Source: an uncultured Anaeroplasmataceae bacterium
GTDB taxonomy: Bacteria; Bacillota_I; Bacilli_A; Acholeplasmatales; Anaeroplasmataceae
Reading direction: 5' to 3'
Assembly (NCBI GenBank): GCA_947629825.1
Contig: CANRFF010000006.1
Coordinates: forward strand, 1 to 64,000
Length of the DNA: 64,000 bases
The notes under the pieces were generated by a model. The model was not told where the DNA came from. It searched no databases and worked only from the letters and a program-made list of their open reading frames with translations. A program made the position numbers and the translations under genes. Positions 1-64,000 of the stretch are shown piece after piece (the stretch's first letter is position 1; the number at the start of each line of letters is the position of its first letter).

Positions 1-1
1 C

Positions 2-37
2 AATTTGGTAAATAGGGTACCCCCTAATTTGGTAAAT
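2..37. repeat. Short direct repeat at left edge
   Basis: The 13-base unit AATTTGGTAAATA occurs at 2-14 and again at about 25-37, separated by a C-rich spacer, followed by more C-runs to about 60. It lies downstream of the unknown gene at 91-759. There is no coding capacity. It could be the edge of a larger intergenic repeat cut by the window; what it does is unknown. Confidence 0.4.
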
Positions 38-90
38 ACCCCATTCCCCCCTTGACCCCCTAAAAAGTTAAAGGGCCCATTTTTCTTGAC

Positions 91-759
91 TTATAATTTT
101 TTGAACTCTTCGATCCGTTCTGCTTCTTCCAACAAAAAGTCCGAAAAAGCCGACTGTAAATTCCCGGCAAAAAACCTTGCCTCCTGATTGGAAGCCAGTG
201 TATTGATATCGAAATTGAAAATCAAAACCGGCATCGAAATATTCTTCTCCTGATTTCTGGCATCTCCCGGCCGAATTTCAATAACGGAATTGATTGGTTC
301 GAAATAATTGCGAATCGTATTGTAATGAAGATTCAATTCCGAACAAGAACCGAAGACGGAAGACATACCGAAAGTTTCCGCCAACTGTTGAACCCCACTT
401 AAATTCTGATTTTCCATAAAAAAGGTAGAAGCCAGCGCAATTCTGTTTGCCCGTTCGTCCGGAAAAATCTCTCCGAACAAGCCGAAAAAATTCAAAGCCT
501 CTTTCAAAGATTCTTCTTTTGTTTTTTGCGGTTGGAAAAAGATAAAATTAAAATCCACCCGATTGACCAAAAAACGAATTTGGATATGGTCTTTATTGAA
601 AACCAATTGATGAATTTCACGTCCGTCTTTTAATTTTTCCGGAAAAACCTGTACCTTATAATCCAATAACATATTCTTGATTCTCTGTTCGTTTTCCAAC
701 AACAAAGAAACAAAATTGCCAATAAACGCATAATTACTATTCATTCGTCGAAGTTCCAT
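91..759 (-). CDS. Hypothetical protein, about 222 aa
   Basis: I do not recognise this protein with certainty. It is a soluble, acidic, single-domain sequence with no signal peptide or membrane segment. Its length and overall pattern (N-terminal beta-rich part with F and V/I alternation, central helical part, C-terminal acidic helix) are loosely like the sporadically distributed TIGR04255-type proteins, but no catalytic motif is visible. Two adjacent ATG codons are possible starts; I chose the second because the GAGGTG ribosome binding site is then 6 bases away, as in most genes here. A TTGAAA-17-TATAAT promoter lies directly upstream (778-806), so the gene is probably monocistronic. It points away from the amidotransferase gene at 889. 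Function is not assigned. Confidence 0.75.
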   Translation of the reverse strand: MELRRMNSNYAFIGNFVSLLLENEQRIKNMLLDYKVQVFPEKLKDGREIHQLVFNKDHIQIRFLVNRVDFNFIFFQPQKTKEESLKEALNFFGLFGEIFPDERANRIALASTFFMENQNLSGVQQLAETFGMSSVFGSCSELNLHYNTIRNYFEPINSVIEIRPGDARNQEKNISMPVLIFNFDINTLASNQEARFFAGNLQSAFSDFLLEEAERIEEFKKL

Positions 760-777
760 CATTTACACCTCGCTTCA

Positions 778-806
778 ATTATATATCAACTGTCTTTTTT
801 TTTCAA
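778..806 (-). promoter_or_regulatory. Sigma-A promoter of the 91-759 gene
   Basis: On the minus strand TTGAAA (801-806) and TATAAT (778-783) are separated by 17 bases. The start codon lies about 18 bases downstream of the -10 box, behind a GAGGTG site. Confidence 0.7.
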
Positions 807-888
807 TTCCAACCCTTTTGAAAATCCGAAAAACGATTATTTCATATTTTCGGTTGTCCGAAAATAAATTTAAGTGAGGTGAATCTTT

Positions 889-1470
889 TTGAAAATAGGA
901 ATCGCAGTGCGAAAAAACGATGTAGATTATTTTGTACATCAAAGTTACGTTCTTTTTTTGAAAAAAATCAATGCTTCGATAGATATTGTCACATTACAAT
1001 CGGACTTGTCTTCTTTTGATGCCTTTTTACTGCCGGGAGGAACGGATATCGATAGTCGGTATTACGGGCAAGCACCTTATGCTTGTTTTCAAATCGATGA
1101 GGAAATGGACCAACTGGATCGGAAAATCATTTTGGAGGCCTTACAAAGAAAAAAACCTCTACTGGGAATTTGTAGAGGGATTCAAAGTATCAATGTTTTT
1201 TTGGGCGGAACTTTAAAACAAAACGTTTTACGACATCAGTCGGAAAACCATTTTATCTTATTTCAAAACGAATATCATCTTGTCAATTCCTATCATCATC
1301 AGGCAATTGATCAACCAGCACCGAATTTTGAAATTTTGGCTTACAGTTTGGATCATGAGATCGAGATGATTCGTCATCGGAATTTACCCATTTTGGGAGT
1401 TCAGTTCCATCCGGAATTGATGGAATCGAAAATCAATGAAAATATTCTGAATATTTTTAGCGACTTTTAA
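889..1470 (+). CDS. Class I glutamine amidotransferase, gamma-glutamyl-GABA hydrolase (PuuD) family
   Basis: This is a single-domain glutamine amidotransferase-like hydrolase of the PuuD/peptidase C26 family, which cleaves gamma-glutamyl amide bonds in the cytosol. The oxyanion motif LLPGGTDI near residue 50, the nucleophile elbow LGICRGIQ near residue 96 (catalytic Cys) and the QFHPE motif near residue 173 (catalytic His and Glu) are all present. At 193 residues it is shorter than the usual 240-250. The start is TTG at 889, behind GAGGTG at 876-881; no better ATG exists upstream. Its 3' end overlaps the convergent DUF1540 gene by 14 bases. Substrate is unknown; gamma-glutamyl-GABA or another gamma-glutamyl amine is only an inference from the family. 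Confidence 0.87.
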   Translation: MKIGIAVRKNDVDYFVHQSYVLFLKKINASIDIVTLQSDLSSFDAFLLPGGTDIDSRYYGQAPYACFQIDEEMDQLDRKIILEALQRKKPLLGICRGIQSINVFLGGTLKQNVLRHQSENHFILFQNEYHLVNSYHHQAIDQPAPNFEILAYSLDHEIEMIRHRNLPILGVQFHPELMESKINENILNIFSDF

Positions 1471-1786
1471 AACTGTCGCATTGGGTTTCGCTTCGATACT
1501 TTGCATTTTGATTGCCGATTTCGATATTTTCCGCAGTACAGCAATTATTTTCGTTATAAGCACAATAATTTGCACTGCAGCTGACTTTGATCGCTTCGGC
1601 TGTCGGATACATTTCCCGGGCCATTTCCGACATTAAAACGTCGGAGTTATGCGGATTTTTGAAACTTTGGCAGAAAGTACCGATTTTACTTTTGGCAAAA
1701 AGACCTTCTACGTCGATTTGTTTTTTACAACAACTGCAGTTTTCATTATATCCGCAAATATTCGCATTACATGAAACTTTTGTCAT
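1457..1786 (-). CDS. DUF1540 protein with two Cys-rich domains
   Basis: The protein has two copies of the DUF1540 cysteine-rich module: residues about 4-41 (CNANICGYNENCSCC and a later C-x-SF) and about 67-106 (CSANYCAYNENNCCTAENI and C-x-SF). DUF1540 modules are small proteins of low-GC Gram-positives, thought to bind a metal through the conserved cysteines; their function is not known. There is no signal peptide or membrane segment. The gene is on its own, preceded by an AAGGAAGACG-type ribosome binding site, and its 3' end overlaps the convergent amidotransferase gene by 14 bases. Family assignment is solid from the repeated C-x(4)-YNEN-CC pattern; the role is not assigned. Confidence 0.87.
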   Translation of the reverse strand: MTKVSCNANICGYNENCSCCKKQIDVEGLFAKSKIGTFCQSFKNPHNSDVLMSEMAREMYPTAEAIKVSCSANYCAYNENNCCTAENIEIGNQNAKYRSETQCDSFKSR

Positions 1787-1845
1787 TTTTTCGTCTTCCT
1801 TTCAAACTTAGTATCTCCGAAAACGAAAAAAACATACATTTTTTT

Positions 1846-1874
1846 TGTAAAAGAAAAGATGCCGAAGCATCTTT
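1846..1874 (-). terminator. Rho-independent terminator after the VTT gene
   Basis: On the minus strand the stem AAAGATGC / GCATCTTT closes on a TTCG tetraloop (arms 1855-1862 and 1867-1874) and is followed by a T-rich run. It starts within the last codons of the VTT protein gene. Confidence 0.85.
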
Positions 1875-2638
1875 CAATCCGCATTTTTCTTTTTTAATTT
1901 TGTGGTAATGTAATCCAGTAAAAGAACGATTTTCCGATTGAAAATAAAACAAAGCAAAGCCACTGCCGCACTGCAGCACCCAATGATAAATCCCACGCCG
2001 AAATTCCCGGAAATAATGGAATTTCCGAATAAAACGGATACAATGGTCATCGGGGTTCGGGCAATGATATTGATCGGAATGAAATACCGGACTTTCAATT
2101 TGGTAAAAGGCACGATAAACGCAATCGGATCTTTCGGCAAAAAAGGAATCAACAGATAAGAAAACATCAAAACACCGCATTTTTTACTGTCGTCTAAAAG
2201 TTTGAATTTCCGGGATTTGTCCGGATTGACAAAAAGACTGATAAAAGAATATCCGAAAATTTTAACCAAAAAAATCACCGCAACCGCTCCCAAAGTTTGA
2301 CCGACCAAACATAAAATGACCGCTACGACAGGTGGATAAAGCATTCCCGTCAAAATGACCACCGGGCCTGCGGGAATAATGGCCAAAATCGTCTGTAAAA
2401 TCTGGATCAACGTCAAAATGACCCAACTCCAAGAACCGAAGGATTGAATTTTTTCCAAAATTTCATTGCGATATGTCTCATCGTTTTGAATGCGCATAAA
2501 TATCGGATAAAGTTCGATGATGGCGTATATGCATACGGCCAAGATCAAAACAATAAATGTAATTTGAATCACAAGACGAATTCGACCCAACCGTTTTTTT
2601 TGCTCGTCATTCAGTTCTTCTTTTTCAGTTTTTTTCAT
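1874..2638 (-). CDS. TVP38/TMEM64 family membrane protein (VTT domain)
   Basis: This is an integral membrane protein of the VTT (SNARE-associated, DedA-like) superfamily. An N-terminal charged segment is followed by a membrane helix at about residues 25-48, then the VTT core at about 70-215 with the glycine-rich re-entrant stretch [13 protein letters not shown] and [14 protein letters not shown], and further helices to about residue 240. Related bacterial proteins (DedA/UptA/PopT group) move lipid carriers such as undecaprenyl phosphate across the membrane, so a lipid flippase-like role is possible but not shown. I chose the ATG at 2638, 6 bases from an AGGTG site, over the in-frame GTG nine bases upstream. 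It overlaps the rluA-family gene by 14 bases, so the two are co-transcribed, and a strong terminator follows. Confidence 0.88.
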
Positions 2639-3470
2639 CCCAATCACCTACTTCCAACGTTTGCGTAATCTTTTTTTGAGTAAACGGATGAACAAACGAA
2701 ACCAAAAAACTTTTCAGTTCCAGATTCATTGATTTGTCCTCTCCGTAAAGATCGTCTCCGATAATCGGGTGTCCCATAAAAGCACAGTGCAAGCGAATTT
2801 GATGTGTTCTTCCCGTTTCCAATTGAAACTCCAGTAAGGTCCGATCTTCCAATCGACGAATCACCCGATAATGACTAATGGCTTTTTGACCGCCTTCACT
2901 TTCCAAACAAACCCGACGTCGACAACCGTTTTCTTCTTTTTTCATATAAGTTTCAATCGTTTTGTCTTCGAAAACAATACCGTGAACCCAACACAAATAT
3001 TTCCGAACCATTTTTTCGTGCGTGGGTTCCAAAAGATAGGCCGCATATCTCGTTTTGGCCGCAACGACCAAACCACCGGTCTTTTTGTCCAATCGATTTA
3101 AAATATGAATGGTACTTCCTTTTGTGTAATTCAATAAAATCTGAAAGAGACTTCTCGGTTCGGCATGTGTCGGAATCGTCAACAAATCATGCGGTTTATT
3201 TACAATTAAATAATACTCGTCTTCATAGTATATGTCCGGTTTTTCATCGATTACCGGCCATTGAGAAGGTTGAATTTCTTTGGTTTCATAAACCTCCAAA
3301 ACATCCCCTTTTTCCACCAGATCATCTCTGTTTTTCTGTTGATTTCGGACGAAAAAACAGATGTCCGCCATTTTGAGATGACGAAAATATTTTCGAGACA
3401 ATTCTCTTTTTAAAACTTCTTTGATGGACAATTTGTCACAAACAACGATACTTAAAATCTTCTCTTTCAT
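2625..3470 (-). CDS. RluA-family pseudouridine synthase
   Basis: The enzyme converts specific uridines in rRNA (RluC/RluD-like) or tRNA to pseudouridine. An N-terminal S4-like RNA-binding region (about residues 1-70) precedes the catalytic domain (about 75-270). The catalytic motif [15 protein letters not shown], near residue 122, holds the essential Asp; the usual H-R-L-D-x-x-T-S-G has Asn for His/Arg and Gly for Ser. The later [11 protein letters not shown] motif near residue 218 is intact. Length 281 is slightly short of the usual 300. A TATGATATAAT extended -10 box ends only six bases before the ATG, so the mRNA may be leaderless. It is co-transcribed with the VTT membrane protein. Which RluA paralogue it is cannot be told from sequence alone. 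Confidence 0.9.
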
Positions 3471-3476
3471 ATTTAT

Positions 3477-3485
3477 ATTATATCA
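3477..3485 (-). promoter_or_regulatory. Extended -10 promoter close to rluA-family start
   Basis: On the minus strand TGATATAAT (-10 box at 3477-3482) lies six bases upstream of the start codon at 3470. Transcription would start at or next to the ATG. No ribosome binding site fits between. Confidence 0.55.
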
Positions 3486-3554
3486 TAAACTCCTTTTTTC
3501 TATCTTTTTATTCTCATTTTTGCTGATAAAACGCTTTCCATTTCCGAAAAAAAT

Positions 3555-3563
3555 TGATATAAT
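3555..3563 (+). promoter_or_regulatory. Extended -10 promoter of the gltD-like gene
   Basis: TGATATAAT at 3555-3563 precedes the GAGGTG site and the ATG at 3584. No good -35 box is seen, which fits the extended -10 class. Confidence 0.55.
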
Positions 3564-3583
3564 AATGAAGATGAGGTGAAAAT

Positions 3584-4828
3584 ATGAGCGATATTTTATT
3601 AGAAGCACAACGTTGTCTGAAATGTAAAAGACCCTTGTGTAAGGAAGGATGTCCGGTACGAACGGAAATTCCGACGATTATGCAGATGTTTTTAGACGGA
3701 AAAATGGATGAAGCGGGGGAAATCCTTTTTAACAACAACCCGCTTTCCGCCGTATGTTCGTTAATTTGTCCCCATGAAAAAAACTGTATGGGACACTGTG
3801 TATTGAATCGAAAAGATTCCCCGATCAAATTTTATGAAGTTGAAAATTATATTTCTACTTTCTATCTGGAAAAAGCCAAATTAGAGGCCGCTCCGAAAAA
3901 CGGTCATCTGGTAGGAATCATCGGGGCCGGTCCGGCAGGACTGACTTTGGCGGTTCTTTTGGCCAAAAAAGGTTACAGTGTAACGATTATCGACTCCAAA
4001 GATAAAATCGGCGGCGTATTAAGATATGGAATTCCCGAATTCAGATTACCGAAAGCTTTATTGGATCAATTTCTGAAACGGTTGAATGATCTCGGAATTC
4101 ATTTCCGACCGAATACGTTGATTGGACCGACGATTACCATAGATGATATGTTTGAAGACGGCTATGATGCGATTTTTATCGGAACGGGCGTATGGAAACC
4201 GAACCGGTTGCGGATTCCGGGAGAGACTTTGGGAAATGTTCACTTTGCGATTGACTTTTTGAAAAATCCGGATTCCTATCAAAATTTAGGAGATCAGGTA
4301 TTGATTATCGGTGCCGGCAATGTCGCAATGGATGCCGCAAGAACCATTCTGAGAAAAACTTCCGCCAAAGTGGATATTATTTTCTTCAGAGGTCCGGAGG
4401 AAGTAACGGCTTTAAAAGAGGAATTACAACTGGCCGAGGTTGATGGAGCCAAAATGAGATATTATTTGAATACAGTCAAAATCGAAGCGGACGGAATCGT
4501 CGTGGAAAATGTATTGAAACGGACATCGGAAGACGGTACGATCGAATATTACAATGACTCCGAACATCCGTATAAAATTTACGGTTCTTCCGTCATTATC
4601 GCTATTGGTCAAGGCGCTCAGACCAATATCGTGAAAAACACCAAACAAATCGATACAAATCAAAGAGGTTTGATTGAAACATCCGAAAAAGGCGCTACCA
4701 CAAGACCGGGAGTATACGCTGCCGGAGATGTTGTTTCCGGAGCAAAAACAGTGGTGGAAGCCGTTGCCGCAACGAAAAAAGTGGCGGAAGAAATCGACGA
4801 ATACATCCGGCAAAAATACGGAGAATAA
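3584..4828 (+). CDS. NAD(P)-dependent oxidoreductase, glutamate synthase small-subunit-like
   Basis: This is a flavoprotein of the GltD family, which passes electrons from NAD(P)H through FAD to iron-sulfur clusters. The N-terminal Fer4_20-type domain (about residues 8-95) has cysteine clusters CLKCKRPLCKEGCPV and CSLICPHEKNCMGHCV. The FAD-binding dinucleotide fold starts at GIIGAGPAGLTLAV (near residue 110) and the NADPH-binding fold at VLIIGAGNVAMDAA (near residue 240); the C-terminal FAD motif GVYAAGDVVSGAKTVVEA is near residue 375. At 414 residues it is close to the small-subunit length of about 460. No large subunit (gltB) is nearby, so it may pair with another partner or act as a ferredoxin:NADP-type transhydrogenase or dihydropyrimidine dehydrogenase-like subunit. 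It is followed by its own terminator. Confidence 0.85.
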   Translation: MSDILLEAQRCLKCKRPLCKEGCPVRTEIPTIMQMFLDGKMDEAGEILFNNNPLSAVCSLICPHEKNCMGHCVLNRKDSPIKFYEVENYISTFYLEKAKLEAAPKNGHLVGIIGAGPAGLTLAVLLAKKGYSVTIIDSKDKIGGVLRYGIPEFRLPKALLDQFLKRLNDLGIHFRPNTLIGPTITIDDMFEDGYDAIFIGTGVWKPNRLRIPGETLGNVHFAIDFLKNPDSYQNLGDQVLIIGAGNVAMDAARTILRKTSAKVDIIFFRGPEEVTALKEELQLAEVDGAKMRYYLNTVKIEADGIVVENVLKRTSEDGTIEYYNDSEHPYKIYGSSVIIAIGQGAQTNIVKNTKQIDTNQRGLIETSEKGATTRPGVYAAGDVVSGAKTVVEAVAATKKVAEEIDEYIRQKYGE

Positions 4829-4865
4829 AAATCGGTTTTCAAATCAATCATTTTCAAAATATATG

Positions 4866-4893
4866 GTCGAAAGAATCAATCTTTCGACTTTTT
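4866..4893 (+). terminator. Terminator of the gltD-like gene
   Basis: The stem GTCGAAAGA / TCTTTCGAC has a five-base loop and is followed by five T. Confidence 0.9.
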
Positions 4894-4923
4894 GTTTGTT
4901 CAGAGATTGAAAAGAATTTTTTC

Positions 4924-4963
4924 AAAGAAAAAAGACTTTAATTCATTTGAGAATCAAAGTCTT
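4924..4963 (-). terminator. Terminator of the polA-dnaI operon
   Basis: On the minus strand AAGACTTT and AAAGTCTT (arms 4956-4963 and 4932-4939) pair around a 16-base loop and are followed by a T-rich run. It lies 37 bases after dnaI. Confidence 0.75.
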
Positions 4964-4999
4964 ACCGGCAGTTGTCTCACGTTTGAAATGAAATCCGTT

Positions 5000-5866
5000 T
5001 TATCTCGGATAGGAACTGTTATCCAATTCAATTCCTTTATATAATCCTTCAAACCGGGAAATGATCCTTTGGGCGCTCTTTCTTTCCAAAGGTGTTTTAT
5101 TCAGTTGAAAATGTTCCTGAAGTTCCTGTTTCGGTTCCAAATTGGAAGAGATAAAAAGCGGTTTTTGTTCGGACAGTCGATAGTTCACAATCGGACTGAT
5201 CACTTCATCTCTTAACCAAAGCGTCATATTTTCGGCACCGACATCATCCAAAATCAAGACATCTACTTCTTTTAAATACATAAGTAACTCCGCATACTTT
5301 TCGGTTCCCATCAAATTTTTCAGTTCCACGACCAGATCCGGAAAATAAACAATCGTTGACGGAATATGATTCTTGGCCAGTTCATTCGCAATACACCCCA
5401 ACGTATAGGTCTTGCCGGTGGCATAATTGCCGTAAATATAGAGTCCTTTGCAGAAAGTATGATTTTTTTGATGTTGAATAAATGTCTGTATATAATTGAA
5501 GATCTTCTGACGATTGGCCGTTTTCAAATCATAATTTTCCAGATTGGCATTCAATAACGCCTTTGAAATAAAAAGTGTTTCCACCATATTTCCGGATTTT
5601 GATTTTAAAACCTGTTCTTTTTGGAAATCACATTCTTCCAAAACAAAATAACCGTCCTGGTTGACAAAATGATACCCTTTTGTCGTATTCAGACAAAAAT
5701 CCAAGCCCTTGCAGTCGGCACAATGACGACATTCCGATGCATATCTGGCACACTCATTGACATTTCCGAGATCAACCGAAATATCTTGTAAAAACAGATC
5801 TTTCCGGAGTTCTTCGATATAAGAACGTACTTCTTTTTCATCAGTTTGCATTTCGAATTTTCTCAT
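5000..5866 (-). CDS. dnaI: Primosomal protein DnaI, helicase loader
   Basis: DnaI is the AAA+ ATPase that loads the replicative helicase onto DNA at the origin and at restarted forks, together with DnaB and DnaD in Bacilli. The N-terminal helicase-binding domain has a zinc-site pattern of cysteines at residues 39, 46, 49, 52 and 58 (ECRHCADCKGLDFC). The ATPase domain has Walker A GNYATGKT at residues 146-153 and Walker B VLILDDVGAE about 60 residues later, with a sensor region ISSNLEPKQEL. Length 288 is close to the usual 310. The ATG overlaps the dnaB stop codon (ATGA, 5863-5866), and a GGAGGG site lies upstream. It is the last gene of the operon before the terminator at 4924-4963. Confidence 0.95.
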   Translation of the reverse strand: MRKFEMQTDEKEVRSYIEELRKDLFLQDISVDLGNVNECARYASECRHCADCKGLDFCLNTTKGYHFVNQDGYFVLEECDFQKEQVLKSKSGNMVETLFISKALLNANLENYDLKTANRQKIFNYIQTFIQHQKNHTFCKGLYIYGNYATGKTYTLGCIANELAKNHIPSTIVYFPDLVVELKNLMGTEKYAELLMYLKEVDVLILDDVGAENMTLWLRDEVISPIVNYRLSEQKPLFISSNLEPKQELQEHFQLNKTPLERKSAQRIISRFEGLYKGIELDNSSYPR

Positions 5867-7026
5867 AACATTTCAGGCCCTCCGGTACTGTAATTCTGTT
5901 CTTCCGTTTCTTCTTGGAAAACTTTGGCATGTGTTACATAAGCAATCGCATCTTCCACCGTAAAAATATTGTCGTGTATCCATGTTTCACTGACCTTTTT
6001 AAAATACGCCACTCCCGGAAGTTCTCCGTTTTTGTCCTTTAACACCCGAATAATCATACAATTGAGAACTCCCCGAGGCAAATCGATCTTCGAATAAATA
6101 TCCTCGACGGTCATCAAATACTTTTCCGGAAAAGAAGGATAAAGGTCGTTTAATATGTTTCGGGCAGAGGAATTACTCAAATAATCCGCCAATTCGACAT
6201 CTGTCATCATATTTTCTTCTTTCAACGATAATTTCGGAGTATTTTGATGGTGCAGATACGAATATAAGATATTCGCTTTTTTCTTCAGCGTTTTATAATC
6301 GAATAATCCGGTCTTTCCGATGGATTCATGGTATAAATTCGCCAGTTGGGTTTCGTCAAACGCATACACAAAAGCCAGATTGGTGATTTGATTGATAAAC
6401 TGTTTGGTAACTCCGGATTCCAGACAATCCGTATGAATCATCTGTAAAAAACGATCGATACTGAACTGAGGGGCATCTGTTTTCAAAGGCCGACTCGGAC
6501 GGGTTCCCAACAGATATTGAAAACGACTGTAACTGACATCTTCGTTGACTTTCGATGTGAAAATTTCCGAAAATTCTTTGGTGACGTTTTGATATCCGCT
6601 TTTATCGAATTTCTCCAGTTTGAAATGAAGAGAAATTTTATCAAACAGATCCTTACCGATTTTAGAATATAAATAAAGTCCCAATGTCGCATCTTTAATG
6701 AAATTTTTGGCAGAAAGCGGAGCACATAACGAATAGACCAGTTCATCTTCTTTTTCATAGGAAGACAAAAGACCGATTCCTTCCAATTGATATCTTGCCT
6801 GTAAGAATTTCTTTTCCGACAAAGAAAACAAGTCGAAAATTTCCTGATGAGTATATGTTTCGCTTTTCAGATTGTTTCTTTCCAATAAAGATTCCAACGA
6901 AAGATAAAGACCCACCGCTTCCATTCCGATTAGCGGAGCATATAATAAAGATAGTGTTGACAAATCATCTTTGGACAAGGAAAATCCGGAATAAATATGC
7001 AGTTGATGTGTTCCCAATGAACTCAT
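5863..7026 (-). CDS. dnaB: Replication initiation and membrane attachment protein DnaB (DnaD-like)
   Basis: This is the Firmicute DnaB protein, not the helicase of that name. It brings the origin to the membrane and works with DnaD and DnaI to load the helicase. The N-terminal winged-helix DDBH1-type region (about residues 1-120) shows LSKDDLSTLSLLYAPLIGMEA, and the C-terminal DDBH2/DnaB_2 region (about 290-360) ends with the GVLNCMIIRVLKDKNGELP stretch typical of the YxxxIxxxW-type DnaD fold. Length 387 is shorter than the 470 of B. subtilis. The gene overlaps dnaI by four bases, which confirms the pair. RBS GGAGGG precedes the ATG. Confidence 0.92.
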   Translation of the reverse strand: MSSLGTHQLHIYSGFSLSKDDLSTLSLLYAPLIGMEAVGLYLSLESLLERNNLKSETYTHQEIFDLFSLSEKKFLQARYQLEGIGLLSSYEKEDELVYSLCAPLSAKNFIKDATLGLYLYSKIGKDLFDKISLHFKLEKFDKSGYQNVTKEFSEIFTSKVNEDVSYSRFQYLLGTRPSRPLKTDAPQFSIDRFLQMIHTDCLESGVTKQFINQITNLAFVYAFDETQLANLYHESIGKTGLFDYKTLKKKANILYSYLHHQNTPKLSLKEENMMTDVELADYLSNSSARNILNDLYPSFPEKYLMTVEDIYSKIDLPRGVLNCMIIRVLKDKNGELPGVAYFKKVSETWIHDNIFTVEDAIAYVTHAKVFQEETEEQNYSTGGPEML

Positions 7027-7040
7027 ATGAGTCCCTCCTT

Positions 7041-7391
7041 TTACCGATGAAGCGACAATCCTTTTAATTCAAATTTTTTGGCCAGTTCCTGATACATGAA
7101 AATCAAAAAATTTTTGGCTTTTTTTTTGCTTCCGAGGAAAAATTCCGCACTGATCGCAAAATCAATCGATGTCTCCGTCGGTTTTTGTTCGATAATGGTT
7201 GCGGTTACGGTCATCGACGGAATTTCCGCAAAAATTTCACTGTAATTATCATCAATGGATACCACTTGATAATTCAATTGTTCCAACAACGTCAGATACG
7301 CATCTTTCAATTGATTGTAAGACGTCTTGTAATAATGTGTCTGAAATATTTCTTTTGTTGCATTTTCACTGGTTTGAATGACTGCTTCCAT
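7041..7391 (-). CDS. Hypothetical protein between coaE and dnaB (possibly DUF6054)
   Basis: This is a 116-residue soluble protein of alpha/beta type with a basic C-terminus (GSKKKAKNFLIFMYQELAKKFELKGL). No catalytic motif is visible. The shape is like DUF6054 proteins of Clostridia and Erysipelotrichia, but I am not sure. The ATG at 7391 is chosen because AAGGAG lies six bases upstream; it overlaps the end of coaE by 26 bases, and the gap to dnaB is 14 bases. In B. subtilis the neighbouring position is held by nrdR; no NrdR zinc-ribbon motif is present here. Being inside a replication operon suggests, but does not show, a link to DNA metabolism. Confidence 0.8.
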   Translation of the reverse strand: MEAVIQTSENATKEIFQTHYYKTSYNQLKDAYLTLLEQLNYQVVSIDDNYSEIFAEIPSMTVTATIIEQKPTETSIDFAISAEFFLGSKKKAKNFLIFMYQELAKKFELKGLSLHR

Positions 7392-7983
7392 AAGTTTCTC
7401 CTTCCAATTTTCGAATTTCGTTTTGTACAAACTGCTCGGTTTGATCCAAAGTTCCGGACGAATCAATCACAATATCCGCAAGGACTTTTTTTTCGTAAAG
7501 ATCCATTTGCGAATGAATCTTGGTCAAAGCGTAATCTTCATCGATTCCGTCCCGAACCATTAACCGTTCCACTTGTAATTTTTTAGGTAAAAAAACACAG
7601 ATGATTTTATCGCATAAATAAGATAATTTGCTTTCGTATAAAAGCGGAGCTTCCAAAAAAACCAATCCATCGGAAATCAATGAAATCCGATGTTTGATTT
7701 CCTCGATAATCATCGGATGCGTAACTTGATTCAAAAGAGTACGGGCGGCAGAATTTTTAAATATCAACTTCCCCAATTTCTGTCGATTGAGTTGCTGATC
7801 TTCCGTCAGATATTCTTCCCCGAACGCTTTGATAATCGCATCATAGCCTTTGTTGCCTTTTTGACTCAATACCATTGCGATTTCATCCGCATCGATCACC
7901 GGATACCCCATACTTTCAATGACCGAACAAACATGACTTTTCCCGCTGGCGATTCCGCCAGTGACACCAATGATTCTTTTCAT
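7366..7983 (-). CDS. coaE: Dephospho-CoA kinase
   Basis: CoaE catalyses the last step of coenzyme A synthesis, the ATP-dependent phosphorylation of dephospho-CoA. The P-loop GGIASGKS is at residues 9-16, the substrate-binding Asp motif VIDADEIA follows at about 29, and the LID-type region with KLQVERLMVRDGI lies near residue 130. Length 205 is normal. The ATG is five bases from AGGTG. It sits between mutM and the unknown gene at 7041, an arrangement like the polA-mutM-coaE cluster of many Bacilli. Confidence 0.95.
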   Translation of the reverse strand: MKRIIGVTGGIASGKSHVCSVIESMGYPVIDADEIAMVLSQKGNKGYDAIIKAFGEEYLTEDQQLNRQKLGKLIFKNSAARTLLNQVTHPMIIEEIKHRISLISDGLVFLEAPLLYESKLSYLCDKIICVFLPKKLQVERLMVRDGIDEDYALTKIHSQMDLYEKKVLADIVIDSSGTLDQTEQFVQNEIRKLEGETYGSSHSNQ

Positions 7984-7995
7984 TGCTTCACCTGT

Positions 7996-8805
7996 TTACT
8001 GTTGGCAGTCGGAACAATAATATGTCGTTCTTCCGCCGATTTTTTCCTTAGTCAGAGTTTTTTGACAAATCGGACATATCGTTTTGGTATGAACTTGCAA
8101 AAAATTCTGATACGTTCCAAAAACGCCCAAAGACGAAGTATAACTTCGAATGGTCGTTCCTTTTTTCGCGATGGCTTCGTTTAAAATCCGCTGACTGCAG
8201 ACGGAAAGATTCTCGACTTCCTCGTAAGAAATATAAAAACCCAATCTTTTCGGAGAAATATGAGCAGCAAACAAAACTTCATCGACATAAATATTCCCAA
8301 GCCCGCAAAGAATTCTTTGATCCAAAAGAATTTCTTTGATCGTTTTTGAGCTTTTGTGAATCATAAGATATAAAGAAGAAATATCCACCGGTTGATTGGC
8401 TTCTTGTCCCAACTTGCTCAAAGGAGGAATTCGAAATAGTTCTTCTTTTTTTCGAAAAACGATTCGGCCGAATTTACGGACATCGTTATAACATAAAGAA
8501 TAGCCGTTATCCAAAAAGAAGATCACATGCGTATGTTTCATCGGGCATTTTGTTTGGGGAAGATAAAAATACTTTCCTTCCATACGAAGATGCGACACCA
8601 TTACTCCGTCTTCGAACTGAAACAACAGATATTTCCCATAACGATTTACATCCAAAATCTTTTTTCCGACAACATTAGTATAAAATACATTTGGATTTTG
8701 GTCAATTATTTTAGGAAAAAAACATTCGATTTTCAAAATTGTCCGTCCGACCACTTGACATTTTAACGTTTGGCGGACAACTTCCACTTCCGGTAATTCG
8801 GGCAT
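7996..8805 (-). CDS. mutM: Formamidopyrimidine-DNA glycosylase
   Basis: MutM (Fpg) removes 8-oxoguanine and formamidopyrimidines from DNA and nicks the abasic site by beta/delta-elimination. The N-terminus MPELPEVEVVRQTL holds the catalytic Pro-2 and Glu-3 and shows that the start is right. The helix-two-turn-helix region has DQRILCGLGNIYVDEVL, and the C-terminal zinc finger has CPICQ and YYCSDCQQ. Length 269 is typical. It starts only two bases after the nitroreductase stop codon and has no strong ribosome binding site, so translation is probably coupled. Confidence 0.96.
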   Translation of the reverse strand: MPELPEVEVVRQTLKCQVVGRTILKIECFFPKIIDQNPNVFYTNVVGKKILDVNRYGKYLLFQFEDGVMVSHLRMEGKYFYLPQTKCPMKHTHVIFFLDNGYSLCYNDVRKFGRIVFRKKEELFRIPPLSKLGQEANQPVDISSLYLMIHKSSKTIKEILLDQRILCGLGNIYVDEVLFAAHISPKRLGFYISYEEVENLSVCSQRILNEAIAKKGTTIRSYTSSLGVFGTYQNFLQVHTKTICPICQKTLTKEKIGGRTTYYCSDCQQ

Positions 8806-8807
8806 TT

Positions 8808-9320
8808 TCAGTACCGATTATGATGAATCATCGACGATTCCAATTTGGAAGCGTCATAAAATGCCTGATCTTCTTTCGGATAACCGAGTGCAACCAAAGA
8901 GAAAGTAAAGGTACCGTTTGACAAATTCAAAAGCCGATTGCATGCTTCGGTTCTTTCCTCAATCGGATAAATTCCGATCCAACAACTTCCCAATCCCATT
9001 GCGGTGGCTCCCAATAAAATATTTTCCGTTGCGGCAGATAAATCCTGAACTTGCATTCTCGGAGTCAAAAGCTCATCCGGATTTTTTCCGATGACCGCAA
9101 GAACCGCCGAACAATTTTTTAAAATCGCCGCTCCCGCAGAAACCGTCGATAACTGTTCGATCAACGACTTATCGTCAATCATGATGTATTCTCTTCCTTT
9201 TTGACGGCGGGCGGAAGGAGCCGCTTCCGCATATCGACATAACTGAAGCAAGTCTTCCTCAGATACCTGTTTTGTCAAATCAAATTTTCTGACACTTCTT
9301 CGATTTAAAATAATATCCAT
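8808..9320 (-). CDS. Nitroreductase family protein
   Basis: This is an FMN-dependent oxidoreductase of the nitroreductase superfamily, 170 residues, within the usual 160-220. The N-terminal FMN phosphate-binding pattern IILNRRSVRKF and the later RRQKGREY and MGLGSCWIGI segments are the family signatures. The subgroup and substrate cannot be told. It is packed between polA and mutM: its GAGGTG site is made of the last codons of polA, and its stop lies two bases before the mutM start, so expression is tied to the DNA repair genes. Whether that reflects an oxidative stress role is inference. Confidence 0.88.
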   Translation of the reverse strand: MDIILNRRSVRKFDLTKQVSEEDLLQLCRYAEAAPSARRQKGREYIMIDDKSLIEQLSTVSAGAAILKNCSAVLAVIGKNPDELLTPRMQVQDLSAATENILLGATAMGLGSCWIGIYPIEERTEACNRLLNLSNGTFTFSLVALGYPKEDQAFYDASKLESSMIHHNRY

Positions 9321-9321
9321 A

Positions 9322-11952
9322 CTATTTCACCTCATACCAATTTTTGCCGAAAGAATCATCAACCAACAAAGGAACGGACAATTCCACCGCATGTTCCATA
9401 TTTTTTCTGACTACTTCTTGTAATTCTTTTTCTTCGCCTTTGAATACTTCGAAAACCAATTCATCGTGTACTTGAATCAACATATGACTTTTCATATTTC
9501 TCCGCCTCAATTCATCGCTCACTTTGATCATGGCGATTTTGATGATGTCTGCCGCACTTCCCTGAATCGGTGCATTCATTGCCATTCGTTTGGCAAATTC
9601 TCTTTGCATATAGATTTTGGAATTGATCTCCGGAATGTAACGAATACGATTTTTGATGGTTTTAACATATTCTTTTTCCTTGCAAGAACGCACAACTTCT
9701 TTCATAAAGATCGGAATTTCCGGATAGACTTCATAATAACGTTGGATAAAATTTTGAGCTTCCGCTTGAGAAATTCCCAAATCCGTCGCCAACCCGAATG
9801 CCGAAATTCCATAAACAATTCCGAAATTAACCGCTTTGGCTCTTCGACGATCTTCACTGGTAATTTCTTCTTTTTTAAAGACTTCTTTGGCGGTTTTCGT
9901 ATGAATATCTTCCTGATGAATAAACGCTTCTTTCAATTTCGTAACCTGAGCCATATCCGCAAGCACTCTTAATTCGATTTGCGAATAGTCTGCCGAATAA
10001 AACTGATTTTCCGGATATTCCGGAATAAACATTTTCCGTATCAGGTGTCCTTCTTCCGTTCGAATCGGAATATTCTGTAAATTCGGTTCGACACTGGAAA
10101 GTCTTCCGGTCGTCGTCAATGCCTGTTGGAAAATCGTATGTACTTTGTGATCTTCATGAATCTGTTCTTTCAATCCCAAAATATAGGTATTGTATAGTTT
10201 CGTTTTCGCCCGATACTCCACAATCAAAGAAATGATCGGATGAGCATTCTGAATCATCTGTAAAATTTCGATATCCGTCGAATAAGTACCGCTCTTTCTT
10301 TTCGGATACGGGATTCCCATTTTTTCAAATAAGATAAAACCCAGTTGTTTTGGCGAGGCGATATTGAAAGATTCTCCGCTGTAAGCATAAATTTGTTCCG
10401 TCAAAGAACGGATGTCCGCTTCCAAAAGTTGTTCCTGTCTTTTTAATTCCTCTTCATCGACTTTCATTCCATCGAATTCCATTTGCGCAAGAACGACAGA
10501 TAACGGCAATTCTATTTCTTTCAACAAAGACAATTGTTCTGTTTTTTTCAATTCTTCCAAAACTTTATCTTTTAAAGCGTAAACGCCATTTGCTTTTTTG
10601 GCAATATGTTGATAAAGCAATTCTTTGGTCGGTAAAGTTCTTTTGGTTCCTTTACCGTAAACCTGCTCATCGTAGTAGACATCTTCATAGCCGAAATGAT
10701 TGGAGACCGTTTTGAATTCTTCTTTTCCGAGCGTCGGATTCAAAATATAACTTGCCAACAACAAATCGAAATCGACGCCTTTCAAATCAAATCCCGATTT
10801 CTTTAAAAGCACCAACCCTCTTTTATAATCGTAAACCGATTTGTGATTCTCCGGATCCGAAAGGAACAGTTGAAAGTCAATGCTTTGGTAAATCATTTCC
10901 GGTTCGATGATAAAAGTTCCCATCGAATTTTTCATTCCGATGGCCAAAAGCGGATTCCGATGATAATTGTAGTCAAATGTTTCGAAAACCAAAGAGGAGT
11001 CATCGACGAGAATTTCTTTGAATCGCAGTGGATCTTGAATGACTTCATATTCACTTTGAACCGTCTTTGTCGCAAGTTCTTCCGATTGATAAGAAACCTC
11101 TCTTAGAAGAGAACGGAATTCCAGTTCCTGATAAAACGCAATCAATTTTTCTCTGTGATATTCTTTGCGGACACAATCTTCCGGACCAATCGTCATCGGA
11201 ACGTCTTTTAAAATCGTTGCCATCTTCTGACATAGTAACGCCGTTTCGTATTCTTCTTGAATTCTTTTGCCGTCAACGCCGGGAATTTCTTCTTTGTGGG
11301 CAATGATTTCTTCCAAAGAGCCATATGTCTGCAGAAGTTTCACGGCCTTTTTTTCGCCGATACCGTTGATTCCCGGAAGATGATCGCTTTTATCTCCCAT
11401 CATTGCTTTTAAATCAATAAACTGATTCACTTGAATTCCGTAACGATCCGAAAATTTTTCCGGCGTATAGTCTTCCAAATCCGTCATTCCTTTTTTGGTT
11501 AAATGAACCGTGGTGGAAGGAGTAATCAACTGTAACAAGTCTTTATCGGAAGAATAAATATCGACATGAAATCCGTTGGTTTCCGCAAGATGAGCCATCG
11601 TGCCGATAATATCATCCGCTTCATAAAGCGACTGTTCATATTGTTTGATGCGCATGATGGTTAAAAATTCTTTGATATACGCAATTTGAACACGGAATTC
11701 CTCCGGCATCGGAGGTCTTCCTTCTTTATAAGATGGCATCCAATCGTGACGAATGGTCTTTTTTCCGGCATCGAATGCCACTAAAATGGCATCATACGGA
11801 CTGTTGATCAAATGATTCATCATACGGACAAAAGAAAAAATCGCATTTGTGTACAGTCCTTTGGAATTGGTCGTCAAACCGCCGACCGAAGCCATTCCGT
11901 AATATGCACGATACATTAAAGAATTTCCGTCTACCAAAATCATCCGTTTCAT
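9322..11952 (-). CDS. polA: DNA polymerase I
   Basis: PolA fills gaps in DNA repair and removes RNA primers. The 5' nuclease domain spans about residues 1-290 (DGNSLMYRAYYG, DADDIIG-type acidic residues in YEADDIIGT, and the HhH GINGIGEKKAVKLL). The 3'-5' exonuclease domain (about 300-465) lacks the catalytic D-x-E: the ExoI site reads FETFDYN, so proofreading is lost, as in other Bacilli. The polymerase domain (about 470-876) has motif A YSADYSQIELRVLA, motif B RRRAKAVNFGIVYG and motif C QVHDELVFE. The ATG overlaps the TGA of the TIGR04076 gene (11949-11952). Confidence 0.97.
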   Translation of the reverse strand: MKRMILVDGNSLMYRAYYGMASVGGLTTNSKGLYTNAIFSFVRMMNHLINSPYDAILVAFDAGKKTIRHDWMPSYKEGRPPMPEEFRVQIAYIKEFLTIMRIKQYEQSLYEADDIIGTMAHLAETNGFHVDIYSSDKDLLQLITPSTTVHLTKKGMTDLEDYTPEKFSDRYGIQVNQFIDLKAMMGDKSDHLPGINGIGEKKAVKLLQTYGSLEEIIAHKEEIPGVDGKRIQEEYETALLCQKMATILKDVPMTIGPEDCVRKEYHREKLIAFYQELEFRSLLREVSYQSEELATKTVQSEYEVIQDPLRFKEILVDDSSLVFETFDYNYHRNPLLAIGMKNSMGTFIIEPEMIYQSIDFQLFLSDPENHKSVYDYKRGLVLLKKSGFDLKGVDFDLLLASYILNPTLGKEEFKTVSNHFGYEDVYYDEQVYGKGTKRTLPTKELLYQHIAKKANGVYALKDKVLEELKKTEQLSLLKEIELPLSVVLAQMEFDGMKVDEEELKRQEQLLEADIRSLTEQIYAYSGESFNIASPKQLGFILFEKMGIPYPKRKSGTYSTDIEILQMIQNAHPIISLIVEYRAKTKLYNTYILGLKEQIHEDHKVHTIFQQALTTTGRLSSVEPNLQNIPIRTEEGHLIRKMFIPEYPENQFYSADYSQIELRVLADMAQVTKLKEAFIHQEDIHTKTAKEVFKKEEITSEDRRRAKAVNFGIVYGISAFGLATDLGISQAEAQNFIQRYYEVYPEIPIFMKEVVRSCKEKEYVKTIKNRIRYIPEINSKIYMQREFAKRMAMNAPIQGSAADIIKIAMIKVSDELRRRNMKSHMLIQVHDELVFEVFKGEEKELQEVVRKNMEHAVELSVPLLVDDSFGKNWYEVK

Positions 11953-12278
11953 TGTTCACACCCTGATTGTTCTTTATTTTCGATTACTTCTATATAAAAA
12001 CTCACCGGCCGAAAGCCGTCATTACAAGAGACCATCGCACTTTGCGAATTTTTCATCCAGCCGTCATAAATATTTTGTCCGCCACACAGCAATGTCATTA
12101 CGAAAGGATATAAAGTCTGCCAGGCACTTTCGCACATTCCTTCCGGTTGAATCAATTGGTCGACCACAAAAACCTGTCCTTCTTGTAAAGAACAAGGAAG
12201 TGTCAAACGGTTTTCGTATTTTTCCGAAAGATCGGTGTAATTTGCTTTTTTCATTACGGTAATTTTACATTCTCTCAT
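11949..12278 (-). CDS. TIGR04076 family protein
   Basis: This is a small (109 aa) protein of the TIGR04076 family, whose function is not known. The family pattern is visible: MRECKITVMKK at the N-terminus, GQVFVVDQ, PEGMCESAW, and LYPFVMTLLCGGQNIYDGWM, with conserved cysteines that may bind a metal. A longer form starting at 12302 is possible, but that ATG has no good ribosome binding site, while ATG 12278 has GAGGTG eight bases upstream. It is the first gene of the polA-dnaI operon and overlaps polA by four bases (ATGA). Confidence 0.85.
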   Translation of the reverse strand: MRECKITVMKKANYTDLSEKYENRLTLPCSLQEGQVFVVDQLIQPEGMCESAWQTLYPFVMTLLCGGQNIYDGWMKNSQSAMVSCNDGFRPVSFYIEVIENKEQSGCEQ

Positions 12279-12282
12279 ACGG

Positions 12283-12293
12283 AGGTCACCTCT
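12283..12293 (-). promoter_or_regulatory. Ribosome binding site inside a short palindrome
   Basis: The 11-base sequence GAGGTGACCTC, a near-perfect palindrome, overlaps the ribosome binding site of the TIGR04076 gene and decides its start at 12278. It could form a weak stem that limits ribosome access; this is inference. Confidence 0.4.
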
Positions 12294-12312
12294 GATTTCC
12301 ATATTTCTTTCT

Positions 12313-12321
12313 ATTATAACA
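12313..12321 (-). promoter_or_regulatory. Extended -10 promoter of the polA-dnaI operon
   Basis: On the minus strand TGTTATAAT (-10 at 12313-12318) lies 34 bases upstream of the chosen start of the first gene. No -35 box of quality is seen. Confidence 0.5.
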
Positions 12322-12360
12322 AAAAAACGACAAAATGGAAAATGAATTTCACAAAAAAGA

Positions 12361-12385
12361 AAAACAAAAAGGGATTTCTCCCTTT
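12361..12385 (-). terminator. Terminator of the hrcA-dnaJ operon
   Basis: On the minus strand AAAGGGA / TCCCTTT closes on GAAA (arms 12379-12385 and 12368-12374) and is followed by a T-rich run. It begins in the dnaJ stop codon. Confidence 0.88.
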
Positions 12386-13505
12386 ATTGAAATAAACTTT
12401 TAAACCGATCCCATGGGGATTTTTTCTCTTTCTTTTGAACGTTTCCCAATTGTTCGAACAACGCTTTTTCCTCATTGGTCAAATTGGTCGGAGTTTCAAC
12501 ATGAACAATGACATATTGATCCCCTCTGGAAGAACCGCCGCTTTTCGGATTTTTCGTTCCTTTGCCACGCAAACGGAATTTGGTCTCGGACTGAGTCCCC
12601 GCAGGAATTTTCAACATCACGGGATCGTCAATCGTCGGAATTTCAATGGAATCTCCCAATGCTGCCTGACTGAAGCTGATCGGAACATTCAATAGGATAT
12701 CGGAACCTTCCCGAATGAAACGTTTATGCGGAGTTACGGTAAACTCAATGAACAAATCTCCCGCAGGTCCGCCGTTGACTCCGGCTTCACCGCAACCGGC
12801 CATTCTTAAAGTCATTCCGGTATCGATTCCGGCAGGAATCGTAACTTCCACATCTTTCGTCCGACGAATCCGGCCTTTGCCGCCACAAGTATCACATTTT
12901 TTCGTAATGATTTTTCCGCTGCCACCGCAATCGGGACAAGTCGTCTGTACCGTGGATTGCCCGAAAATCGTTTGTTGTCTCATAAATACCCGTCCCTGAC
13001 CTTTACATTTCGGGCAGGTTTTAATGTCATTTCGGGAATAAGCCCCCGTACCGCCACAAGCAGTACATTCATCTTCGACTGTCAGGCGAATCTTCTTTTT
13101 ACATCCGTATACCGCTTCTTCGAAACTGATGGTCATTGCCTTTTCCACATCACGTCCTTGTTGAGGACCTGTGCCGGAAGAGGTTCTTCCCCCACCGAAA
13201 AAAGAAGAAAAAATATCTTCAAATCCGCCAAAACCACCGAAACCGCCAAATCCACTACCGGCTCCGCCACTGCCGAATCCCGCCGTCGGATCGTCGAAAC
13301 CATATTGGTCATATCTGGCCTTTTTTTGTTCATCGGATAGCGTGTCATACGCTTCATTGATTTCCTTGAACTTCGCTTCGGCTCCCGGTTCTTTGTTGAC
13401 ATCCGGATGATATTTTTTGGCAAGTTGTCGATAAGCCCTGCGGATTTCGTCTTGACTTGCTCCTTTTTGCAATCCTAATACTTCATAATAATCTCTTTTG
13501 GCCAC
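12384..13505 (-). CDS. dnaJ: Chaperone DnaJ
   Basis: DnaJ (Hsp40) delivers unfolded clients to DnaK and stimulates its ATPase. The J domain is at residues 1-70 with the HPD motif in KKYHPDVNKEPG; a Gly/Phe-rich linker follows (about 75-115). The four C-x-x-C-x-G-x-G zinc repeats lie at about 150-215, and the two substrate-binding beta domains end at residue 373. The start is GTG, five bases from GAGGTG. It is separated from dnaK by 53 bases that hold a hairpin (13521-13547), so its level may be set below that of dnaK. Confidence 0.97.
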   Translation of the reverse strand: MAKRDYYEVLGLQKGASQDEIRRAYRQLAKKYHPDVNKEPGAEAKFKEINEAYDTLSDEQKKARYDQYGFDDPTAGFGSGGAGSGFGGFGGFGGFEDIFSSFFGGGRTSSGTGPQQGRDVEKAMTISFEEAVYGCKKKIRLTVEDECTACGGTGAYSRNDIKTCPKCKGQGRVFMRQQTIFGQSTVQTTCPDCGGSGKIITKKCDTCGGKGRIRRTKDVEVTIPAGIDTGMTLRMAGCGEAGVNGGPAGDLFIEFTVTPHKRFIREGSDILLNVPISFSQAALGDSIEIPTIDDPVMLKIPAGTQSETKFRLRGKGTKNPKSGGSSRGDQYVIVHVETPTNLTNEEKALFEQLGNVQKKEKKSPWDRFKSLFQ

Positions 13506-13520
13506 ATTACCACCTCATAA

Positions 13521-13547
13521 GAAGGAAGGGATCGGTCGGGATCCCTT
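13521..13547 (-). terminator. Hairpin between dnaK and dnaJ, weak or partial terminator
   Basis: On the minus strand AAGGGATC / GATCCCTT (arms 13540-13547 and 13526-13533) with a six-base loop is followed by CCTTCTT, a poor T-run. It probably allows read-through into dnaJ or protects the upstream mRNA. Confidence 0.55.
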
Positions 13548-13558
13548 TCTTTTTTGAA

Positions 13559-15987
<2,429 letters not shown>

Positions 15988-15996
15988 TATCAACAC

Positions 15997-17013
15997 CTAC
16001 CTATTATATAATTTGGTCATACTCTTCGCAACATATTCCAACAGAGGAATCACCGCCCGATAATTCATTCTCGTCGGTCCGACCAAAATAATAGTTCCAT
16101 ATTCGTTTTCACCGATATAATACGGAATCGAAATGATCGAACAAGACTGCAATCCGGAATGATGATTTTCTTTCCCGATATGAATTTTCAATCCGTTACT
16201 GCCCCCGGAAGCCATATCTTTGATTGCTTCTTCGTCAATCGCTTTTAAAATTTGCTGCATCACCTGATAATCCTGAAATTCGGGTTGATTGAACAATCTC
16301 GATAATCCGGAGTCATACGTTTCCGTATTGGAAAACCGGGAAAATCCTTTAATCATAAAATTCAGGATATCGTCTTGAAAATCAACCAATTGTCTGATTC
16401 TCGGTTTCGCCGCCTCTTTGGATAAAACTTCTCTGATTTCGTATACCGAATGATGATACATTGCATTATCAAACATCTGAATAATCCGCAATAAATCTTC
16501 CAGCCGATACCCTTGCGGGATCGTTATTTTCTGCGACTGTACCGCTCCGCTATCCGTAACGATCAACATCACGGCTTCTTTTTCGGAAAGTGGCACGATT
16601 TCCATTTTCATCACTTTCGCAAAATCCGTACTGGACCCCAGGATAATCGCATAATATCCGGTCAATTCACTGATGAAATCGGCAATTTTTTGAAGAGTTT
16701 CTTCTTTGGTCAGTTTGGCATTGTCCAAAATCTCATCCAAATATTTGAAATATTCCAAAACGGAATCGTCCCGAATAATCAAATGATCCACATAGTAACG
16801 ATACCCCAACTCCGAAGGAATTCTTCCGGAAGAAGTGTGTGTTTTTTCCAAATACCCTTTCTCTTCCAGACTTTGCATATCATAACGAATCGTCGCCGAT
16901 GAAAAATCCAAATAAGGTTTTTCCGTCAATGATTTCGAGCCGATCGGCTCATTACTGGTGACATACTCTTCCAAAATGGCTTTCAAAATCAGCTTCTGTC
17001 GATCTGATAACAC
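15997..17013 (-). CDS. hrcA: Heat-inducible transcription repressor HrcA
   Basis: HrcA represses class I heat-shock genes by binding CIRCE operators; GroE keeps it active. The N-terminal winged helix (LSDRQKLILKAILEEYV, then PIGSKSLTEKP and SSATIRYDMQSLEEKGYL) spans about residues 1-75; a GAF-like domain and the dimerising insert follow to residue 338. The start is GTG at 17013, six bases from GAGGTG; reading further upstream gives residues not found in HrcA. The operon order hrcA-grpE-dnaK-dnaJ is standard for Bacilli. A perfect sigma-A promoter and two CIRCE-like repeats lie upstream. Confidence 0.97.
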   Translation of the reverse strand: MLSDRQKLILKAILEEYVTSNEPIGSKSLTEKPYLDFSSATIRYDMQSLEEKGYLEKTHTSSGRIPSELGYRYYVDHLIIRDDSVLEYFKYLDEILDNAKLTKEETLQKIADFISELTGYYAIILGSSTDFAKVMKMEIVPLSEKEAVMLIVTDSGAVQSQKITIPQGYRLEDLLRIIQMFDNAMYHHSVYEIREVLSKEAAKPRIRQLVDFQDDILNFMIKGFSRFSNTETYDSGLSRLFNQPEFQDYQVMQQILKAIDEEAIKDMASGGSNGLKIHIGKENHHSGLQSCSIISIPYYIGENEYGTIILVGPTRMNYRAVIPLLEYVAKSMTKLYNR

Positions 17014-17029
17014 AACTTTCACCTCTTTT

Positions 17030-17054
17030 TTGCACTCTTTTTCCCATAGTGCAA
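17030..17054. promoter_or_regulatory. Second CIRCE-like inverted repeat, between -10 box and hrcA start
   Basis: TTGCACTC, nine bases, TAGTGCAA. The arms match at 7 of 8 positions and the spacing of nine is that of CIRCE, but each arm lacks one base relative to TTAGCACTC/GAGTGCTAA. It lies in the transcribed leader of hrcA. It may be a second HrcA site. Confidence 0.55.
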
Positions 17055-17058
17055 TTCT

Positions 17059-17087
17059 ATTATAAACCATTCCTTTGGCACTGTCAA
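17059..17087 (-). promoter_or_regulatory. Sigma-A promoter of hrcA-grpE-dnaK-dnaJ
   Basis: On the minus strand TTGACA (17082-17087) and TATAAT (17059-17064) are both perfect and are 17 bases apart. The CIRCE element overlaps the -35 box. Confidence 0.93.
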
Positions 17088-17101
17088 CTAAAAAGTGCTA
17101 A
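17075..17101. promoter_or_regulatory. CIRCE operator (HrcA binding site)
   Basis: TTGGCACTG, nine bases, AAGTGCTAA. This fits the CIRCE consensus TTAGCACTC-N9-GAGTGCTAA with two mismatches in the left arm and one in the right. It covers the -35 box of the hrcA promoter. Confidence 0.92.
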
Positions 17102-17139
17102 AAATAATAAGATCGATTATATTTTATGTACAATCGATC
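17101..17139 (-). terminator. Terminator after the MBL-fold gene
   Basis: On the minus strand GATCGATT / AATCGATC (arms 17132-17139 and 17111-17118) is followed by a T-rich run. It separates the MBL gene from the hrcA promoter. Confidence 0.75.
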
Positions 17140-17189
17140 CGTTTTTATACTTTTTATTTTCATTTCAACGCAAATTCCCAATCCGAAAA

Positions 17190-17801
17190 TCACTTCAGTT
17201 TCAGATAAGGATTGTTCTTTCGTTCCCATTTCCAAGTGGTCGCCTCATCGTGTCCCGGAAAAATCTTTACCGTATCGTCCAAAAAAGCAGCCAGTTTTTT
17301 CAAACTGTTTTTCATCTTAAAGGCATCGCCCGTCGGAAAATCCGTTCGCCCGATACTGTTTTTAAACAAAGTATCTCCGCTGAACAAAAAGCGATTCCAT
17401 AGAAAACAAACGCTTCCGATCGTATGACCGGGAGTGTGAATGACGCGAATCGAGAAATCCGCCAAATGCAATATTTGTTCGTCTTTGATCGGACGAATGT
17501 CGATCTGTTCCTTGGAAAACGGCAATTTCAAATTCATCAACCGATACAAAGAGCGACAATCGTCTTCCAAAAAGGAAAGTTCCTGTTCATGAATAAAAAC
17601 AGGTACATCGAAATATCTGATTCCGTCGATATGATCGATATGACCGTGGGTCAATAAAATCGCTACGACTTCATATTCGTTTTTGATTTTCAGTGCCGTC
17701 TGTTCAAAGTCCAGCCCCGGATCCACGATAATACATTTTCCGGAAGAAGAAAGCAGATAGGTATTGGTTTCAAAGGCTCCGCCCGTATATTTTTCAATCA
17801 T
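17190..17801 (-). CDS. MBL-fold metallo-hydrolase, glyoxalase II-like
   Basis: This is a metallo-beta-lactamase-fold hydrolase of the hydroxyacylglutathione hydrolase-like (YcbL/YqgX) group. Metal ligands are in LTHGHIDHIDGI near residue 55, HTPGHTIGSVCF near 123, SGDTLF near 145 and PGHDEATT near 185. Proteins of this group hydrolyse thioesters or similar compounds; the substrate is not known. The ATG at 17801 is chosen since AGGTG lies five bases upstream; the longer frame would run through the rpmG terminator. Length 203 is typical. Confidence 0.9.
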   Translation of the reverse strand: MIEKYTGGAFETNTYLLSSSGKCIIVDPGLDFEQTALKIKNEYEVVAILLTHGHIDHIDGIRYFDVPVFIHEQELSFLEDDCRSLYRLMNLKLPFSKEQIDIRPIKDEQILHLADFSIRVIHTPGHTIGSVCFLWNRFLFSGDTLFKNSIGRTDFPTGDAFKMKNSLKKLAAFLDDTVKIFPGHDEATTWKWERKNNPYLKLK

Positions 17802-17815
17802 AATTTCACCTATAA

Positions 17816-17838
17816 AAGAAAAAAGCTTTTTCAAGCTT
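17816..17838 (-). terminator. Terminator of rpmG
   Basis: On the minus strand AAGCTT / AAGCTT (arms 17833-17838 and 17823-17828) is followed by TTTTC. The stem is short but begins in the rpmG stop codon. Confidence 0.65.
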
Positions 17839-17986
17839 ATTTTTTCTCCTTATGTATCGTATGCTTACGGCAATGAGGACAATATTTTTTAATCTCCATT
17901 CTTTCAGGAGTTGTCTTCTTGTTTTTGTCTGTATAGTAATTTTCATTTTTGCATTCAGAACAAACCAACTTTACTAAATCACGCAT
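17837..17986 (-). CDS. rpmG: 50S ribosomal protein L33
   Basis: L33 is a small zinc-ribbon protein of the large ribosomal subunit. The 49-residue sequence has the two cysteine pairs LVCSEC and [14 protein letters not shown] and so is of the zinc-binding (C+) type. The ATG at 17986 fits the family start [15 protein letters not shown] lies upstream. It is an isolated gene with its own terminator. Confidence 0.97.
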
Positions 17987-18077
17987 TTTTATCCCTCCAG
18001 ACTTCAAGATCGGTTCCTTGAAAATTATAACAAAAAAAAATATTTTATGCAACCATATTTTGATATTTTTTCTTCTA

Positions 18078-18086
18078 TGATATAAT
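18078..18086 (+). promoter_or_regulatory. Extended -10 promoter of ispG
   Basis: TGATATAAT at 18078-18086 lies 16 bases upstream of the ATG at 18103, which leaves a leader of about ten bases with the GGTGA ribosome binding site. Confidence 0.55.
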
Positions 18087-18102
18087 ATTTACGGTGATTT
18101 GT

Positions 18103-19143
18103 ATGACAACAAGAGACAAAACAAATTCATTTTCGGTCGGGAACTTAACTTACGGCGGGAATTCTCATATTTATATCCAAAGTATGTGCAATACTCCTAC
18201 CAAAGATGTCAAAGCCACCGTCAGCCAAATTTTAAAACTCGAAAAATACGGATGCGAAATCATCAGAGTTGCCGTTTTGGATCAAAAAGACGCTTCTTGT
18301 CTGGCTCAGATAAAAAAACAAATTCATATTCCTTTGGTCGCAGACATTCATTTCGATCCGAATCTGGCGCTCATCGCCATCGAACAGGGAATCGATAAAC
18401 TCCGTCTGAATCCCGGAAATATCACCGATCCGGTTAAAATTAAAGAAATCGTCTTAAAATGCAAAGAAAAAAAGATTCCGATCCGCATCGGAGTCAATGC
18501 GGGTTCTCTTCCCAAAGATATCTCCGCTCCTACTGCCGAACATATGATTGAAGCGGCCAAAAGACATATCCGGATTCTGGAAGAACTGCAATTTCACGAT
18601 ATCAGTTTGTCGTTAAAGGCATCGAATATCGATTTGACCATTCAGGCCTACAAACTGGCCGCAAATACTTTTTCCTATCCTTTGCATATCGGAATTACCG
18701 AAGCGGGGACGATGTTGAAAGGAGCCATCAAATCCGGTATCGGAATCTCCAGAATTCTGGAGATGGGAATCGGCAATACCATTCGTGTTTCTTTGACGGA
18801 CGATCCCGTTTATGAAGTCATCGCAGCCAAGGAAATTTTAAAAAATTTACATTTGATGTCCGAAGAAACCACCTTTACTTCTTGTCCGACATGCGGCAGA
18901 ACCCAATATGATATGATTCCCATTGCGAAAGAAATCGAATCTTATCTGGATACCGTGCATAAAAAAATTCATGTGGCGGTGATGGGATGTGCCGTTAACG
19001 GCCCCGGTGAAGCCAAAGAAGCCGATTTGGGTGTGGCCGGAGGCAAAGGAGAGGCTCTTCTTTTCAAAAAAGGAGTCGTCGTTGGAAAAATCAAAGCGGA
19101 AGAAATCATTCCCGTCTTAAAAAAAGAAATCGATGAATTTTAA
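18103..19143 (+). CDS. ispG: 4-hydroxy-3-methylbut-2-en-1-yl diphosphate synthase (flavodoxin)
   Basis: IspG (GcpE) is a [4Fe-4S] enzyme of the MEP isoprenoid pathway that converts methylerythritol cyclodiphosphate to HMBPP. The TIM-barrel part (about residues 1-250) has the N-terminal IQSMCNTPTKDV and DIHFDPNLAL motifs. The cluster ligands are in CPTCGRTQYDM (two cysteines) and GCAVNGPGEA (one). Length 346 is normal for the bacterial type without insertion. The start is ATG 18103 with GGTGA upstream; GTG at 18094 would use up that site. It shows that the organism uses the MEP and not the mevalonate pathway, at least in part. Confidence 0.96.
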   Translation: MTTRDKTNSFSVGNLTYGGNSHIYIQSMCNTPTKDVKATVSQILKLEKYGCEIIRVAVLDQKDASCLAQIKKQIHIPLVADIHFDPNLALIAIEQGIDKLRLNPGNITDPVKIKEIVLKCKEKKIPIRIGVNAGSLPKDISAPTAEHMIEAAKRHIRILEELQFHDISLSLKASNIDLTIQAYKLAANTFSYPLHIGITEAGTMLKGAIKSGIGISRILEMGIGNTIRVSLTDDPVYEVIAAKEILKNLHLMSEETTFTSCPTCGRTQYDMIPIAKEIESYLDTVHKKIHVAVMGCAVNGPGEAKEADLGVAGGKGEALLFKKGVVVGKIKAEEIIPVLKKEIDEF

Positions 19144-19171
19144 AAGTGAGACACAATGCCTCACTTTTTTT
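19143..19171 (+). terminator. Terminator of ispG
   Basis: AAAGTGAG / CTCACTTT with a nine-base loop is followed by a T-run. It sits between the convergent ispG and GGDEF genes and may serve both. Confidence 0.85.
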
Positions 19172-20219
19172 ACGATAAATTTCCTTCGGATTTCAGCATC
19201 GCAATCGCTTTGGATGCCACCAATAAAATTTCTTTTTCATCTTTCGACCAAACTCTTTGATGAGACATATCCGCCCTCAAATATCCGTAATCACGATGTC
19301 CGACTTTACAAGAAATCACCAGACAGGAAGCGATGCCCTGCTGAACCAGTTTCTTGAACAGAAACGGAGACTGTTCTTTGATATGCGTTCTTTTATTGAT
19401 GATGACCATATCATCCAATCCCCTCAATTTTCGGTATTCTTTATTGGAAATCCATTCGATATTGGCCAAAGATTCTTTTTTCACCAGATATTCCAATTGA
19501 TGTTCTCCGTTGATACAGATACTGTCCATTCCGATATATTTCATCAAAAAATCAAATAAAGAAATGATTTTCACTTCGGTGTTTCTTCGCGGATCGCTTA
19601 AAAAATCAAAGATCATTTTCAGCATATTGGTCGTTGTATAGTTGGCTTTGATATCCTGAATATTGATTTTCGCATGAAGTTCCGGAAGATAAATAATAAA
19701 ACAGTTTCGCCCTTTGTTTTTCCCGCGATACAACGCTTTATCGGCACAAACAAACAAATCTTCATAATTTTTCGCATCCAGCGGAAAACGGGCAATTCCG
19801 GTTGTGGTAGTGACCAGGATCGGTTCTTCTTTCTGAGCCAATTCCGCCATTTTCACATTGACGGACCTTCCGATCTGATAGATTTCGTCGTATTCTTTGA
19901 AATCCAGAACAATCATTAAAAACTCATCTCCGCCAATTCGACCGAGAACTCCATGATACGGCTCTATGACCTGTTTTACCGTTTCCACTACGGCAACTAA
20001 GACTTTGTCTCCGTATAAATGTCCGTAAGTGTCGTTGACGTATTTGAAATTGTCGACATCCAGCAAAAACAAAGCAAAGGTTTTCTTAAGACGAATCAAC
20101 TCTTGAACATATTCCAAAGTTATCCCTCTTTGCAACACTTTCGTCAAACTATCCAATTGATAAGAAACTTCTTGATTTTTAAAAAAAGGAATTTCGGATA
20201 AATACGTTTCATATTCCAT
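19170..20219 (-). CDS. Diguanylate cyclase: GGDEF domain followed by a GAF-like domain
   Basis: This protein probably makes cyclic di-GMP from two GTP. The GGDEF domain (about residues 20-175) has DSLTKVLQRG, LLDVDNFKYVNDTYGH and the intact active-site RIGGDEF; there is no RxxD inhibitory site five residues before it. The C-terminal half (about 190-349) resembles a GAF sensor (SCLVISCKVGHRDYGYLRAD). The order GGDEF then sensor is less common than the reverse. No membrane segment is present. The ATG at 20219 is preferred: a GTGATGTG site lies upstream, while the TTG 51 bases upstream has poor spacing and lies inside exoA. Confidence 0.9.
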   Translation of the reverse strand: MEYETYLSEIPFFKNQEVSYQLDSLTKVLQRGITLEYVQELIRLKKTFALFLLDVDNFKYVNDTYGHLYGDKVLVAVVETVKQVIEPYHGVLGRIGGDEFLMIVLDFKEYDEIYQIGRSVNVKMAELAQKEEPILVTTTTGIARFPLDAKNYEDLFVCADKALYRGKNKGRNCFIIYLPELHAKINIQDIKANYTTTNMLKMIFDFLSDPRRNTEVKIISLFDFLMKYIGMDSICINGEHQLEYLVKKESLANIEWISNKEYRKLRGLDDMVIINKRTHIKEQSPFLFKKLVQQGIASCLVISCKVGHRDYGYLRADMSHQRVWSKDEKEILLVASKAIAMLKSEGNLS

Positions 20220-20239
20220 TTTTTTCACATCACTTTCTT

Positions 20240-20989
20240 TTACAAATTCATCTGCAGTAAAATCGGACAATGATCACTGCCCAAAACTTCCGTTAATATT
20301 TGCGAATCTTCCAGCACCGGACAAAGACTTCTGCTGATGATAAAATAGTCGATTCTCCACCCGATATTTTTGATACGGGACTGAAACCGATAACTCCACC
20401 AACTGTACTGAACCTTTTCGGGATATAAATAACGATACGTATCCACAAATCCCGAGGCCAATAAGGCCGTCATCTTCGTCCGTTCTTCCAAAGAATATCC
20501 CGGATTATGTTCGTTTTGCAAAGGATTTTTCAAATCGATCGGTTCATGCGCCACATTCAAATCTCCGCAAAGAATCACCGGCTTTTGTTGATTCAGCCTT
20601 AATAAATAAGATTTCAGATCCTCTTCATACACCATTCGATATCCGATTCTTTTCAATTCGTCCTGACTATTGGGACTATAACAGTTTACCAAGAAAAACT
20701 TTTCGAATTCCAAAGTGATAACCCGACCTTCGTCGGTATATTTCCCGTCGATACCGTATATCACTGTTTGGGGTGGAATTTTCGTATAAACGAGCGTTCC
20801 GCTATATCCTTTTTTGATTGCGGAAGATAAAAAATATTGATATCCCGGAATTTCCAAAGGCATCTGTCCTTCTTGCATTTTCGTTTCCTGAACACAAAAA
20901 ATATCGGCATCGATTCGGTCGAAAAACTCACGGAATCCTTTATTCATACATGCACGAATGCCATTGACATTCCAACTGACCAGTTTCAT
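20240..20989 (-). CDS. exoA: Exodeoxyribonuclease III / AP endonuclease
   Basis: This enzyme cuts DNA at abasic sites and trims 3' ends in base excision repair. Family motifs are in order: KLVSWNVNGIRA at the start, ADIFCVQETKMQEG (metal-binding Glu), VNCYSPN, LCGDLNVAHEPIDL, and C-terminal GWRIDYFIIS and GSDHCPI. The ATG at 20989, four bases after GAGGA, matches the family N-terminus; it starts 11 bases after pepF ends. Length 249 is typical. Confidence 0.96.
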   Translation of the reverse strand: MKLVSWNVNGIRACMNKGFREFFDRIDADIFCVQETKMQEGQMPLEIPGYQYFLSSAIKKGYSGTLVYTKIPPQTVIYGIDGKYTDEGRVITLEFEKFFLVNCYSPNSQDELKRIGYRMVYEEDLKSYLLRLNQQKPVILCGDLNVAHEPIDLKNPLQNEHNPGYSLEERTKMTALLASGFVDTYRYLYPEKVQYSWWSYRFQSRIKNIGWRIDYFIISRSLCPVLEDSQILTEVLGSDHCPILLQMNL

Positions 20990-21000
20990 GATTTCCTCTT

Positions 21001-22770
21001 TTAAATCATCTGATGCTCGGCCAATAAGACTTCCAAAGCGTCGATGTCTTCTTCGATCGTCTTTAACGATTCTTTCCAAAAAGACTTTTCTTCAATATGG
21101 ATTCCCATCGTTTCGGCAACCTCTTCCACGCTCATTAACGCCGTATTTCTTAACATCCGATCATAATTTTCGACAAACTGTTTTGGGTTTTTCTGATAAT
21201 TCCGATACAGCCCTTTCCCATATAACAGACCGAACGCATACGGCCAGTTATAGAAAGAAAACGTACTGTAATAATGAGACTTGCACAACCACATATACGG
21301 ATGTAAGTATTTCATATCCAACCCATCGCCATAGGACTCTTTTTGGGCTTCGACCATCATTTGACACAGATCCCGGGTCGAAAGAGGAATCGAAACCGGA
21401 GTGTTTAAAACCTTATTTTCAAATAAAAACCGAGACAGTATATCCACGATACACTGTGTATCTTCCTGTAAAGACTGTTCCAACACCGTTATTTTTTCCA
21501 AAGGATCCGTCATATCCCGAGCAATTTTTTTGGACATCAACGTCTGGCACAGGATAGATGCGGTTTCTGCCAAAGGCATCGGAAAATTGCGATTCAACGG
21601 TTCATTCTGATAAATGATATGATTATGATATGCATGTCCCAGTTCGTGAGCCAGCGTTTGAACATCGCCCAAAGAACCGTTAAAATTCGTAAGGACACGA
21701 CTTTGATGATGATTCAAGGCACCAGCACAAAAAGCGCCTCCGACTTTGCCCTCCCGTGGAAGAACGTCAATCCAACGATTTTCGAATGCCGTTTTTCCCA
21801 TTTGATACAATTCTTCGGAAAAAGATCGATAAACGTCCAACACCATTTCTTTGGCCTGTTCGAACGTAAATGTCTTCGTCAAACTTCCAAGCGGCGCAAA
21901 CAGATCATAAAAAGGAAGCCCGTTTCGATGTTTCAACGCTTTGGCTTTGATTTGGTAATATTTCCGGAAATGAGGCAATTCTTCTTTGATGGCTTCGATC
22001 ATCGCATTTAATGTCTTTCGGCTCATCGCACTCTGTTGAAGTGTCATTTCCAAAGCGTCGGGATATCCTCGCAATTCGCAAATGATATTGACTTCTCTTT
22101 TGATATTATTCAAAGCCATAGCAACGGCATCCTGAATGCTTTCATAGGATTTCAATTCCGCACGATACGCATTTTTCCGTACTTGCGAAGAAGCGTCGTA
22201 GGCCAGATTCCGCACGGCCGAAAGTGGCATTCTTTCGGGAAATCCTTTGACTTTCACAGATAAATTGGACGTCAGTTTGGATTGAAGTTCGGACCAGGAA
22301 TCCGAAGCAACCATCGATAATTTCGAAATCAAGACCTCTTCCGGATCACTCAATAAATGTTGGGCTCTTTTTTGTTCTTCTTTCAACAAAAATCGATAGG
22401 ATTTCAAAAAAGGATCCCAGTCAATGACCGATAAGTCGATTTCTTTTAAAAATTTATCGAACAGAACGTTGGCAGGAACCGTTTTTTGAAGCAGAACCTG
22501 AATTTTTCCGATTTCTTTGGCCGCCGCAACATCATTGACATCGGCGGAAATTCGCAAACTGGAATATCCGTAAACTTCTTCGATCAAAAGATTCAATTCT
22601 TCCTGAATTTTCAAAAATGCCGTCAAAGACTCGCAGACTTGCTCTTTGGACAATGTTCGTCCGGTTTGATTGAGTTGTTCAATCCGCTCTTCGATCTTTG
22701 CGATGTCATTCTGATATTTCAAATCCGTATAGTCATTATAAAATATACTCAAATCCCAAGTGTATTCCAT
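21001..22770 (-). CDS. pepF: Oligoendopeptidase F (M3B)
   Basis: PepF is a cytosolic zinc metallopeptidase that cuts oligopeptides of about 7-17 residues. The zinc motif HELGH is at residues 375-379 with the third ligand Glu in LAETASILCQTLM about 28 residues later. The N-terminal oligopeptidase F domain (about 100-170) and the M3 catalytic domain (about 190-570) account for the whole 589 residues. A promoter-like TTGCTT-17-TATAAT lies upstream (22793-22821) and an AGGGGG ribosome binding site precedes the ATG. exoA follows in the same operon. Confidence 0.95.
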   Translation of the reverse strand: MEYTWDLSIFYNDYTDLKYQNDIAKIEERIEQLNQTGRTLSKEQVCESLTAFLKIQEELNLLIEEVYGYSSLRISADVNDVAAAKEIGKIQVLLQKTVPANVLFDKFLKEIDLSVIDWDPFLKSYRFLLKEEQKRAQHLLSDPEEVLISKLSMVASDSWSELQSKLTSNLSVKVKGFPERMPLSAVRNLAYDASSQVRKNAYRAELKSYESIQDAVAMALNNIKREVNIICELRGYPDALEMTLQQSAMSRKTLNAMIEAIKEELPHFRKYYQIKAKALKHRNGLPFYDLFAPLGSLTKTFTFEQAKEMVLDVYRSFSEELYQMGKTAFENRWIDVLPREGKVGGAFCAGALNHHQSRVLTNFNGSLGDVQTLAHELGHAYHNHIIYQNEPLNRNFPMPLAETASILCQTLMSKKIARDMTDPLEKITVLEQSLQEDTQCIVDILSRFLFENKVLNTPVSIPLSTRDLCQMMVEAQKESYGDGLDMKYLHPYMWLCKSHYYSTFSFYNWPYAFGLLYGKGLYRNYQKNPKQFVENYDRMLRNTALMSVEEVAETMGIHIEEKSFWKESLKTIEEDIDALEVLLAEHQMI

Positions 22771-22792
22771 GATTTATTCCCCCTTGATAACT

Positions 22793-22821
22793 ATTATAGT
22801 TTGTTCTTCTTTCAAAAGCAA
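22793..22821 (-). promoter_or_regulatory. Sigma-A promoter of pepF-exoA
   Basis: On the minus strand TTGCTT (22816-22821) and TATAAT (22793-22798) are 17 bases apart. Confidence 0.65.
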
Positions 22822-22878
22822 GAAACGTTTTGCGTTATGAAATGAAATTCAAAACATAAAATGTAATAGGTGATGTCT

Positions 22879-24786
22879 GTGAACAAACAAAAAACTCAAA
22901 AAAGAATCGGAATCATCATTACTTTTTCGATTCTTTTGTTTTCTCTGATTGCCATTCGGATGGGCTACATCACATTTTTTATGGCCAATAAAATCAATCT
23001 TCTTGCCGATGATTTATGGAGTAGGGAGATTCCCATTCAAAGTTCCCGGGGATTGATTTACGACCGGAACGGAAAAATCATTGTCGGAAACGAACTGGCC
23101 TATACGGTGGCTTCCATCAATCGACAAGTCAAGGAAAAAGAAACAACGGCGGAAAAACTTGCGCAAATTCTAAATTGTTCTCCGGATTCCGTTTTCAAAC
23201 ATCTGACCAAAAACAACAGTATCGAAATCATCAAACCGGAAGGAAGAAGGATTTCCCAGGAACAAGCAAAACAAATCATACAAAGCGATCTGGACGGAAT
23301 TTATCTGACGAGCGATTCCAAACGATATTATCCTTATGGTTCCACGTTGGGGCAGGTACTGGGGTTCTGCGGAATCGATATGCAGGGACTTTCCGGAATC
23401 GAATATCAATATGAAGATTACCTTGAGAGCCAGAAAGGTTCTTTATCCATCTATACCGACGCCAAAGGAAATCTGATGCACGATATGACTTCCGTCTTTT
23501 CGGAAGCGACGCCGGGAATGGATATTTATCTGACCGTCGATCTGAATCTTCAACTGATTATGGATAGCGTCATCAACAATGCGATTGCCAAATATCAACC
23601 CGATCAAGTGATGGGATTGATGGCGGATGCTCAGACCGGTGAAATTCTTGCGATGACTTCTTACCCTTATTTCGAACCCAGTCATTACCAGGATTACGAC
23701 CCGAAAATTTATAATCGGAATTTACCGATTTTTTATTCTTTCGAATTGGGTTCCACTTTTAAAATATTTACCTATAGCGTCGCTTTGGAATTGGGAGTTT
23801 TCGATATGAACGAACACTTCTATTGCAGTGGACATACCACGGTTGCCGATCGAAAAATCAAATGTTGGAAAAGCGGAGGACACGGAAGTCAAACTTTTTT
23901 GGAAGTGATTCAGAATTCTTGCAATCCCGGATTCATGGAATTGGGAAGACGAATCGGAGTCGATCGCTTTTATGAATATTTGGAAAAATACGGATTTACT
24001 TCCAAGACCGGAATCGATTTGCAAGGAGAACAAACGGGAATCGTCATGAAAAAGAGTCAATGCGGACCGGTGGAACTGGCTACCCAGAGTTTCGGGCAAA
24101 CCAGCGCTTACACTCCCATTCAACTGGTAATGGCAAGTATTGCGGCGGTCAATGGCGGCACATTGATGAAACCATACATTCTGAAAGAAATACATACGTT
24201 TGCCGATGAAGTCGTCTATCAAAACAAACCCCAAGCACAAAAACAGGTTTTGAAAAAACAAACTTCGGATTATATGAGATACGCTTTGGAAAATGTCTGT
24301 GCCTTGGGAACCGGAAGAAACGCCTTTATCGAAGGTTACCGAGTAGGCGGGAAAACCGGTACCGCTCAAAAAATAGCGGCACAGGGTGGATATATCGACG
24401 GAGAATATATTCTTTCGTTTTTGGGAATCGCTCCGATGAATCAACCGAAAATCGTCTGCTATCTGGCCATCGATCATCCGAAAAACACCGTTCAGTATGG
24501 CGGTACGGTCGCTGCCCCTTTGGTAGGGGAGATTTTGGAACAATCCTTGAATTATTTGAAAGTCCAACGGGATTACGAACATCAAATTGAAAAAAATCTG
24601 CGTTGGTTTTTGGATACTCCGACCTATCGGGTGGAAAACTATATCGGCAAAAACAAAAAAGAATTACAACCTTCTTCTTTCTTTCGCTATGCCTTCTACG
24701 GCGACGGGGATACCGTAATTTATCAATCTCCCGATCCGAATGAAAAAATCAAAGAAGGAGATACCATTATGTTTTATCTCGGATAA
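22879..24786 (+). CDS. Penicillin-binding protein 2-like transpeptidase with a PASTA domain
   Basis: This is a class B (monofunctional) D,D-transpeptidase that cross-links peptidoglycan, of the FtsI/PBP2x/SpoVD group. One N-terminal membrane helix (about residues 12-35) anchors it outside the cell. The dimerisation domain has RGLIYDRNGKIIVGN. In the transpeptidase domain the active-site serine is S292 (GSTFKIF), the SxN box is in QNSCNPGF, and the KTG box is at K492 (GGKTGTAQ). The C-terminus (about 575-635) fits one PASTA domain. The start is read as GTG 22879, six bases from AGGTG; ATG 22873 would overlap the ribosome binding site. murD lies next to it in the opposite direction. Whether it serves division or sporulation cannot be told. 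Confidence 0.92.
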   Translation: MNKQKTQKRIGIIITFSILLFSLIAIRMGYITFFMANKINLLADDLWSREIPIQSSRGLIYDRNGKIIVGNELAYTVASINRQVKEKETTAEKLAQILNCSPDSVFKHLTKNNSIEIIKPEGRRISQEQAKQIIQSDLDGIYLTSDSKRYYPYGSTLGQVLGFCGIDMQGLSGIEYQYEDYLESQKGSLSIYTDAKGNLMHDMTSVFSEATPGMDIYLTVDLNLQLIMDSVINNAIAKYQPDQVMGLMADAQTGEILAMTSYPYFEPSHYQDYDPKIYNRNLPIFYSFELGSTFKIFTYSVALELGVFDMNEHFYCSGHTTVADRKIKCWKSGGHGSQTFLEVIQNSCNPGFMELGRRIGVDRFYEYLEKYGFTSKTGIDLQGEQTGIVMKKSQCGPVELATQSFGQTSAYTPIQLVMASIAAVNGGTLMKPYILKEIHTFADEVVYQNKPQAQKQVLKKQTSDYMRYALENVCALGTGRNAFIEGYRVGGKTGTAQKIAAQGGYIDGEYILSFLGIAPMNQPKIVCYLAIDHPKNTVQYGGTVAAPLVGEILEQSLNYLKVQRDYEHQIEKNLRWFLDTPTYRVENYIGKNKKELQPSSFFRYAFYGDGDTVIYQSPDPNEKIKEGDTIMFYLG

Positions 24787-24787
24787 A

Positions 24788-24824
24788 AAAAACGTCTTTA
24801 AATTTCTCGTTTAAAGACGTTTTT
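24788..24824. terminator. Bidirectional terminator between PBP gene and murD
   Basis: AAAACGTCTTTAAA and TTTAAAGACGTTTT pair around a short loop with A/T runs on both sides. The last codons of murD lie inside the stem. Confidence 0.93.
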
Positions 24825-26052
24825 CTTTGGAAGACAAATAGGAGTTTACCAGTTCATCAAAATGTCTTCCTCTTTCGATATAATTATGAAATTGATCATA
24901 AGAAGCAAACATCGGCGAATATAAAATCGGCTCGTTTTTTCTTTTTTTCAATGCATTTGCGAAGGCTTCGTCTACGGTTGTAAACATCTGACATTCTTTT
25001 TGATGTGCTTTCATAAATTCATAAATTTTTTCTTTCGATGCCCCATACGCAAACACTTGTTTGATCGAAGGCAACACCTCTGTCAGACATTCCAGATTTT
25101 CCTTGCGGTCATACCCTCCGCAAATCAAAAAACAGTCAAAAAGACTTCTCAACGCTTCTATGGTCGCATAAGGATTGGTACTTTTGGCGTCGTTATAGAT
25201 ATCATCACTCATTCTGGTAAATCGATATTTTTGTTCATGAAAAGAATCAAGTCCTTTGCGAATCGTTCGTTTGGGAATCTTTAAAATCCGGCAAACTTCG
25301 ATACAGGCGAGCAGATCCAGACAAAACGCTTTTCTTGACAGTAAGTCGTCTTTGACTTTTAAAAAAGGACGTCCGTCGCAAAAAATCCGATTGTTTTTCA
25401 AAAAAAGATGAGCCAAGGGGTGTTCAAAAGAATACGTACGATGTACGGCATTGCAATCGGAAACGAATTTTCGAATATAAACATCTTCATACGGAAAAAC
25501 GAAATAGTGAGACGGGCTTTGGTTGATACAAATATTCGATTTGCTTTTGATATAATTCTTGAAAGACCCGTGATGATCCAGATGACAAGGATGAAGAGGC
25601 AAAAGAACACTGATATCCAAATCGATTTTCGCATATTCCAGTTGAAACGAAGACAGTTCAACAATAAAAATTTCCGCAGAAGGATGTTCCACCACCGCTT
25701 TACAAACACTGTATCCGATATTGCCACAGGCAATCGCATCATATTTCAACGACAAAATTTCTTTCAATAAACTGACCGTGGTTGTCTTCCCGTTACTGCC
25801 ACTTACACCGATATAAAAATGCGGTCTTAACATCATTGCCAATTCGAGATCGGTTAAAATCGGAATCTTTTTTTCGATGATCGGCTGTAATTTCGGATGA
25901 TCCGGCGGAATTCCCGGAGCCTTGATCACCTCTTCGTAATCGGTCGAAAAAGAATCGTCGATATCCCGATAATCGTATTCGATTTGTTCTTCTTTTAAAA
26001 GCAGAACCACTCCATCGTTGGAAACGCCTTTTCCCAATACCAAAATACTCAT
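24811..26052 (-). CDS. murD: UDP-N-acetylmuramoyl-L-alanine--D-glutamate ligase
   Basis: MurD adds D-Glu to UDP-MurNAc-L-Ala in the cytosolic part of peptidoglycan synthesis. The N-terminal Rossmann-like UDP-binding domain (about 1-85), the central ATPase domain with the P-loop GSNGKTTTVSLL (near residue 108), the conserved LSSFQLEY and LHPCHLDHHGSFKNY, and the C-terminal domain with NDAKSTNPYAT are all seen. At 413 residues it is somewhat short of 440-450. The ATG has GAGGTG upstream. The gene ends inside the terminator shared with the PBP gene. Confidence 0.95.
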   Translation of the reverse strand: MSILVLGKGVSNDGVVLLLKEEQIEYDYRDIDDSFSTDYEEVIKAPGIPPDHPKLQPIIEKKIPILTDLELAMMLRPHFYIGVSGSNGKTTTVSLLKEILSLKYDAIACGNIGYSVCKAVVEHPSAEIFIVELSSFQLEYAKIDLDISVLLPLHPCHLDHHGSFKNYIKSKSNICINQSPSHYFVFPYEDVYIRKFVSDCNAVHRTYSFEHPLAHLFLKNNRIFCDGRPFLKVKDDLLSRKAFCLDLLACIEVCRILKIPKRTIRKGLDSFHEQKYRFTRMSDDIYNDAKSTNPYATIEALRSLFDCFLICGGYDRKENLECLTEVLPSIKQVFAYGASKEKIYEFMKAHQKECQMFTTVDEAFANALKKRKNEPILYSPMFASYDQFHNYIERGRHFDELVNSYLSSKEKRL

Positions 26053-26095
26053 ATTCTCACCTCAATATAAACATATTGAAAGAAGATTTCATTTA

Positions 26096-26121
26096 TGAAA
26101 AAAAACGGATTTCTCCGTTTT
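26096..26121 (-). terminator. Terminator of degV-marR
   Basis: On the minus strand AAAACGGA / TCCGTTTT with a four-base loop is followed by a T-run. It begins at the marR stop codon. Confidence 0.88.
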
Positions 26122-26533
26122 AAATGGCAATGGAACTATGAATGATCTTTTCGAATATTTCAATGAGTTTTTCCGTATCTTCTTTGCCTAAAACCTCCAT
26201 GACTTTTCCGGACATTTCCAAAGAATCCCGGTGAATCTTTCGGATATGCGCTTTCCCTTTTTCCGTCAGTTTCAATTCCTGACACCGACGATCTTCAATG
26301 TTCGTTTGCCGATAGACCCATTCTTTTTTCTCCAACGTCTTCACTGACCGATTCAGTTGACTTTTCAACATTCGCCCTTGAGACAAAAGTTCCCGAAAAC
26401 TGATAAATTCCGGATCTTTTCGAAACGCCAAAGAAAGAATCAACGCTTCGTTATAAGGGATTTCGACCAAACGATCGTTTTTGATAATTCTCGATAACGC
26501 AATCCAATCTTTCAACAACTGTTCTTCTAACAT
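26120..26533 (-). CDS. MarR-family transcriptional regulator
   Basis: The protein is a 137-residue MarR-type winged-helix repressor: N-terminal dimerisation helix, DNA-binding part at about residues 30-95 with LLSQGRMLKSQLNRSVKTLEKKEWVYRQ and the wing NIEDRRCQELKLTEKG, and C-terminal dimer helices. It has no cysteine pair typical of redox sensors. ATG 26533 has GAGGAG upstream and overlaps the degV stop by seven bases, so it is translated with degV. A perfect palindrome at the degV promoter (27401-27415) is the obvious candidate operator for self-control. Since DegV proteins bind fatty acids, a FabT-like lipid-responsive role is a reasonable inference. Confidence 0.9.
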   Translation of the reverse strand: MLEEQLLKDWIALSRIIKNDRLVEIPYNEALILSLAFRKDPEFISFRELLSQGRMLKSQLNRSVKTLEKKEWVYRQTNIEDRRCQELKLTEKGKAHIRKIHRDSLEMSGKVMEVLGKEDTEKLIEIFEKIIHSSIAI

Positions 26534-27384
26534 GACGACTCCTCTTTTTGAACATAAACGATTCCATAACATTGATCTCCGATATGACAGCCGACTACGG
26601 GAGACAAATTCACCCGTTTTCCTTCCCGATATAAATTTTCCTTTTTCATTTTATCCACCAAAACATCCAGATTTTTCGCTTGATACGAATAATAATAGTA
26701 AATCGGATAGGTTTCGGAAGGGGGATTGTTTTTCAAACTTTTCAACAAAATCAGATTCGCATGATTTTTGCCGATCGGTTTGGATAAAATCGCCAGAGTA
26801 CCATCGGGACGAATCGTCAGAATCGGTTTTAAATTCAAAACATTTCCCATAAATCCCGCCGTTGCCGAAAGACGACCGCCTTTGACCAGATACTCCAGTG
26901 TATTCATACAAGCCAGAATGACAATCCGCTGTTGTAAGTGTTTCAGGGCTTCGATGATTTCTTCGATGGTTTTTCCTTGCTTGAAAAGTTTCAAAGCCTC
27001 TTCTGTCAAAATCTGCAATCCCGCAATCGTTGTGCCGGTATCCATAATATAAACGGATTCATATCCGACGATTTCTTTGGCCAGAAGAGCGTTTTGATAC
27101 GAACCGCTCAACGCTTTGGCAATCAGTAAAACCAAAACCGTTTCTTCTCGTTTTTGGGCTTGTTCGAATAAATGGATAAATACTTCCGGAGAAGGTTGAC
27201 TGGTCTTCGGAAACTTTTTTTCCTCAACCAGACGCTTGTAAAAATCTTCTTTCGTAATGGTGATACCATCTGAATAATCCTGTCCGTCGAACGTCAGCGT
27301 CAAAGGAATGAGTTCGATATTCAATTGTTTTGCTTCTTCTACCGTATAATCCGAAGAAGAATCCGTTATGATTTTCAATTTCAT
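26527..27384 (-). CDS. DegV family fatty-acid-binding protein
   Basis: DegV/FakB proteins bind a fatty acid and present it to the kinase FakA for uptake into phospholipid. The N-terminal KIITDSSSDYTVEEAKQ, PLTLTFDGQDYSDG, the PKTSQPSPEVF motif and the helical-domain LALSGSYQNALLA-type motif (here AKALSGSYQNA) are family marks; the YLVKGGRLSATAG region near residue 165 is also typical. Length 285 is normal. RBS GGAGG precedes the ATG. It is the first gene of a two-gene operon with a MarR regulator, with a strong promoter and operator upstream. Confidence 0.93.
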   Translation of the reverse strand: MKLKIITDSSSDYTVEEAKQLNIELIPLTLTFDGQDYSDGITITKEDFYKRLVEEKKFPKTSQPSPEVFIHLFEQAQKREETVLVLLIAKALSGSYQNALLAKEIVGYESVYIMDTGTTIAGLQILTEEALKLFKQGKTIEEIIEALKHLQQRIVILACMNTLEYLVKGGRLSATAGFMGNVLNLKPILTIRPDGTLAILSKPIGKNHANLILLKSLKNNPPSETYPIYYYYSYQAKNLDVLVDKMKKENLYREGKRVNLSPVVGCHIGDQCYGIVYVQKEESSC

Positions 27385-27400
27385 CTCTTGCCTCCAATTA

Positions 27401-27415
27401 GTTCACACCGTGAAC
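27401..27415. promoter_or_regulatory. Palindromic operator at the degV-marR promoter
   Basis: GTTCAC-ACC-GTGAAC is a perfect six-base inverted repeat with a three-base centre. It lies directly after the -10 box, where a bound repressor would block initiation. The MarR protein of this operon is the likely ligand. Confidence 0.75.
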
Positions 27416-27444
27416 AATATATCTCATTTTTGAAGATTTGTCAA
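27416..27444 (-). promoter_or_regulatory. Sigma-A promoter of degV-marR
   Basis: On the minus strand TTGACA (27439-27444) and TATATT (27416-27421) are 17 bases apart. Confidence 0.85.
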
Positions 27445-27462
27445 GAGAGGGTTCAAAAGGAT

Positions 27463-27489
27463 AAAAAAACACCGGGATTACCGGTGTTT
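27463..27489 (-). terminator. Terminator of the sigma/DUF2589/partner-switch operon
   Basis: On the minus strand AAACACCGG / CCGGTGTTT forms a strong stem followed by seven T. It includes the stop codon of the ATPase gene. Confidence 0.93.
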
Positions 27490-27894
27490 CGAAAAACGGA
27501 CATAAAGGATATTTTTGTCTTTGAGTCGTACATATTTTATTTTTTGGGTCAATTTTTTCACAAGATATAATCCCCATCCTCCGATCGATTCCGAATTTTC
27601 GGATATCAATGGTTTTTTTCGAAAGTGTTTCAGCGGATCGTATTTGATTCCGCCATCGACAAAACAAAGCTCGACTTTGGAAGGATTCAAACGACAATAG
27701 ATTTCGATTTCGGCATGAAAAGATTGTTTCCCATAACCAATGATATTGCTTAGGATTTCATCCAAAACAACAAAAATGCGACGGGAAAATGTCAGAGGAT
27801 ATTCGTAAGAACCGAATTCTTTTCGCAAAAGTTTCATCGCCTCGGATATTTCTTCGATATGATTATGCAACTTTATTTTGAACCATTTTTTCAT
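27478..27894 (-). CDS. RsbW/SpoIIAB-type anti-sigma ATPase (HATPase_c_2)
   Basis: The 138-residue protein is a single GHKL ATPase domain of the anti-sigma kinase family, which in partner switching binds a sigma factor or phosphorylates a STAS protein. The N box LDEILSNIIGYG has E46 and N50; the G1 box FVDGGIKYDP has D80 and G82; the G2 box SIGGWGLYLVK is at about 103-113. Nothing else is fused to it. It begins one base after the phosphatase gene stop codon, with GGAAAAAAG upstream. It is the last of nine co-directed genes and together with the STAS and phosphatase genes makes a full switch. Its target is not proven; the sigma factor at 33832 is the best candidate. Confidence 0.9.
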   Translation of the reverse strand: MKKWFKIKLHNHIEEISEAMKLLRKEFGSYEYPLTFSRRIFVVLDEILSNIIGYGKQSFHAEIEIYCRLNPSKVELCFVDGGIKYDPLKHFRKKPLISENSESIGGWGLYLVKKLTQKIKYVRLKDKNILYVRFSKHR

Positions 27895-27895
27895 T

Positions 27896-29578
27896 TCAGA
27901 CTTTTTTCCTTTTGAATTTCAGGCAAAAGATCGTCATATCGTCAAAAGGAACTGCTTGACCGACAAAGCGGGATAAATCCTTTTGAACCTGTTCCGTAAT
28001 CTTTTGACAGTTTTTCGAATCGGTTTGGGAAAGCAAACTTTCCCGCAAGCGCTCCATTCCGAAAAAACGATGATTTTCATCAGACGCTTCGACAATTCCG
28101 TCCGTATAAAGAAAAAGCACATCTTCTTCTTTTAATATCATTTCCTCTTCGAAATAGCGAGTTTCTTCCATGCCCGCCAAAACAAATTGTACGGTGGTCT
28201 TACGAACTTCGAAATTGCGATTGCGACTTTCTATCATCGGATATTCATGACCCGCATTGATCCAGCGAAGTACCCCGCTTTCCAAATCCAAAATGCCGGC
28301 AAATACCGTCAGAAACAACCCATTGGGATTCGATTCGCATAAAAGACGATTGACTTGATTCAAACTTTGGTCCAATCTTTTCGTACTTTGAAGATATTCT
28401 TTCAATAAAGTCTTACTGCGCATCATAAATAAGGCTGCCGGAACACCTTTTCCGGAAACGTCCGCAACGATCATCGCCAGATGAGTATCGTCAAGATCAA
28501 AGAAATCATAAAAATCTCCGCCGACCAGTCTGGCCGGTTGAATCCAGGAAAACAATTCCACCGAATCCGTCCGTACCATCTGGTTGCGATTCGGACACAT
28601 CGCCAACTGAATCTGCGAAGCCACATTCAATTCGGCTTCATATCGTTCCTGTTCGGTCGTGATTTTTGTCAAATCGCAAATATAACGGATCACGTCTTTT
28701 TCCAATTTTACAATTCCTTGAGACAAATCGCCGATTTCGTTTCTAAGGCGAATTTTTTTCAGAGGCTCGGAAACTTCCACACCGTTTTCCACAAAAAAAC
28801 CGACCTCACGGGTAATACACTGGAGCGGTTTTAAAATCCTGATGTAAAAATAAATCAGATATCCGATGATAAACAAGACCATTAAGGTCACGGAAATTCC
28901 CACCGCATAAGTCAGATATGTTTGAATGGATTGACGAATCAACCGCATCGGAATTTCCACTCCCAAAATCAATACCTCATCAAAATCGGATATCGGCAAT
29001 AATGCCGAGGTATTATACCCATACTCTCCTTGGGAAATAAAATAATTATCCGAACGCTCTTTGGTTACAAGAATTTGATAGGCTTCCTCGATGAATTTCG
29101 GATTGAAAAACCCTTGTTCTCCGAAATCGGCTTTCTTTGAATCTTTTAAACCGGCATCATAAATATACGTCAGCGGAGTCCAATGATCCAAATGTTTTTC
29201 ATAAGACAACAATTCTTCGACATTGACATATACCAAGAAAATATCATTCGCATGAACTTGTTCTTTGAGATTTGAAATCCGGTTTTGAATTTCCCGGTAA
29301 TCTTCGGATAAAATGACGGGATCTTGCGTTAAATCGATTTCTCCTTGGGAAATCTTTTTGGCGATTTCGTAATACTTGGGCAAATGTTCATCGCAAATCA
29401 TACTTTGCGCCACTTCCGCAATTTCATAGGCTTTGGTATGATATTGTCGGAAAATCTGTTCTTTGAAAATCCGATAACCGACATAGGCATTGGTCGTTGC
29501 GACGGTCATTCCCAACAATAAAAATCCCACTACCAGTTGAATCGCCAGTTTCGATGTTTTTTTTAATTTTTTCTCCAT
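27896..29578 (-). CDS. Membrane-bound SpoIIE/RsbU-type PP2C phosphatase with HAMP domain
   Basis: This is a sensor phosphatase expected to dephosphorylate a STAS protein. It has a membrane helix at about residues 11-32, an extracytoplasmic sensing region of about 185 residues, a second helix at about 221-246, a HAMP linker at about 247-300, a short coiled coil, and a SpoIIE-type PP2C domain from about 315 to 560. Metal-binding residues are in VGGDFYDFF (D355) and VADVSGKG (D373), with FLYTDGIVEA further on. The start ATG 29578 overlaps the end of the GH3 gene by 16 bases and has no clear ribosome binding site; an ATG 78 bases upstream is the alternative. The GH3 and ATPase genes flank it. Confidence 0.9.
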   Translation of the reverse strand: MEKKLKKTSKLAIQLVVGFLLLGMTVATTNAYVGYRIFKEQIFRQYHTKAYEIAEVAQSMICDEHLPKYYEIAKKISQGEIDLTQDPVILSEDYREIQNRISNLKEQVHANDIFLVYVNVEELLSYEKHLDHWTPLTYIYDAGLKDSKKADFGEQGFFNPKFIEEAYQILVTKERSDNYFISQGEYGYNTSALLPISDFDEVLILGVEIPMRLIRQSIQTYLTYAVGISVTLMVLFIIGYLIYFYIRILKPLQCITREVGFFVENGVEVSEPLKKIRLRNEIGDLSQGIVKLEKDVIRYICDLTKITTEQERYEAELNVASQIQLAMCPNRNQMVRTDSVELFSWIQPARLVGGDFYDFFDLDDTHLAMIVADVSGKGVPAALFMMRSKTLLKEYLQSTKRLDQSLNQVNRLLCESNPNGLFLTVFAGILDLESGVLRWINAGHEYPMIESRNRNFEVRKTTVQFVLAGMEETRYFEEEMILKEEDVLFLYTDGIVEASDENHRFFGMERLRESLLSQTDSKNCQKITEQVQKDLSRFVGQAVPFDDMTIFCLKFKRKKV

Positions 29579-31044
29579 AATTTTTCGGATAAAATCATCG
29601 GCGGGCGTTTTCTTTTTTTCGATAAATCGGAAAAAGAATATTCGCAAAAGATCCATTGCGGAGAGGCGATGATTTCATTTTTCCTTAAAACGTGATAATT
29701 ATAATTGATTTTGCGCAAAATTTCATCGAAAGTTTTGGAAGCATAAGGAAAAAGACTTGGCGAAAGATTGGTCAAAACCGAATATCGAGGCGGAACTTCG
29801 TCTTTTTGTTCTCTGATTTGAAAAAACGGAAAGTCCAAATGAAGCATTACGCTCAACTGATAAAAAGCCTTTTTTACCATTTCCTCCGTCGTTTTTTCAC
29901 CGGCAACATCCAGTATCAACTCTTTCCTTCCCAGCACTTTGAATTTCGGATTTTCTCCTTCAAAACCGACGATTTTCAAAACATCGTTCATATGATATCG
30001 GTAAAAACCATTGAAGGTCGTGACAATCAATTCATAGTTTTTCCCGACTTCCACCTCTTCCGGAAGATAAATATGACCCGTATCATCCAAAAATTCATAA
30101 AATGCCGAATCCGGAAGCAACACATAAGCATCTTCATTCAAAGAAACGGAGATGCCTGCCATACATTCGCTCGAAGCATAGGAAAAATAATAAATCGGCG
30201 TTTTCAAAAGATATTTTTTCAGTCTTTTCACATCATAATCTTCTTCGGAGCCGATTCCGGAAACATATTTCAGATTCGGCCAAAGAACTTCCAGCGGCGG
30301 AACTTTCCGGTAAGTTTCAAAAATTTGTTTTAAAGTTCGGATTCTGGATAAAGACGCCTTAGAGGATCGAAAAACTTTTTGAATTTCCGGTGGGAAATTT
30401 CCACTGATTTTTTCGGAAGAAAGATCTTCCAATATCATTTTCCAGTGTTTCTCCAAATATCCGATCATACATAGAATTTCCACCAAATAAACCGATTGAA
30501 TCGAAACCAAATCCTCACATGCCAGTGCCAGTCGAAGTTTCGCATAAGGAATAGAGAATTTCTTATCGGAAAAGAGAATCGCCCCGTCAACGAAATCTTT
30601 CGATGAAAAGCGATGATTCAAAAACAAATACCGATAATACGCCGAAGACAAAAACATCGGTTCTTTTTCGGAAAAGACATTCGTATGCACCGAACGACCG
30701 GACACGGCTTTTGTCAAAATTCGGGGGACATCGTAAATATGACTTCCATAACGATTCAACGCTTCTTTCGTCAAAAAAATCTTTTTGGGGCGATTGGTCG
30801 AACCGGATGTCAATATGATGTTTTGCGTTTCATAAGAAGATTCGTTTCCAAAAGGATAATCTTCATATTTGCTGAGCGGGACTTTTTGACGGAATGTCAC
30901 AATATCTTTGATTTCACCGAAATGATACTTTCTGCCCCAAAAAGTATTTTCGTTTTCTTTTAAAATCCGAAATAAATTCCGTCGATTCTTTTCTTTTATA
31001 TGCTTATAGATTTCCAGTGATTCCGTCGATCGTTTCATCCGCAT
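29563..31044 (-). CDS. GH3-family acyl-adenylate-forming enzyme
   Basis: The protein belongs to the GH3 family (named for plant auxin-responsive enzymes), members of the ANL superfamily that activate a carboxylic acid with ATP and join it to an amino acid or another amine. The ATP-binding motif IILTSGSTNRPKK is near residue 78, YFSYASSECMAGIS near 285, and FYRYHMNDVLKI near 355 (Y-x-x-GD-like hinge, here with Asn). Length 493 is near the bacterial norm of 500. GH3 enzymes are known from plants, Bacteroidetes and Cyanobacteria; here the gene lies inside a signal-transduction operon, seven bases after the STAS gene. Substrate is unknown. Confidence 0.82.
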   Translation of the reverse strand: MRMKRSTESLEIYKHIKEKNRRNLFRILKENENTFWGRKYHFGEIKDIVTFRQKVPLSKYEDYPFGNESSYETQNIILTSGSTNRPKKIFLTKEALNRYGSHIYDVPRILTKAVSGRSVHTNVFSEKEPMFLSSAYYRYLFLNHRFSSKDFVDGAILFSDKKFSIPYAKLRLALACEDLVSIQSVYLVEILCMIGYLEKHWKMILEDLSSEKISGNFPPEIQKVFRSSKASLSRIRTLKQIFETYRKVPPLEVLWPNLKYVSGIGSEEDYDVKRLKKYLLKTPIYYFSYASSECMAGISVSLNEDAYVLLPDSAFYEFLDDTGHIYLPEEVEVGKNYELIVTTFNGFYRYHMNDVLKIVGFEGENPKFKVLGRKELILDVAGEKTTEEMVKKAFYQLSVMLHLDFPFFQIREQKDEVPPRYSVLTNLSPSLFPYASKTFDEILRKINYNYHVLRKNEIIASPQWIFCEYSFSDLSKKRKRPPMILSEKLWRKN

Positions 31045-31051
31045 AAAACCC

Positions 31052-31348
31052 TCATTTCAAATGAAATAATTTTTTAAAACCCGTGATTTCAAAAACTTCT
31101 TCTACATTTTCATTGATATGGATGATCGAAAACGTCTGTTGTCTTGCTTTTCGCTTTTTATATATCGCCAGCAATACCCGAAGTCCTGCCGAAGAAATGT
31201 ACTCCAAATTTTCAAAATCCAAAACCACATCCGGTACGGATTCCAACCGGTTCAAAGATTCTTCGAGGGATCCGGAAGTATTGGTATCCAACCGACCGAT
31301 GACAGAAACATGGCATTGATTTTGTAATTGATCCACCTTAATTTCCAT
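31052..31348 (-). CDS. STAS-domain anti-anti-sigma factor (RsbV/SpoIIAA type)
   Basis: This is a 98-residue single STAS domain. The core VSVIGRLDTNTSGSLEESL is followed by VVLDFENLEYISSAGLRVLL, where S53 (in SSAG) matches the serine phosphorylated in SpoIIAA and RsbV. In such systems the unphosphorylated form binds the anti-sigma ATPase and frees the sigma factor. The ATG at 31348 has AGGAG upstream and begins 10 bases after the stop of the 88-residue gene. The RsbW-type ATPase and the RsbU-type phosphatase lie downstream in the same operon, with the GH3 gene between. Confidence 0.92.
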   Translation of the reverse strand: MEIKVDQLQNQCHVSVIGRLDTNTSGSLEESLNRLESVPDVVLDFENLEYISSAGLRVLLAIYKKRKARQQTFSIIHINENVEEVFEITGFKKLFHLK

Positions 31349-31358
31349 AAATTTGCTC

Positions 31359-31625
31359 CTATTCCCAATATGGTTTTCTGACAAAACCGATATGATATGT
31401 TGTTTTTTGCATATAAAGTTCATGCTCGCCGATACGATATTTTCCTATGGTCGTATCCGTGCCGATGATTTTTCCCTGAGGATAATCGTTTAAGCACCGA
31501 TTCAATAAATCGACTTGCTCTTTTTGACTTTCTTCAGACAAAGGATGATTCGGATTGACACTGCCGATCACTACCGTCTTGATATAATGAATGTCGGACA
31601 AAGTCTTTTCTTTGACATCTGACAT
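31359..31625 (-). CDS. Hypothetical protein, 88 aa, in the DUF2589 operon
   Basis: I do not recognise this protein. It is small, soluble and of mixed alpha/beta pattern: an N-terminal VKEKTLSDIHYIKTVVIGSVNP strand-like part (quoted in two pieces: VKEKTLSDIHY, IKTVVIGSV), a central helix around SEESQKEQVDLLNRCLND, and a C-terminal beta hairpin GKYRIGEHELYMQKTTYHIG. No motif or cysteine pair is visible. It starts one base after the stop of the second DUF2589 gene and ends ten bases before the STAS gene, so it clearly belongs to the operon. Confidence 0.8.
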   Translation of the reverse strand: MSDVKEKTLSDIHYIKTVVIGSVNPNHPLSEESQKEQVDLLNRCLNDYPQGKIIGTDTTIGKYRIGEHELYMQKTTYHIGFVRKPYWE

Positions 31626-31626
31626 A

Positions 31627-32712
31627 TTATTGCCCCGAAGAAATCAACTCGTTGTAGTTGGTCTTTTTTTGGGAAAGATCCTGTTCGGCTGCTTCCAATT
31701 TCTTTTGGGCTTCCACCGCGCTTTTCTGCAAAGACACAAAAGCACTGTAATAATTTTCCGATTCACCGTAATCGACCGGTTGAAAAGAAGCATCTAATGC
31801 TTTCAACCCGAAAATCGGCGATAATTTTTCCGAAGTTTCCCCACCGGATGCGATCATCTTAATGAAACCTTCCGCTTGATTCTGGAAGTTAGACCATGAT
31901 TGATTGACGGTATCCATCGATTGTTGGTAGGCTTTTTCTTTTTCCTCGTCGTCATTGGCATTGCTCCACTGTACCAATTTACTTTGATAGACTCCCACTT
32001 GCGAAGATGCCATTCTTTTCATTTGCTGAATCTGCTCGTTGAGAACTTCTCTGTAAGCACTGACCTTTTTTTCCGCCGTATCGATTTCCTGACGGGCGGT
32101 CTTTCTTTTCTGTGCCTGTTTTTTCGCCTGATCGGATAAATCCTGTCCGTTTTCGTCTTTTAAAGTCGATCCGACCAATGTCGGCGCAATATTCGCCGCA
32201 ACCATATCCAAAACTCTGGCCAAACCTTCCGGTGTTCCGTGGTTGGTCGCCCGGACATCGACATGATATTTGGCCGAATTATCGGAACTTCTCGTATTGG
32301 TATTGTGAGCGCTGACGCTCCCGGAAACATTCACTTTGATGAATCCGAATTTCAAGCTGGCGGAAGCACTGGCATTGAGATCCATGGAAGATTCGGATTT
32401 TTCGCTTTGTTTGACTTCCATATCGAAAAGGATATTGACCTCATCGATTTGCAGATTCGGAATCGGGACAATCGCAAGCATCGGAATTTCCACATTCATA
32501 TCTTCCAAATTACTTGTCCCGTCGTCGTTCATCGTCCGCTTCTGATAAGCAAAGCGTGCCGTTTTGGTACTCCCATCTCTGTTGAATCCCACATACTGAA
32601 TAAACTCCGCCGTCGAATGTGCCAGTTGTCTGCTGGCATCGGCCGCCGCAGATAACGGCCCTCCGATCAACTCATCCATTCGTAATCCGGCAAATTGTTC
32701 TGCTATTGGCAT
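31627..32712 (-). CDS. DUF2589 domain protein, longer paralogue
   Basis: This 361-residue protein has the DUF2589 signature: MPIAEQFAGLRMDELIGGPLSAAADA at the N-terminus (first part MPIAEQFAGLRMDEL), then VEIPMLAIVPIPNLQID and EVNILFDMEVKQS in the beta-rich core (to about residue 190), where an Ala/Ser-rich stretch and GSVSAHNTNTRSSD follow. The C-terminal half is a long coiled-coil region rich in Lys, Glu and Gln (about 205-361). The function of DUF2589 is not known. ATG 32712 has AAGGA upstream. The first DUF2589 gene of the operon is a clear paralogue (same EELxxxPL and VEIP motifs), which suggests that the two products form a complex. Confidence 0.9.
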   Translation of the reverse strand: MPIAEQFAGLRMDELIGGPLSAAADASRQLAHSTAEFIQYVGFNRDGSTKTARFAYQKRTMNDDGTSNLEDMNVEIPMLAIVPIPNLQIDEVNILFDMEVKQSEKSESSMDLNASASASLKFGFIKVNVSGSVSAHNTNTRSSDNSAKYHVDVRATNHGTPEGLARVLDMVAANIAPTLVGSTLKDENGQDLSDQAKKQAQKRKTARQEIDTAEKKVSAYREVLNEQIQQMKRMASSQVGVYQSKLVQWSNANDDEEKEKAYQQSMDTVNQSWSNFQNQAEGFIKMIASGGETSEKLSPIFGLKALDASFQPVDYGESENYYSAFVSLQKSAVEAQKKLEAAEQDLSQKKTNYNELISSGQ

Positions 32713-32714
32713 AA

Positions 32715-32918
32715 TTATTCCTTCTTTCTTTTCTTTTTTCTGAAAAATGATATCCATTTTTTCTTTTTACTTGGTTCTTTCCAAACGACGTTTCGAATTT
32801 CTTCGATCCACAAAATCGAAGCGGAAACATCTTTTTTCGAAAACCAATCCATTACTTGACGTTCGTTGATATGATCAATACTTTTTCGCAAAAGTTGCTC
32901 GATTTCATGTGTAGTCAT
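32715..32918 (-). CDS. Small protein with polybasic C-terminus between the DUF2589 genes
   Basis: The 67-residue product has an N-terminal helical part (MTTHEIEQLLRKSIDHINER), a middle with WIEEIRNVVWKEP, and a C-terminal tail of almost only Lys and Arg with two aromatic residues (KKKKWISFFRKKKRKKE). Such a tail could bind nucleic acid or an acidic membrane surface. No known domain is seen. It overlaps the end of the first DUF2589 gene by 14 bases and ends two bases before the start of the second, so it is translated with them. The tight packing is the main evidence that it is real. Confidence 0.75.
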   Translation of the reverse strand: MTTHEIEQLLRKSIDHINERQVMDWFSKKDVSASILWIEEIRNVVWKEPSKKKKWISFFRKKKRKKE

Positions 32919-33750
32919 TTTCCAAACCGAATTTGATTTCCAAATTCATCACTTTTTCCTGATATTCCATAATCCGATTGACAATATTGGACTGAGCCAT
33001 CAAATATTTATCCCTGTCGAAATCGTAAGTATCTTCCACAAAGTCTTTATCGCTGATTTCCCGAAGACGATCTTGTTCGGCAATCAACTCGTCGATTTTT
33101 TGATAAAGTTGTTTCAAATGCATGATTTTCGCTTTCAGTTGTTTGACTTCCATAGACATTTTCTTCTGTTCTTCGGAACCCCATTCACCCGTGATCGCTA
33201 CCGGTCTGGTGTTTAATTTTTTCGCAACCTGACTGGAACTCAAAGAATCGACCAACCGTAAAATTCCTTCCGTAGCCGGAATCGCATTCACTTGCAGTTG
33301 GTACGAAATCTTCGGTAAAAAATCACTTTCTCTTTGTGAAGGAGAACAAATTCTGGCATAAATTTCCTTGGTTTGTCCTTGCTTGTCCACCATGGCTTTG
33401 ACTTCCGTCGAAAAAGATATTTCGGCTTTGTCTACATTCAACTGATTCATCGAAAGAATGGATATTAAAGGGATTTCCACTTGAAGATTATCGACACTGT
33501 ATCCGTCCGCTTCCTGTTTCAATTGATCGTAAGCCACATTGATATGATCCAAATAAATGATTTCTTCTTTGCCGACTTGTTCTACTCTTCCCATCTTCCG
33601 AATATTTTCTATCACTTGCATTCGCAGTTGCTGATTGGCTTCGGAAAGAGCCTGTAAGGGAGCATAAACCAACTCTTCAATGGAAATAAAATCATTGTGG
33701 ACAAGTCCGTCCGGAAACTGATCTTCCGATTGATTTTTATCTTTTCCCAT
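32905..33750 (-). CDS. DUF2589 domain protein, shorter paralogue
   Basis: This 281-residue protein is the first DUF2589 gene of the operon. The family pattern is EELVYAPLQALSEANQQL near residue 25, VDNLQVEIPLISILSMNQL near residue 88 and a strand-rich core to about 190, followed by a helical, coiled-coil-like tail (QLKAKIMHLKQLYQKIDEL and following). Compared with the paralogue at 31627 the N-terminus has an acidic 20-residue extension and the tail is shorter. RBS AAGGAG lies upstream. It starts 82 bases after the sigma factor gene, and that gap holds a motif also found upstream of the sigma gene (33792-33812). Function is unknown. Confidence 0.88.
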   Translation of the reverse strand: MGKDKNQSEDQFPDGLVHNDFISIEELVYAPLQALSEANQQLRMQVIENIRKMGRVEQVGKEEIIYLDHINVAYDQLKQEADGYSVDNLQVEIPLISILSMNQLNVDKAEISFSTEVKAMVDKQGQTKEIYARICSPSQRESDFLPKISYQLQVNAIPATEGILRLVDSLSSSQVAKKLNTRPVAITGEWGSEEQKKMSMEVKQLKAKIMHLKQLYQKIDELIAEQDRLREISDKDFVEDTYDFDRDKYLMAQSNIVNRIMEYQEKVMNLEIKFGLENDYT

Positions 33751-33791
33751 CTGTTCACTCCTTTCCTTCCCGTATTTTCAGATCAATGGCA

Positions 33792-33812
33792 TCATTTTCA
33801 CTATATAAAACC
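33792..33812 (-). promoter_or_regulatory. Candidate alternative promoter motif before the DUF2589 genes
   Basis: On the minus strand GGTTTTAT (33805-33812) is followed, 8 bases later, by AATGA (33792-33796). The same two blocks, with three more bases between, occur upstream of the sigma gene. There is no sigma-A promoter here. This may be a site for the sigma factor encoded just upstream; the difference in spacing argues for caution. Confidence 0.3.
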
Positions 33813-33831
33813 TTATTTTTTTGAATTTTTA

Positions 33832-34575
33832 CTACTTTTCGAAAAAGAATTTGTATTTTTCGTAGATCTGTTTCATCTTTTTGGAAACCGATTGTTGACT
33901 GATTCCCAGTTGATATGCCACTTCGGCCTGACTGTTTATTTTCGAACCCGAAATAAACAAAGACAAAAATTGCGCATCTTCTTGAGAAAAGCCCAATTTC
34001 AAAAAAGAAATCACTTCTTTTTGTTTGTCTTTCAGTTGATATAAAAATTCCTGTCCGTGACCGTTTTTTCGATTCAAAATCCGTTTTTCATATTTGAAAT
34101 AATTCTCGTTTTTTCGAAAAAAATCGGCAACAATCGAGTTTAATCGCTGATTTAAAACCGACAAAAACTGATTTTGGGCATTAAATCGAAAAAACGATTC
34201 CGTAAAAAGACGATATCCTTCTTCACTTTCAAACGCACACCAGAAATTCGTATGATCCGTTTTCAAAAAACAAAGGATATAAGGATTATGGAAGATTTCC
34301 ATCACCGTTTCTTCGAAAGTATCGTTATTCAACAGACGATTTTTATTTTCGGAATTGAACAAATCGGAATCGATCTCTTTTGGTTGAAATTCAAATTTCA
34401 GAATCAGAGAATATAATCCCATTTTAAATTCCTGTAAAATGTCTTCCTGATCTTTTTTCGGAATTTTTTTCAATCGTTTCAACATCATCGGAAAAAGCGA
34501 ATCCAAAATTTTTTTCAGCACCTCTTCCGAATGAGTTTTCCTGTAACTCAAAATCAACTCGACGATATTTGTCAT
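33832..34575 (-). CDS. Divergent sigma-70 family RNA polymerase sigma factor
   Basis: The 247-residue protein looks like an alternative sigma factor. Region 2 is seen at about residues 35-65 (KKDQEDILQEFKMGLYSLIL, the D-x-x-QE pattern of sigma region 2.1/2.2), and region 4 at about 185-245 with the helix-turn-helix SQAEVAYQLGISQQSVSKKM. Between them is an unusual insert of more than 100 residues, so regions 2.3-2.4 are poorly conserved. It is the first gene of the nine-gene operon; RBS GAGGAG precedes the ATG. The downstream STAS, phosphatase and ATPase genes make it the likely target of partner switching. It could also be a phage-type or YvrI-like factor; the sigma call itself is fairly sure, its class is not. 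Confidence 0.78.
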   Translation of the reverse strand: MTNIVELILSYRKTHSEEVLKKILDSLFPMMLKRLKKIPKKDQEDILQEFKMGLYSLILKFEFQPKEIDSDLFNSENKNRLLNNDTFEETVMEIFHNPYILCFLKTDHTNFWCAFESEEGYRLFTESFFRFNAQNQFLSVLNQRLNSIVADFFRKNENYFKYEKRILNRKNGHGQEFLYQLKDKQKEVISFLKLGFSQEDAQFLSLFISGSKINSQAEVAYQLGISQQSVSKKMKQIYEKYKFFFEK

Positions 34576-34625
34576 GGTTTTCTCCTCAAAACGAATTCAT
34601 AAATGCGAAAAACATTTCGTTTATG

Positions 34626-34649
34626 TCATTCTTATTGAAACATAAAACC
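34626..34649 (-). promoter_or_regulatory. Candidate alternative promoter motif before the sigma gene
   Basis: On the minus strand GGTTTTAT (34642-34649) and AATGA (34626-34630) recur in the same order as upstream of the DUF2589 genes. No sigma-A promoter is seen in this 120-base leader. Self-activation by the sigma factor is an inference. Confidence 0.3.
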
Positions 34650-34695
34650 GTATAAAATTTAATTTTTACAACAAATACCTGATTTTAATAATAAA

Positions 34696-34739
34696 AAAGA
34701 GTAAAAAAGACGACTTTTATCTGTCTTTTCGTCGTCTTT
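34696..34739 (-). terminator. Terminator of the GerE-like gene
   Basis: On the minus strand AAAGACGAC / GTCGTCTTT (arms 34731-34739 and 34706-34714) is followed by a T-run. It separates the regulator from the sigma operon. Confidence 0.85.
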
Positions 34740-34760
34740 GTCAAATAAAAAACGGAATCA

Positions 34761-34967
34761 TCAAATCGGGATCATTCCGCTTTTCAAAAGAATAAGAATG
34801 GCTTGTGTGCGACTGGAAACCCCCAGTTTGCCGATGACATTGCTGATATGATTCCGTACGGTTTTATCACTGATGGAAAGTTTTTCGGCAATCGATTTTG
34901 TCGTCTCATTCTCTATTAACAATTTAAAAATCTCCAATTCTCTCGGAGTCAAGAAATGCTGATTCAT
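34761..34967 (-). CDS. Stand-alone LuxR/GerE-type DNA-binding protein
   Basis: The 68-residue product is a bare GerE-type helix-turn-helix: LTPRELEIFKLLIENETTKSIAEKL and SISDKTVRNHISNVIGKLGVSSRTQA (shown here by the shorter pieces LTPRELEIFKLL, SISDKTVRNHI and KLGVSSRTQAI). There is no receiver or ligand-binding domain. Its size recalls GerE of B. subtilis (74 aa), a late sporulation regulator, but single LuxR domains also occur elsewhere. The ATG at 34967 has GGAGG upstream. It is a separate unit between uvrC and the sigma/DUF2589 operon, in the same direction. Confidence 0.92.
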   Translation of the reverse strand: MNQHFLTPRELEIFKLLIENETTKSIAEKLSISDKTVRNHISNVIGKLGVSSRTQAILILLKSGMIPI

Positions 34968-35019
34968 AAAAACCTCCAGTACTTCCATTTTATTTTATGA
35001 ATCATCGCAAAAAATGGTA

Positions 35020-36774
35020 CTAGTTTTCCGAATGGAAATACCGGTAAATCGCCGTGGCGACCGAAGGGGGCATTCCGCTTTGTTCCAACTGTGAAACGGA
35101 AGCATTTTTGATCGCATCGATCGTCACAAAATATTTCAACAGTTGTTCTTTTCTTTTCGGCCCGATTCCGTCAATCGGATCCAAAATGGAAGAAAACAGT
35201 CCTTTGGCTTTATTGCTTCTGAAAAAACGAATCGCAAAGTCATGAACTTTTTGCGAAATGTCCGAAATCAATAAGAAAACAGGGGAATGGCGATCGACTT
35301 CCAGTAATTCTTCCCGAAAGAATATTTTGACGGCTTTATGATGATCGTCTTTTTGAATTCCGGCCACCGGAATATTCAAATGAAGTGTTTCCAACGTCTC
35401 CAAAGCCGCATGAACTTGAATTTGTCCGCCGTCCATTAAAATCAGATCCGGAAATTTTCCGTTTTCCAGAACCAACCGAAGATACCTCCGATAAATGACT
35501 TCTTTCATCGACTCGTAATCATTGGCTCCCTGAACGGTTTTGATATGATATTTCCGGAATTCCTTCGGAGCCGCTTTGCCGTCGATATAACATACCATTG
35601 CCGAAACGGGATATTCTCCGAACAAATTGGAATTGTCAAAAGCCTCGATTCTTCTCGGAGTCGGAAGATTCAGTAACTGACCCAATGCTTCCACCGTTTC
35701 CCACTTTTTCAGAACTTGATTTTTGTATATGCTCCGCCGATTTTCCAAATTAAATCGGGCATTGCGGTCGGCCATTTCCAAAATTTCTTTTTTCTTTCCC
35801 AATTTCGGTTCGGTAATCTCGATTCCGAGAGCCTCGGCCAAAAGCGAAGAATCGAATCTCATACACAATTCTTTCGGCTTGTCGTTCAAATCATAAAACT
35901 GTACCAAATAATTGGAAACTTCTTCTTCCAAAGAACCGTATTGATTTAAAATCGTTTGATGATTCTGAACAATATTGCCCTGTCTGGTAATAATAATATC
36001 CATCGATATTTCATCTTCGTCGGAATAAATGCCCACATAATCCCGACTGGTCAAATCATTGATGGAAATCTTTTGTTTGGCGATGGTATCTTCCACCGAA
36101 CGGATCATATCCCGATATTCTTTGGCTTTTTCGAATTCCAACGCTTCGGAAGCCGTCGTCATCGATTCATTCAGTTGTTTTAAAACCTCTTTGGCATCTC
36201 CGTTCAAAAAAGCGGAAATCTTATTACGATATTCCGTATAATCGATCGGCTCTTTGAAAATACAAGGAGCCAGACATTGATGCATATGATAATAGAGGCA
36301 TTCCTTCTGTGGAATTTGCCGGCATTTGCGCAAAGGATAAATCCGGTTCAACAGATCAACGGTCTGTCGGGCAGCTCCCACATTGGGATAAGGCCCGAAA
36401 TATCTCGCTTGATTCTTCTTGCGGGGATTTCTGGTTACAATCAGTCTGGGATGAATCTCATTGGTCAAAGCGACATAAGGATACGTTTTATCATCCGTCA
36501 ACATGATATTGTATTTCGGATCGTATTCTTTGATCATATTGATTTCCAACACAAAGGCTTCCAATTCACTGGAAGTGATCACATAAGTAAAATCTCTGAT
36601 CTCACTGACCAGTTTCGTCGTTTTCAAATTATGGGCACCATGAAAATAACTTTTTACCCGATTTTTTAAATTTTTCGCTTTTCCCACATAAATGATTTCA
36701 TTGTTTTCATCGCGCATTTGATAACATCCGGGCTGTTCCGGAAGTAATTTTAGTTTTTCTTCAATGAAAGACAT
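35020..36774 (-). CDS. uvrC: Excinuclease ABC subunit C
   Basis: UvrC makes both incisions in nucleotide excision repair. The N-terminal GIY-YIG nuclease (about residues 12-95) has GCYQMRDENNEIIYVGKAKNL; the UVR domain (about 200-235) has EALEFEKAKEYRDMI; the RNase H-like nuclease (about 370-530) has RIEAFDNSNLFGEYPVSAMV and LILMDGGQIQV; and the C-terminal helix-hairpin-helix pair has LDPIDGIGPKRKEQLLKYF. Length 584 is normal. It begins three bases after the CmpB-family gene ends, with an AAGGAG site upstream. Confidence 0.97.
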   Translation of the reverse strand: MSFIEEKLKLLPEQPGCYQMRDENNEIIYVGKAKNLKNRVKSYFHGAHNLKTTKLVSEIRDFTYVITSSELEAFVLEINMIKEYDPKYNIMLTDDKTYPYVALTNEIHPRLIVTRNPRKKNQARYFGPYPNVGAARQTVDLLNRIYPLRKCRQIPQKECLYYHMHQCLAPCIFKEPIDYTEYRNKISAFLNGDAKEVLKQLNESMTTASEALEFEKAKEYRDMIRSVEDTIAKQKISINDLTSRDYVGIYSDEDEISMDIIITRQGNIVQNHQTILNQYGSLEEEVSNYLVQFYDLNDKPKELCMRFDSSLLAEALGIEITEPKLGKKKEILEMADRNARFNLENRRSIYKNQVLKKWETVEALGQLLNLPTPRRIEAFDNSNLFGEYPVSAMVCYIDGKAAPKEFRKYHIKTVQGANDYESMKEVIYRRYLRLVLENGKFPDLILMDGGQIQVHAALETLETLHLNIPVAGIQKDDHHKAVKIFFREELLEVDRHSPVFLLISDISQKVHDFAIRFFRSNKAKGLFSSILDPIDGIGPKRKEQLLKYFVTIDAIKNASVSQLEQSGMPPSVATAIYRYFHSEN

Positions 36775-36777
36775 GAA

Positions 36778-37509
36778 CTATTCTCCTTTATGTTCCATAT
36801 GTTTTTCCATAAACTCTTTTAAAGAGGTTCTTTTCTTTCCCACTTTGCGCAATTTCATCGTCGGATATCGATTCGCAAGAGATTTCAGTTTCACAACAAC
36901 GGCCGAGGAAGACAGATATTCTTTGGCAGCTTCCGTTTTTTCCGCAATAATTTCACTGGCTTCATCCATAAAAGAGGCCACCTTCGAAAGAATTTTCGAA
37001 ACATTGACATGTTGAATCGTCGAAAAAATACTATCTATCAACAATGCCATCAGCAAAATCCCGTTGACGATATAAAGCGCCAGCGATGGAATCATATCGA
37101 TCCAACTTTTTAAATACGGTTGAATCCCATACATTACCAACATCACCAGCCCACCGAACATCAACGAATTCCGAAGACAGACACGGCCGTGAATATTGAA
37201 TTTCCGCTGTGAATAATCCCACCAACGCATATGAAAACAAATTTCCATAACATAACTGGTCAGATATTCCAAAGTCGACGTCAATAAAATCCCCAGAATC
37301 AAAACCAAATACCACATTCCCCGATCGTAAAGGGGTTTCATCGACAAAATAATCAATACGGCTCCGCAACCGTAAATCGGACAAATCGGCATATAAAGAT
37401 ATCCCCGATTTACCAGTTTCCGTTGCGCAACGGAACAATAGACCACTTCGCACAAATATCCCAAAAATGAATAAATAAAAAAGCACAACAAATAATCGTT
37501 CAAACTCAT
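36778..37509 (-). CDS. CmpB-family membrane protein (putative ABC transporter permease)
   Basis: This is a membrane protein of the PF06541-type family annotated as putative ABC transporter type IV permease; the real function is not known and no ATPase gene is nearby. About six membrane helices are visible over residues 5-190, including LNDYLLCFFIYSFLGYLCEV at the N-terminus, PICPIYGCGAVLII, and a long helix pair after LEYLTSYVMEICF and WWDYSQRKFNIHGRVCL, the typical family motif. The C-terminal 60 residues are cytosolic and basic. ATG 37509 is preferred to one two codons upstream because of spacing to GGGGAGG. It probably forms an operon with uvrC. Confidence 0.85.
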   Translation of the reverse strand: MSLNDYLLCFFIYSFLGYLCEVVYCSVAQRKLVNRGYLYMPICPIYGCGAVLIILSMKPLYDRGMWYLVLILGILLTSTLEYLTSYVMEICFHMRWWDYSQRKFNIHGRVCLRNSLMFGGLVMLVMYGIQPYLKSWIDMIPSLALYIVNGILLMALLIDSIFSTIQHVNVSKILSKVASFMDEASEIIAEKTEAAKEYLSSSAVVVKLKSLANRYPTMKLRKVGKKRTSLKEFMEKHMEHKGE

Positions 37510-37543
37510 AAACATTTCCTCCCCTGACGTTTGCGGTTCGATA

Positions 37544-37573
37544 GAAAAAAAGCTAATAGAAACTCTATTAGCT
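37544..37573 (-). terminator. Terminator of gmk-rpoZ
   Basis: On the minus strand AGCTAATAGA / TCTATTAGCT with a three-base loop is followed by seven T. Confidence 0.93.
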
Positions 37574-37580
37574 CCGATTT

Positions 37581-37799
37581 CTACTTAAAAGTCATTTTGG
37601 TTTTTCCGACCAAAATTTCCTCTAATGCCTGACCTACCGGCTTTACGCAAACACCGTCTTCATAAGAAGTATAATTTTCTTCTTCGATGATTTTCGCACG
37701 TTTTGCGGCCGCATAAGCCAATTTATACTTGGAATCGATTTTTTCCAACAGTGCATCGACCGAAGGATATCTCATACCGTCATAATTTTTCTTACTCAT
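37581..37799 (-). CDS. rpoZ: DNA-directed RNA polymerase subunit omega
   Basis: Omega helps fold and assemble the beta' subunit. The 72-residue sequence has the family pattern RYPSVDALLEKIDSKYKLAYAAAKRA followed by acidic linker and KPVGQALEEILVGKT (given in pieces RYPSVDALLEKI, KLAYAAAKRAK, PVGQALEEI). The ATG at 37799 has GGAGG at good distance and lies 11 bases after the gmk stop. The gmk-rpoZ pair is conserved across bacteria and supports the call. Confidence 0.95.
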   Translation of the reverse strand: MSKKNYDGMRYPSVDALLEKIDSKYKLAYAAAKRAKIIEEENYTSYEDGVCVKPVGQALEEILVGKTKMTFK

Positions 37800-37810
37800 T
37801 TTGCCCTCCA

Positions 37811-38431
37811 TCAATTTTCTTCAATCATTTTCATATATTTATGAATGCTTCGTTCCGTTTTCGCATGTTCTGCCCGAATGATTGCCATAATCCGATCCGC
37901 CGCATTATGAACCTCGTCATTGACGACAATATAATCATATAAATGGGCCAGTTGAAATTCCCGATTGGCTTTTTCGATTCTTGCCCGAATAATTTCTTCG
38001 GATTCGGTTCCCCGGCGTCTGAGACGTTCGTATAACGCTTGTTTTCCCGGCGGAACAACAAAGATCATCACGCAATCCGGCATTTTCTCTTTGACTTGCT
38101 GAGCCCCTTCGACTTCGATTTCCAGAACCACTTCGTTTCCCAAATCCAGTTGCTCATTGACTTTGTCGAGCGGAGTACCGTAATAATTTCCCACAAATTC
38201 CGCCGTTTCCAAAAACTGTCCTTCTTCTTTCCGTTTCATGAACTCTTCTTTGGAAACAAAAAAGTAATCCACGCCGTCAACTTCTCCGGGTCGTTTGGCG
38301 CGTGTGGTCATGGAAACACTGTAAACCAAATTGTGTTTCGGCATATTAAAAAGCGCCCTGCGAATTGTTCCCTTTCCGACTCCGGAAGGGCCGGATATCA
38401 CTACTAAAAGTCCACGGTCATTTAACTTCAT
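37811..38431 (-). CDS. gmk: Guanylate kinase
   Basis: Gmk converts GMP to GDP with ATP. The P-loop SGPSGVGKGT is at residues 13-22, the GMP-binding part has SMTTRAKRPGEVDGVDYFFVS, and the LID has RLRRRGTESEEIIRARIEKA (both given partly: TTRAKRPGEVDGVDYFF; RRRGTESEEIIRARI). Length 206 is standard. The ATG at 38431 is used, as the AAGGATGG site would overlap the ATG four codons upstream. A TTGTAT-17-TAAAAT promoter lies upstream, overlapped by an inverted repeat. rpoZ is the second gene of the operon. Confidence 0.96.
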   Translation of the reverse strand: MKLNDRGLLVVISGPSGVGKGTIRRALFNMPKHNLVYSVSMTTRAKRPGEVDGVDYFFVSKEEFMKRKEEGQFLETAEFVGNYYGTPLDKVNEQLDLGNEVVLEIEVEGAQQVKEKMPDCVMIFVVPPGKQALYERLRRRGTESEEIIRARIEKANREFQLAHLYDYIVVNDEVHNAADRIMAIIRAEHAKTERSIHKYMKMIEEN

Positions 38432-38453
38432 AATACGAACCATCCTTTTGTTT

Positions 38454-38482
38454 ATTTTAACATTATCTTATCCGTGATACAA
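38454..38482 (-). promoter_or_regulatory. Sigma-A promoter of gmk-rpoZ
   Basis: On the minus strand TTGTAT (38477-38482) and TAAAAT (38454-38459) are 17 bases apart, with TG one base before the -10 box. Confidence 0.7.
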
Positions 38483-38487
38483 GATAA
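38463..38487. promoter_or_regulatory. Inverted repeat over the gmk promoter
   Basis: TTATCTT, eleven bases, AAGATAA. The seven-base arms are perfect and cover the -35 box and part of the spacer. It may be an operator; no regulator can be named. Confidence 0.35.
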
Positions 38488-38509
38488 AATCGCTTTCTTT
38501 TTACACTTT

Positions 38510-38899
38510 TTATAAAAGAACGATTTCGTTTTGCAGAAGAAAAAGTTGTTGAATCAACAATTCCAGAATATCTTCCGCATCTTCGCACATCATAAAACGA
38601 TATTCCAGCGTTACGATCCCCGAAGAGTGCAGATATGTTTTCAGATAAGAAGATTTTTGATTGAATTCGTTCAATTTTTTGAAATCACAGGTTTTCGGCG
38701 TAGCCAAAGACAAATTGACATTGAAACTGATGATATTGTTTTCGTGAATGGTAAGATACGGGTAAATGATCCAGCCGATTTCCGAAAAACAGATTTCAAA
38801 TTGATATTTGGTATTGGTTTCATCCTTTGTCACTGCCAGTTCTTTCTCTTTGAAAAACGCATTGAATTTTGCGGTAATTTTCTTGATCGACCAAGCCAT
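38510..38899 (-). CDS. Hypothetical protein, possibly YbjN-like fold
   Basis: This 129-residue protein is not recognised with certainty. It has an N-terminal helix (MAWSIKKITAKFNAFFKEK), a run of beta strands (KYQFEICFSEIGWIIYP, NIISFNVNLSLA), the LNEFNQKSSYLKTYLHSSG helix-strand part and a C-terminal helix with ILELLIQQLFLLQNEI. That order resembles the YbjN or type III secretion chaperone-like fold, which is only a suggestion. There is no membrane segment. The ATG at 38899 has AGAGGGG upstream. It lies between gmk and the divergent rqcH and may share regulation with neither. Confidence 0.75.
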   Translation of the reverse strand: MAWSIKKITAKFNAFFKEKELAVTKDETNTKYQFEICFSEIGWIIYPYLTIHENNIISFNVNLSLATPKTCDFKKLNEFNQKSSYLKTYLHSSGIVTLEYRFMMCEDAEDILELLIQQLFLLQNEIVLL

Positions 38900-38994
38900 G
38901 ATATCCCCTCTTTTCAAATTTAATTTTATTTTATCACATTTTCTTTTTTTTGATAAGAAAATCATTGATTTTCTCTCAATTTTTGAAGATTTTA

Positions 38995-39003
38995 TGATAT
39001 ACT
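38995..39003 (+). promoter_or_regulatory. Extended -10 promoter of rqcH
   Basis: TGATATACT lies 21 bases before the ATG, with a GAGGTG site between. No good -35 box is seen. Confidence 0.55.
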
Positions 39004-39024
39004 TAAAAAATAAGAGGTGGTTTT

Positions 39025-40653
39025 ATGAGTTTCGATGGCGTTTTGATGCATCATCTCAAAGAAGAATTGAATCTTTTAAAAAGCGGAAGAATCACCAAAA
39101 TCGTCGAATCTTCCGATACGGATTTTATCTGGACCATCCGCAAAGAACATACCAATTATTTTCTTTTGACTTCTTTTTCCAGCGAATATGCCCGAATTCA
39201 TCTGACCGAAAAAAAATACGATTCTTCTTTTCAACCGAAAAGTTTTACCATGTTTTTGAGAAAACATTGCGAAGGATATTTTATCGAAGACATCACGCAA
39301 TTCGAAAACGACCGTATTTTAACTTTCAAAATCCAAGGGCTCAACGAAATGAAAGATCTTTCCGTCAAATTTCTGATTTTCGAAATCATGGGAAGATATT
39401 CCAATCTCATTCTGACAGACGATCAATATAAAATTCTGGACGTTCTGAAAAAAGACGGCGTCGGTGAATATCACCGCACCATGTTACCAAACGCAACCTA
39501 TACTTATCCCGTTTCGGACAAGATCAATCCTTTTCAAAGTTTTGTTTCGGAAAACCGAACCTTTTCTTCTCCCAAAGATCTCATTTCACAAATCATGGGG
39601 ATTTCTTATTTGCTGGCGGAAGCTTGTTTTCAAAACGATCGGGTTTGGGAAAATTTACTCCAACGGATTCATTTACCGGTTCAACCTTGTATCGTCAGAA
39701 CCATCTACGGAAAAACCGATTTTTATTTTCATCCGCTGAACTACGAAACGATCACGACATTTCCGACCATCAGTCAACTGTTGGATCAATACTACTATGA
39801 GGCCGATATTGCTTCCATCATTCGCCAAAAAACAAATGATTTAAGCAAATTTATCGAAAAACAAATCCGGAAAAACGAGAAAAAAATCGCCAAAATCACT
39901 CTTGATCTGAAAGAAGCTCAAAATGCAGATGAAATGAAATTAAAAGGCGAATTGCTTCTTTCCTGTTCCGATTTGAAACAAAAACAATCCCAAATCACGC
40001 TGACGAATTATTATAATAACGAAAAAATGACCATTTCTCTCGATCCGAAACGAACGATTCTGGAAAATTCGAACCTTTATTATAAAAAATATCAAAAAGC
40101 CAAACAGTCGATTCACTATCTCAACGAACAAATCGAACTGGCCGAAGATGAAATGGAATATTTCCGATTGCTTGCCGCCCAACTTCCCAAGTGCAGTTTG
40201 AACGACGCACTGGAAATCCAACAGGAACTGACAGACAACAAATATCTTTTTCAAAAGGAAAAACCTTTGAAAAAGAAAAAGCCGACACTACTGGCTTTTA
40301 TGGTCGACGGCGTACGGATTTCCGTCGGAAAAAACAATCTGCAAAACGAATATCTGACTCATACCGTTGCCAAATCCGACGAATATTGGTTTCATGTGCA
40401 AAATGCTCCGGGAAGTCATGTGGTAATCCATAGTAACAACTTGACGGAACACTTGATCCGTACTGCCGCACTTTTGGCGGCGACCTATTCTTCTTACAGT
40501 GAATCTTCTTCCGTACCGGTGGACTATACCCAAGTTCGTTATATCAAAAAAATACCGAAAAAAAGGGCTTGTTTCGTTCGGTATACCAATCAAAAAACCA
40601 TCTATATCGATCCGGATAAAAAACAAGCGGAACAATTACAGATGGTCAGATGA
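39025..40653 (+). CDS. rqcH: Rqc2 homologue RqcH (ribosome quality control)
   Basis: RqcH binds stalled 50S subunits with peptidyl-tRNA and adds alanine tails that mark the nascent chain for degradation. The NFACT-N domain (about residues 1-180) has SFDGVLMHHLKEEL and RIHLTEKKYD; a coiled coil spans about 270-410; and the NFACT-R domain (about 440-540) has SDEYWFHVQNAPGSHVVIHS and VDYTQVRYIKKIP. The older name is fibronectin-binding protein (FbpA/PavA). Length 542 is close to the usual 570. The ATG has GAGGTG five bases upstream. The gene stands alone. Confidence 0.95.
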   Translation: MSFDGVLMHHLKEELNLLKSGRITKIVESSDTDFIWTIRKEHTNYFLLTSFSSEYARIHLTEKKYDSSFQPKSFTMFLRKHCEGYFIEDITQFENDRILTFKIQGLNEMKDLSVKFLIFEIMGRYSNLILTDDQYKILDVLKKDGVGEYHRTMLPNATYTYPVSDKINPFQSFVSENRTFSSPKDLISQIMGISYLLAEACFQNDRVWENLLQRIHLPVQPCIVRTIYGKTDFYFHPLNYETITTFPTISQLLDQYYYEADIASIIRQKTNDLSKFIEKQIRKNEKKIAKITLDLKEAQNADEMKLKGELLLSCSDLKQKQSQITLTNYYNNEKMTISLDPKRTILENSNLYYKKYQKAKQSIHYLNEQIELAEDEMEYFRLLAAQLPKCSLNDALEIQQELTDNKYLFQKEKPLKKKKPTLLAFMVDGVRISVGKNNLQNEYLTHTVAKSDEYWFHVQNAPGSHVVIHSNNLTEHLIRTAALLAATYSSYSESSSVPVDYTQVRYIKKIPKKRACFVRYTNQKTIYIDPDKKQAEQLQMVR

Positions 40654-40666
40654 GGCAACTTTTCGG

Positions 40667-40990
40667 TTATATTTTTTTCAATTCCCGGATACTTTCATCC
40701 AAAGTGGTATAAAAACGATCGATTAACGTCTGATCCCACGTTTCTTTTTTCAGTTTTTCCAAAACTCTCACGGCGTCGTCATACATTTGTTTGGCACCCA
40801 AATTCAAAGAGATTCCTTTTAACGAATGAATATACAATGTTGCGGCAGGAATATCTTTGGTTTGATTGAATCGTTGAAAATCCAAAGCATAATCGCGATG
40901 ATTTTCCAAAAAATTATTCTTCAACTGTTGAAAAATAGTCGCATTGCCCATCAGATAATGCATTGCCAAATCCATATCAATATATTTCAT
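40667..40990 (-). CDS. Hpt (histidine phosphotransfer) domain protein
   Basis: The 107-residue helical protein has the Hpt phosphorylation motif LYIHSLKGISLNLGA near residue 52, in which the His receives a phosphoryl group from a receiver domain. The rest fits a four-helix bundle: LAMHYLMGNATIFQQLKNNF before and VRVLEKLKKETWDQTL after. No histidine kinase or receiver is in the window, so it is an orphan relay protein here. It starts 11 bases after the M18 aminopeptidase stop with an AAGGAG site, which suggests co-transcription. Confidence 0.85.
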   Translation of the reverse strand: MKYIDMDLAMHYLMGNATIFQQLKNNFLENHRDYALDFQRFNQTKDIPAATLYIHSLKGISLNLGAKQMYDDAVRVLEKLKKETWDQTLIDRFYTTLDESIRELKKI

Positions 40991-41001
40991 AAAAGGCTCC
41001 T

Positions 41002-42291
41002 TTACTCCAAATCCAATTGATTTTCCAAAGGATAATGCATGGAATTGGTATAGTACTCTTTCAAAGCGGTAATCAAATCTTGCAAATCTTTGCTGCCGGC
41101 AGTTTCATACGCAGAATGCATCGCCAATTGAGCCAAGCCGATATCCACCGACGGAATTGAAACCTGACGAAGAGAGACAACTCCCAACGTCGATCCGCCT
41201 GCGATATCGCTCCGATTGGAGTTCAGTTGTACCGAAACACCGGCTTTTTTACAGATTTCCTGAAAAAACGCACCGGAAAAAGCATCGGTCGAATACGACC
41301 CTCTGGCAGCATTTTTAATGACAATCCCTTTGTTCAGATAACAAGCATTTCCTTCGTCGTATTTTTCCGGATGAGCGGAATGAAATCCTTGGGCATTGTC
41401 GCAAGAGACAAAAAACGAATGGGAAAGTTCCCGAAGATATTCTTCTTTGGACTGTCCCAAAGACAAAGAAATTCTTTCCAAAACATTATCGAGAAACGTT
41501 CCGGCGGCTCCTTGCATGGTAGACGAACCGATTTCTTCATTATCGAAAAAGGCCGCTACATTGATGTACGGATGTTCTTCTACCGATAAAAGCGCCTGTA
41601 AAATACCGAAAGAACATTCCAGATTGTCGATTTGCGGGGCGACGATATATTCGCTTTCGGCACCCGCAAGCATTCCCCGATCCAGAACCGTCAAATAGAG
41701 ATCCCAATTCAAAATGTCTTTTTCTTCCAAATGACACTGCTCTGCCAACCAATTTTTAAAACTTTTATTGGGATTTTCGGAAAAGAACGGCAACAAATCC
41801 GTTTGCGGATTCCATTCGATTCCGCTATTTACATTGCGATTGTAATGAATCGGCAAATTGGGAATGATCAGTGCCGGAGATGAGATATTCACCAATTTCG
41901 CTTCGACTTTGGAACCTTTTTCTACCAAAACCCTGCCGGCAATCCCCAGCGGACGATCCATCCATGACTGAAAAATCGGTCCTCCGTAAACTTCCACATT
42001 CAATTTTGTTCCGGAAGAACGAACCACTTCGGCTTTCGGTTTGATTTTGAATGTCGGAGAATCCAAATGGGCGGCCGTAATGCGATACCCTTTTTTCCGA
42101 TTTTTCGGCAAAACAAACGCAATCAAAGAAGACATATTTCTGCCGACGAAATATTTCCCTCCGGGTGTCAATTTCCAGGAATCTTTTTCATTCAAGGCCT
42201 GAAAACCGTGAGCCTGTAAACTCTTTTTAATTTCTTCCGCCGCATGAAATGCCGTCGGCGTTTTCGAAAGAAAATCCAAAAACTCTTTCAT
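41002..42291 (-). CDS. M18 family aminopeptidase
   Basis: This is a zinc aminopeptidase of family M18 (aspartyl aminopeptidase type), which removes N-terminal, often acidic, residues from peptides in the cytosol. Metal and catalytic motifs are in order: AAHLDSPTFKIKP (His ligand), PQIDNLECSFGI (bridging Asp), FFDNEEIGSSTMQGA (Glu general base and ligand), SCDNAQGFHSAHP (Asp/His) and the C-terminal LAMHSAYETAG. Length 429 is standard. The ATG has GGAGGG upstream and follows the thioesterase stop by three bases. The Hpt gene follows. Confidence 0.95.
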   Translation of the reverse strand: MKEFLDFLSKTPTAFHAAEEIKKSLQAHGFQALNEKDSWKLTPGGKYFVGRNMSSLIAFVLPKNRKKGYRITAAHLDSPTFKIKPKAEVVRSSGTKLNVEVYGGPIFQSWMDRPLGIAGRVLVEKGSKVEAKLVNISSPALIIPNLPIHYNRNVNSGIEWNPQTDLLPFFSENPNKSFKNWLAEQCHLEEKDILNWDLYLTVLDRGMLAGAESEYIVAPQIDNLECSFGILQALLSVEEHPYINVAAFFDNEEIGSSTMQGAAGTFLDNVLERISLSLGQSKEEYLRELSHSFFVSCDNAQGFHSAHPEKYDEGNACYLNKGIVIKNAARGSYSTDAFSGAFFQEICKKAGVSVQLNSNRSDIAGGSTLGVVSLRQVSIPSVDIGLAQLAMHSAYETAGSKDLQDLITALKEYYTNSMHYPLENQLDLE

Positions 42292-42294
42292 TAT

Positions 42295-43029
42295 TTATCC
42301 CTCCATTGTAACGATACATTCAAAACATCTTTCCTGTTGAATTTTTCCGATATATATATCCTGATTTTTCTCATTCCGATAATATCCGATTTCCAAAAAG
42401 TCATTCAATTTGGCTTCTTTAATATAAGCAATTTCGACTTTTTTAAAATAGTTCGTCTCCGTTTTAAACGGACAGGCATCAAATATCACTTTCAGATAAC
42501 TGGCATTGTTCATATGTCCGTTATGATCCAAATCTCCGTAATTGACCCGGTGGGTAAAAAATTCGCTGCATTTCGAATCATCCAATGACAATTTCCGCGG
42601 TTGTTTTTCCGGAAAAGAGGTTGTTAAAACATATTCTCCGTTAAATTCCACCCGATCTGCCCGAATAAGATTTCTTTTTTCCAAACCAATCACTACCCAA
42701 TTGGAAATTCCCCGAACCAAAAGCTCTCCTTCCAAACTGCGCATTTCGTATTCACGTTCAAATTCGAGTTTTCCTTTCGGTTTCGGCCAAGTAATCAATA
42801 AAACATCTTCCAGATACGGAGGCATTTTCAAAATTTCATATTGTTGATAAAGAACCACCCATGCCATATCGTGATCTTTCATATAAGGATATCCCACTCC
42901 GATTTCGCCGGCATGAAGTCCGGCAATATCCTGAAATAAATCAAAAATACTCGCCGGTGTGATTTGATCTTTCCAGTCGACATCTTTCGTATGAATAAAA
43001 CATTTCATTTCTTTGCGCATCAGTGCCAT
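42295..43029 (-). CDS. Acyl-ACP thioesterase
   Basis: This enzyme releases free fatty acid from acyl carrier protein. It has the double hot-dog fold of the FatA/FatB and bacterial acyl-ACP thioesterase family: the first half (about residues 1-130) with ITPASIFDLFQDIAGLHAGEIG (given in part: SIFDLFQDIAGLH) and VLLITWPKPKGKLEFEREYEM (ITWPKPKGKLEFERE), the second half (about 140-244) with RVNYGDLDHNGHMNNASYL, which has the catalytic Asn/His region. ATG 43029 has GAGGTG six bases upstream. A complex leader with two promoters, a palindrome and a terminator precedes the gene. The M18 and Hpt genes follow. Confidence 0.92.
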   Translation of the reverse strand: MALMRKEMKCFIHTKDVDWKDQITPASIFDLFQDIAGLHAGEIGVGYPYMKDHDMAWVVLYQQYEILKMPPYLEDVLLITWPKPKGKLEFEREYEMRSLEGELLVRGISNWVVIGLEKRNLIRADRVEFNGEYVLTTSFPEKQPRKLSLDDSKCSEFFTHRVNYGDLDHNGHMNNASYLKVIFDACPFKTETNYFKKVEIAYIKEAKLNDFLEIGYYRNEKNQDIYIGKIQQERCFECIVTMEG

Positions 43030-43056
43030 TGTTTTCACCTCACCCACATTGTAATT

Positions 43057-43085
43057 ATTTTACCATAATTTTCGAAAAATAACAA
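43057..43085 (-). promoter_or_regulatory. Proximal promoter of the thioesterase operon (P2)
   Basis: On the minus strand TTGTTA (43080-43085) and TAAAAT (43057-43062) are 17 bases apart. The -35 box lies in the T-run of the upstream terminator. Confidence 0.55.
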
Positions 43086-43112
43086 AAAAAAGAAACCAAT
43101 TTGTTTGGTTTC
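43082..43112 (-). terminator. Terminator in the thioesterase leader
   Basis: On the minus strand GAAACCAA / TTGGTTTC with a five-base loop is followed by eight T. It would stop transcription from the distal promoter at 43166-43194 before the thioesterase gene. Confidence 0.88.
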
Positions 43113-43132
43113 CCATAAAAAAGAAAAAAGAT

Positions 43133-43157
43133 CAATTTAAGGACAAGTCCTAAATTG
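43133..43157. promoter_or_regulatory. Palindrome downstream of the distal thioesterase promoter
   Basis: CAATTTAAGGAC-AA-GTCCTAAATTG is nearly perfect (one base missing in the right arm). On the minus strand its core TTAGGACTTGTCCTTAA has the 17-base length and outer TTAG/TAA of FapR sites. It may be a lipid regulator operator or, as RNA, a hairpin followed by a T-rich run. Confidence 0.6.
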
Positions 43158-43165
43158 ACATTTTC

Positions 43166-43194
43166 ATTATAGTTTTCTTCCGTTTTTTTGTCAA
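43166..43194 (-). promoter_or_regulatory. Distal promoter of the thioesterase leader (P1)
   Basis: On the minus strand TTGACA (43189-43194) and TATAAT (43166-43171) are perfect and 17 bases apart. Confidence 0.85.
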
Positions 43195-43273
43195 TACTTG
43201 TCAAAAAAACAAATCAATGAAAACGTAATCATTTTCAAAATAGAATGAAAAAAAGCCGTTTCGGAAGAATTTA

Positions 43274-43282
43274 TGTTACAAT
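43274..43282 (+). promoter_or_regulatory. Extended -10 promoter of hslO
   Basis: TGTTACAAT lies 18 bases before the ATG, with GGCGGTGATG between as ribosome binding site. Confidence 0.55.
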
Positions 43283-43300
43283 AAAGGCGGTGATGAAATA

Positions 43301-44182
43301 ATGAAAGACTATCTTCAGAAAGCCTATTGTATGAATCAGACTTGTCGAATTTATGCGGCAATCACAACCCATTTATCTCAAGAGGCTCAGAAAATACATC
43401 ATCTATGGCCGACATCGGCAGCGGCACTCAGCCGGACTCTGACAATCAGCGCCATAATGTCATGTACCTATAAATCCCAAGAACGTCTGACGATCAAAAT
43501 TACAGGCGACGGCCCTGTCTGTCCGATTACTGTAGAAGCTTCCGACGGTGCAGTCAGAGGATATGTCCACAATCCCGGCGTTTTTTTAACCTATTCCAAA
43601 GGCGGAATTGCGGTTAAAGAAGGAGTGGGAAACAGTGGTATGATCGAAGTCATCAAAGATCTGCATATGAGAATTCCTTTTTCTTCTTCGGCACCATTGA
43701 AATCCGGAGAAATTGCCGAAGATTTTACTTATTATTTCGCTTTGTCCGAACAAATCCCTTCTTCCGTCGGTTTGGGAGAAAAATTCGACCGGGAAGGAAA
43801 TCTGATCGCAAGCGGCGGCTTTTTACTCCAAGTGATGCCCGGTTGCAGTGAAGAACACATCGCCCGTTTGGAAAAAAAACTGGCCTCTTTGAAAAGTTGT
43901 GCCGAAATGATCGAACAAGGATATACTCCGGAAGATATCATCGACGAAATTACAGACGGTGATTATCAAATTCTCGAAACCAAAGAATTGAATTATTTTT
44001 GTCCCTGCAGTCGAAACCGCTTTGAAAAAGGACTTCTTTCACTGGGAAAACAAGAACTTCTGCAGATTCTGAAAGAAGATCACAAAGCCTCTTTGACTTG
44101 TCAATTTTGTAATAAAACCTATGAATTCGACGAAAAAGATTTACAAAAACTCATCGATTCATTTCCGAAAAGCACTAAATAG
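43301..44182 (+). CDS. hslO: Redox-regulated chaperone Hsp33
   Basis: Hsp33 is an ATP-independent holdase switched on by oxidation. The C-terminal zinc switch has its four cysteines at C234 and C236 (FCPCSRNRF) and C267 and C270 (TCQFCNKTYEF), the C-x-C and C-x-x-C pattern of the family. The N-terminal substrate-binding part has TRTLT-like SRTLTISAIMS, VRGYVHNPGV and GGFLLQVMPG. Length 293 is normal. The stop codon lies inside a terminator stem, and the 3' end overlaps the convergent recQ by 24 bases. Confidence 0.96.
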   Translation: MKDYLQKAYCMNQTCRIYAAITTHLSQEAQKIHHLWPTSAAALSRTLTISAIMSCTYKSQERLTIKITGDGPVCPITVEASDGAVRGYVHNPGVFLTYSKGGIAVKEGVGNSGMIEVIKDLHMRIPFSSSAPLKSGEIAEDFTYYFALSEQIPSSVGLGEKFDREGNLIASGGFLLQVMPGCSEEHIARLEKKLASLKSCAEMIEQGYTPEDIIDEITDGDYQILETKELNYFCPCSRNRFEKGLLSLGKQELLQILKEDHKASLTCQFCNKTYEFDEKDLQKLIDSFPKSTK

Positions 44183-45343
44183 TGCTTTTTTTTGACAGTT
44201 ATCGCAAAAGCACTGCGAATGAACAATATGTCCGAAATAAGAAGCCAGCCATTGATTCCGACACTTTTTGGTCAAACAAAAATCAACGACGTCTTCCGTT
44301 TTTTGACGACTGATTCGATCTTTACAAAAAAAATTCATCATTTTAAGATCGGAAAAATCAAACAGTAAAATGCTTTCTCCTCCTTTTTGATCCCGGCAAG
44401 CCCGGCCGATCTCTTGAACATAATCTTCTATGGACAAAGGGATTTCATACAAAAGGACAAATCGCAAATCCGGTAAATCGATTCCCATTCCAAACGCATT
44501 CGTACAAATCATAAAATTTGCTTGCCGGTTTTCAAAAAGACGATAATTCTTTTCTTTTTCTTCGATTTCCATTCCTCCATGGAATTTCAAACAGGAAAAA
44601 TTCAAAGAAATGCATAACTCATAAAGTTCTTCCACTCTTTTTTTGCTCAGACAATAGACCAATCCACGTTCGGACGTATGTTTCAGATAAGAAATCAGAA
44701 ACCTTTCTTTGAAAGGAGTGATTTCCACTTTTTGAATGAAATTCTTTTTGGGTTCGTAAATCGAAATGATTTTCGGATTTTTTAAACGCAGATACATTTT
44801 GATTTTTTCTATGGTTTGACCGGTCGCAGTGGCAGTCAGTGCCAAAATCGGCGGTCGATTGGCAAGTTGTTCGATAAATTCGCTGATTTTCAAAAAATCG
44901 GTTCGAAACGTTTCACCCCATAAAATCGTATGGGCTTCATCAACGGCAAATAAGGACACTTTCAGATTTTTCGGCCAATGGTTTCGGCAAAATCTCAGTT
45001 GTTCCGGCGATAAATACAAAATTTTGACTTGAGAGGATTGCAATTTTCGAAATATTTCCTTTCTTTTGAAAAAATCATCTTTGGAAGAAAAATAAACCGC
45101 TTCGATATTTTTCTTTTTCAAAGATTGAACCTGATCTTTCATGAGCGCAATCAAAGGAGAAATCACAATGGTAATGCCTTCCGACAGTAGGGCGGGAAGT
45201 TGATATAAAAGTGATTTTCCGTAACTTGTGGGAAACTGTCCGATACAATCTTTTCCCTGTAAAATCCATTCGATTACCTCCTGTTGATGAGGTCGAAAAG
45301 AACGATACCCGAAATATTTTTCCAAAGCGTCGACCAATGTCAT
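44159..45343 (-). CDS. RecQ-family ATP-dependent DNA helicase, short form
   Basis: This is a superfamily 2 3'-5' DNA helicase. Motif I is FPTSYGKSLLYQLPA near residue 36, motif II AVDEAHTILWG near 133, motif III LALTATATG near 168, and motif VI region QEIGRACRDQKGGES near 317; the arginine finger region is present. A zinc-binding subdomain closes the protein (LTKKCRNQW, then FCDNCQKK). At 394 residues it lacks the winged-helix and HRDC domains of full RecQ (about 600), like other RecS/short RecQ forms. It overlaps hslO at the 3' end by 24 bases. The Walker A has Y in place of a glycine (TSYGKS), as in some RecQ proteins. Confidence 0.92.
   Translation of the reverse strand: MTLVDALEKYFGYRSFRPHQQEVIEWILQGKDCIGQFPTSYGKSLLYQLPALLSEGITIVISPLIALMKDQVQSLKKKNIEAVYFSSKDDFFKRKEIFRKLQSSQVKILYLSPEQLRFCRNHWPKNLKVSLFAVDEAHTILWGETFRTDFLKISEFIEQLANRPPILALTATATGQTIEKIKMYLRLKNPKIISIYEPKKNFIQKVEITPFKERFLISYLKHTSERGLVYCLSKKRVEELYELCISLNFSCLKFHGGMEIEEKEKNYRLFENRQANFMICTNAFGMGIDLPDLRFVLLYEIPLSIEDYVQEIGRACRDQKGGESILLFDFSDLKMMNFFCKDRISRQKTEDVVDFCLTKKCRNQWLASYFGHIVHSQCFCDNCQKKALFSAFRK
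44168..44193 (+). terminator. Terminator of hslO
   Basis: AAAAGCACT / AGTGCTTTT with a four-base loop is followed by T-run. The hslO stop codon is in the loop and stem. Confidence 0.9.
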
Positions 45344-45420
45344 AAAATCACCGACTTCATTGTATCATAGTCATTGATTTTTGCGGGTTTTAACGTTTTT
45401 GATTAAAAAATTTCGAAATG

Positions 45421-45448
45421 AAAAAAAAGGAGGTTTTCTATTCCTCCT
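45421..45448 (-). terminator. Terminator of the rplK-galE operon
   Basis: On the minus strand AGGAGG / CCTCCT with a nine-base loop is followed by eight T. It begins in the last codons of galE. Confidence 0.85.
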
Positions 45449-46460
45449 GATATCCTTTGGGATTTTTTTGTTGCCATCGCCAAGCGTCTTCGCACATCTG
45501 ATGCAAATCATATTTCGCTACAAAATTCAATTCTTTTTTCGCTTTTTCCACCGAGGCGAAATTTTGCGGGACATCCCCTTCTCTTCTGGGACCGATTTGA
45601 TAAGGAATTTTCAATCCCGACGCTTCTTCGAAAGCATGAATGACTTCCAAAACACTGTATCCTTTTCCGGTTCCCAAATTATAGACGACCCGTCCGCAAT
45701 TCGTGTATAGTTTCCGCAAAGCCAGCAAATGACCGCAAGCCAAATCGCAGACATGGATATAGTCACGGATACACGTTCCGTCTTCGGTCGGATAATCTTT
45801 TCCGAAAACGGTCAGATAAGGTAATTTCCCAATGGCCACTTGTGTGATGTAAGGCAATAAATTGTTGGGAATTCCTCTCGGTTCTTCCCCGATCTTTCCG
45901 GAAGGATGTGCCCCAATCGGATTGAAGTATCGCAAAATCGCAATATTCCAATCAGAATGAGCCTTTGAAAAGGAAGTCAACATCTGCTCAATCATACATT
46001 TGCTTTGGCCATAGGGACTCATCGCAAAAATTTCAGACTCTTCGGACACCGGCACTGTTTTGGGAACGCCGTAAACCGTGGCAGATGATGAAAAAATAAA
46101 GTTTTTCACTTGATATTTCTCGGAAAGTTCAAGTAAATTCAACGTAGAAATCAAATTATTCCGAAAATACTTTAACGGAACCCGAACGGATTCGCCCACG
46201 GCTTTATATCCGGCAAAATGAATCACGGCATCAAAGGTATTTTGCCTGAAAACTTCTTCCAACAACTCTTTGTCACAACAGTCGTAAGGATAGAGTTTGA
46301 TGGATTTCTTTGTGATTTCTTCCACTCTGCGAAGCGCTTCTTTCGAAGAATTACAAAAATTATCGACAACGATCACTTCGATTTCATTCGACAATAACTC
46401 AACCAGAGTATGACTTCCGATATAACCCGCACCCCCGGTAACCAAAACGCAATGTCTCAT
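45438..46460 (-). CDS. galE: UDP-glucose 4-epimerase
   Basis: GalE interconverts UDP-glucose and UDP-galactose with bound NAD, feeding polysaccharide synthesis or galactose use. The NAD-binding VTGGAGYIGSHTLVEL is at the N-terminus, the catalytic Ser region is FSSSATVYG, the Y-x-x-x-K pair is in SPYGQSKCMIEQ, and the substrate part has RYFNPIGAHPSGKIGE and LGTGKGYSVLEV. Length 340 is standard. RBS AGGAGG precedes the ATG, 10 bases after rsmC. No other sugar gene is nearby; the place at the end of a ribosomal operon is unusual. Confidence 0.95.
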   Translation of the reverse strand: MRHCVLVTGGAGYIGSHTLVELLSNEIEVIVVDNFCNSSKEALRRVEEITKKSIKLYPYDCCDKELLEEVFRQNTFDAVIHFAGYKAVGESVRVPLKYFRNNLISTLNLLELSEKYQVKNFIFSSSATVYGVPKTVPVSEESEIFAMSPYGQSKCMIEQMLTSFSKAHSDWNIAILRYFNPIGAHPSGKIGEEPRGIPNNLLPYITQVAIGKLPYLTVFGKDYPTEDGTCIRDYIHVCDLACGHLLALRKLYTNCGRVVYNLGTGKGYSVLEVIHAFEEASGLKIPYQIGPRREGDVPQNFASVEKAKKELNFVAKYDLHQMCEDAWRWQQKNPKGYQEE

Positions 46461-46470
46461 AAAATGCCTC

Positions 46471-47070
46471 CTATTTTACCGCTTTCAAAATGTAATACCC
46501 TTTGTCTTTGGCAACAATTTCACAATTTCCGAACCGGTTTCGAAGAAATTCCCGCGAAGAAGGAGCTCCCTGTTTTTTCTGAATCACCACCCATAGTTCT
46601 CCAAGGGGACCCAAGCGCTGATAAGCTCCTTCGTAAATCGCAAAAACCACTTTTTTCCCCGCCCGAATCGGCGGATTCGTCAGAATGGTCTGAAAAACGA
46701 CCGATTGCGGAAGTTGTTCATAGAGATCACTGTGGTAGGATCGAATCCGAACATGGTTTTCCACAGCATTTTGTTCCAAAAGATGAAAGGCTCTTTCATT
46801 GATTTCGGCAGCATATACTTCTTCTGAAGTCAATTTCGCAACCGGAATACAAATGGCACCATAGCCTGCTCCCATATCCAATATGGGAGTACGCAACTGT
46901 GAAAAATTCAGTGTTTTCAATAAGACATAACTGCCGTAATCGATAAATTTTTTGGAAAAAACACCATCATCCGAATGAAATACAAATTTTTCATTTTGAA
47001 AGAAAAAATCAAACGTCGTTGGTTTAGAATGCAAATCCGTTTGATCTTTTTCATAATAATGATGATTCAT
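46471..47070 (-). CDS. Class I SAM-dependent rRNA methyltransferase, RsmC-like
   Basis: This is a 199-residue single-domain methyltransferase of the RsmC/RlmG (MTS) family, which methylates the exocyclic amino group of guanine, probably in 16S rRNA. The SAM-binding motif ILDMGAGYGAICIPVA is near residue 60, and the catalytic ILTNPPIRAGKK near residue 130. Low-GC Gram-positives commonly have such a gene (YbxB) right after rplL, as here. ATG 47070 has GAGGAGG upstream. The gap to rplL is 57 bases with no strong terminator, so it is probably read through from the ribosomal genes. Confidence 0.92.
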   Translation of the reverse strand: MNHHYYEKDQTDLHSKPTTFDFFFQNEKFVFHSDDGVFSKKFIDYGSYVLLKTLNFSQLRTPILDMGAGYGAICIPVAKLTSEEVYAAEINERAFHLLEQNAVENHVRIRSYHSDLYEQLPQSVVFQTILTNPPIRAGKKVVFAIYEGAYQRLGPLGELWVVIQKKQGAPSSREFLRNRFGNCEIVAKDKGYYILKAVK

Positions 47071-47127
47071 GTAAGACCTCCTCAATCAAGGAACAGACCT
47101 GTATGAATCAGGTTGATTCAACTTTAA

Positions 47128-47511
47128 TTACTTTAATTCAACAGTAGCGCCGGCTGCTTCCAATTTTGCCTTGATTTCATCGGCTTCGGCTTTGGAAACT
47201 TTTTCTTTGACTGCTTTCGGAGCACCGTCAACCAAGTCTTTGGATTCTTTCAAACCCAAACCTGTTATTTCTTTGACAACTTTGATTACACCCAATTTAG
47301 CAGAACCGGCATTGGTAAGTACAACATCGAATTCCGTTTGTTCTGCGGCAGCGGCAGGAGCATCTCCGGCTCCGCTTGCAGCAGGTGCGGCAGCAACTGC
47401 CGTCGGGTCGATCCCGAACTCTTCTTTCATTGCATCAACCAATTCTTTAATTTCGAGAATTGTCATTTCCTTTAAAGATTCGATAAAAACTTCTTTTGTT
47501 AATTTAGCCAT
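47128..47511 (-). CDS. rplL: 50S ribosomal protein L7/L12
   Basis: L7/L12 forms the flexible stalk dimers that recruit translation factors. The N-terminal dimerisation part ([20 protein letters not shown]), the Ala-rich hinge ([19 protein letters not shown]) and the C-terminal domain ([36 protein letters not shown]) are all clear. Length 127 is a few residues longer than usual because of the hinge. RBS GGAGG precedes the ATG; the gap after rplJ is 31 bases. Confidence 0.98.
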
Positions 47512-47542
47512 TTTCTTTTTCCTCCATATTTTCTTATTTTAT

Positions 47543-48034
47543 TTAGGCTGTTTGACCTTTTTCGACTAACATATTTAACCCAATAGACAACTGACTCAAA
47601 GTACCCAACATACCGGCAGCCAATTGCGTCAACAATGTTTCGTAAGATGGTAATTGTGATAATACTTTCAATTGTTCAATCGAATAGACATCTCCATCTA
47701 CAACGCCTTTTACGACTTGAACTTTATCGTTATTCGCAGCCGCCTTAAACAACTGTTTGGCAGGGGCTACAAGATCGGAACCGGAAAATGCCAACGCTAC
47801 CGGTCCGACAAAGGCATCATCCAAATCATAACCGCATTCTTTGGCCGCACGTCTGGAAATATTGTTCTTGATTACCTGAACTTCGCAACCGTCGGAACGC
47901 ATATTACGACGAAGTTGTTGAAAATCATCCACGGTCAGACCTTGATACTTGAACGCAATGACGGTTGCCGAGTTTTTCATTTTTTCAACAAGTTCTGTAA
48001 CTTCTTTTTGCTTTTGTAAAATACTCTCTTTCAT
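47543..48034 (-). CDS. rplJ: 50S ribosomal protein L10
   Basis: L10 anchors the L7/L12 stalk to the ribosome. The N-terminal domain has VIAFKYQGLTVDDFQQLRR and the conserved VQVIKNNISRRAAKE; the C-terminal helix binds L12 dimers. Length 163 is typical. The gene follows the L10 leader element (48056-48152), by which L10 or L10-L12 controls its own operon, and has a GGAGG site before the ATG. Confidence 0.97.
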   Translation of the reverse strand: MKESILQKQKEVTELVEKMKNSATVIAFKYQGLTVDDFQQLRRNMRSDGCEVQVIKNNISRRAAKECGYDLDDAFVGPVALAFSGSDLVAPAKQLFKAAANNDKVQVVKGVVDGDVYSIEQLKVLSQLPSYETLLTQLAAGMLGTLSQLSIGLNMLVEKGQTA

Positions 48035-48055
48035 CGGTTAACCTCCGTTTAAAAT

Positions 48056-48152
48056 TTTAAAAACTTCCCACCAAGACATGAGAAGTTTTTCAATCTTATC
48101 ATACCTCGGTAGAAATTAAGTGCTTTCGCACGCCTACTGTCTTCGGCGATTC
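48056..48152 (-). promoter_or_regulatory. L10 leader (r-protein autoregulation element) with attenuator
   Basis: The minus-strand RNA has the Firmicute L10-leader features in order: a stem formed by CAGUAGG and its partner CUACCGAGG (near 48133-48139 and 48105-48113) enclosing a GCGUGCGAAAGCAC-like hairpin, then a terminator hairpin AAACUUCUCAUG...GGGAAGUUU with T-run (48059-48090). In the known systems L10-L12 binding favours the terminator. It fills the 124-base gap between rplA and rplJ. Confidence 0.85.
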
Positions 48153-48158
48153 ATTTTT

Positions 48159-48851
48159 TTATTTATTCAGTGTATCTGAATCAATTCGAACACCGGGTCC
48201 CATCGTCGATGCTACGGAAACATTCTTGATATAGGTCCCTTTTACCGTTGAAGGACGAGCCTTCATCAACGCATCATAGACAACTTTTAAGTTTTCTTTC
48301 AACTTTTCGGCACCGAAAGATACTTTTCCGATTGTCATCTGAATATTTCCTACTTTATCCGGACGATATTCCACTTTACCGGCTTTGATATCCTTGACTG
48401 CTTGGGCGATATTCATTGTCACCGTTCCGGTTTTCGGGTTTGGCATCAATCCTTTCGGACCCAAAACTCTACCTAACCGTCCGAGTTCCCCCATCATATC
48501 CGGGGTTGCGACAATAACGTCAAAATCAAACCAGCCCTGATTGATTTTCGCAATCATATCCGAATCTCCGACATAATCGGCTCCGGCTTCTTTGGCTTCC
48601 GTTTGTTTGGCACCGCGACAAACCACCAAAACCTTACGTGTTTTACCGGTTCCGTTCGGCAATACGATCGCTCCGCGAATGTTATGATCTGCTTTCCGAG
48701 GATCGATTCCCAAACGGAAAGCAACATCGACAGATGCATCGAATTTGGAAGTAGACGTCTTACAAGCCAGTTCCAATCCTTCCAGAACCGGATATGCCTT
48801 GGAACGATCTACCAATTTTGCCGCTTCAACGTATTTTTTTCCTCTCTTCAT
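48159..48851 (-). CDS. rplA: 50S ribosomal protein L1
   Basis: L1 forms the mobile stalk at the ribosomal E site and in many bacteria represses its own operon. The N-terminus [17 protein letters not shown], the [20 protein letters not shown] signature near residue 125 and the C-terminal [19 protein letters not shown] (pieces within the limit) are typical. ATG 48851 has AGGAGG upstream; the longer frame would run through the leader. Length 230 is normal. A copy of the L1-type motif (48867-48893) directly precedes the gene. Confidence 0.98.
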
Positions 48852-48866
48852 TTTCTTCCTCCTAAA

Positions 48867-48893
48867 ATGTGGTCTAGCGGGAATTCCTCCCAC
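48867..48893 (-). promoter_or_regulatory. L1-binding-site-like motif before rplA
   Basis: On the minus strand GTGGGAGGA, a short GAATTC-centred stem and GACCACAT. The GTGG/CCAC helix with an asymmetric GAG/GA loop resembles the L1 site of 23S rRNA. A second copy precedes rplK. Confidence 0.6.
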
Positions 48894-48922
48894 AAATTTA
48901 GGCTGCTGTACACAACCTGTGA

Positions 48923-49348
48923 TTATCCTTCGACGACAATTCCCATATTTCTTGCGGTACCCGCAATAATATTGGCAGCCGCCTCCAGATCGTTTGCATT
49001 CAAATCAGGCATTTTCATTTCGGCAATTTCTTTTACCTTCTGACGACTGATTTTCGCTACAGTATGTTTCTTTGAATTTTCCGAACCTTTTTCAATACCG
49101 GCAGCTTTCTTCAATAAATCGGAAGCCGGCGGAGTCTTTACAACGAATGTAAAGGAACGGTCCTCATAAACTGAGATAACAACTGGTAACACATATCCCA
49201 TTTTATCCTTTGTCTGGTCATTGAATTGAGAACAAAAGCCTGGAATATTAACCCCTGCCTGTCCTAATGCCGGACCGACCGGTGGTGCTGGATTCGCTTT
49301 GCCCGCTTGAATTTGTAATTTGACTACTTTTACAACCTTCTTAGCCAC
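48923..49348 (-). CDS. rplK: 50S ribosomal protein L11
   Basis: L11 forms the GTPase-associated centre with 23S rRNA and is needed for stringent response signalling. The N-terminal domain has [19 protein letters not shown] and the C-terminal rRNA-binding domain [19 protein letters not shown]. The start is GTG at 49348 (GGAGG nine bases upstream), which gives the standard 141 residues. It is the first gene of the operon; a perfect sigma-A promoter lies at 49443-49471 and an L1-type motif is in the leader. Confidence 0.98.
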
Positions 49349-49373
49349 TTTGTGTTTCCTCCTTCTTTCAATG

Positions 49374-49412
49374 ATGTGGTCATGCAGATTTACTTTAGTA
49401 AATCCTCCCACT
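49374..49412 (-). promoter_or_regulatory. L1-binding-site-like motif before rplK
   Basis: On the minus strand GTGGGAGGA, a perfect hairpin (GATTTAC, TAAA, GTAAATC) and GACCACAT. The outer blocks are the same as before rplA, while the inner stems differ, which indicates a selected RNA structure. Confidence 0.65.
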
Positions 49413-49442
49413 CTATGTACATTACCATACACGTACTTTTAT

Positions 49443-49471
49443 AGTATATCAAAATGAGAGAAATGTGTCAA
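49443..49471 (-). promoter_or_regulatory. Sigma-A promoter of the rplK operon
   Basis: On the minus strand TTGACA (49466-49471) and TATACT (49443-49448) are 17 bases apart. Confidence 0.88.
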
Positions 49472-49504
49472 TGAAATTTTTCAAAAAGATGAATTTCAAT
49501 TCTC

Positions 49505-49533
49505 TTGACATATACCCTCATAGTGTATATAAT
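49505..49533 (+). promoter_or_regulatory. Sigma-A promoter of csoR-copA
   Basis: TTGACA (49505-49510) and TATAAT (49528-49533) are perfect and 17 bases apart; the CsoR-type operator fills the spacer. Confidence 0.9.
49511..49529. promoter_or_regulatory. CsoR-type operator
   Basis: TATACCCTCATAGTGTATA is an imperfect inverted repeat (outer TATAC/GTATA) with the ACCC...GT core expected of CsoR sites. It exactly fills the promoter spacer, so binding would block RNA polymerase; copper would release it. Confidence 0.7.
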
Positions 49534-49551
49534 GAGATGTGAGGTGTTACT

Positions 49552-49842
49552 ATGCAACAAAATGAAACCATTCGGACAACTAAACGAAATTCCGAAGACA
49601 AAAAAGCATTGATTCATCGATTGAACCGTATCAACGGACAAATTCGGGGAATCACTAAAATGATTGAAGAAGATCGTTACTGTGAAGATATTTTAATTCA
49701 GTTGTCCGCCGTTGAACAATCGGTTAAAAGTCTGGCTTCCATTCTTTTGGAACGCCACTTGAAAAATTGCGTTAAAAACGACATTCTGGAAGGAAAAGAC
49801 GAATCTTTGAATGAAGTAGTCCATCTTTTCAAACGCTTTTAG
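49552..49842 (+). CDS. csoR: Copper-sensing repressor CsoR
   Basis: CsoR is an all-helical tetrameric repressor released from DNA when it binds Cu(I). The three Cu ligands C-H-C are present: C44 (DRYCED), H69 and C73 (ERHLKNC). The DUF156 core LIHRLNRINGQIRGITKMI is at residues 20-38. Length 96 is typical. The GAGGTG site is five bases from the ATG. The gene is followed after 12 bases by copA, and its operator is seen in the promoter, so the operon is copper-induced. Confidence 0.93.
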   Translation: MQQNETIRTTKRNSEDKKALIHRLNRINGQIRGITKMIEEDRYCEDILIQLSAVEQSVKSLASILLERHLKNCVKNDILEGKDESLNEVVHLFKRF

Positions 49843-49854
49843 AAAGGAAAAACC

Positions 49855-52311
49855 ATGAAACAAAAGTTTAACGTGGAAGGAATGACTTGTTCTTCCTGTC
49901 AAAGTCATGTACAACATGCCGTTGAAAAAACAGAGGGCGTAACCTCCGTTTTTGTGAATTTGCTGACCAATTCCATGGTGGTAGAGTGGGACGAGGAAAA
50001 AACCAATGCGCAACTCATCGAACAAAGCGTATCCAAAGCGGGATATAAGGCTTATTTACCTCAAGAAAAAAACACTCCGAAACAAACGGAAACAACTCAT
50101 GACGGAAGAAATCTGTTGATTGCGGGCATTTTTGCGTTACTCGTTTTTTATTTGTCGATGGGGCCGATGATTCACATTCCCCTACCGCCTTTTTTTGTCG
50201 GAGAAGAAAATGCCTTACTATTGATTTTAACCGAATTCTTTCTGACACTACCGGTACTTTATATTTACAGAAAATATTTTATCGTCGGTTTTAAAAGAAT
50301 GTTCCGGCTTTCGTTCAATATGGATACGCTCATTGCGTTAGGTGCTTCTGCCAGTATGATTTACGGAATCTATGTCATTTTCGCCATTGCCTATCATTTG
50401 GGGCAGGGACAACCGGATCTGATTCATTCTTATGCTCATGATGTTTATTTCGAATCCGCCTCCACGATTTTGGTGTTGGTTTCTTTCGGAAAATATCTGG
50501 AGGGAAAATCCAAGAAAAAAACCAATGCGGCCATTGAAAAACTTATGGATTTGTCCCCGAAAAAAGCCCTCCTTTACAAAGACGGAAAAGAAATCGAAAT
50601 TCCGATTGAACAGGTTCAGTTGAAAGACCATATCATTGTCAAAAAAGGAATGAGTGTTGCCGTCGACGGAAAAGTCATCGAAGGAAACGGCTCTTTGGAT
50701 CAAAGCAATCTCACCGGAGAAAGCATTCCCGTCTATAAAGAGGTGGGAGATTCCGTCATCAGCGCAACGATTCTTCTTTCGGGTTACTTGGTAATCGAAG
50801 CCGAAAAAGTCGGAGAAGACACCACCATTCAAACCATTATCAAACTGGTGGAGGAAGCCGGAAATTCCAAGGCGCCGATTTCCAAATTGGCCGATCGGAT
50901 TTCTCGGTTTTTCGTACCGACGGTCATGTTGATATCCCTGATCAGTTTCATCGTGTTTTTGGCATTGGGATATTCGTTTGAATTTGCATTCGGAATCGGA
51001 ATTTCCGTACTGGTAATCGCCTGTCCTTGTGCATTGGGGCTGGCCACTCCCGTAGCGATTATGGTCGGAACCGGAGTGGCGGCAAGAAATGGTCTTCTGA
51101 TTAAAAATGCGGAAATTCTGGAAAAAACACATTTGGTCAAAACCATCGTTTTGGATAAAACCGGTACCATTACCGAAGGAAAACCCGTCGTAACGGATAT
51201 TCTCTGTCTGGAAAACGAGGATATTCTGCAACTTGCGGTATCTTTGGAACAAAAATCCGAACACCCTCTGGCAACTGCCATATTGGCCAAAGAGCAAGAG
51301 GAAAACATCGAGGTTTTGGAAACGGAAAATTTCGAAAGTCATTCCGGACTGGGCATTTCTGCCGAAATCAACGGAACATCTTATTCTATCGGAAACGAAA
51401 AATACATAAGCGGATTACATATTCCCCTTGAAAAATACGAAAAAACATTGAATCAATTGAAAAAAGAATCCAAAACGCCTCTTCTGCTTGCCGATCGGGA
51501 AAAGTTGATCGGAATCATCGCCGTCAAAGACGAAGTCAAAAAAGATTCGAAAAAAGCGTTGGAATATCTGAAACAGGAAAAAATTCAACTGGTGATGCTG
51601 ACCGGGGATAACGAACAAACCGCACAAGCCATTGCCGAAGAAATCGGAATCGATCGGGTGTATGCCAATGTTCTTCCGAACGAAAAACAAAACGTCATCC
51701 GCCAAATCCGGCAAGATACCCATTCCGTTGTGGCGATGGTCGGCGACGGGGTCAATGACGCTCCTGCGTTAATGGAAGCGGATATCGGAATTGCCATCGG
51801 TGCCGGATCCGATATTGCCATCGAAGCGGCCGATATTGTTTTGATATCCAATTCTTTAACCGACGTCTATAACGCCGTACGGTTAAGCAAACGAACCATT
51901 CACAATATTCAGGGAAATCTGTTTTGGGCGTTCTTCTATAACTGTATCGGTATCCTTTTGGCATCGGGAGTCTTCTACGCCGGTTTTCATCTGAAATTAA
52001 ATCCGATGATTTCCGCTGCCGCCATGAGTCTGAGTAGCGTATTTGTCGTCACAAACGCATTGAGTCTGAATTTGTTTCAATCGAAAGGAAAGGAGGAAAA
52101 AAAGATGAGTAAAGTAATTACTTTAGAGGTACTGGGAATGTCCTGCAAGCATTGTGCCGCTCGGGTAGAACAAGCTTTGACGAATGTGAGCGGAGTTCAA
52201 AAAGCGGAAGTGAATTTAAAGAAAAATTCCGCAAAAGTTCAATGTGATGAATCGACATCCAAAGAAAGCCTTGTGGAAGCCGTGAAAAATGCCGGATATG
52301 AAGCAAAATAA
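49855..52311 (+). CDS. copA: Copper-exporting P-type ATPase with C-terminal CopZ domain
   Basis: CopA pumps Cu(I) out of the cell. The N-terminal metal-binding domain has GMTCSSC (C12, C15). Eight membrane helices follow, with the Cu channel motif CPC at C390-C392 (IACPCALGLATP), the phosphorylated D434 in DKTGTITEGKP, the actuator TGES, the nucleotide-binding SEHPLA and the hinge GDGVNDAPAL. After the last helix (about residue 740) a Lys-rich linker leads into a second complete metal-binding domain (residues 751-818) with GMSCKHC (C764, C767). A C-terminal location for this domain is unusual. Methionine 751 has its own ribosome binding site (see 52105-52311). csoR precedes it; a terminator follows. 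Confidence 0.95.
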   Translation: MKQKFNVEGMTCSSCQSHVQHAVEKTEGVTSVFVNLLTNSMVVEWDEEKTNAQLIEQSVSKAGYKAYLPQEKNTPKQTETTHDGRNLLIAGIFALLVFYLSMGPMIHIPLPPFFVGEENALLLILTEFFLTLPVLYIYRKYFIVGFKRMFRLSFNMDTLIALGASASMIYGIYVIFAIAYHLGQGQPDLIHSYAHDVYFESASTILVLVSFGKYLEGKSKKKTNAAIEKLMDLSPKKALLYKDGKEIEIPIEQVQLKDHIIVKKGMSVAVDGKVIEGNGSLDQSNLTGESIPVYKEVGDSVISATILLSGYLVIEAEKVGEDTTIQTIIKLVEEAGNSKAPISKLADRISRFFVPTVMLISLISFIVFLALGYSFEFAFGIGISVLVIACPCALGLATPVAIMVGTGVAARNGLLIKNAEILEKTHLVKTIVLDKTGTITEGKPVVTDILCLENEDILQLAVSLEQKSEHPLATAILAKEQEENIEVLETENFESHSGLGISAEINGTSYSIGNEKYISGLHIPLEKYEKTLNQLKKESKTPLLLADREKLIGIIAVKDEVKKDSKKALEYLKQEKIQLVMLTGDNEQTAQAIAEEIGIDRVYANVLPNEKQNVIRQIRQDTHSVVAMVGDGVNDAPALMEADIGIAIGAGSDIAIEAADIVLISNSLTDVYNAVRLSKRTIHNIQGNLFWAFFYNCIGILLASGVFYAGFHLKLNPMISAAAMSLSSVFVVTNALSLNLFQSKGKEEKKMSKVITLEVLGMSCKHCAARVEQALTNVSGVQKAEVNLKKNSAKVQCDESTSKESLVEAVKNAGYEAK
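52105..52311 (+). CDS. Possible separately translated CopZ copper chaperone, inside copA
   Basis: The 68-residue C-terminal domain of CopA is a full CopZ-like copper chaperone: MSKVITLEVLGMSCKHC, VSGVQKAEVNL and the end of the ferredoxin-like fold with VEAVKNAGYEAK. Its first codon, ATG 52105, is in frame with copA and has a strong AGGAGG site at 52091-52096 with eight bases between, better than that of copA itself. So one gene may give both the long ATPase and free CopZ. Alternatively the site is a relic of a copA-copZ pair fused by loss of a stop codon. The sequence shows the signal; whether it is used is inference. Confidence 0.6.
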   Translation: MSKVITLEVLGMSCKHCAARVEQALTNVSGVQKAEVNLKKNSAKVQCDESTSKESLVEAVKNAGYEAK

Positions 52312-52339
52312 AATTACGGAATTCCGTAATTTTATTTTT
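52305..52339 (+). terminator. Terminator of csoR-copA
   Basis: A long perfect palindrome centred on GGAATTCC (AAAATTACGG / CCGTAATTTT and beyond) is followed by a T-run. It starts at the copA stop codon. Confidence 0.93.
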
Positions 52340-52352
52340 GGAAGGAGGGACT

Positions 52353-53117
52353 ATGAAATATATCATTTTCGATTTGGACGATACGATTTTAAATCATCAT
52401 TCCAAGTTGACAAAATATACGTTGAAGACACTCAAAAAAGCACAAAAAGCGGGATATCTCCTCATCATCAATACCGCCAGAAATCTGAATAATTCCCAAA
52501 AAGAATTCGATTTGATCCGACCGGATTATGCCATTTATTCCGCAGGAAGCGTGATTGTAAACGAAAAGAACATTCCCATATTCCAACAAGGAATTTCTTC
52601 TTTTGAGACAAAAGAAATTTTACGGGAACTGCTTTCCATACGGGAAATCGAAAATATTACCGTGGAAACAGCGGAACATACTTATTCCGGCGATTGGGAA
52701 TATACCCAAAGAAAACCCGCTGTCATCTATTGCGATTTTGCCGATCATTTCGAAAAAGAGGCTCTGAAAATATTGGTTTGTACCAATCAAAAAGAAATTC
52801 CCGAAAAAATTGCGAAAGATCATCAATTGAACTATGTCAATTACCGAAACGGACGTTGGGGCAGAATCTCCGCTTCTTCCAAATATGCGGGAAATCAAAA
52901 ACTTTTCGAACTTCTGTCAGACGATCATCCCCAAGACTATGTCTTCGGAGATGATATCGGTGATTTGGAAATGATTCAAAAGGCATTTCACGGCGTTTTA
53001 TTGAAAAACGCGAACAAAAACTTACATGAAGAAGTCTCTCACCTGACCAAGCATACCAACCGGAAAAACGGAGTGGCAAAATACATCCGTCAAATATTAA
53101 AAAAGGAAACCTTATGA
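52353..53117 (+). CDS. HAD-superfamily phosphatase (Cof type)
   Basis: This is a cytosolic HAD hydrolase of the Cof/type IIB group, which removes phosphate from sugar phosphates or nucleotides. Motif I is IIFDLDDTIL at residues 4-13 (catalytic Asp pair), motif II INTARN near residue 42, and motif IV VFGDDIGDLEMIQKA near residue 205. The cap lies at about 85-185. Length 254 is typical. The start ATG 52353 follows GGAGGG. The substrate is unknown. It stands between the csoR-copA terminator and its own bidirectional terminator. Confidence 0.93.
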   Translation: MKYIIFDLDDTILNHHSKLTKYTLKTLKKAQKAGYLLIINTARNLNNSQKEFDLIRPDYAIYSAGSVIVNEKNIPIFQQGISSFETKEILRELLSIREIENITVETAEHTYSGDWEYTQRKPAVIYCDFADHFEKEALKILVCTNQKEIPEKIAKDHQLNYVNYRNGRWGRISASSKYAGNQKLFELLSDDHPQDYVFGDDIGDLEMIQKAFHGVLLKNANKNLHEEVSHLTKHTNRKNGVAKYIRQILKKETL

Positions 53118-53132
53118 CAAGGTTTCCTTTTT
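53100..53132. terminator. Bidirectional terminator between HAD and MGMT-like genes
   Basis: AAGGAAACCTT / AAGGTTTCCTT (53103-53113 and 53119-53129) with A/T runs on both sides. Confidence 0.92.
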
Positions 53133-53418
53133 ATTTGAATATCACTTTATTGTTTCGAATGAGAACTCCTTCTGCTTCCAAACGTTTCTTCTGCCCTTCC
53201 AGACCCCCGAACGCATAATGTTCGGAAAGACTTCCGTCCTGATGAACCACTCGATGACAGAAAATAGTTTCGGGATCCGGATTTTGATGTAACGTCGTTC
53301 CCACGAATCGACAAAGGAAACGATTCCCCAGCGCTTCCGCAATTTGCCGGTAAGTTCTCACTTCTCCTTTGGGAATCGAACGAACCAATTCGTAAATTCG
53401 TTTTTGCAGTTCCGTCAT
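53131..53418 (-). CDS. MGMT family protein (alkyltransferase-like)
   Basis: The 95-residue protein is a DNA-binding domain of the O6-methylguanine-DNA methyltransferase family: SIPKGEVRTYRQIAEALGNR is the helix-turn-helix with the Arg finger region, and the active-site segment reads IFCHRVVHQDGSLSEHYAFGG. The reactive Cys is kept, but the usual Pro before it is Phe, and the N-terminal domain of full Ada/Ogt proteins is missing. It may be a short methyltransferase or an ATL-type damage sensor. Its ATG overlaps the htpG stop (TAATG) and has no ribosome binding site, so translation is coupled to htpG. Confidence 0.85.
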   Translation of the reverse strand: MTELQKRIYELVRSIPKGEVRTYRQIAEALGNRFLCRFVGTTLHQNPDPETIFCHRVVHQDGSLSEHYAFGGLEGQKKRLEAEGVLIRNNKVIFK

Positions 53419-55316
53419 TATTGATTCAAAGACAACATCATCAGTTCGCAAAGCGTATTGGAAAATTCTTTCGGATCCGTCGGAAGAATTCCTTCCATAA
53501 TCAACGCTTGAGTATAAAGTAATTTCGCATATTTCGGAAGAGACGTTGCATCTTTCTGATAAGCCTGTTCCATTGCTTTGAACACTTCATGGTTCGGATT
53601 GATTTCCAAAATCCGATCCGCTTTCATTTCCCGATGATTCTGTTGAGATAAGACTCTTTCCATTTCGAAAGATAATCCGTCCGGTGTCGAAAGACAACAA
53701 GGAGCCTCCACCAATCTTTTCGAAAATACAATATCTTTACACTCCGGCAATGCCTGTTTCATCGCTTCCAGAAGATCTTTTTTACTTTCTTTCATTTCGT
53801 CGATTTTTTTGGACTCTTCTTCATCAATCAATCCCAAATCTCCCTGATTGATCGATTTGAAGTGGCACCCGTCATATTCGGCAAGAACCTGAAGCATAAA
53901 TTCATCCACATCGTCTTTTAAAATCAAGACATCGTATTCTTTGTTTTTGATCAAATCCATTTGCGGTAAATTCAGTACTGCGTCTTTGTCTTTGCCCACC
54001 GCATAATAGATATCTTTTTGTCCTTCTTTCATTTTTTCTTTGTATTCGGCAAAAGTAATTCTCTTGTCTTCGTTCAAACTCGAAAGGATAATCAGATCTT
54101 TCAAAGAATCTTTTTTGGCCCCGTATTCTTCATATAGTCCGTATTTCAGATTGACTCCGTAATCGTTAAAGAATTCTTCATATTTCTCACGATCGTTTTT
54201 CAACATACGAGCCAGTTCGGACAAAATTTTCTTTTCCACATTGGTAGCGATTTTTTTAATCGCCCGATCTTCCTGAAGCATTTCTCTGGAAATATTCAAA
54301 GGAAGATCCGCAGAATCAACCAAACCTTTCACAAAACGAAGATATTCCGGAATCAAATCCTTACACTTGTCTAAAATAAAGACTCCTTTCGTATAGAGTT
54401 GAAGTCCGCGTTCATTCCGATCTCCGAAATCATAAATCGGCTTTTTCGGGATAAACAACAAAGCATTGTAAGTCAACATCCCTTCAACATTGACATGAAT
54501 CGTCGTAATCGGATCCTGATAATCCATAAATTTATTTTTATAGAAATTGTTGAGTTCTTCTTCCGTAACTTCATTTTTATTCTTTTTCCAAATCGGAATC
54601 ATCGAATTGATGGTTTCCAATTCCAAGTGCGTCGGCGTCTCATCGTCTTCTTTCGCATCCGCAGGCTTTTCATCATATTTCGTCACCCACGTTTTGATCG
54701 GATAACGGACATAATCCGAATACTTCTTGACCAACTCTTTGATTTCGTATTCTTCCAAGAAATGATCATAATTTTCTTCTTCGGTGTTATCTCTTAAATA
54801 AAGAACGATTTTCGTACCGTAAACTTCCGATTCCACCGGTTCGATCGAATACGATTCCAACCCTTCCGAACTGAAACGATGGGCAGTACCGTCTTCTACG
54901 GATTTCGTGAAGACATCGATTTTCTTCGCAACCATAAACGCCGAATAAAATCCGACACCGAATTGACCGATGATATCCACTTCCGGCGCTTTGTCATTTT
55001 GAATCTGTTCCAAAAATTCTTTGCTGCCGCTTTTCGCAATCGTCCCCAAATGCGATACCAATTCTTCTTTGGTCATACCGATACCATTATCCGTAATGGT
55101 CAAAGTACGGTTGGCACGATCGGCCTCGATTAAAATCTGATATTCGTCACAGGCCTTTGAAGTATCCGTAAGCGACAGATAATGACGTTTGTCAATCGCA
55201 TCGCTGGCATTGGAAATCAATTCTCTCAAAAAAATCTCTTTATGGGTATAAATCGAATTGATCATCATATCTAACAGACGTTTTGTTTCCGTTTTGAACT
55301 TCTTTGTTTCTTTCAT
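53418..55316 (-). CDS. htpG: Chaperone HtpG (Hsp90)
   Basis: HtpG is the bacterial Hsp90. The N-terminal GHKL ATPase domain has FLRELISNASDAIDKRHYL (Asn/Asp of the N box), LTITDNGIGMTKEEL and GQFGVGFYSAFMVA; the middle domain has ERGLQLYTKGVFI and LPLNISREMLQEDRAIKKI; the C-terminal dimer domain ends with the Asn/Leu-rich tail. Length 632 is normal. ATG 55316 has GGAGG upstream. The promoter has the same structure as that of hrcA and a CIRCE-like repeat, so HrcA control is likely. The MGMT-like gene follows, translationally coupled. Confidence 0.97.
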   Translation of the reverse strand: MKETKKFKTETKRLLDMMINSIYTHKEIFLRELISNASDAIDKRHYLSLTDTSKACDEYQILIEADRANRTLTITDNGIGMTKEELVSHLGTIAKSGSKEFLEQIQNDKAPEVDIIGQFGVGFYSAFMVAKKIDVFTKSVEDGTAHRFSSEGLESYSIEPVESEVYGTKIVLYLRDNTEEENYDHFLEEYEIKELVKKYSDYVRYPIKTWVTKYDEKPADAKEDDETPTHLELETINSMIPIWKKNKNEVTEEELNNFYKNKFMDYQDPITTIHVNVEGMLTYNALLFIPKKPIYDFGDRNERGLQLYTKGVFILDKCKDLIPEYLRFVKGLVDSADLPLNISREMLQEDRAIKKIATNVEKKILSELARMLKNDREKYEEFFNDYGVNLKYGLYEEYGAKKDSLKDLIILSSLNEDKRITFAEYKEKMKEGQKDIYYAVGKDKDAVLNLPQMDLIKNKEYDVLILKDDVDEFMLQVLAEYDGCHFKSINQGDLGLIDEEESKKIDEMKESKKDLLEAMKQALPECKDIVFSKRLVEAPCCLSTPDGLSFEMERVLSQQNHREMKADRILEINPNHEVFKAMEQAYQKDATSLPKYAKLLYTQALIMEGILPTDPKEFSNTLCELMMLSLNQ

Positions 55317-55347
55317 AAAAATTCCTCCATTATTTCTATTCGCAATT

Positions 55348-55376
55348 ATTATAATTCTATTTTTTGGCACTGTCAA
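55348..55376 (-). promoter_or_regulatory. Sigma-A promoter of htpG
   Basis: On the minus strand TTGACA (55371-55376) and TATAAT (55348-55353) are perfect and 17 bases apart. The first bases of the spacer (GTGCCAAA) are the same as in the hrcA promoter. Confidence 0.92.
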
Positions 55377-55390
55377 TATGTATTTGCCAA
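55364..55390. promoter_or_regulatory. CIRCE-like operator at htpG
   Basis: TTGGCACTG, nine bases, ATTTGCCAA. The left arm is identical to that of the hrcA CIRCE; the right arm keeps TGC.AA. It covers the -35 box in the same way as at hrcA. Confidence 0.7.
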
Positions 55391-55518
55391 AATGTTCTTG
55401 TTTTTTTTGACAAAAAAGAATTTCGAATCAAAGAATTCAAGGAAAATCTTTCAGAAAAAAACAAACTTTTTCTTCTATTCAAACTTTTTTAAGGTATAAT
55501 GGACATAGGTGATGAATC

Positions 55519-56172
55519 ATGTTGGAAAGTTTTAAAATGAATTGCCCTTCCCTTCAACGGATCATACGAATTACGGTGTATCTTCCGATGCAGTACAACA
55601 ACGTTTCCAGATATTATCCGGCATTTTATCTTTTTGACGGCCAAAATGCTTTTTCCGCCAAAGATTCTTATTCCGGAAAAAGTTTGGATCTTCTTCAACA
55701 AATTCCTCTTCTGGAACAAGACGGAAAAGAAGCCATTTATATTGCCGTTTCCGCCGCTATAGACGAAAATGTCAGAAAACAGGAATACAAGAACAAAGAT
55801 TTGACCGATTTTCTTCTTCGACAGATTCATCCTTATATTCTTTCAAGATACCGGATCAATTCTTATGTTTATGCCGTCGGGTGCGGAAAAGCCGCCCAAA
55901 GTGCCTGGATCATCGGATGCAGTCCGGTTGCCAAAGGAGCGATTTTGTTATCCCCCGAAGGAACTTTTGAATCCCAGCCGGATCTTCCAAAAGATCGCAG
56001 GTTTTATTTATATGCCGGCACAAAGGAAGCAAACGGACAAATCGAACAAAACGTTCATCAAATTCATTCTTTTTTCAACGAAGCCACCGTTTTGATCGAT
56101 GACAATGAAATACATCATGAAGACGCTTGGAAAACCATTCTTCCGAAAGCCCTGTCTTCTTTCATCTTCTGA
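55519..56172 (+). CDS. Alpha/beta-hydrolase-like protein (putative esterase family) without catalytic serine
   Basis: The 217-residue protein resembles the esterase D/feruloyl esterase family (PF00756 type): RIIRITVYLPMQYN near the N-terminus, YYPAFYLFDGQNAFS, and the oxyanion-region IYIAVSAAID. At the expected nucleophile elbow (G-x-S-x-G) it reads VGCGKAAQ, so the serine is replaced. A late HHEDAW holds a possible His. It is therefore probably not a classical serine esterase; it may bind a ligand or be a diverged acetyl-xylan-type protein. AGGTG is seven bases before the ATG, and a TATAAT box lies at 55495-55500. The SH3-C39 gene follows in the same direction after 62 bases. Confidence 0.75.
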   Translation: MLESFKMNCPSLQRIIRITVYLPMQYNNVSRYYPAFYLFDGQNAFSAKDSYSGKSLDLLQQIPLLEQDGKEAIYIAVSAAIDENVRKQEYKNKDLTDFLLRQIHPYILSRYRINSYVYAVGCGKAAQSAWIIGCSPVAKGAILLSPEGTFESQPDLPKDRRFYLYAGTKEANGQIEQNVHQIHSFFNEATVLIDDNEIHHEDAWKTILPKALSSFIF

Positions 56173-56234
56173 CTTCCAATTATTCCCAACCCCTAACCCC
56201 CTTGTCTTTGGTATAATGACATCGGAGGGAACAT

Positions 56235-57179
56235 ATGAAAAAAAAGATTGTTTTATTTTTGATCGGATGCCTTTTCATGTTGGGAATCGGCATTTCGACC
56301 AACGCTGAAACGGAGGTTATTTATGCCGCCGTCGTCGATACCCAAGGGTCTCGGTTGAATGTCCGGAAATCCGATTCGATCCATTCGGAAATCATCGGAA
56401 AAATCAACGATCGGGCGTATCTTACTCTGGGAACCCTTTCGAATGATTTTTATGGTTGCGAATACTTGGAAAATACATACGGGTATGTTCATAAAGATTA
56501 TGTCCAAATCCTTTCCGATGACGTGCGGATCGTCGATACCGACGGAGCGAGATTGAATGTGAGAACGGGGCCGTCTGTTCAAAATCCGATCTTCGAAAAA
56601 ATATCCGATCAAGATCGAGTCGTTGTACTTTCAACAAACAAAAATTTTGCGAAAGTTTTATTTGAAGGAAACAAAGTCGGCTATGTGTGTACCGATTATT
56701 TAACATCTTCCGCTACGGATTCGATTTGTTTGAATTTGGTTTCTTATAAACAAAAAGATCCTCGCTGGGCTTCGGTAACCATCGGAAACAGTACCATAGC
56801 GAAAATCGGTTGTCTGACGACTTGTTTGGCGATGAGTGAAAGTTTCCGGACACAAAACACATATACTCCTTTAACCATTCGGAATACCTACTCTTATACC
56901 CCCGATGGCAGTCTCTATTGGAAAAGCCATTATCACTTTTATTTCGCAAAGGACTTTTTGGCTAAGGCATACGAATTGTTAAAACAAAATAAACCGGTAT
57001 TGATCGGATTGAAAACTTCTTCTCAAGGACAGCACTGGGTTGTCATCAAAGGATATAAAAACAAGGGAATCTTAAATCCGGAAAACTTTATCATTTCGGA
57101 TCCGGCTTCCGACAAATCCGATCTACAACAAGTTTTCAACGAATATCCCCTTTTTTACAAACTGGCATACTACGAATAG
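56235..57179 (+). CDS. Secreted SH3b-domain protein with C39-like peptidase domain
   Basis: This exported protein has a signal peptide (residues 1-24, cut near TNAET), two bacterial SH3 domains (about 28-92 and 97-157, each with the SRLNVR or ARLNVRTGPS motif) and a C39-like papain-fold peptidase domain (about 165-314). The catalytic triad is visible: C193 (AKIGCLTTC), H267 (QGQHWVVIKGY) and D289 (ISDPAS). SH3b domains bind cell-wall peptides, so it probably acts at the wall on an unknown substrate; the C39_2 family also includes inactive or bacteriocin-processing-like members. RBS GGAGGG precedes the ATG and a TATAAT box lies at 56212-56217. No membrane anchor is seen. Confidence 0.88.
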   Translation: MKKKIVLFLIGCLFMLGIGISTNAETEVIYAAVVDTQGSRLNVRKSDSIHSEIIGKINDRAYLTLGTLSNDFYGCEYLENTYGYVHKDYVQILSDDVRIVDTDGARLNVRTGPSVQNPIFEKISDQDRVVVLSTNKNFAKVLFEGNKVGYVCTDYLTSSATDSICLNLVSYKQKDPRWASVTIGNSTIAKIGCLTTCLAMSESFRTQNTYTPLTIRNTYSYTPDGSLYWKSHYHFYFAKDFLAKAYELLKQNKPVLIGLKTSSQGQHWVVIKGYKNKGILNPENFIISDPASDKSDLQQVFNEYPLFYKLAYYE

Positions 57180-57281
57180 TATCCACCGATCTTAAAATCT
57201 TTCAGACAAGTCAAAACCAAATGAGCGCTTGCGGATGAAAAGAAAATCTCTGAATTTTCTTCTGATAAGCAAACCGAATAT

Positions 57282-57330
57282 AAAAAAACCGTTGACATCC
57301 CGGTTTTCCGGTAAAAAGTCAACGGTCTTT
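57282..57330. terminator. Terminator between the SH3-C39 and sirtuin genes
   Basis: ACCGTTGAC (57288-57296) and GTCAACGGT (57318-57326) pair around a loop that holds an inner CCGG stem; a T-run follows on the minus strand and a shorter one on the plus strand. It probably ends the sirtuin mRNA and perhaps the convergent one. The rest of the 178-base gap has no other clear feature. Confidence 0.8.
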
Positions 57331-57357
57331 TACTACTGTTTTATGAATATCGAACTT

Positions 57358-58062
57358 CTACTTTAAGTGACGCACCACATCAATCACATCTTCATTGAAA
57401 ACCAAATCGGCACGGGAATCATAACTCGTTTGGCTTTTATTGATTAAAATCAGATGATTTCCTTTGAAATATTCGATATACGAAGCCGCAGGATATACAA
57501 CCAAAGAAGTCCCGACGATAATCATCGTATCCGCTTGCATGATTGCCCGAACGGCTTGTTCGACGACATCATAGTTCAACGCTTCTTCATAAAGCGTAAC
57601 ATCGGGTTTGATCATTCCCCCACATTCGCAAAAATTGATTTTGGTCGGATCGATTTGCGAAAGCGGATAAAACCGATGACATTTCATACAATAATTTCTC
57701 TGCACGCTTCCATGAAGTTCATATACCGGTTTACTTCCGGCTTGTTGATGTAAATCGTCAATATTTTGGGTAACCACCGCAATCACATTCGGTAAAGACG
57801 CAAAGTATTTGTGGGCTTCGTTGGGCAAAGCATCCGGATAAACCATTTTATGTCCGTAAAAATCGAAAAATTCTTTCGGATGAGCCATAAAAAAAGAATG
57901 CGAAATAATTTCTTCCGGGCGAATATACCCTTTTTGATGATACAGTCCCTGATCCGATCGAAAATCGGGGATTCCGGACGGAACGGAAATTCCCGCTCCG
58001 GTAAAGACGACGATTCGCTTGCTTTGGCGAATGATATTTTTTAATTTTTCATAAGAATCCAT
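57358..58062 (-). CDS. cobB: NAD-dependent protein deacylase (sirtuin)
   Basis: This Sir2-family enzyme removes acetyl or other acyl groups from lysines with NAD. The NAD-binding FTGAGISVPSGIPDFRS is at about residues 20-36, the catalytic VTQNIDDLHQQAG and ELHGSVQR (His) follow near 98-118, and the zinc site has CMKC and CECG. IVGTSLVVYPAA and LINKSQT are the later NAD motifs. Length 234 is standard. RBS AAGGAG precedes the ATG. The gene seems to be monocistronic. Confidence 0.95.
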   Translation of the reverse strand: MDSYEKLKNIIRQSKRIVVFTGAGISVPSGIPDFRSDQGLYHQKGYIRPEEIISHSFFMAHPKEFFDFYGHKMVYPDALPNEAHKYFASLPNVIAVVTQNIDDLHQQAGSKPVYELHGSVQRNYCMKCHRFYPLSQIDPTKINFCECGGMIKPDVTLYEEALNYDVVEQAVRAIMQADTMIIVGTSLVVYPAASYIEYFKGNHLILINKSQTSYDSRADLVFNEDVIDVVRHLK

Positions 58063-58119
58063 AAAAAAAGCATCTCCTTTGTTTTATTATAATTCAGAAC
58101 AAAGAAAGATGCAATTTTT

Positions 58120-59820
58120 TCATTGACATAATTCCGCAAGAATTTTTTCCACGGCTTCGTCTTTGGTTAATTCCTGTGTCTGCATCGAAGAGCGGACTTT
58201 CAATTCCACGATATTTTCATTGCTTCTCTTCCCGCAAATCAACAGATATGGGATTCCGATCAATTCCCAGTCTTTCATTTTAAATCCCACTTTGGCAATC
58301 CGGTCATCCAAAATCACCTCTGCCTTACGGCTCAACAACGCTTCATAGCACGACTGTGCCAACTGTGCCTGTAAATCGTCCTGATAATTGACCGGCACGA
58401 CTACGACATGATACGGCGCCACCGCAATCGGCCAGCAAATGCCCGCATCATCATGATACTGTTCGACAATCGACTGAAGCGTCCGGGAAACCCCGATTCC
58501 ATAACATCCCATCACCATCGGAACGTTTTTTCCGTCTTCACTGACATAGGTACAATTCATCGGCAAACTGTATTTCGTTTGCAGTTTGAAGATCTGTCCG
58601 ACTTCGATTCCCCGTTCCAGACACAAAGGCTTTCCGCAAACCGGACAGAAATCATCTTTCTGAACTTTGCGCAAATCACAAACCGTTCCCGTAAAATCCC
58701 TGCCGTAATTCACATTCTTCAAATGATAATTCTTTTCATTGGCACCGACAATGAAGTTTCTCATCTGCGAAACTTCTTCATCGATATAAAGCGGACAGGA
58801 AAGACCCATCGGACCGACAAAACCGGAAACGGAATTCAAAGAAAGAATCTCTTCTTCCGTCGCCAACGTCAAATAATTTTCATTGGAGTCCAAAACATTG
58901 ACCAATTTGACAAGATTCACTTCCCGATCGCCACGAATGGCTACCGCAATCAGATTCTGATGAACTCCGTCGTGATATATAAGTGTTTTGACCGTCTGTT
59001 GCGGAGAAATCCGAAAAAACCGGGAAACTTCTTCAATCGTATGCACGTTTTCCGTCAAAACTTTTTCAAACGGTAAGAAATCATCCGAACATTGTTGTTC
59101 CAAACGGGAAGTCGCTTTTTCCACATCGGCGGCATATCCGCAGGAATCACAATAGGCAATTTCGGATTCTCCGACCGCCGATAAAGCCATAAACTGATGA
59201 GAATCGCTTCCGCCGATATTTCCCGTATCGGCAAGTACCACTTGATAGTGAAGCCCCAAGCGAGTAAAAATCCGAGAATACGCATCATACATCTGTTGAT
59301 AAGAAAGATCCAACCCTTTTTCGTCTTTATCAAACGAATAGGCATCTTTCATCAAAAATTCTCTTCCTCTCATCAAACCGAAACGAGGACGCAATTCATC
59401 CCGATACTTTGTCTGAATCTGATATAGATTGAGAGGTAAATTTTTATAGGATTTCACCAGATCTTTTGCCAAAGACGTAAAAACTTCTTCATGGGTCGGT
59501 CCCAGACAGAATTCACGATTGTGACGATCTTTCAACCGCATCAATTCCGGACCGTATTTGCTCCAACGACCGGACTCTACCCACAATTCTTTCGGTTGTA
59601 AAGCCGAACATAAAATTTCCAAACATCCGTCCCGATCCAGTTCTTCCCGAATAATATTTTCTATTTTATGCAAAACCCGAAGTCCCAAAGGTAAAAACTG
59701 ATAAATTCCTCCGACCAAATTTTTGATCATTCCGGCTCTCAACATCAGAATATGAGAAGGAATTTTCGCTTCTTGCGGCGCTTCTTTCAGTGTTGAAATT
59801 AACATTTTACTTGCTTTCAT
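58120..59820 (-). CDS. proS: Prolyl-tRNA synthetase
   Basis: ProS charges tRNA-Pro. It is the bacterial type with an editing domain between class II motifs 2 and 3. Motif 1 is near GLRVLHKIENIIREEL, motif 2 is RDELRPRFGLMRGREFLMKD (residues about 150), the INS editing domain spans about 225-400 with the CPV region near FCPVCGKPLCLE, motif 3 is MGCYGIGVSRTLQSI near residue 440, and the anticodon-binding domain ends at 566. RBS GAAGG is upstream. A TGATATAAT extended -10 box lies 38 bases before the ATG; the leader is too short for a T-box. Confidence 0.97.
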   Translation of the reverse strand: MKASKMLISTLKEAPQEAKIPSHILMLRAGMIKNLVGGIYQFLPLGLRVLHKIENIIREELDRDGCLEILCSALQPKELWVESGRWSKYGPELMRLKDRHNREFCLGPTHEEVFTSLAKDLVKSYKNLPLNLYQIQTKYRDELRPRFGLMRGREFLMKDAYSFDKDEKGLDLSYQQMYDAYSRIFTRLGLHYQVVLADTGNIGGSDSHQFMALSAVGESEIAYCDSCGYAADVEKATSRLEQQCSDDFLPFEKVLTENVHTIEEVSRFFRISPQQTVKTLIYHDGVHQNLIAVAIRGDREVNLVKLVNVLDSNENYLTLATEEEILSLNSVSGFVGPMGLSCPLYIDEEVSQMRNFIVGANEKNYHLKNVNYGRDFTGTVCDLRKVQKDDFCPVCGKPLCLERGIEVGQIFKLQTKYSLPMNCTYVSEDGKNVPMVMGCYGIGVSRTLQSIVEQYHDDAGICWPIAVAPYHVVVVPVNYQDDLQAQLAQSCYEALLSRKAEVILDDRIAKVGFKMKDWELIGIPYLLICGKRSNENIVELKVRSSMQTQELTKDEAVEKILAELCQ

Positions 59821-59857
59821 TGATAAAACCTTCTTTTTTATTCATAAACACATTGTG

Positions 59858-59866
59858 ATTATATCA
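59858..59866 (-). promoter_or_regulatory. Extended -10 promoter of proS
   Basis: On the minus strand TGATATAAT (-10 box at 59858-59863). The 224-base gap to rnj holds this, the rnj promoter and AT-rich sequence only. Confidence 0.55.
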
Positions 59867-59983
59867 TACTAAAATCAATAAATCTATGATAAATAAAGCA
59901 TTTTCATGAAAGAAATTCTTTTTTCCTCTTTCTTTTTTCTTCGGTTTTGGTTATACTTTATTTGTTTGAAATCAACAATAAGA

Positions 59984-60012
59984 TTGTAAAACTCAATTTT
60001 ATTTGGTATAAT
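59984..60012 (+). promoter_or_regulatory. Sigma-A promoter of the RNase J gene
   Basis: TTGTAA (59984-59989) and TATAAT (60007-60012) are 17 bases apart. Confidence 0.75.
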
Positions 60013-60044
60013 AATATCACTCGTAACAACACAAGGAGAAAAAT

Positions 60045-61733
60045 ATGGATAAAGTAATCACCAAAAACGAGTTGGGGATTTTTGCGCTCGGAGGACTGGG
60101 CGAAGTCGGGAAAAATATGTACTGTATCGAATACCTGAATCAAATTTTTATTATCGATTCCGGCATTCTGTTTCCGGACGAACACCTCTTGGGCGTGGAT
60201 TATGTGATTCCCGACTATACTTATTTAGAACAAAATGCTCATAAAATCGTGGGACTTTTTATTACTCACGGACATGAAGATCATATCGGCGGAATTCCTT
60301 TTTTACTGAAAAAAGTTTCCATTCCCAAAATTTATGCGGCAGGAGTGGCAGTCGATCTCATTGAAAACAAACTTTCCGAATATCCCGATTTGCTTTCCAA
60401 AACCCAAATCGTCGAATTCAAAGCCCATTTCAAATACAGTTTTAAAAATGTGGAAGTTTCATTTATTCGATTGAATCACTCCATTCCGGACGCTTATGCT
60501 ATTGTTTTCACAACGGATTTGGGAATCATTATGCATACGGGAGATTTCAAAATCGACTTTACTCCGGTAGGACCTTCGGCCGAATATGAAAAATTGGCGG
60601 CATTGGGTTCAAAAGGCGTTCTTTGCTTATTGGCGGATTCCACCAATTCTTTAAAAGAAGGATTTACCGACTCCGAAAGAAAAATCGGTGCCTCGATCAG
60701 GGACCTTTTTTCGCGAATCGAAAATCGAATCATTGTTGCGACATTCGCATCCAATATTTTCCGAATTCAACAGATCATCGAAGCGTGCGTCGAATGCAAA
60801 CGACACATCGCCATTTTCGGAAGATCAATGGAAAAAGCCATTGAAGTCGGACAGGAAATCGGCTACATCAAAGCGCCGAAAGGGACCATTATCGAAACCA
60901 GTGAAATCACTCACTATCAGCCAAATGAAATCTGCTGTCTGTGTACCGGATCGCAAGGGGAACCGCTCGCCGCACTTTCCAGAGTCGCCAACGGCACTCA
61001 CAAAACGATCAAACTCATTCCGGGAGATACCATCATCTTCTCTTCCAGTCCGATTCCCGGAAATCAGGAAGGGGTCAACCGTACCATCAATTTATTATTC
61101 AAAAACGGAGCCAATGTCATTACACATTCTCCGATTACCGACACCCATACTTCGGGTCATGCATCCAACGGAGAACAAAAACTGATGCTTTCTTTGATTC
61201 GACCGAAATATTTTATTCCGGTTCACGGAGAGTATCGGATGCAGAAAACACACGGGAATACCGCTATCGAATGCGGGGTTGCCAAAGAAAACGTATTTAT
61301 TTTGGAAAACGGTGAGGTTGTCGCTTTTTCCGAAAAAGGCGCCCGCTTGGCAGGACGGGTTCCGTCCGGGGAAGTATATATCGACGGAACCGGAATCGGA
61401 GACATTTCCTCTTCCATTATTCGGGAAAGAAAATTTTTATCCGAAGACGGAATGTTTGCGCTGGTGATTACCATTGATTCTCAAGCAAGAGATATTCCGC
61501 TGGAACCGCAAGTCGTTTCCCGGGGATTCATTTATATGAAAGACAGTGAAGAATTGACTCACTCCATTGTCAATGAAGCCAAAGATTATCTGATTGGCGA
61601 AATGAAAAAAATGAAAATATTGAACTACAATATTTTAAAACATAATCTTACAGACTTTTTAAATACTTTGATTTATTCGAAAACCGATCGGAAACCGATT
61701 GTCATTCCGATCTTTATGCCAATCGAATCATAA
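60045..61733 (+). CDS. rnj: Ribonuclease J
   Basis: RNase J is the 5'-3' exo- and endoribonuclease of Gram-positive mRNA decay and rRNA maturation. The MBL active site is THGHEDHIGGIPF near residue 75, with later ligands in MHTGDFKID and the beta-CASP motifs GSQGEPLAALSRVANG and HTSGHASNGEQKLML; PKYFIPVHGEYRM is the family signature. The C-terminal domain reaches residue 562. Whether it is the J1 or J2 paralogue cannot be told. RBS AGGAG precedes the ATG. The 3' end overlaps the convergent racemase gene by six bases. Confidence 0.95.
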   Translation: MDKVITKNELGIFALGGLGEVGKNMYCIEYLNQIFIIDSGILFPDEHLLGVDYVIPDYTYLEQNAHKIVGLFITHGHEDHIGGIPFLLKKVSIPKIYAAGVAVDLIENKLSEYPDLLSKTQIVEFKAHFKYSFKNVEVSFIRLNHSIPDAYAIVFTTDLGIIMHTGDFKIDFTPVGPSAEYEKLAALGSKGVLCLLADSTNSLKEGFTDSERKIGASIRDLFSRIENRIIVATFASNIFRIQQIIEACVECKRHIAIFGRSMEKAIEVGQEIGYIKAPKGTIIETSEITHYQPNEICCLCTGSQGEPLAALSRVANGTHKTIKLIPGDTIIFSSSPIPGNQEGVNRTINLLFKNGANVITHSPITDTHTSGHASNGEQKLMLSLIRPKYFIPVHGEYRMQKTHGNTAIECGVAKENVFILENGEVVAFSEKGARLAGRVPSGEVYIDGTGIGDISSSIIRERKFLSEDGMFALVITIDSQARDIPLEPQVVSRGFIYMKDSEELTHSIVNEAKDYLIGEMKKMKILNYNILKHNLTDFLNTLIYSKTDRKPIVIPIFMPIES

Positions 61734-62318
61734 CCGAAAACCAATCGTTTTCGGTTTTTTTGATTTCAATTCTTCTTTCAGTTTTTCCAAAGGCTGTATG
61801 ACATCGATTCCGAATTTGTCAAAAGGAATGTTCAAAAAATGCGTACAAGCCAAAGCGACGTTACGATAGGGTTCAAAATACGGAATCATTTCTTTTAAGC
61901 ATTCTTCTATATTCCGATTCTTCTGGATCGATTCAATCAATCGACTGCCATCCAATGTGGGAAATCCCCATTTTTCAACCATTTTACAAGTGTTTTGCGA
62001 GCCCAGAATCAAAGTGTCCGCCGTCAAATCGTCTTTGATAAAATCAAAAATCCCCACAATATCGAAATCCAGATTCTGTCTTAAAAAATCCAGTGTCATC
62101 AACGACAATGTATTACAAGCCAAAATGATTTTATCCACTTTCATCGCAATTAAAATGCGGGATAGATAATAGGCTCTCTTGCAAAGAAATTCTTTGCTTT
62201 TGTTTCCATAGGGAAAAAACGCCTCATCCATCAGGACAATCCACTCATTGTCCGGACTCTGAAGATGACGTGCCACCGCCAAAGCGCCTTTACCACTGTC
62301 GATCAAACCGATTCTCAT
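61728..62318 (-). CDS. Glutamate racemase-like protein, short
   Basis: The protein resembles glutamate racemase MurI, which makes D-Glu for peptidoglycan. The N-terminal IGLIDSGKGALAVARHL has the D-S-G motif, FFPYGNKS is the substrate loop, and both catalytic cysteines are present in LACNTLSLM and ALACTHFLN. At 196 residues it is about 70 shorter than MurI; the loss is mainly between the two cysteine motifs. It may be a minimal racemase or a related Asp/Glu racemase-family protein. ATG 62318 has GGTGAT upstream. It is followed by the terminator shared with rnj. Confidence 0.85.
   Translation of the reverse strand: MRIGLIDSGKGALAVARHLQSPDNEWIVLMDEAFFPYGNKSKEFLCKRAYYLSRILIAMKVDKIILACNTLSLMTLDFLRQNLDFDIVGIFDFIKDDLTADTLILGSQNTCKMVEKWGFPTLDGSRLIESIQKNRNIEECLKEMIPYFEPYRNVALACTHFLNIPFDKFGIDVIQPLEKLKEELKSKKPKTIGFRL
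61732..61761. terminator. Terminator between rnj and the racemase gene
   Basis: AACCGAAAA / TTTTCGGTT with a seven-base loop and a T-run on the plus strand. It overlaps both stop codons. Confidence 0.9.
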
Positions 62319-62363
62319 CCTATCACCATATTATCATCATATGCTCGGATAAAAAAATCAAAA

Positions 62364-62398
62364 CAAAAAGGCAGAAAAAACATCGTCTTTCTTCTGCC
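62364..62398 (-). terminator. Terminator of the trmR-exonuclease operon
   Basis: On the minus strand GGCAGAA / TTCTGCC (arms 62392-62398 and 62370-62376) is followed by TTTTTG. Confidence 0.85.
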
Positions 62399-62399
62399 A

Positions 62400-63293
62400 T
62401 TATCCCCATAATTCCTTATGAACTTTATCGTAAAAAGAAGTCAGATGCTGGACTTCTTTTTTAAATGCTTGAAACACTTTACAAGTAACTTCCGAATCGT
62501 TGAACGCATCGTGCAACTGTATGGAAAAATCGTCATAGTATAATTGGTACATTTTGAAAAGTCCCGGTTCATTCCGCAAATCATAAAAATTCTTAATCAA
62601 CTGACACAGGTTGACAAACCTCGTCTTTGAATTCAACGGAAGTCGATGATGAAGATCATAAGATTGATTCAAAATAATACTGTCGTTTTTTCCATAAATC
62701 ACAATGGCCGGACGATAATCGGTTAAAACCTCATTGAATTCTTCATAAAATTTCTCATAAGGAACCGCTTTTTGAAAAAAAGTTTTTTCATCGATATTCA
62801 AAAACGTCTGAACCCGACGATTCAGATTCTTCGATAAAGAGGGACGAATATAACTGGAATATCTGAAAATTTCTTCTCCTTCGCCATTGACCAATAAAAA
62901 GCCGGCCTGAATGATTTCCGGCTGAAAGCGGTGATTATAATGATACGGAGGCATCGTCATTTCCAAATCCAAAAACATAATATTTCCCAATGAAGATAAA
63001 AATTTCGAAAGGGAAGTATGAATCGATCCTTTGCTGTAATGACAGATTCTTCGATTCATCGAAGGAGTAAATACCTCATTGACATATTCGACCACAACGG
63101 CCTGAATCTGATTTTTCGTAAATCGTTCCGAATCGCTGGCTTCCAAATCCATATATACCCCCTCATAGAGATACGGTTTGAATAACGACCATTGCCCCGA
63201 TTGAAAATAAAGATAAACCCACCGACGAAAAGACTGAAGGGCAATCATTTTTGTTGAAATATTCACTTTTCGAATGACACCGATCAGTCTCAT
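62400..63293 (-). CDS. 3'-5' exonuclease (DEDDh, RNase T/KapD-like) with extra N-terminal domain
   Basis: The C-terminal part (about residues 105-285) is a DEDDh exonuclease: ExoI FLDLEMT with D109 and E111, and ExoIII HDAFNDSEVT with H261 and D266; the ExoII Asp is near VIYGKNDS. Such enzymes trim RNA or DNA 3' ends. The N-terminal 105 residues (MRLIGVIRKVNISTKMIALQ and following, strand-rich) are not part of the usual domain and look like a small beta fold. ATG 63293 has GGAGG upstream and lies 11 bases after trmR, which fixes the start; a much longer in-frame reading upstream is a chance extension. Confidence 0.88.
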   Translation of the reverse strand: MRLIGVIRKVNISTKMIALQSFRRWVYLYFQSGQWSLFKPYLYEGVYMDLEASDSERFTKNQIQAVVVEYVNEVFTPSMNRRICHYSKGSIHTSLSKFLSSLGNIMFLDLEMTMPPYHYNHRFQPEIIQAGFLLVNGEGEEIFRYSSYIRPSLSKNLNRRVQTFLNIDEKTFFQKAVPYEKFYEEFNEVLTDYRPAIVIYGKNDSIILNQSYDLHHRLPLNSKTRFVNLCQLIKNFYDLRNEPGLFKMYQLYYDDFSIQLHDAFNDSEVTCKVFQAFKKEVQHLTSFYDKVHKELWG

Positions 63294-63303
63294 GGTTTCC
63301 TCC

Positions 63304-63921
63304 TTATTTTTTTTCAGATACCGAAATTCCGTCGCCGATATGAAAAAAAGTCGTTTCAAATTCGGGATGGCTTTGCAGGTAACTGCGAAAAGATTGCAGT
63401 TTGCGTACCAATCCCCGAACACTTCTGGAAAGATGTTCATTATCCGAATTTTCCACCAATCCGTGAAAATCCATATTATCACAGATAACCGTTCCCCCAA
63501 CAGAAAGCAAAGGGGTATACAAATCGAAAAACTTTTGATATTGGGCTTTGGCGGCATCAATAAAAATCAAGTCAAACGTTTGATCCGCAAGATCCGAAAC
63601 CGCCTCCAAAGCGTCTTTGAAAATCAAATGGATTTCTTTTCCGAACGGTAGACATCGAAGATTTTTTAGAGCCGTTTGAAACATTTTTTCATTTCGTTCG
63701 ATCGTGTAAATTTCACTGTGACAAACCTGATTCATAAAAATGGCCGAATAACCGACGGCCGTACCAATCTCCAAAATCTTTCTCGGCTTTTTCCTGAAAA
63801 TCCAATCTTCCAAGAACAAACGACCTTCGTCTTGAATAATCGGAACCCGATCCGCCAGTGCTTGTTGGCGGATTTTTTCAATCAGATCATTGACACTCGC
63901 ATTCTTCACTGTCGCATCCAT
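63304..63921 (-). CDS. trmR: O-methyltransferase, TrmR-like (tRNA 5-hydroxyuridine)
   Basis: This SAM-dependent O-methyltransferase of the catechol/caffeoyl-CoA type is the YrrM/TrmR group, which methylates 5-hydroxyuridine at tRNA position 34. The SAM motif is KILEIGTAVGYSAIF, the metal-binding segments are FDLIFIDAAKAQY and VICDNMDFHG. The start is uncertain: ATG 63921 is used, which gives 205 residues and overlaps the upstream gene by 35 bases; GTG 63912 or a longer reading to 63975 are possible and no strong ribosome binding site favours one. In Bacilli yrrM sits near a DUF1292 gene and mltG, in line with the upstream partial gene. Confidence 0.88.
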   Translation of the reverse strand: MDATVKNASVNDLIEKIRQQALADRVPIIQDEGRLFLEDWIFRKKPRKILEIGTAVGYSAIFMNQVCHSEIYTIERNEKMFQTALKNLRCLPFGKEIHLIFKDALEAVSDLADQTFDLIFIDAAKAQYQKFFDLYTPLLSVGGTVICDNMDFHGLVENSDNEHLSRSVRGLVRKLQSFRSYLQSHPEFETTFFHIGDGISVSEKK

Positions 63922-64000
63922 CGCAGTTACCGCATTGTCCGTCACAACCGCTTTCCGAAGAAAAATAATCATCAAACAGATTTTCCAGCATTTCCCATTC
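63887..64000 (-). CDS. C-terminal end of an upstream gene with Cys-rich tail (DUF1292-like), partial
   Basis: On the minus strand a reading frame enters at 64000 and runs for 37 codons to a TGA at 63887-63889. It reads EWEMLENLFDDYFSSES and then a Cys/Asp/Gly-rich tail with CDGQCGNCDGC and CECQ. The E-W-E-x-x-E-x-x-F pattern is typical of the C-terminus of DUF1292 proteins (YrzB type), which often end in a cysteine-rich tail and lie next to ruvX, mltG and trmR. It overlaps the trmR start by 35 bases. The 5' part is outside the window. Confidence 0.7.
   Translation of the reverse strand, partial: EWEMLENLFDDYFSSESGCDGQCGNCDGCDSEECECQ

Follow-up and report, generated by a model that had tools for sequence, protein, structure and literature searches.

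Gene content of the operon

The window, i.e. the entire 64,000-nucleotide stretch of contig CANRFF010000006.1 analyzed here, contains nine minus-strand genes between positions 34575 and 27478 that overlap or are separated by gaps of at most 81 nt. All nine open reading frames of the co-directional operon described in the original prediction were recovered in the same order, and Pfam searches upheld its domain calls for two DUF2589 proteins and for STAS, GH3, SpoIIE and HATPase_c_2. The operon is headed by a gene for a sigma-like or helix-turn-helix (HTH) protein of 247 aa (33832..34575; ribosome binding site gaggag at 34575) with a region-4-like C-terminus and a weakly sigma-like N-terminal half. 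This is followed by DUF2589-A (281 aa; 32905..33750; PF11655, E 4e-16), a small basic protein of 67 aa with a net charge of +8 (p67; 32715..32918), DUF2589-B (361 aa; 31627..32712; PF11655, E 5e-41) and an 88-aa protein, S88 (31359..31625), which is conserved in relatives and carries the motif YHIGFxRKPxW. The remaining genes encode a STAS or RsbV-like anti-anti-sigma protein (98 aa; 31052..31348; PF01740, E 3e-16; TIGR00377 above cut-off), a GH3-family adenylating enzyme resembling acyl-acid amido synthetases (493 aa; 29563..31044; PF03321, E 1e-30; PF23571), a SpoIIE/PP2C phosphatase (560 aa; 27896..29578; PF07228, E 2e-44) and an RsbW-like GHKL ATPase/kinase (138 aa; 27478..27894; PF13581, E 2e-12).

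Two start codons were corrected on the basis of Shine-Dalgarno sequences and homologue lengths: that of DUF2589-B moved from 32757 to 32712 and that of the STAS gene from 31423 to 31348. By the same two standards, 29578 is the more likely start of the phosphatase gene, rather than 29656. Transmembrane-like segments are restricted to the phosphatase (two) and the GH3 protein (one). As predicted, the operon ends in a terminator-like hairpin on the minus strand, with a 10-bp stem and a subsequent T-run (27490-27466); just past it, the next gene has a good match to a promoter (TTGACA-17-TATATT, 27444-27416). On the upstream side, a GerE/LuxR open reading frame (34761-34967) was considered as a further member and rejected, as it follows uvrC in sister genomes without detected DUF2589. 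An inverted repeat with a T-run, read by eye, separates it from the operon, and in one sister genome (G008) unrelated genes lie between GerE and murD.

Distribution of the DUF2589/S88 cassette

A genome scan with the single sequence of DUF2589-B retrieved no relatives; an alignment-based scan succeeded, bringing up 277 related stretches from bacterial genomes and a further 33 from viral contigs (contigs as listed in IMG/VR). The 80 bacterial loci most similar to DUF2589-B were kept. This best 80 of 277 is not an even sample: it consists mostly of Lachnospiraceae and Treponema, with Lachnospiraceae dominating, and all locus counts given below hold for it. A locus was counted when a tblastn match lay at any point of the stretch fetched; such counts were used because the caller of open reading frames is greedy and skips some genes, S88 among them.

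DUF2589-A, DUF2589-B and S88 occur together in most of the 80 loci, and also in plasmids of Vibrio and Deltaproteobacteria and in a distant Bacillota genome; these three genes form the conserved unit of the operon. The 67-aa protein corresponds by position to a protein of about 100 aa encoded between A and B in relatives. DUF2589 pairs are common to phages, Pseudomonadota, Treponema and gut Bacillota, and S88 accompanies most of the bacterial copies. Closer to the source organism, with its small genome of 1.42 Mb (12 contigs), DUF2589 is rare, being present in two out of 60 relatives and in two out of 392 genomes of the phylum, the source genome included in both counts. The operon is hence accessory and sporadic in its distribution, and it has probably spread horizontally. 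The locus of the sister species stems from a record labelled as an uncultured Mollicutes metagenome-assembled genome.

The proteins of the cassette have few recognizable relatives. The 67-aa protein matches no Pfam or NCBIfam family, S88 no Pfam, NCBIfam or PHROG family, and DUF2589 has no relative with a solved structure. A full-text search of the literature available to us returned scarcely any mention of DUF2589 and none of PF11655. The AlphaFold2 model of DUF2589-B (mean pLDDT 78) predicts a beta-rich N-terminal domain and a long coiled coil; confidence is high for the coiled coil and modest for the beta domain, which includes a long low-confidence loop between strands. For a phage homologue the predicted fold is poor (pLDDT 53). 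Foldseek retrieved nothing from the PDB at E <= 0.001, and among viral models a single match, an unnamed protein with 44% identity. A role in anti-phage defence was considered as well and rejected, PADLOC having given no usable match.

Lysins and phage neighbourhoods

The gene neighbourhoods of the cassette point to the cell envelope. More than half of the bacterial loci contain lysin matches, namely an amidase in 54 and a GH24 lysozyme in 47 out of the best 80 of 277, and the usual position of these matches is just upstream of DUF2589-A. The single lysin scanned combines Amidase_2 with Phage_lysozyme and matches a PHROG endolysin family (E 2e-53). Outside the dominant clades, a GH24-like lysozyme adjoins DUF2589-A in Burkholderia, and a gene annotated as peptidoglycan-binding lies downstream of the core on the Deltaproteobacteria plasmid. 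In ten loci on viral contigs, an endolysin-cluster gene stands upstream of the B-A pair, one or two genes away; the one member scanned matches phrog_465 (E 1e-37). The pair is placed between two GH24-cluster genes in three loci (L115, L116 and L118), and a small transmembrane open reading frame (c14) adjoins it in ten. Several viral contigs carry a terminase or portal gene nearby.

This arrangement is reminiscent of phage lysis and late-gene cassettes, and the DUF2589 cassette is probably derived from phages. The operon of the window differs from them: it is chromosomal, it is combined with a signalling module, and it holds no lysin gene, the peptidoglycan lyase that lies beside the DUF2589 pair in many relatives being missing here. 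A search with a Lachnospiraceae lysin, run without a positive control, found no match in the source genome or in two further genomes (G010 and G220). Nor was a holin-like protein seen in the operon, which speaks against an action on the envelope, and to our knowledge DUF2589 has not been described as a family of lysis proteins. In Lachnospiraceae, conserved paired inverted sites lie upstream of the lysin, with a recombinase beside them in several operons. An invertible promoter was considered for these operons; all comparable segment pairs share one orientation, and inversion is therefore unsupported.

The DUF2589 pair of phages might just as well belong to the virion. It is accordingly conceivable, if somewhat unlikely, that DUF2589-A and DUF2589-B were once phage particle or tail proteins and have been domesticated: together they would build a structure, the lysins would release the particle, and the enzymes encoded nearby would be its cargo. 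The position of the pair amid late and packaging genes in phage contigs agrees with such a role, as do the varied hydrolases encoded next to S88 in several loci, e.g. an Exo_endo_phos protein (PF03372) in L043 and a Peptidase_C39_2 protein (PF13529) in L046. Some assembling proteins likewise have a low-confidence loop between strands, such as that of the DUF2589-B model. However, a PHROGs search matched no phage structural family at a useful E-value, the fold comparisons brought no match beyond the unnamed viral protein, and the scanned subset of bacterial loci yielded no recognizable gene for a capsid, tail tube or sheath.

The partner-switch module

What is conserved beside the cassette is a partner switch. 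The original prediction of a full RsbU/RsbV/RsbW-type module holds: of the best 80 of 277 loci, 46 have the STAS gene, 41 the SpoIIE gene and 40 the RsbW gene, and 39 have the whole set, with catalytic and phospho-acceptor residues intact. In the STAS protein, Ser53 (within SSAGLR) occupies the phospho-acceptor position, and this serine is invariant in all 46 loci. The metal-binding Asp residues of the PP2C domain and the E, N, D and G residues in the N-box, G1 and G2 motifs of the kinase are likewise conserved in the window and invariant across the aligned loci, unread letters aside. The linkage between switch and cassette is itself conserved: in 43 of the 45 loci that have both genes, S88 is followed by the STAS gene within 600 nt. 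None of the three switch genes was matched in 34 of the 80 loci, some of which are short contigs. In the sister species the core and the switch are found on two different contigs, and we infer that they adjoin there as well. By our reading, the source genome also encodes a second SpoIIE protein along with a SpoIIAA/AB pair; the switch of the operon is therefore a second, separate one.

The predicted HAMP and sensor domains of the phosphatase stood only in part. Pfam calls neither in the window protein, which does have two transmembrane-like segments flanking a region of about 190 aa; this region is probably extracytoplasmic. In a Lachnospiraceae orthologue (L017), dCache_1 and HAMP both score above cut-off, and the protein combines dCache, HAMP, SpoIIE and HATPase in one polypeptide. 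The second Lachnospiraceae phosphatase scanned is a SpoIIE-HATPase fusion, and most others are of similar length.

Like the RsbU-RsbV-RsbW switch of sigma-B and the SpoIIE-SpoIIAA-SpoIIAB switch of sigma-F, the operon encodes a PP2C phosphatase, a STAS protein with a phosphorylatable serine and a GHKL ATPase with N, G1 and G2 boxes together. It differs from both in its output genes, here the DUF2589 cassette, and in the relatives in two further respects: both Lachnospiraceae phosphatases scanned carry the kinase in the same polypeptide, and no clear factor of the sigma-70 family was found near the module, the sister copy aside. Partner switches without a sigma client are known. In Pseudomonas aeruginosa, SiaABC and SiaD are reported to combine a SpoIIE phosphatase, a kinase and a STAS protein and to have no sigma client (PMC7647112, PMC8457831). 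The window phosphatase matches the SiaA model with an E-value of 2e-18, yet with 66 bits against a cut-off of 700, and in contrast to the Pseudomonas system the domain matches of the operon include no diguanylate cyclase corresponding to SiaD.

The sigma-like protein

The assumption that the switch controls the sigma-like protein has become doubtful. In a classical arrangement, the RsbW-like ATPase would hold the sigma-like protein, the dephosphorylated STAS protein would free it, and the operon would be transcribed; we consider this unlikely. Its appeal comes from gene order, with the sigma-like gene at the head of the operon and also preceding the core in the sister-species contig, and from the C-terminus, which aligns to region 4 of the true sigma factors of the genome (hhalign 94%). 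Four of five members of the sigma-like family match sigma models weakly, and the N-terminal half shows a weak match to one such model (E 4e-4). The profile match is, however, confined to region 4, as could be obtained from any HTH protein, and the protein stays below every curated cut-off, the best being TIGR02937 with 20.2 against 42.9 bits. A Pfam region-2 search recovered four other sigma genes of the genome (one RpoD-like; three that we read as SigE, SigG and SigK), but not the 247-aa protein, and a PDB profile search with it returned no sigma factor. When a profile of the four true sigma factors, the only ones it comprised, was run against the open reading frames called by the greedy caller in all loci, it retrieved only the sigma-like family, including the sister copy, and one marginal match; a clear sigma protein is thus not found in the relatives' loci, the sister copy aside. 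Finally, the relatives of the sigma-like protein in the genus, including a second copy in the same genome, adjoin lipoprotein and hydrolase genes, and the sequence read around them contains none of the switch genes. The protein is probably a local transcription activator and need not be the client of the switch.

GH3 and the variable slot

The sigma gene shares this lack of conservation with the GH3 gene. Of the gene set originally expected to be conserved, the DUF2589/S88 core and its switch stood, while these two genes did not: GH3 occurs in just one other of the best 80 of 277 loci (L049, from Eubacterium sp. 14-2), and in the sister-species contig the STAS gene is directly followed by SpoIIE and RsbW. 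Elsewhere, the slot between the STAS and phosphatase genes is occupied by a GNAT-like protein, a transporter or other genes, or is empty. GNAT-like proteins fill it in many Lachnospiraceae, and some loci of this family have none. GH3 is a changeable part of the operon, and the slot would accommodate an interchangeable enzyme. The GNAT gene gave no sign of spreading on its own, with no match beyond its own genome among 61 genomes.

With the GH3 amido synthetases of plants and the bacterial OlsH, the enzyme shares the domain and three legible nucleotide motifs, TSGSTNRPKK, YASSE and GFYRYHMND (compared with PMC12493201). Its N-terminal and central GH3 domains were matched, but not GH3_C, and its score against the OlsH model is 36.7 bits, with a cut-off of 620. 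OlsH, a GH3-like protein, forms N-acyl ornithine (PMC12493201), and by analogy the window enzyme may make an acyl-amino compound. That the switch drives the slot enzyme by direct binding in the manner of SiaC and SiaD (PMC8457831), yielding an acyl-amino compound or a lipid with the DUF2589 cassette as a co-regulated target or carrier, appears quite improbable: GH3 and GNAT do share one slot beside STAS and sigma-free switches such as SiaABC exist (PMC7647112), but the enzyme is distant from OlsH and is not essential to the switch, given that the sister contig and some Lachnospiraceae loci have nothing in this slot.

A proposed switch-controlled envelope cassette

Taken together, we favor the interpretation that the operon is an accessory, probably phage-derived and envelope-active cassette under the control of a partner switch, to which we assign a probability of about 40%. 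The membrane phosphatase would sense a signal from outside and dephosphorylate the STAS protein at Ser53; the dephosphorylated STAS protein would then bind either the RsbW-like kinase or a different client, and the output that the switch had restrained post-translationally would be released. Judging from the neighbouring genes, the cassette would act on the cell envelope by controlled permeabilization, lysis or release of material. Both the switch and its linkage to the core have support from the sequence and the gene neighbourhoods; that the core is envelope-active or particle-forming, of probable phage origin and gated by the switch is our inference from these.

We tentatively propose, as a possibility, that many gut Bacillota share a new kind of envelope-lysis or release system, in which a phage-derived DUF2589/S88 cassette would be gated post-translationally, and not by a sigma factor, through a partner switch equipped with a sensor for outside signals. 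The recurrent association of the cassette both with lysins and with a complete signal-controlled switch yields a concrete and testable hypothesis on its role, and it suggests that partner switches may control the opening of the envelope or the release of material besides transcription.

Genomic neighbourhoods of the sigma-like and DUF2589 families

The genome of the window contains a second copy of the sigma-like family (G000:C8:48254-48988), and relatives are also found in the two sister genomes G005 and G008 (loci L143-L145); together they form a separate locus type of their own. Small lipoprotein-like and hydrolase-like genes lie near these members.

Within the window, a stand-alone GerE HTH protein of 68 aa is encoded at 34761-34967. 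It was considered as a member of the operon and rejected; in sister genomes, this gene is located near uvrC. An ordinary ribosomal protein L10 leader (RF00557) occupies 48049-48164.

In some loci without a STAS gene at this position, the gene for the conserved 88-aa protein S88 is directly followed by hydrolase-like genes, which differ in kind: a C39-like cluster gene in L046 (scanned) and L049 (by cluster or by eye), and an Exo_endo_phos-type gene in L043 (scanned) and L008 (by cluster or by eye). In Treponema and Spirochaetaceae (L082, L084, L085, L086, L089 and L093), genes adjacent to the DUF2589 genes encode an unnamed protein of ~360 aa and a small one that hits the Fascin beta-trefoil model PF06268 (E 4e-14; domain scan of L082 only).

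Upstream of the lysin-DUF2589 operon, near-palindromic sites of the type ACAAAATACGATATTTTGT / ACAAAATATCGTATTATGT are conserved as pairs, inverted relative to each other and separated by 130-458 bp (L015, L017, L020, L021, L024, L031, L036, L040, L047, L051-L053, L055, L057, L059, L067, L074, L076, L079 and L092). Among the inverted-site loci compared, segment orientation is identical in every comparable pair of segments. Several of the listed loci carry a tyrosine-recombinase ORF immediately 5' of the sites. The paired sites upstream of the lysin gene resemble those of an invertible segment or a pair of operators.
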